7,977 nt of DNA, from assembly GCA_944359595.1 (NCBI GenBank), contig CALVSV010000143.1:1-7977 (forward strand). Direction: 5' to 3'. Shown piece after piece: positions 1-7,977 of the stretch. The notes beneath the pieces were generated by a model. That model was not told the origin of the DNA and did not search any database. It saw nothing but the letters and a program-made list of their open reading frames with translations. Made by a program: the position numbers and the translations under genes. This DNA is from an uncultured Bacilli bacterium. Lineage in GTDB: Bacteria; Bacillota_I; Bacilli_A; RF39; UBA660. Each line of letters begins with the position of its first letter. Position 1 is the first letter of the stretch.

Positions 1-19
1 ATGTAATAATTAAAATAGA

Positions 20-49
20 GAGGTTCAAAAATGGCAGTTTTTGAACCTT
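20..49 (+). terminator. Rho-independent terminator of an upstream gene
   Basis: An 11-bp perfect stem (21-31 pairing with 38-48, extended by a G-T pair at 20/49) encloses the 6-base loop TGGCAG and is followed by a T-rich stretch (TTATTTGTTCT). The likely upstream gene lies outside the window. Possible stop codons fall at 4-6 or 7-9, but its frame cannot be known. The tail is not a pure T run, so some readthrough into the next gene is plausible. Confidence 0.75.
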
Positions 50-76
50 ATTTGTTCTAGAAAGTGAGGTGAATAA

Positions 77-268
77 ATGACTGCAAAGGAAACATTAGAT
101 TTGATTTCTAAACAATGGTGTGACTTAAATGATTTAAGAAAGCTTACTGGTTTAGGCAAAAATAGTGCTTCTAAATTAAAAAGTGGAATTAGAATTAGTT
201 TGTTAAATAAAGGTTATCAATTACCTAGTAAATTGTTACCAATGAACGAAGTTGTGAATTATTTGTAA
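77..268 (+). CDS. Small helix-turn-helix-like protein, mobile-element type
   Basis: A 63-residue soluble protein with no membrane segment. The middle (about residues 17-36, around LRKLTGLGKNSASKLKSG) reads as a helix-turn-helix: a hydrophobic helix, a Gly turn, then a basic helix. The following LLNKGYQLPSKLLPMNEVVNYL resembles the C-terminal half of the short excisionase-like or DUF3173-like proteins found on Firmicutes phages and integrative elements. That resemblance is from memory of the family pattern, not from a search. The start is set by a GTGAGGTG ribosome binding site at 64-71, five bases before the ATG. No promoter is visible between the upstream terminator and the start, so expression may come from readthrough. 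Members I recall continue somewhat past the VVxYL motif, so the C-terminus may be shortened. The stop codon lies inside a long inverted repeat. No integrase gene follows, so this may be a remnant of a mobile element. Confidence 0.7.
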   Translation: MTAKETLDLISKQWCDLNDLRKLTGLGKNSASKLKSGIRISLLNKGYQLPSKLLPMNEVVNYL

Positions 269-345
269 ATGGTAATATAAAAAGTAATAAAAACTATGCA
301 CTTTTAACTTTGCCGTTTTTATTACTTTTTATATTACCATTTACA
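264..345. repeat. Perfect 31-bp inverted repeat at convergent gene ends
   Basis: Bases 264-294 are the exact reverse complement of 315-345, separated by a 20-base spacer (295-314). I checked the match base by base and found no mismatch. The left arm contains the stop codon of the helix-turn-helix gene and touches the stop codon of the minus-strand peptide gene. The right arm encodes peptide residues 27-36. Transcripts from either direction would form a very long hairpin. Neither side is followed by a clean T run, so it is not a textbook terminator, although T5 runs occur inside the arms. It could end transcription, protect 3' ends, or mark a past rearrangement. Confidence 0.9.
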
Positions 346-422
346 CCTTCACTACAAATAAAAAAACTAAATGCTAATACTACGAAAATAATCGTAACTA
401 TTTGTTTATCTTTTTTCTTCAT
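294..422 (-). CDS. 42-residue membrane or secreted peptide
   Basis: The minus-strand reading frame starts at 422 and stops at 294-296. It encodes a short basic N-terminus (MKKKDK), one hydrophobic segment of about 17 residues (positions 8-23, ending FFICS) and a polar, basic, Asn/Lys-rich tail (24-42). A perfect AAAGGAGG ribosome binding site lies at 430-437, seven bases from the ATG, which is strong support for a frame this short. The product is either a single-span membrane peptide of the size and layout of small type I toxins, or a peptide released after cleavage near residues 23-25. There is no convincing lipobox before Cys23. The gene lies downstream of a long structured leader on the same strand. 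The last third of the gene lies in a perfect inverted repeat, so the end of its mRNA would be a long hairpin. I do not recognise a family, and any function is unassigned. Confidence 0.7.
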   Translation of the reverse strand: MKKKDKQIVTIIFVVLAFSFFICSEGVNGNIKSNKNGKVKSA

Positions 423-424
423 AG

Positions 425-430
425 ACCTAC
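425..430 (-). promoter_or_regulatory. Possible Shine-Dalgarno masking site for the peptide gene
   Basis: The bases just after the GGAGG core read GTAGGT on the minus strand. They are exactly complementary to ACCTAC in the leader RNA (positions 540-545). That leader segment also forms one side of a hairpin (537-544 with 571-577), so the two pairings exclude each other. A switch controlling translation of the peptide is possible. A 6-bp match can easily occur by chance, so this is only suggestive. Confidence 0.25.
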
Positions 431-469
431 CTCCTTTACAAATTTATAAAATAGACTTACATAAAGGGG

Positions 470-696
470 TAAGCAGCGACCTGAAATCTTAATTAATCTC
501 CATATACCTGGCAAATTACGTCATGTATGGTAAGCACTTGTAGGTGAGCTGCAGCTTGTCTGCACGCTAACCACAAGGGCTCCATATCATTACCTAGCTA
601 TTGCGTACAGCAATGCTAATACTCCCATAAAAAGAGTTCCGCGGACTTTCACCGAATTGATTGTACAAAATAAAGCTATTATCTGCTCCTAAGTAC
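470..696 (-). ncRNA. Structured leader RNA or riboswitch-like candidate
   Basis: Read on the minus strand from about 696, this stretch is much richer in G+C than the genome around it (30 of 60 bases in 541-600) and has no open frame of note. It folds locally into several hairpins: 642-644/652-654 (CGG, loop TGAAAGT, CCG); 621-626/632-637; 595-604/610-618 (nine pairs, one bulge); 537-543/571-577 enclosing 547-554/560-568 (eight pairs, one bulge); and 500-504/526-530. The ends can close as AGCAG (683-687) with CTGCT (472-476). Two near-identical motifs, AGGTAATGATATGGAG and AGGTATATGGAG, occur within it. It lies between an extended -10 promoter and a 42-residue peptide gene. I could not match it to cobalamin, FMN, TPP, SAM, lysine, glycine, T-box, c-di-GMP, c-di-AMP, RNase P, SRP or tmRNA signatures from memory. 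It may be a riboswitch, a stand-alone RNA or a known class I failed to recognise. Confidence 0.6.
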
Positions 697-702
697 ATAT
701 AA

Positions 703-711
703 ATTATATCA
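703..711 (-). promoter_or_regulatory. Extended -10 promoter of the leader RNA
   Basis: The minus strand reads TGATATAAT, a perfect TATAAT (703-708) with the TGn extension (709-711). No good -35 is present at the usual distance, as is normal for extended -10 promoters. Transcription would start near 696, giving a leader of about 270 bases before the peptide gene. Confidence 0.6.
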
Positions 712-739
712 TATTTTAACAATTTATTTAAGAATTTAT

Positions 740-760
740 AGAAATTTCCTTACAATTTCT
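740..760. promoter_or_regulatory. Inverted repeat upstream of the leader promoter
   Basis: AGAAATT (740-746) and AATTTCT (754-760) form a 7-bp inverted repeat with a 7-base spacer. It lies about 30 to 50 bases upstream of the -10 element on the minus strand, where an operator or activator site would be expected. AT-rich DNA yields such repeats by chance, so confidence is low. Confidence 0.25.
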
Positions 761-768
761 AAAAAAAT

Positions 769-788
769 ATTACCTAATTATTACCTAA
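769..788. promoter_or_regulatory. Direct repeat pair, possible regulator site
   Basis: The 9-base word ATTACCTAA occurs at 769-777 and again at 780-788, giving an 11-bp period, about one helical turn. This spacing is typical of sites bound by OmpR-family response regulator dimers. The pair lies about 75 to 90 bases upstream of the predicted start of the leader RNA. Which protein binds, if any, is unknown. Confidence 0.35.
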
Positions 789-815
789 AGCCTTTTTGAC
801 AAAACACAAACCCTT

Positions 816-848
816 ATAAACAAACAAAAATGGAGCGCTATGCGCTCC
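816..848 (-). terminator. Rho-independent terminator of the small RNA
   Basis: GGAGCGC (842-848 read on the minus strand) pairs perfectly with GCGCTCC (832-838) around a 3-base loop. It is followed on the minus strand by ATTTTTGTTTGTTTAT. The T-rich tail is on this strand only; on the plus strand the hairpin is followed by TTCAGGGGG, so it is oriented for minus-strand transcription. Confidence 0.8.
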
Positions 849-915
849 TTCAGGGGGTTTTGGTTGAATACATCCTCACATTTTGCCGTAAGGATGAGTG
901 TGAAATCATCACACT
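822..915 (-). ncRNA. Candidate small RNA with three hairpins
   Basis: A compact minus-strand transcript of about 95 nt is predicted from its own promoter to its own terminator. Starting near 915, it folds as AGTGTG/CACACT (910-915 with 897-902), then a 9-bp stem (888-896 with 871-879, one G-T pair), then a single-stranded stretch containing ACCAAAACCCCC, and finally a 7-bp GC-rich terminator stem (842-848 with 832-838) with an ATTTTTGTTTGTTT tail. No open frame with a ribosome binding site is seen. C-rich loops in Firmicutes small RNAs often pair with G-rich ribosome binding sites, so a trans-acting regulator is plausible. It reads away from the ABC operon. I do not recognise the family. Confidence 0.6.
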
Positions 916-921
916 AACAAC

Positions 922-950
922 ATGATATATTATATGTTTTTAAAAGTCAA
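922..950 (-). promoter_or_regulatory. Promoter of the small RNA
   Basis: The minus strand shows TTGACT (945-950) and TATCAT (922-927), each one base from consensus, separated by exactly 17 bases. The predicted start is near 915, which is the first base of the first hairpin of the small RNA. This promoter is divergent from that of the ABC operon. Confidence 0.6.
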
Positions 951-988
951 TATAAAATCAAAAAGTTTAATTAAAAAAAATATTTGTA

Positions 989-1033
989 TTGTAAAATTTT
1001 ACAAATTTTTATTTTGTAACTTAGTTGTAACTT
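989..1033. promoter_or_regulatory. Cluster of TTGTAA half-sites at the operon promoter
   Basis: A perfect 16-bp palindrome TTGTAAAATTTTACAA (989-1004) is followed by two direct copies of TTGTAACTT at 1014-1022 and 1025-1033, 11 bp apart. All four arms share TTGTAA. Direct repeats one helical turn apart at or just upstream of the -35 region are typical targets of OmpR-family regulators, and such a regulator is encoded in this operon. Autoregulation is therefore a reasonable inference. The site also sits between the divergent small-RNA promoter and the operon. Confidence 0.5.
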
Positions 1034-1043
1034 TATGTATAAT
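1014..1043 (+). promoter_or_regulatory. Promoter of the ABC transporter operon
   Basis: TATAAT at 1038-1043 (overlapped by a second TATAAT at 1043-1048) has TTGTAA at 1014-1019 as a 4-of-6 match to the -35, with an 18-base spacer. The weak -35 coincides with the repeated TTGTAACTT words, as expected for an activator-dependent promoter. The start would fall near 1050, about 20 bases before the first gene. Confidence 0.55.
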
Positions 1044-1071
1044 ATAATTAAGCTGTAAAGGAGGAGTTATT

Positions 1072-1743
1072 GTGGAAATATTAAGAATAGAAAATTTAAC
1101 AAAAATATATGGTAAAGATACAACTAAGGTCGTCGCATTAGATCATGTATCATTTACAGTTGAAAAAGGTGAATTTATTGCGATAGTAGGTGCTAGTGGA
1201 TCGGGCAAATCAACGTTACTACACTTAATAGGAGGTGTGGATAGACCTACAAGTGGTAAAGTATATATCGATGGAAAAGATATATTTAATTTTAATGATG
1301 ATAAATTAGCGATATTTAGAAGAAGACAAGTTGGATTAATATATCAATTTTATAACTTAATACCTATACTAAATGTAGAAGAAAATATTACATTACCATT
1401 AAGTTTAGATAATAGAAAAATTGATAAAAAAGAATTAAATGAAATGTTAAAATTATTAGGACTACAAAATAGGAGATATCATTTACCAAATGAATTATCT
1501 GGTGGACAACAACAAAGAACTAGTATTGGACGTGCTTTAATTACAAATCCAGCAATAATACTTGCTGATGAGCCAACTGGTAATTTGGATTCAAAATCTA
1601 GCGATGAAATTGTTTCATTATTAAGAAAAACTAATAAAGATTTAAAGCAAACAATAATAATGATTACACATAACTTAGAAATAGCAAAATATGCAGATCG
1701 AATAATAAAAATTGAAGATGGTAAAATTATATCGGAGGATTAA
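1072..1743 (+). CDS. ABC transporter ATP-binding protein (MacB/LolD/BceA type)
   Basis: A 223-residue ATPase of full length for this family, acting on the cytoplasmic face to power the permease encoded next. Walker A GASGSGKST is at 40-48, the Q-loop Gln at 92 (YQFYNL), the signature LSGGQQQR at 142-149, Walker B IILADEP at 162-168 with catalytic Glu167, the D-loop GNLD at 170-173 and the H-loop His200. All residues needed for ATP hydrolysis are present. The layout and short length match ATPases that partner FtsX-domain permeases (MacB, LolD, and the BceA class that handles antimicrobial peptides) rather than importers. The start codon is GTG, set by an AAAGGAGGAG ribosome binding site at 1057-1066. 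It is the first gene of the operon, and the next gene begins one base after its stop codon. The transported substrate is not evident. Confidence 0.95.
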   Translation: MEILRIENLTKIYGKDTTKVVALDHVSFTVEKGEFIAIVGASGSGKSTLLHLIGGVDRPTSGKVYIDGKDIFNFNDDKLAIFRRRQVGLIYQFYNLIPILNVEENITLPLSLDNRKIDKKELNEMLKLLGLQNRRYHLPNELSGGQQQRTSIGRALITNPAIILADEPTGNLDSKSSDEIVSLLRKTNKDLKQTIIMITHNLEIAKYADRIIKIEDGKIISED

Positions 1744-1744
1744 T

Positions 1745-4342
1745 ATGAATATATTAAGTAAACTAACTATTAAAAATTTAAAATTAAATAAGAAACGAAC
1801 AACGGTAGCTATCATTGGAATAATTTTATCAGTTGCACTTATAACAAGTGTATCTACTATGTATTCTAGTCTAATTAAATCATTAATAGAATATGAAACA
1901 TATGAAAAAGGAGATTTTCATGTTGCATTTTATGATGTACCAGTAAAAGATATTAATACTTTTAAAAATAATAGAGCACTTCAAAATATATATACAGTTA
2001 AAAATATTGGTTATGCAAAACTTAGCGATTCAAAAAACGAATATAAACCATATGCATATATTAAAGAATTTTCAAAAGAATCATTAAATAATTTATCTGT
2101 AAAATTAGTACAAGGAAGATTGCCTAAAAATAATTCTGAAATAGTAATTCCTACACATTTAAAAACAAACGGAAGAGTAGAACTAAAAATAGGTGATACG
2201 ATCAATCTAGATATTGGATCTAGAGTTAGTGATAATCATATATTGGATCAAGATACTCCATATACAAATGCTTCAAACGAGAGTATTATTAATACATATA
2301 AAAAAGAATATAAAATTGTTGGTATCATTGAAAGACCTGCAACTAACATTGAAAGCTTCGAAGCACCAGGTTATACATTTATAAGTTTTAATGAAGATAT
2401 ATCACTTGATAGTAATGTTGATATATATGTAAAATTTAGTAAAAAATACTTAAATGATATATATAAAATAACTGCTAAAATATTAAATATAGATGATAAT
2501 ATATTAACTAAATATTATTCATCTAATATATTGACAAATGATGAATATCAAAAATATAATAATGAACTTGAAAAGTCGAAATATAAAATAAATGTAAATG
2601 ACTATTTAATAAAACTTGAAGTAAATCCACTATCTGAAAATACAGCTGGTGATATGGGTTTTGTTGTAGGAATAGTATGTATAATAATTGTAATTACATC
2701 AGTATTTTGTATAAAGAATAGTTTTGATATATCGATAACTGAAAAAACAAAACAATATGGAATGTTAAGAAGTATAGGAGCAACAAAAAAACAAATAAAA
2801 AAGAATGTATTTTATGAAGCTAGTATATTAGGTATTATTGCTATACCAATAGGAATTATTATGGGATTGTTTGCCTCATATATATTAATAATAGTAACTA
2901 ATCATTTTATTAAAAATTCATTATCTCAAGGTTTAAAATTATATTTTTCAGTTAATTTAATTGCTATTATAGTATCGATAATATTAGGTATAATAACTAT
3001 ATATTTATCTGCTATTAAAAGCGCTATAAAGGCATCAAAAGTATCACCTATAGAAAGTATTAAGAATAGTGGAGAAATAAAGTTAAAGAGAAAAAAGCTT
3101 AAAACACCAAAAATAATTAATAAAATATTAGGTATAGGTGGAGAAATATCTTATAAAAATTTAAAAAGAAATAAGAAAAAATATCGTACTACAATAATAT
3201 CTATAATAGTATCTGTATCTGTTTTTATCGCATTATCAACGTTTATGAATTTGGCTTTTACAACTATTGATCAAGAATTAAAAAAATCAGAATATAATAT
3301 TTCTTTATCTGCTAATTATGATAATGATGAACAATATAACAAAATATTAGAAACTACTAAATTAGATAATATAGAAAATTTTACTGTATATAGAAATATG
3401 CCATTACAAGTAAATAATCCAAAATTTAATAATGATTATATAAAAATAATGAATATTGATAAAAATAATTATGATGATTATATTAATGTTATGACACTAG
3501 GTGAAGTTCAATATAAAAAATATATTGATAAATTAGGTTTAGATTATAATGAAGTTAAAGATAAAGGTATATTAATAGATAAACAAAAAATAGGTAGATT
3601 AAATGATAATAAAATAAAATATTATACAACACGTATATATGATTATAGTGTAAATGATAAAATATCATTAAATATAGATAATAATATTCAAGAAATAACT
3701 ATTGCTTATTTAACTGATATTAAACCATTTGGTTTTAAATATAATGAATCTACTAAATTAATAATATCTGATGAATATTATGATAAATTAAATAGAAATA
3801 ATAATCAAATAGATATATTTTATGAATCTAATAATCCAAATAAATTACAAGATAATATAGATGAACTATTAACTAACGAAATATATACTGTTAATAATAT
3901 TATGGAACAAGTTAAAACCATGGAAAATATATATATACTTATTGGAATATTTTTATATGGATTTATAATAGTAATATCATTAATTGGTATAACTAATATA
4001 TTTAATACTATAACAACTAATATGAATCTTAGAAAACAAGAATTTGCTATGTTAAAATCTATAGGAATGACTAATAAAGAATTTAATAGAATGATTAGCT
4101 TAGAAAGTTTGTTTATTGGATTAAAATCATTAATATTTGGTATACCAATAGGTGTAGCACTATCATATTTATTGTTTTATGTATTAGGTGGTGAATCTAC
4201 AATTACTTTAAAATTTCCTATAACTGCAATAATAATATCGATAATATGTGTATTACTATTAATAACTTGTATAATGAAATATTCTATAAATAAAATAAGA
4301 AAACAAAATATAATAGAAACAATAAGAAATGAAAATATATAA
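1745..4342 (+). CDS. Duplicated FtsX-type ABC permease, 865 residues
   Basis: The membrane partner of the preceding ATPase. Eight membrane spans are visible: about residues 20-43, 304-324, 358-384, 403-424, 481-505, 729-754, 795-814 and 825-845. They form two copies of the FtsX layout (one span, large outside domain, three spans). The outside domains are about residues 45-300 and 506-728. Each half carries the typical FtsX motif after its second span (KTKQYGMLRSIGATKKQIKK near 335-353 and RKQEFAMLKSIGMTNKEF near 763-780) and an amphipathic end (SAIKASKVSPIESIK; NKIRKQNIIETIRNE). This is unlike the 10-span BceB class. Such permeases move or extract peptides and lipoprotein-like substrates without forming a classic channel. 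The ATG at 1745 is chosen over an upstream in-frame ATG at 1712 because GGAGGA at 1734-1739 fits it. The second outside domain is unusually rich in Asn, Asp, Tyr and Ile. Confidence 0.9.
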   Translation: MNILSKLTIKNLKLNKKRTTVAIIGIILSVALITSVSTMYSSLIKSLIEYETYEKGDFHVAFYDVPVKDINTFKNNRALQNIYTVKNIGYAKLSDSKNEYKPYAYIKEFSKESLNNLSVKLVQGRLPKNNSEIVIPTHLKTNGRVELKIGDTINLDIGSRVSDNHILDQDTPYTNASNESIINTYKKEYKIVGIIERPATNIESFEAPGYTFISFNEDISLDSNVDIYVKFSKKYLNDIYKITAKILNIDDNILTKYYSSNILTNDEYQKYNNELEKSKYKINVNDYLIKLEVNPLSENTAGDMGFVVGIVCIIIVITSVFCIKNSFDISITEKTKQYGMLRSIGATKKQIKKNVFYEASILGIIAIPIGIIMGLFASYILIIVTNHFIKNSLSQGLKLYFSVNLIAIIVSIILGIITIYLSAIKSAIKASKVSPIESIKNSGEIKLKRKKLKTPKIINKILGIGGEISYKNLKRNKKKYRTTIISIIVSVSVFIALSTFMNLAFTTIDQELKKSEYNISLSANYDNDEQYNKILETTKLDNIENFTVYRNMPLQVNNPKFNNDYIKIMNIDKNNYDDYINVMTLGEVQYKKYIDKLGLDYNEVKDKGILIDKQKIGRLNDNKIKYYTTRIYDYSVNDKISLNIDNNIQEITIAYLTDIKPFGFKYNESTKLIISDEYYDKLNRNNNQIDIFYESNNPNKLQDNIDELLTNEIYTVNNIMEQVKTMENIYILIGIFLYGFIIVISLIGITNIFNTITTNMNLRKQEFAMLKSIGMTNKEFNRMISLESLFIGLKSLIFGIPIGVALSYLLFYVLGGESTITLKFPITAIIISIICVLLLITCIMKYSINKIRKQNIIETIRNENI

Positions 4343-4365
4343 AAACGCATTTTGCGTTTTTTGTT
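4341..4365 (+). terminator. Intra-operon terminator-like hairpin
   Basis: AAAAACGCA (4341-4349) pairs with TGCGTTTTT (4353-4361) around the loop TTT, with one more T and then GTTGT following. It begins on the last bases of the permease stop codon and lies 30 bases before the response regulator start. The core stem is short and AT-rich, so partial termination is likely. That would make the transporter more abundant than the two-component genes. Confidence 0.55.
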
Positions 4366-4391
4366 GTATAATATAGATGGAGGTATTATAT

Positions 4392-5048
4392 ATGACTATT
4401 TTACTAGTAGAAGATAACTATAGTATAATTAAGGGATTAGTTTATGCCCTAAATGAACAAAATTATAATGTTATATACAAGACTAATATTAAAGATACTA
4501 TTCTATTTTTAGATAATAATATAGTTGATTTAATTATATTAGATATTATGTTACCAGATGGTGATGGTTTCTATTTATATAAAAATATTATTAAGAATAA
4601 AAATATACCAACTATATTTTTAACTGCACAATATGATGAAGAAACTATAGTAAATAGTCTTAATATAGGAGCAGAAGATTATATTGTTAAACCATTTAGA
4701 ACAAAGGAACTAATTGCTAGAATAAATAAAATATTGTTAAGAAATAAACAATCTAATATTATTAGAGTAGGAAATATAAGTTTTAATATTGATAAAATGT
4801 TAGTATATAAAAATAATGATTTAATAGCATTAACTCCATTAGAATTGAAAATATTATATTTATTGTTTACTAATGTTAATAAGGTAGTTACTAGAAATAT
4901 GATATTAGATGAAATATGGAACAGTACCGGTAATGATGTAGATGATCATACAATAACTGTATACTTAAAAAGAATTAGAGAAAAACTAAAAACAGATCTA
5001 ATAACTACTATTAAAGGAATAGGGTATAGAATAGATAATGAAAAATAA
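4392..5048 (+). CDS. OmpR-family response regulator
   Basis: A 218-residue two-domain regulator. The receiver domain (about 1-115) has the acidic pocket Glu7-Asp8, the phosphate acceptor Asp51 (LIILDIMLPDGDG), Thr78 (FLTA) and Lys100 (VKPF). The C-terminal winged helix (about 125-216) shows LTPLELKILYLLF, a recognition region with DDHTITVYLKRIREKL, and the wing motif TIKGIGYRI, all typical of OmpR/PhoB proteins. It should be phosphorylated by the kinase encoded next and bind DNA direct repeats; the TTGTAACTT pair upstream of this operon is the best candidate in the window. The ATG at 4392 is preferred over an in-frame ATG at 4377, because GGAGG at 4379-4383 lies eight bases before it and would be inside the gene otherwise. 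Its end overlaps the kinase gene by 11 bases, implying translational coupling. Confidence 0.93.
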   Translation: MTILLVEDNYSIIKGLVYALNEQNYNVIYKTNIKDTILFLDNNIVDLIILDIMLPDGDGFYLYKNIIKNKNIPTIFLTAQYDEETIVNSLNIGAEDYIVKPFRTKELIARINKILLRNKQSNIIRVGNISFNIDKMLVYKNNDLIALTPLELKILYLLFTNVNKVVTRNMILDEIWNSTGNDVDDHTITVYLKRIREKLKTDLITTIKGIGYRIDNEK

Positions 5049-6249
5049 AATTGATTTAAAAAAACATTTAAAACTTATATTTATAGTTATTGTTAGTATA
5101 GTAATTATATTTTTAATATTAAATATTTACGAATATAATAATTATACTAAAAATTATAATAATAAATTGAATAGTATTATTATTAGAATAAGAGAAAAAT
5201 ATCCTAAAATTAGCGAAGATGAACTTGTTAGTATATTAAATAGTAAAAATATTAATGATGATATATTATTAAAATATGGTATAGATAAAGATAAATATTC
5301 TATAATATTAGAAAATGATAATTTATTTCATAAATATATTATAATTAATTGTATAGTTTTAATATTATCAATATTAATAATTATATTAATATTTGTATTG
5401 TATGATAAAAAGAAAGATAATAAAATAAATGATATTATAAGATATATAAAAGAAATTAATAATGGAAATTATTCTTTAGAATTAGATACATTATCAGAAG
5501 ATGAATTATCTATATTAAAAAATGAATTATATAAAATTACTATTAAATTAAAAGAAAACTCTATTAATTCACTAAATGATAAAATTAATTTAAAAAAATC
5601 TTTAGAAGATATATCTCATCAAATTAAAACACCAATAACATCTATTTTAATAATGTTAGATATATTGATAGATAATAATATTGATTATAATAAATCACAA
5701 GAATTTATTAAAGATATTAAAAAAAATATATTAAATATTAATTTATTGATACAAGAAATATTAAAATTATCAAAGTTTGATGCTAATGCAATTAAATTTG
5801 TTAATAAGAATTATTATATTTATAAAATGATAAATAAGGCGGTTGAAAATGTATCTATATTATGTGATTTAAAAAACATTGATATTGTTGTTGAAGGTAA
5901 TAAAAACATAAAAATTAATTGTGATATGATGTGGCAAGTAGAAGCATTAACAAATATAATTAAAAACTCAATAGAACATGCAAACGATAATTCAAAAATA
6001 TATATTATGTATGATGAAAATAACTTGTATACTAGTGTAATTATACGAAATTATGGTTCTACTATAAACAAAAAAGATATGAAGCACATATTTGAAAGAT
6101 TTTATAGGGGACATAACGCAAAAAGTGATAGTATTGGTATAGGACTAGCACTATCTAAAACTATTATTGAAAATAATAATGGGAAAATAATTGTAAATTC
6201 TAAAAATAATGTAACAGAATTTATTATTAAATATTTTAATAGGAGCTGA
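5038..6249 (+). CDS. Membrane sensor histidine kinase
   Basis: A 403-residue kinase anchored by two membrane spans (about 12-31 and 99-122) that enclose an outside segment of about 65 residues (32-98), rich in Asn, Lys and Ile. After a short linker (about 123-185), the phosphorylation site is His194 in DISHQIKTP. The ATPase domain carries the N box (NIIKNSIEHA, 306-315), a G1 region with Asn where Asp is usual (IRNYGSTI, 336-343), the F box IFERFYRG (351-358) and the G2 box GIGLALSK (367-374). Kinases paired with BceAB transporters usually have almost no outside loop; this one has a real sensing segment, so direct ligand detection is possible. No separate ribosome binding site is placed well, and the start overlaps the regulator gene, so translation is coupled. 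It should signal to the response regulator encoded just upstream. Confidence 0.93.
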   Translation: MKNKIDLKKHLKLIFIVIVSIVIIFLILNIYEYNNYTKNYNNKLNSIIIRIREKYPKISEDELVSILNSKNINDDILLKYGIDKDKYSIILENDNLFHKYIIINCIVLILSILIIILIFVLYDKKKDNKINDIIRYIKEINNGNYSLELDTLSEDELSILKNELYKITIKLKENSINSLNDKINLKKSLEDISHQIKTPITSILIMLDILIDNNIDYNKSQEFIKDIKKNILNINLLIQEILKLSKFDANAIKFVNKNYYIYKMINKAVENVSILCDLKNIDIVVEGNKNIKINCDMMWQVEALTNIIKNSIEHANDNSKIYIMYDENNLYTSVIIRNYGSTINKKDMKHIFERFYRGHNAKSDSIGIGLALSKTIIENNNGKIIVNSKNNVTEFIIKYFNRS

Positions 6250-6253
6250 TTTT

Positions 6254-6652
6254 ATGAAAATAAAAAAAATAATTATAATTATAGTAATAATATTGTTATG
6301 TGGTTGTGTTAAAAAAGCAAAATTAAATGATATAAATTATAATAATTTAATTTCAAAACTAGATAATAAAGATACATTTATATTATCTATAAATATTAAT
6401 GATAATAATGAATATACTAAAAATTTAAATACTATTATAGAAACATATAATATAAATATTATTAATATAGATGTTGATGATTTGAATGATAAAGAAAAAA
6501 AAGATCTAAAGAAAAAATTGAAATATGAAAATGTTAATACTTTATTGTTTATTAAGGATGGTTTAGAAGATAATCCAAACAATAGGGTTGAAGAGGATAT
6601 GAATGTAGAACAAATGATAGAAATATTTAAAAAAACATCATATATTGATTAA
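6254..6652 (+). CDS. Small lipoprotein, thioredoxin-like without active-site cysteines
   Basis: A 132-residue protein with a lipoprotein signal: basic MKIKK, a hydrophobic run of Ile/Val/Leu, and the lipobox LCGC with Cys18 as the likely lipidated residue. The mature part would be anchored outside the membrane. Its pattern resembles a small thioredoxin fold: NKDTFILSIN as the first strand, a helix, NINIINIDVDDL as the second strand, then VNTLLFIKDG as the strand pair before the last helix (VEQMIEIFKKTSYI). The place where CxxC would stand reads NINDNNEYTK and the usual cis-proline is missing, so it could not do redox chemistry. The fold is inferred by eye. AGGAG at 6241-6245 lies eight bases before the ATG, inside the end of the kinase gene, which stops five bases before this start. 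As the last gene of the transporter and two-component operon, it may bind ligand or assist sensing or immunity. Confidence 0.8.
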   Translation: MKIKKIIIIIVIILLCGCVKKAKLNDINYNNLISKLDNKDTFILSININDNNEYTKNLNTIIETYNINIINIDVDDLNDKEKKDLKKKLKYENVNTLLFIKDGLEDNPNNRVEEDMNVEQMIEIFKKTSYID

Positions 6653-6660
6653 GTTATATT

Positions 6661-6702
6661 ACTACAAAAAAAGAAACTGTATAAAATACTTTTATACAAT
6701 CT
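6661..6702. terminator. Bidirectional terminator between convergent genes
   Basis: TGTATAAAA (6678-6686) and TTTTATACA (6690-6698) form a perfect 9-bp stem with the loop TAC. On the minus strand it is followed by GTTTCTTTTTTTGTAG, a good T tail ending the ribbon-helix-helix gene. On the plus strand it is followed by ATCTCTATTTTTC, a weaker tail that can end the transporter operon. Confidence 0.75.
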
Positions 6703-6879
6703 CTATTTTTCGTCTTCACCTTTATCCATATATTTAAGAGCGAAATCACAAGCAAGAATTACAAATCTTGAAAATGAAATGTCTTTTCCTGTTATAGCTT
6801 CATTTATTTTATCAATTAACTCTACAGGAAATCTAACTGTTTTGTTTTCGCTTTCTTTTTTAGTTAATTTAAATTCCAT
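6703..6879 (-). CDS. Ribbon-helix-helix DNA-binding protein, 58 residues
   Basis: The minus-strand frame starts at 6879 and stops at 6703-6705. After a charged N-terminus, the motif NKTVRFPVELIDKINEAI forms a beta strand and first helix, and KDISFSRFVILACDFALKYM forms the turn and second helix of an Arc/MetJ/CopG-type ribbon-helix-helix. The KTVRFP strand with alternating exposed residues is the DNA-contacting element. A perfect AGGAGGT ribosome binding site lies at 6887-6893, seven bases before the ATG. Such proteins work as dimers and often regulate themselves or a neighbouring gene; the divergent D,D-peptidase gene is the nearest candidate target. The closest general description is the small Arc-like or YlcI/YnfO-like group common in gut Firmicutes, recalled from memory. 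No toxin partner is seen next to it, which argues against an antitoxin role. Confidence 0.85.
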   Translation of the reverse strand: MEFKLTKKESENKTVRFPVELIDKINEAITGKDISFSRFVILACDFALKYMDKGEDEK

Positions 6880-6897
6880 GTTTACTACCTCCTACAT

Positions 6898-6921
6898 AAA
6901 TAGTATTACAAAAAAATAGTA
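6898..6921. promoter_or_regulatory. Direct repeat upstream of the ribbon-helix-helix gene
   Basis: AAATAGTA occurs at 6898-6905 and 6914-6921, 16 bp apart, just upstream of the ribosome binding site of the minus-strand gene. Short repeated words in this place often serve as operators for ribbon-helix-helix proteins. The AT-rich sequence makes chance repeats common. Confidence 0.25.
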
Positions 6922-6984
6922 AAGTATGCACCGATTTTCGCATTACTAATAACATTGCAAGTAATAAATTTAATAATATTGAAA

Positions 6985-6990
6985 TATAAT
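6985..6990 (+). promoter_or_regulatory. Possible -10 element of the peptidase gene
   Basis: A perfect TATAAT lies 14 bases before the ATG of the peptidase gene, but no matching -35 is found at 16 to 18 bases. A start from it would leave almost no leader. The true promoter may lie further upstream in 6900-6980, where I see nothing better. Confidence 0.25.
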
Positions 6991-7004
6991 TAATTGGTGA
7001 AAAT

Positions 7005-7577
7005 ATGAAAAGATACTATGATAAATATTTAACATTGGTAAACAAAGAAAATAAAATAGATGATGATTTTGAATATAACTTAATAAATGTATATAGTGAA
7101 TATAAAAAAAGTTATATATTAGTTGACAAAGAAGCATATATTAATTATATATTATTGAAAAACAAATTAAAAAAAATGAATATTATTATAGATATTGAAA
7201 GTGCATATAGAACTCATGAATATCAAAAAAAATTGTACGATAGATTAGTTAAGGAAAAAAGTGTTGAATATGCAAATAAATATATTGCTAAACCATATTA
7301 TTCTGAACACGAAACAGGATTGGCTATAGATATTAGTATATTAAAAAATAATAAATATTATATAGAACATGAATTATTAAATTTAGATGAATTAAAAATT
7401 ATTCATAAAGTGATGTATAAATATGGCTTTATATTAAGATATCCTAAAAATAAAGAACATATAACAAAATATAATTATGAACCATGGCATATAAGATATG
7501 TTGGTAAGTTTGCTAAAAATATGTATGAAAGAAATTTAACTCTAGAAGAATTTTTATATTTATATTTAAAAAAATAA
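7005..7577 (+). CDS. VanY/VanXY-type D,D-peptidase, peptidase M15 family
   Basis: A 190-residue zinc peptidase that should trim the terminal D-alanine, or split D-Ala-D-Ala, in peptidoglycan precursors. Key M15 motifs are present: SAYRT with Arg69 (substrate binding), SEHETGLAID at 100-109 supplying His102 and Asp109 as zinc ligands, and EPWH at 159-162 supplying catalytic Glu159 and zinc ligand His162, followed by IRYVG. YGFILRYP at 140-147 is also typical. There is no signal peptide, membrane span or lipobox, and an in-frame stop at 6987-6989 prevents a longer N-terminus with a normal start. The protein is therefore predicted to stay in the cytoplasm, like VanXY of enterococci (similar length and arrangement from memory), whereas VanY-type carboxypeptidases are usually exported. 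The ribosome binding site is weak (GGTG at 6996-6999). No ligase or other glycopeptide-resistance gene is seen nearby, so a resistance role is not shown. Confidence 0.88.
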   Translation: MKRYYDKYLTLVNKENKIDDDFEYNLINVYSEYKKSYILVDKEAYINYILLKNKLKKMNIIIDIESAYRTHEYQKKLYDRLVKEKSVEYANKYIAKPYYSEHETGLAIDISILKNNKYYIEHELLNLDELKIIHKVMYKYGFILRYPKNKEHITKYNYEPWHIRYVGKFAKNMYERNLTLEEFLYLYLKK

Positions 7578-7584
7578 AAATAAA

Positions 7585-7593
7585 TGCTATAAT
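7585..7593 (+). promoter_or_regulatory. Extended -10 promoter of the membrane protein gene
   Basis: TGCTATAAT is a perfect extended -10 with a weak TTTAAA at 7565-7570 as the -35 (17-base spacer, inside the end of the peptidase gene). The start would be near 7600, leaving a short leader with the ribosome binding site AGAAAGGG. Confidence 0.55.
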
Positions 7594-7618
7594 GATTATA
7601 ATAGAAAGGGTAATTGTT

Positions 7619-7977
7619 ATGGTACTAAAAAAGCCTTATGGTATTTTAATAAAACATTTTAGGTTAATTCATATTATTTTATCTCTTTTAATGTTGTATA
7701 CAATATTGAAAATTAGAGGTGTATATAATTTTTTTGTTAATTATATTAGTTCAGGATGGATATCTCTTACAATGGATGAAGTATCAACTTATGTAAACAT
7801 AACTTGTTATTTGTCCATTATTTTAATTTTAATAATATTAATTATAATATATTTGTTAATGAGATTTAAGAAAAAACCTAATCTATATTATCTTATAACA
7901 GCTATAACATATATTATATCATTTGTAATATTTTTTGTTTCTGCATCTTTATTAAGAAAAGCTGTTACTGAAATAAT
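7619..7977 (+). CDS. Polytopic membrane protein of unknown function, 3' end outside window
   Basis: At least 119 codons are visible and the frame is still open at the window edge. The ATG is supported by AGAAAGGG (7603-7610) eight bases before it and by an extended -10 promoter just upstream. The N-terminus is basic (MVLKKPYGILIKHFR), followed by a first membrane span (about 16-31), a loop of about 30 residues that would lie outside (32-62, containing SSGWISLTMDEV), a second span (about 63-84) with a short basic cytoplasmic turn (RFKKKP), and a third span (about 91-112). I do not recognise a family. Because it has its own promoter and starts 42 bases after the peptidase gene, it may be a separate unit or partly co-transcribed with it. 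Confidence 0.8.
   Translation, partial: MVLKKPYGILIKHFRLIHIILSLLMLYTILKIRGVYNFFVNYISSGWISLTMDEVSTYVNITCYLSIILILIILIIIYLLMRFKKKPNLYYLITAITYIISFVIFFVSASLLRKAVTEI

Follow-up and report, generated by a model that had tools for sequence, protein, structure and literature searches.

The window, the whole 7,977-nucleotide (nt) stretch of DNA from an uncultured Bacilli bacterium that we analysed, carries on its minus strand a structured leader of about 270 nt (425–697) followed by a short hydrophobic reading frame of 42 codons (294–422). An extended −10 promoter, read from the sequence as TATGATATAAT, lies upstream of the leader on the same strand, with its hexamer at 708–703 and its TG at 711–710 (TGATATAAT over 703–711), and its position places the predicted RNA start near 697. 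At the other end of the leader, a Shine–Dalgarno (SD) sequence (AAAGGAGGT; 437–429) precedes the ATG start codon at 422. The 42-codon frame runs into a palindrome with 31-bp perfect arms (264–345), on the far side of which lies a 63-codon frame on the plus strand (77–268). The rest of the window contains, in a row, a MacB/LolD-like ABC transporter, an OmpR-type response regulator, a histidine kinase and a small lipoprotein-like frame (1072–6652), a 58-residue YlcI/YnfO-like small protein scoring slightly over the NCBIfam cut-off (6703–6879), and a VanY-family D,D-carboxypeptidase-like protein (7005–7577), whose best NCBIfam model, VanXY, falls below the cut-off.

An earlier sequence-only reading of this region had described an extended −10 promoter, some 270 G+C-rich, hairpin-dense bases and a strong ribosome-binding site before the 42-codon frame, and all three are borne out by our analysis. 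The motif TGATA[T/A]AAT is kept at the promoter position in the window and in five of the five aligned relatives described below. The leader (440–697) has a G+C content of 0.391, compared with 0.206 in the window outside 423–711, and the highest value for any 258-nt stretch starting past position 850 is 0.318. The minus strand of 423–700 folds at −80.1 kcal/mol (z = −2.46; 3 of 200 shuffles equal or better), and the plus strand gives a weaker signal that is still not flat (z = −1.86, matched or beaten by 8 of 200 shuffles). Minus-strand frames of at least 30 codons lying mainly inside the leader have 30, 31 and 42 codons. The same reading had recognised no known RNA class, and the Rfam covariance models agree: at gathering score, no family matched the window or the related loci L033 and L037–L040. 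In E-value mode, the window gave nine matches, mostly to microRNA models over the palindrome (263–347), and the sole match inside 423–711 was to rox2, on the plus strand (E = 0.41).

A search for the RNA in 291 genomes of the same family returned a DNA match in 28, one of which is the window's own genome and one of which, G067, matches along most of the RNA (70%); the matches in the other 26 span just 19–44 bases and were set aside as chance. At the G067 locus (L002, hereafter L037), the RNA is followed by a 66-residue membrane frame and then by a 390-residue reverse transcriptase (RT). The locus L033 (CAMMXG010000005.1, uncultured Mycoplasma sp.), found through a relative of the 65-residue protein P0002, consists of the RNA, an intact 65-residue membrane peptide and an RT frame, in this order, and its RNA and the start of its peptide frame are 87% identical to positions 340–778 of the window. 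Searches with the RT added L038 and L039 from the family and L042 from a sample of the order. In L038 and L039, the RNA precedes a 74-residue membrane frame and an RT that is 38–41% identical to that of L033; the L042 RT is 98% identical to that of L038, and these three loci form a second subgroup. The RT searches were positive in 3 of the 291 family genomes, in 4 of 385 sampled from the order and in none of 395 sampled from the class; two genera yielded one genome each (1 of 44 and 1 of 12), and both genomes were already known. No DNA relatives of the leader were found in phages or plasmids, no alignment of the peptide or the RT was confirmed in viral contigs, and no RT was detected in plasmids at 1e-20; among phages, three records contained an RT at 27% identity. 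A 17-base leader pattern matched one viral contig (L031), which was rejected as it has no similar leader.

We built a fold alignment (A4) of six RNAs, those of the window, L033, L037, L038, L039 and L042, which amount to about three independent points, as L038, L039 and L042 are close kin and so are the window and L033. The consensus fold comprises 58 pairs, 22 of which show changes on both sides, so that the structured RNA of the sequence-only reading does exhibit base-pair covariation among its homologues. In this fold, 90.8% of cells are paired, compared with 79.9% in shuffles and 36–42% when the partners are slid, and the covariation score is 0.414, compared with at most 0.099 when slid, although the consensus structure was derived from the same alignment, which favours the observed value in the slid control. 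The number of further pair types in the consensus does not exceed that in shuffles (194 of 500). By hand, the arms of three hairpins (H1, H2 and H3) can be traced in all six sequences and those of a fourth (H4) in three of the six. A long central hairpin (511–598), corresponding to consensus helices 2–5 with 84.7–100% of cells paired, is the predicted msd template, and the leader as a whole is a predicted retron non-coding RNA composed of an msr–msd region and a terminal SD hairpin. In the consensus fold, we tentatively assign an a1/a2 pair between 691–697 (a1) and 503–509 (a2), with seven of seven pairs formed in the window and L033 and six of seven in the four others, in which the mismatch falls at the same position; a single register applies to all six. 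The candidate a1 arm is also the 5′ arm of H1 (partner 662–666), so the a1/a2 and H1 states would be mutually exclusive, and the candidate a2 arm shares bases with another conserved helix (about 473–507). A conserved G lies two bases after a1 in all six sequences.

The 3′ end of the leader forms a hairpin over the SD sequence (425–472). Its helix comprises 12 consensus pairs, with 94.4% of cells paired compared with 36–62% when slid, and four pairs are changed on both sides, a count that 62 of 500 shuffles reach. The predicted pairing probability of the SD sequence is 0.83 in the window, L033 and L037 and 1.00 in L038, L039 and L042, and it is similarly 0.82, 1.00 and 0.85 in the more distant RT_VI-type loci L054, L045 and L046, respectively. 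These three loci were found by searching for RT_VI across the phylum, where 17 of 392 genomes gave hits; a scan of 14 of the 17 loci (all except L053, L058 and L061) showed a small membrane frame and a ribosome site before the RT in L045, L046 and L054, so that the presence of a ribosome site, and not how it pairs, decided their selection. Control SD sequences pair at a mean of 0.52 over 69 open reading frames, seven of which reach 0.8, and the nine chosen loci differ from these 69 controls (Mann–Whitney p = 7.9e-6; 2.3e-5 for six selected to represent separate lineages). Of 200 leader shuffles per locus, the observed pairing was reached by 20 (window), 12 (L033), 15 (L037), 0 (L038), 1 (L039), 2 (L042), 35 (L054), 2 (L045) and 10 (L046). 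Given these modest shuffle counts, the pairing at single loci is suggestive, and the weight is carried by the set. Two observations were counted against a translational lock: with a looser SD pattern, the SD sequence of the 50-residue peptide of phage Pmp14 is open (0.48), and the ribosome sites of the RT genes themselves pair at 0.61–0.92 in four of the five loci of these operons with a recognisable SD sequence. Under the same looser pattern, the value for phage KS5 is 0.83 or 0.60, depending on the start chosen. Within the partial coverage of our literature search, we found no report of SD masking in retrons, and papers containing both 'retron' and 'Shine-Dalgarno' concerned other subjects, as judged from their titles.

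The intact relatives carry a retron-type RT, with the conserved structured RNA upstream of it. The four aligned RTs share the NAxxH, YVDD and ITG motifs, which we take to be marks of retron RTs, and the best PADLOC model for all four is RT_VI (159–168 bits; next model 81–93). An RT profile matches solved retron RTs, including Kva2, Ec67, Eco8, Ec78 and Ec86, and among 7,995 candidates scored it retrieved 111 proteins at E 1e-30, two of which bear the name of a Bacilli bacterium. On these sequence comparisons, the identity of the family as retrons is well supported. According to a passage of PMC8541194 that cites Mestre et al. 2020, type VI retrons comprise an RT, a DNA-binding protein and a small auxiliary protein. 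In our family, all four RTs belong to the RT_VI group and the 65–74-residue membrane peptides provide the small protein. In L033, L037, L038 and L039, there is no helix-turn-helix (HTH) gene between the RNA and the RT, and the peptide is followed directly by the RT; we therefore describe these retrons as type-VI-like without assigning them to type VI. An HTH gene is present before the RT in L045, Pmp14 and KS5, and in these type VI loci (the phage ones being L089 and L090, respectively) the HTH gene is preceded by a frame for a short cationic peptide, one end of which is hydrophobic. The window holds what are very likely the remains of a type-VI-like retron of the kind that lacks the HTH gene.

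Frames of about 530 residues that resemble serine recombinases, as labelled by eye, lie near the intact retrons of L037, L038 and L039, and restriction-modification-like frames were also seen by eye near that of L038; such neighbours suggest that the intact retrons lie in mobile defence islands. Between the peptide and the RT of L038 (about 5590–5630), and at the matching position in L039, lies a G+C-rich hairpin with a T run after it, perhaps a terminator that limits RT expression.

The membrane peptides of the family are hydrophobic, with KD19 peaks of 3.0 (L033), 2.9 (L037), 1.7 (L038) and 1.8 (L039), and of 2.1, 1.5 and 2.5 in the distant loci L054, L045 and L046. AlphaFold2, with a ten-row alignment, predicts helices at residues 3–27 and 31–50 (mean pLDDT 75.9, pTM 0.51). 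P0002 matched no family in Pfam, PADLOC or PHROG at E 0.1. From its size, its hydrophobicity and its place in the operon, the peptide is likely to be toxic. Our partial survey of the literature found no report of tiny membrane effectors in type-VI-like retrons, and PMC12548924 yielded no match to the terms type VI, transmembrane, hydrophobic or small protein.

The tiny membrane-peptide gene proposed by the sequence-only reading stands in part: the hydrophobic 42-codon frame is real (KD19 peak 2.3), but the gene is not intact, having been both frameshifted and cut. The first 30 or so residues of the frame match the 65-residue proteins P0002–P0009 at 65–73% identity over 71–74% of the query, and the E values, 0.011–2.3, reflect the limited extent of the match; beyond these residues, the frame is out of register with the peptide gene and then enters unrelated sequence. 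Alignment with L033 places the frameshift near 368, within the first third of the peptide gene, and shows that homology stops at about 343, the outer edge of the palindrome. In the protein search, the 42-residue form (P0001) was found in the window only. The other side of the palindrome cuts a 79-residue HTH-like protein of an integrative-element module after 63 residues, over which the remaining frame is 98% identical to P0121. The 79-residue gene lies beside ATPase-like and HTH-repressor-like frames in all seven loci examined, in seven other genomes, and an integrase-like frame is also present in two of them (labels by eye). The longest contig is equal for P0125 and P0002 (64,310) and for P0156 and P0006 (83,228), and these shared values hint that intact retrons may ride on the integrative element of the 79-residue gene. 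The palindrome itself has nine partial matches on five other contigs of the same genome, and the partial palindromes on C138, C114, C153, C94 and C36 share the outer motif TGTAAATGGTAA with window 264–345; the family is perhaps a small mobile element or a set of terminal repeats. Had such an element simply inserted into the peptide gene, the other flank should contain the remainder of that gene, which it does not.

No RT occurs among the frames of the window, and no close RT was found in the window's own genome, the assembly of which is 92% complete. The best match there, on contig C98, is only 26% identical to the RT of L037 and is itself RT_VI-like. At this locus (L040/L049), the RT of 315 residues is followed by frames of 86 and 354 residues, and the upstream frame is CTP synthase-like. 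Since nothing but the RNA and the first part of the peptide is left, beside a truncated mobile-element gene, the window copy is most likely dead.

At a probability that we put at roughly 0.72, the window holds the front half of a decayed retron, the ~270-nt RNA of which, placed in relatives before a 65–74-residue peptide and an RT, is predicted to act both as the template for reverse transcription and as an SD lock on a likely toxic peptide. At the level of sequence, this reading is built on the promoter, the covarying fold, the operon order of the relatives, the SD sequence within a conserved stem, the frameshift and cut in the peptide gene and the lack of a close RT. The sequence-only reading had raised the idea of a riboswitch controlling the peptide, and the long, structured leader, with its ribosome site covered by a hairpin, does resemble a translational riboswitch. 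However, a ligand-sensing riboswitch, or any other classical leader that controls a small membrane peptide independently of reverse transcription, is highly improbable here, as no Rfam family matches at gathering score, the RNA of the relatives sits in an operon that has kept a retron-type RT, and the peptide to be controlled is broken in the window. An RT-based defence system other than a true retron, with neither msr–msd priming nor branched msDNA, would accommodate the weakness of the a1/a2 pair and the fact that the msDNA of the retron reading is a prediction, but we consider it improbable because the best RT models and the solved relatives are retron RTs, and the succession of small hairpins followed by a long one fits the msr–msd layout.

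Only slightly less improbable is that the window copy is alive as a derived, RT-less element, in which the RNA and a shortened one-helix peptide would act in the manner of a type I toxin, or in which the RNA would use another RT. The promoter, the consensus helices and the ribosome site are all retained, the 42-codon frame is still hydrophobic, and contig C98 offers a distant RT_VI-type enzyme. Against this stand the frameshift, the breakpoint at a palindrome that also cuts the neighbouring gene, the restriction of the 42-residue form to the window, and the low identity between the C98 RT and that of L037. A more serious contender, which we nevertheless regard as the less probable side of the question, grants the retron but takes the SD hairpin to be a by-product of AT-rich sequence that does not regulate the peptide. 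Shuffle tests that are modest at several loci, the unpaired SD sequence of Pmp14 and the likewise paired ribosome sites of the RT genes all speak for it, whereas the conservation of the SD stem with changes on both sides and the recurrence of a stem over the SD sequence in L054, L045 and L046 speak for a lock.

For the decayed-retron reading that we prefer, the family RNA is predicted to impose a translational lock on the peptide, and we propose that peptide translation is coupled to the RT. Bound to the 5′ hairpins, the RT would prime at the guanosine beside a1 and use the central hairpin as the template for msDNA, while the closed SD hairpin would allow little peptide to be made from the transcript. 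RT binding could shift the fold towards or away from the locked state, because a1 is the 5′ arm of H1 and a2 overlaps the helix just before the SD hairpin. Disturbance of the RT–msDNA–RNA complex, for example by phage infection, might then open the hairpin or free the peptide, and the released or newly made peptide would damage the membrane. Retrons likely defend against phages. In the retron model outlined in the abstract of PMC12548924, the RT–RNA–DNA complex holds a ready-made effector until infection. As a tentative and bolder generalization, which we think is rather unlikely to hold in full, Bacilli and their kin may harbour a retron subclass in which the template RNA is the 5′ leader of the toxin mRNA and its 3′ hairpin locks the ribosome site of a 35–74-residue membrane toxin; the grip of the RT, acting through the competing a1/a2, H1 and pre-hairpin helices, would set translation, and a phage that disturbs the RT or the msDNA would act by triggering new toxin synthesis and not by freeing toxin made beforehand.

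Should the template RNA also control the translation of a tiny membrane toxin, there would be a continuum between retrons and type I toxin–antitoxin systems, and small effectors of the kind that gene callers tend to overlook would become candidates for the action of type-VI-like retrons. The RNA of the window has kept its fold despite a broken peptide and a lost RT, as befits a retron in decay. What looks like an orphan 'structured leader' in an AT-rich genome may accordingly turn out to be a dead retron, not a new riboswitch.

Among known systems, the family resembles type VI retrons in that its RT best fits the PADLOC RT_VI model, a small protein precedes the RT and an RNA-rich leader precedes the small protein. 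It differs from them in that an HTH gene is absent between the RNA and the RT of L033, L037, L038 and L039, the small protein is a membrane peptide whose ribosome site lies in a conserved hairpin, and the window copy has no RT. In the Ec86/Eco1 retron, the effector and the RT lie behind the non-coding RNA. The present family shares this order of RNA, effector and RT, as well as several small hairpins followed by a long one, whereas its effector has only 65–74 residues and lies in the membrane, and its translation is predicted to be controlled by the RNA itself. Finally, the family shares with type I toxin–antitoxin systems, as excerpts of PMC8309996 and PMC11997105 describe them, a tiny hydrophobic peptide that RNA would keep from being translated; unlike in those systems, its operon includes an RT and a retron-like RNA.
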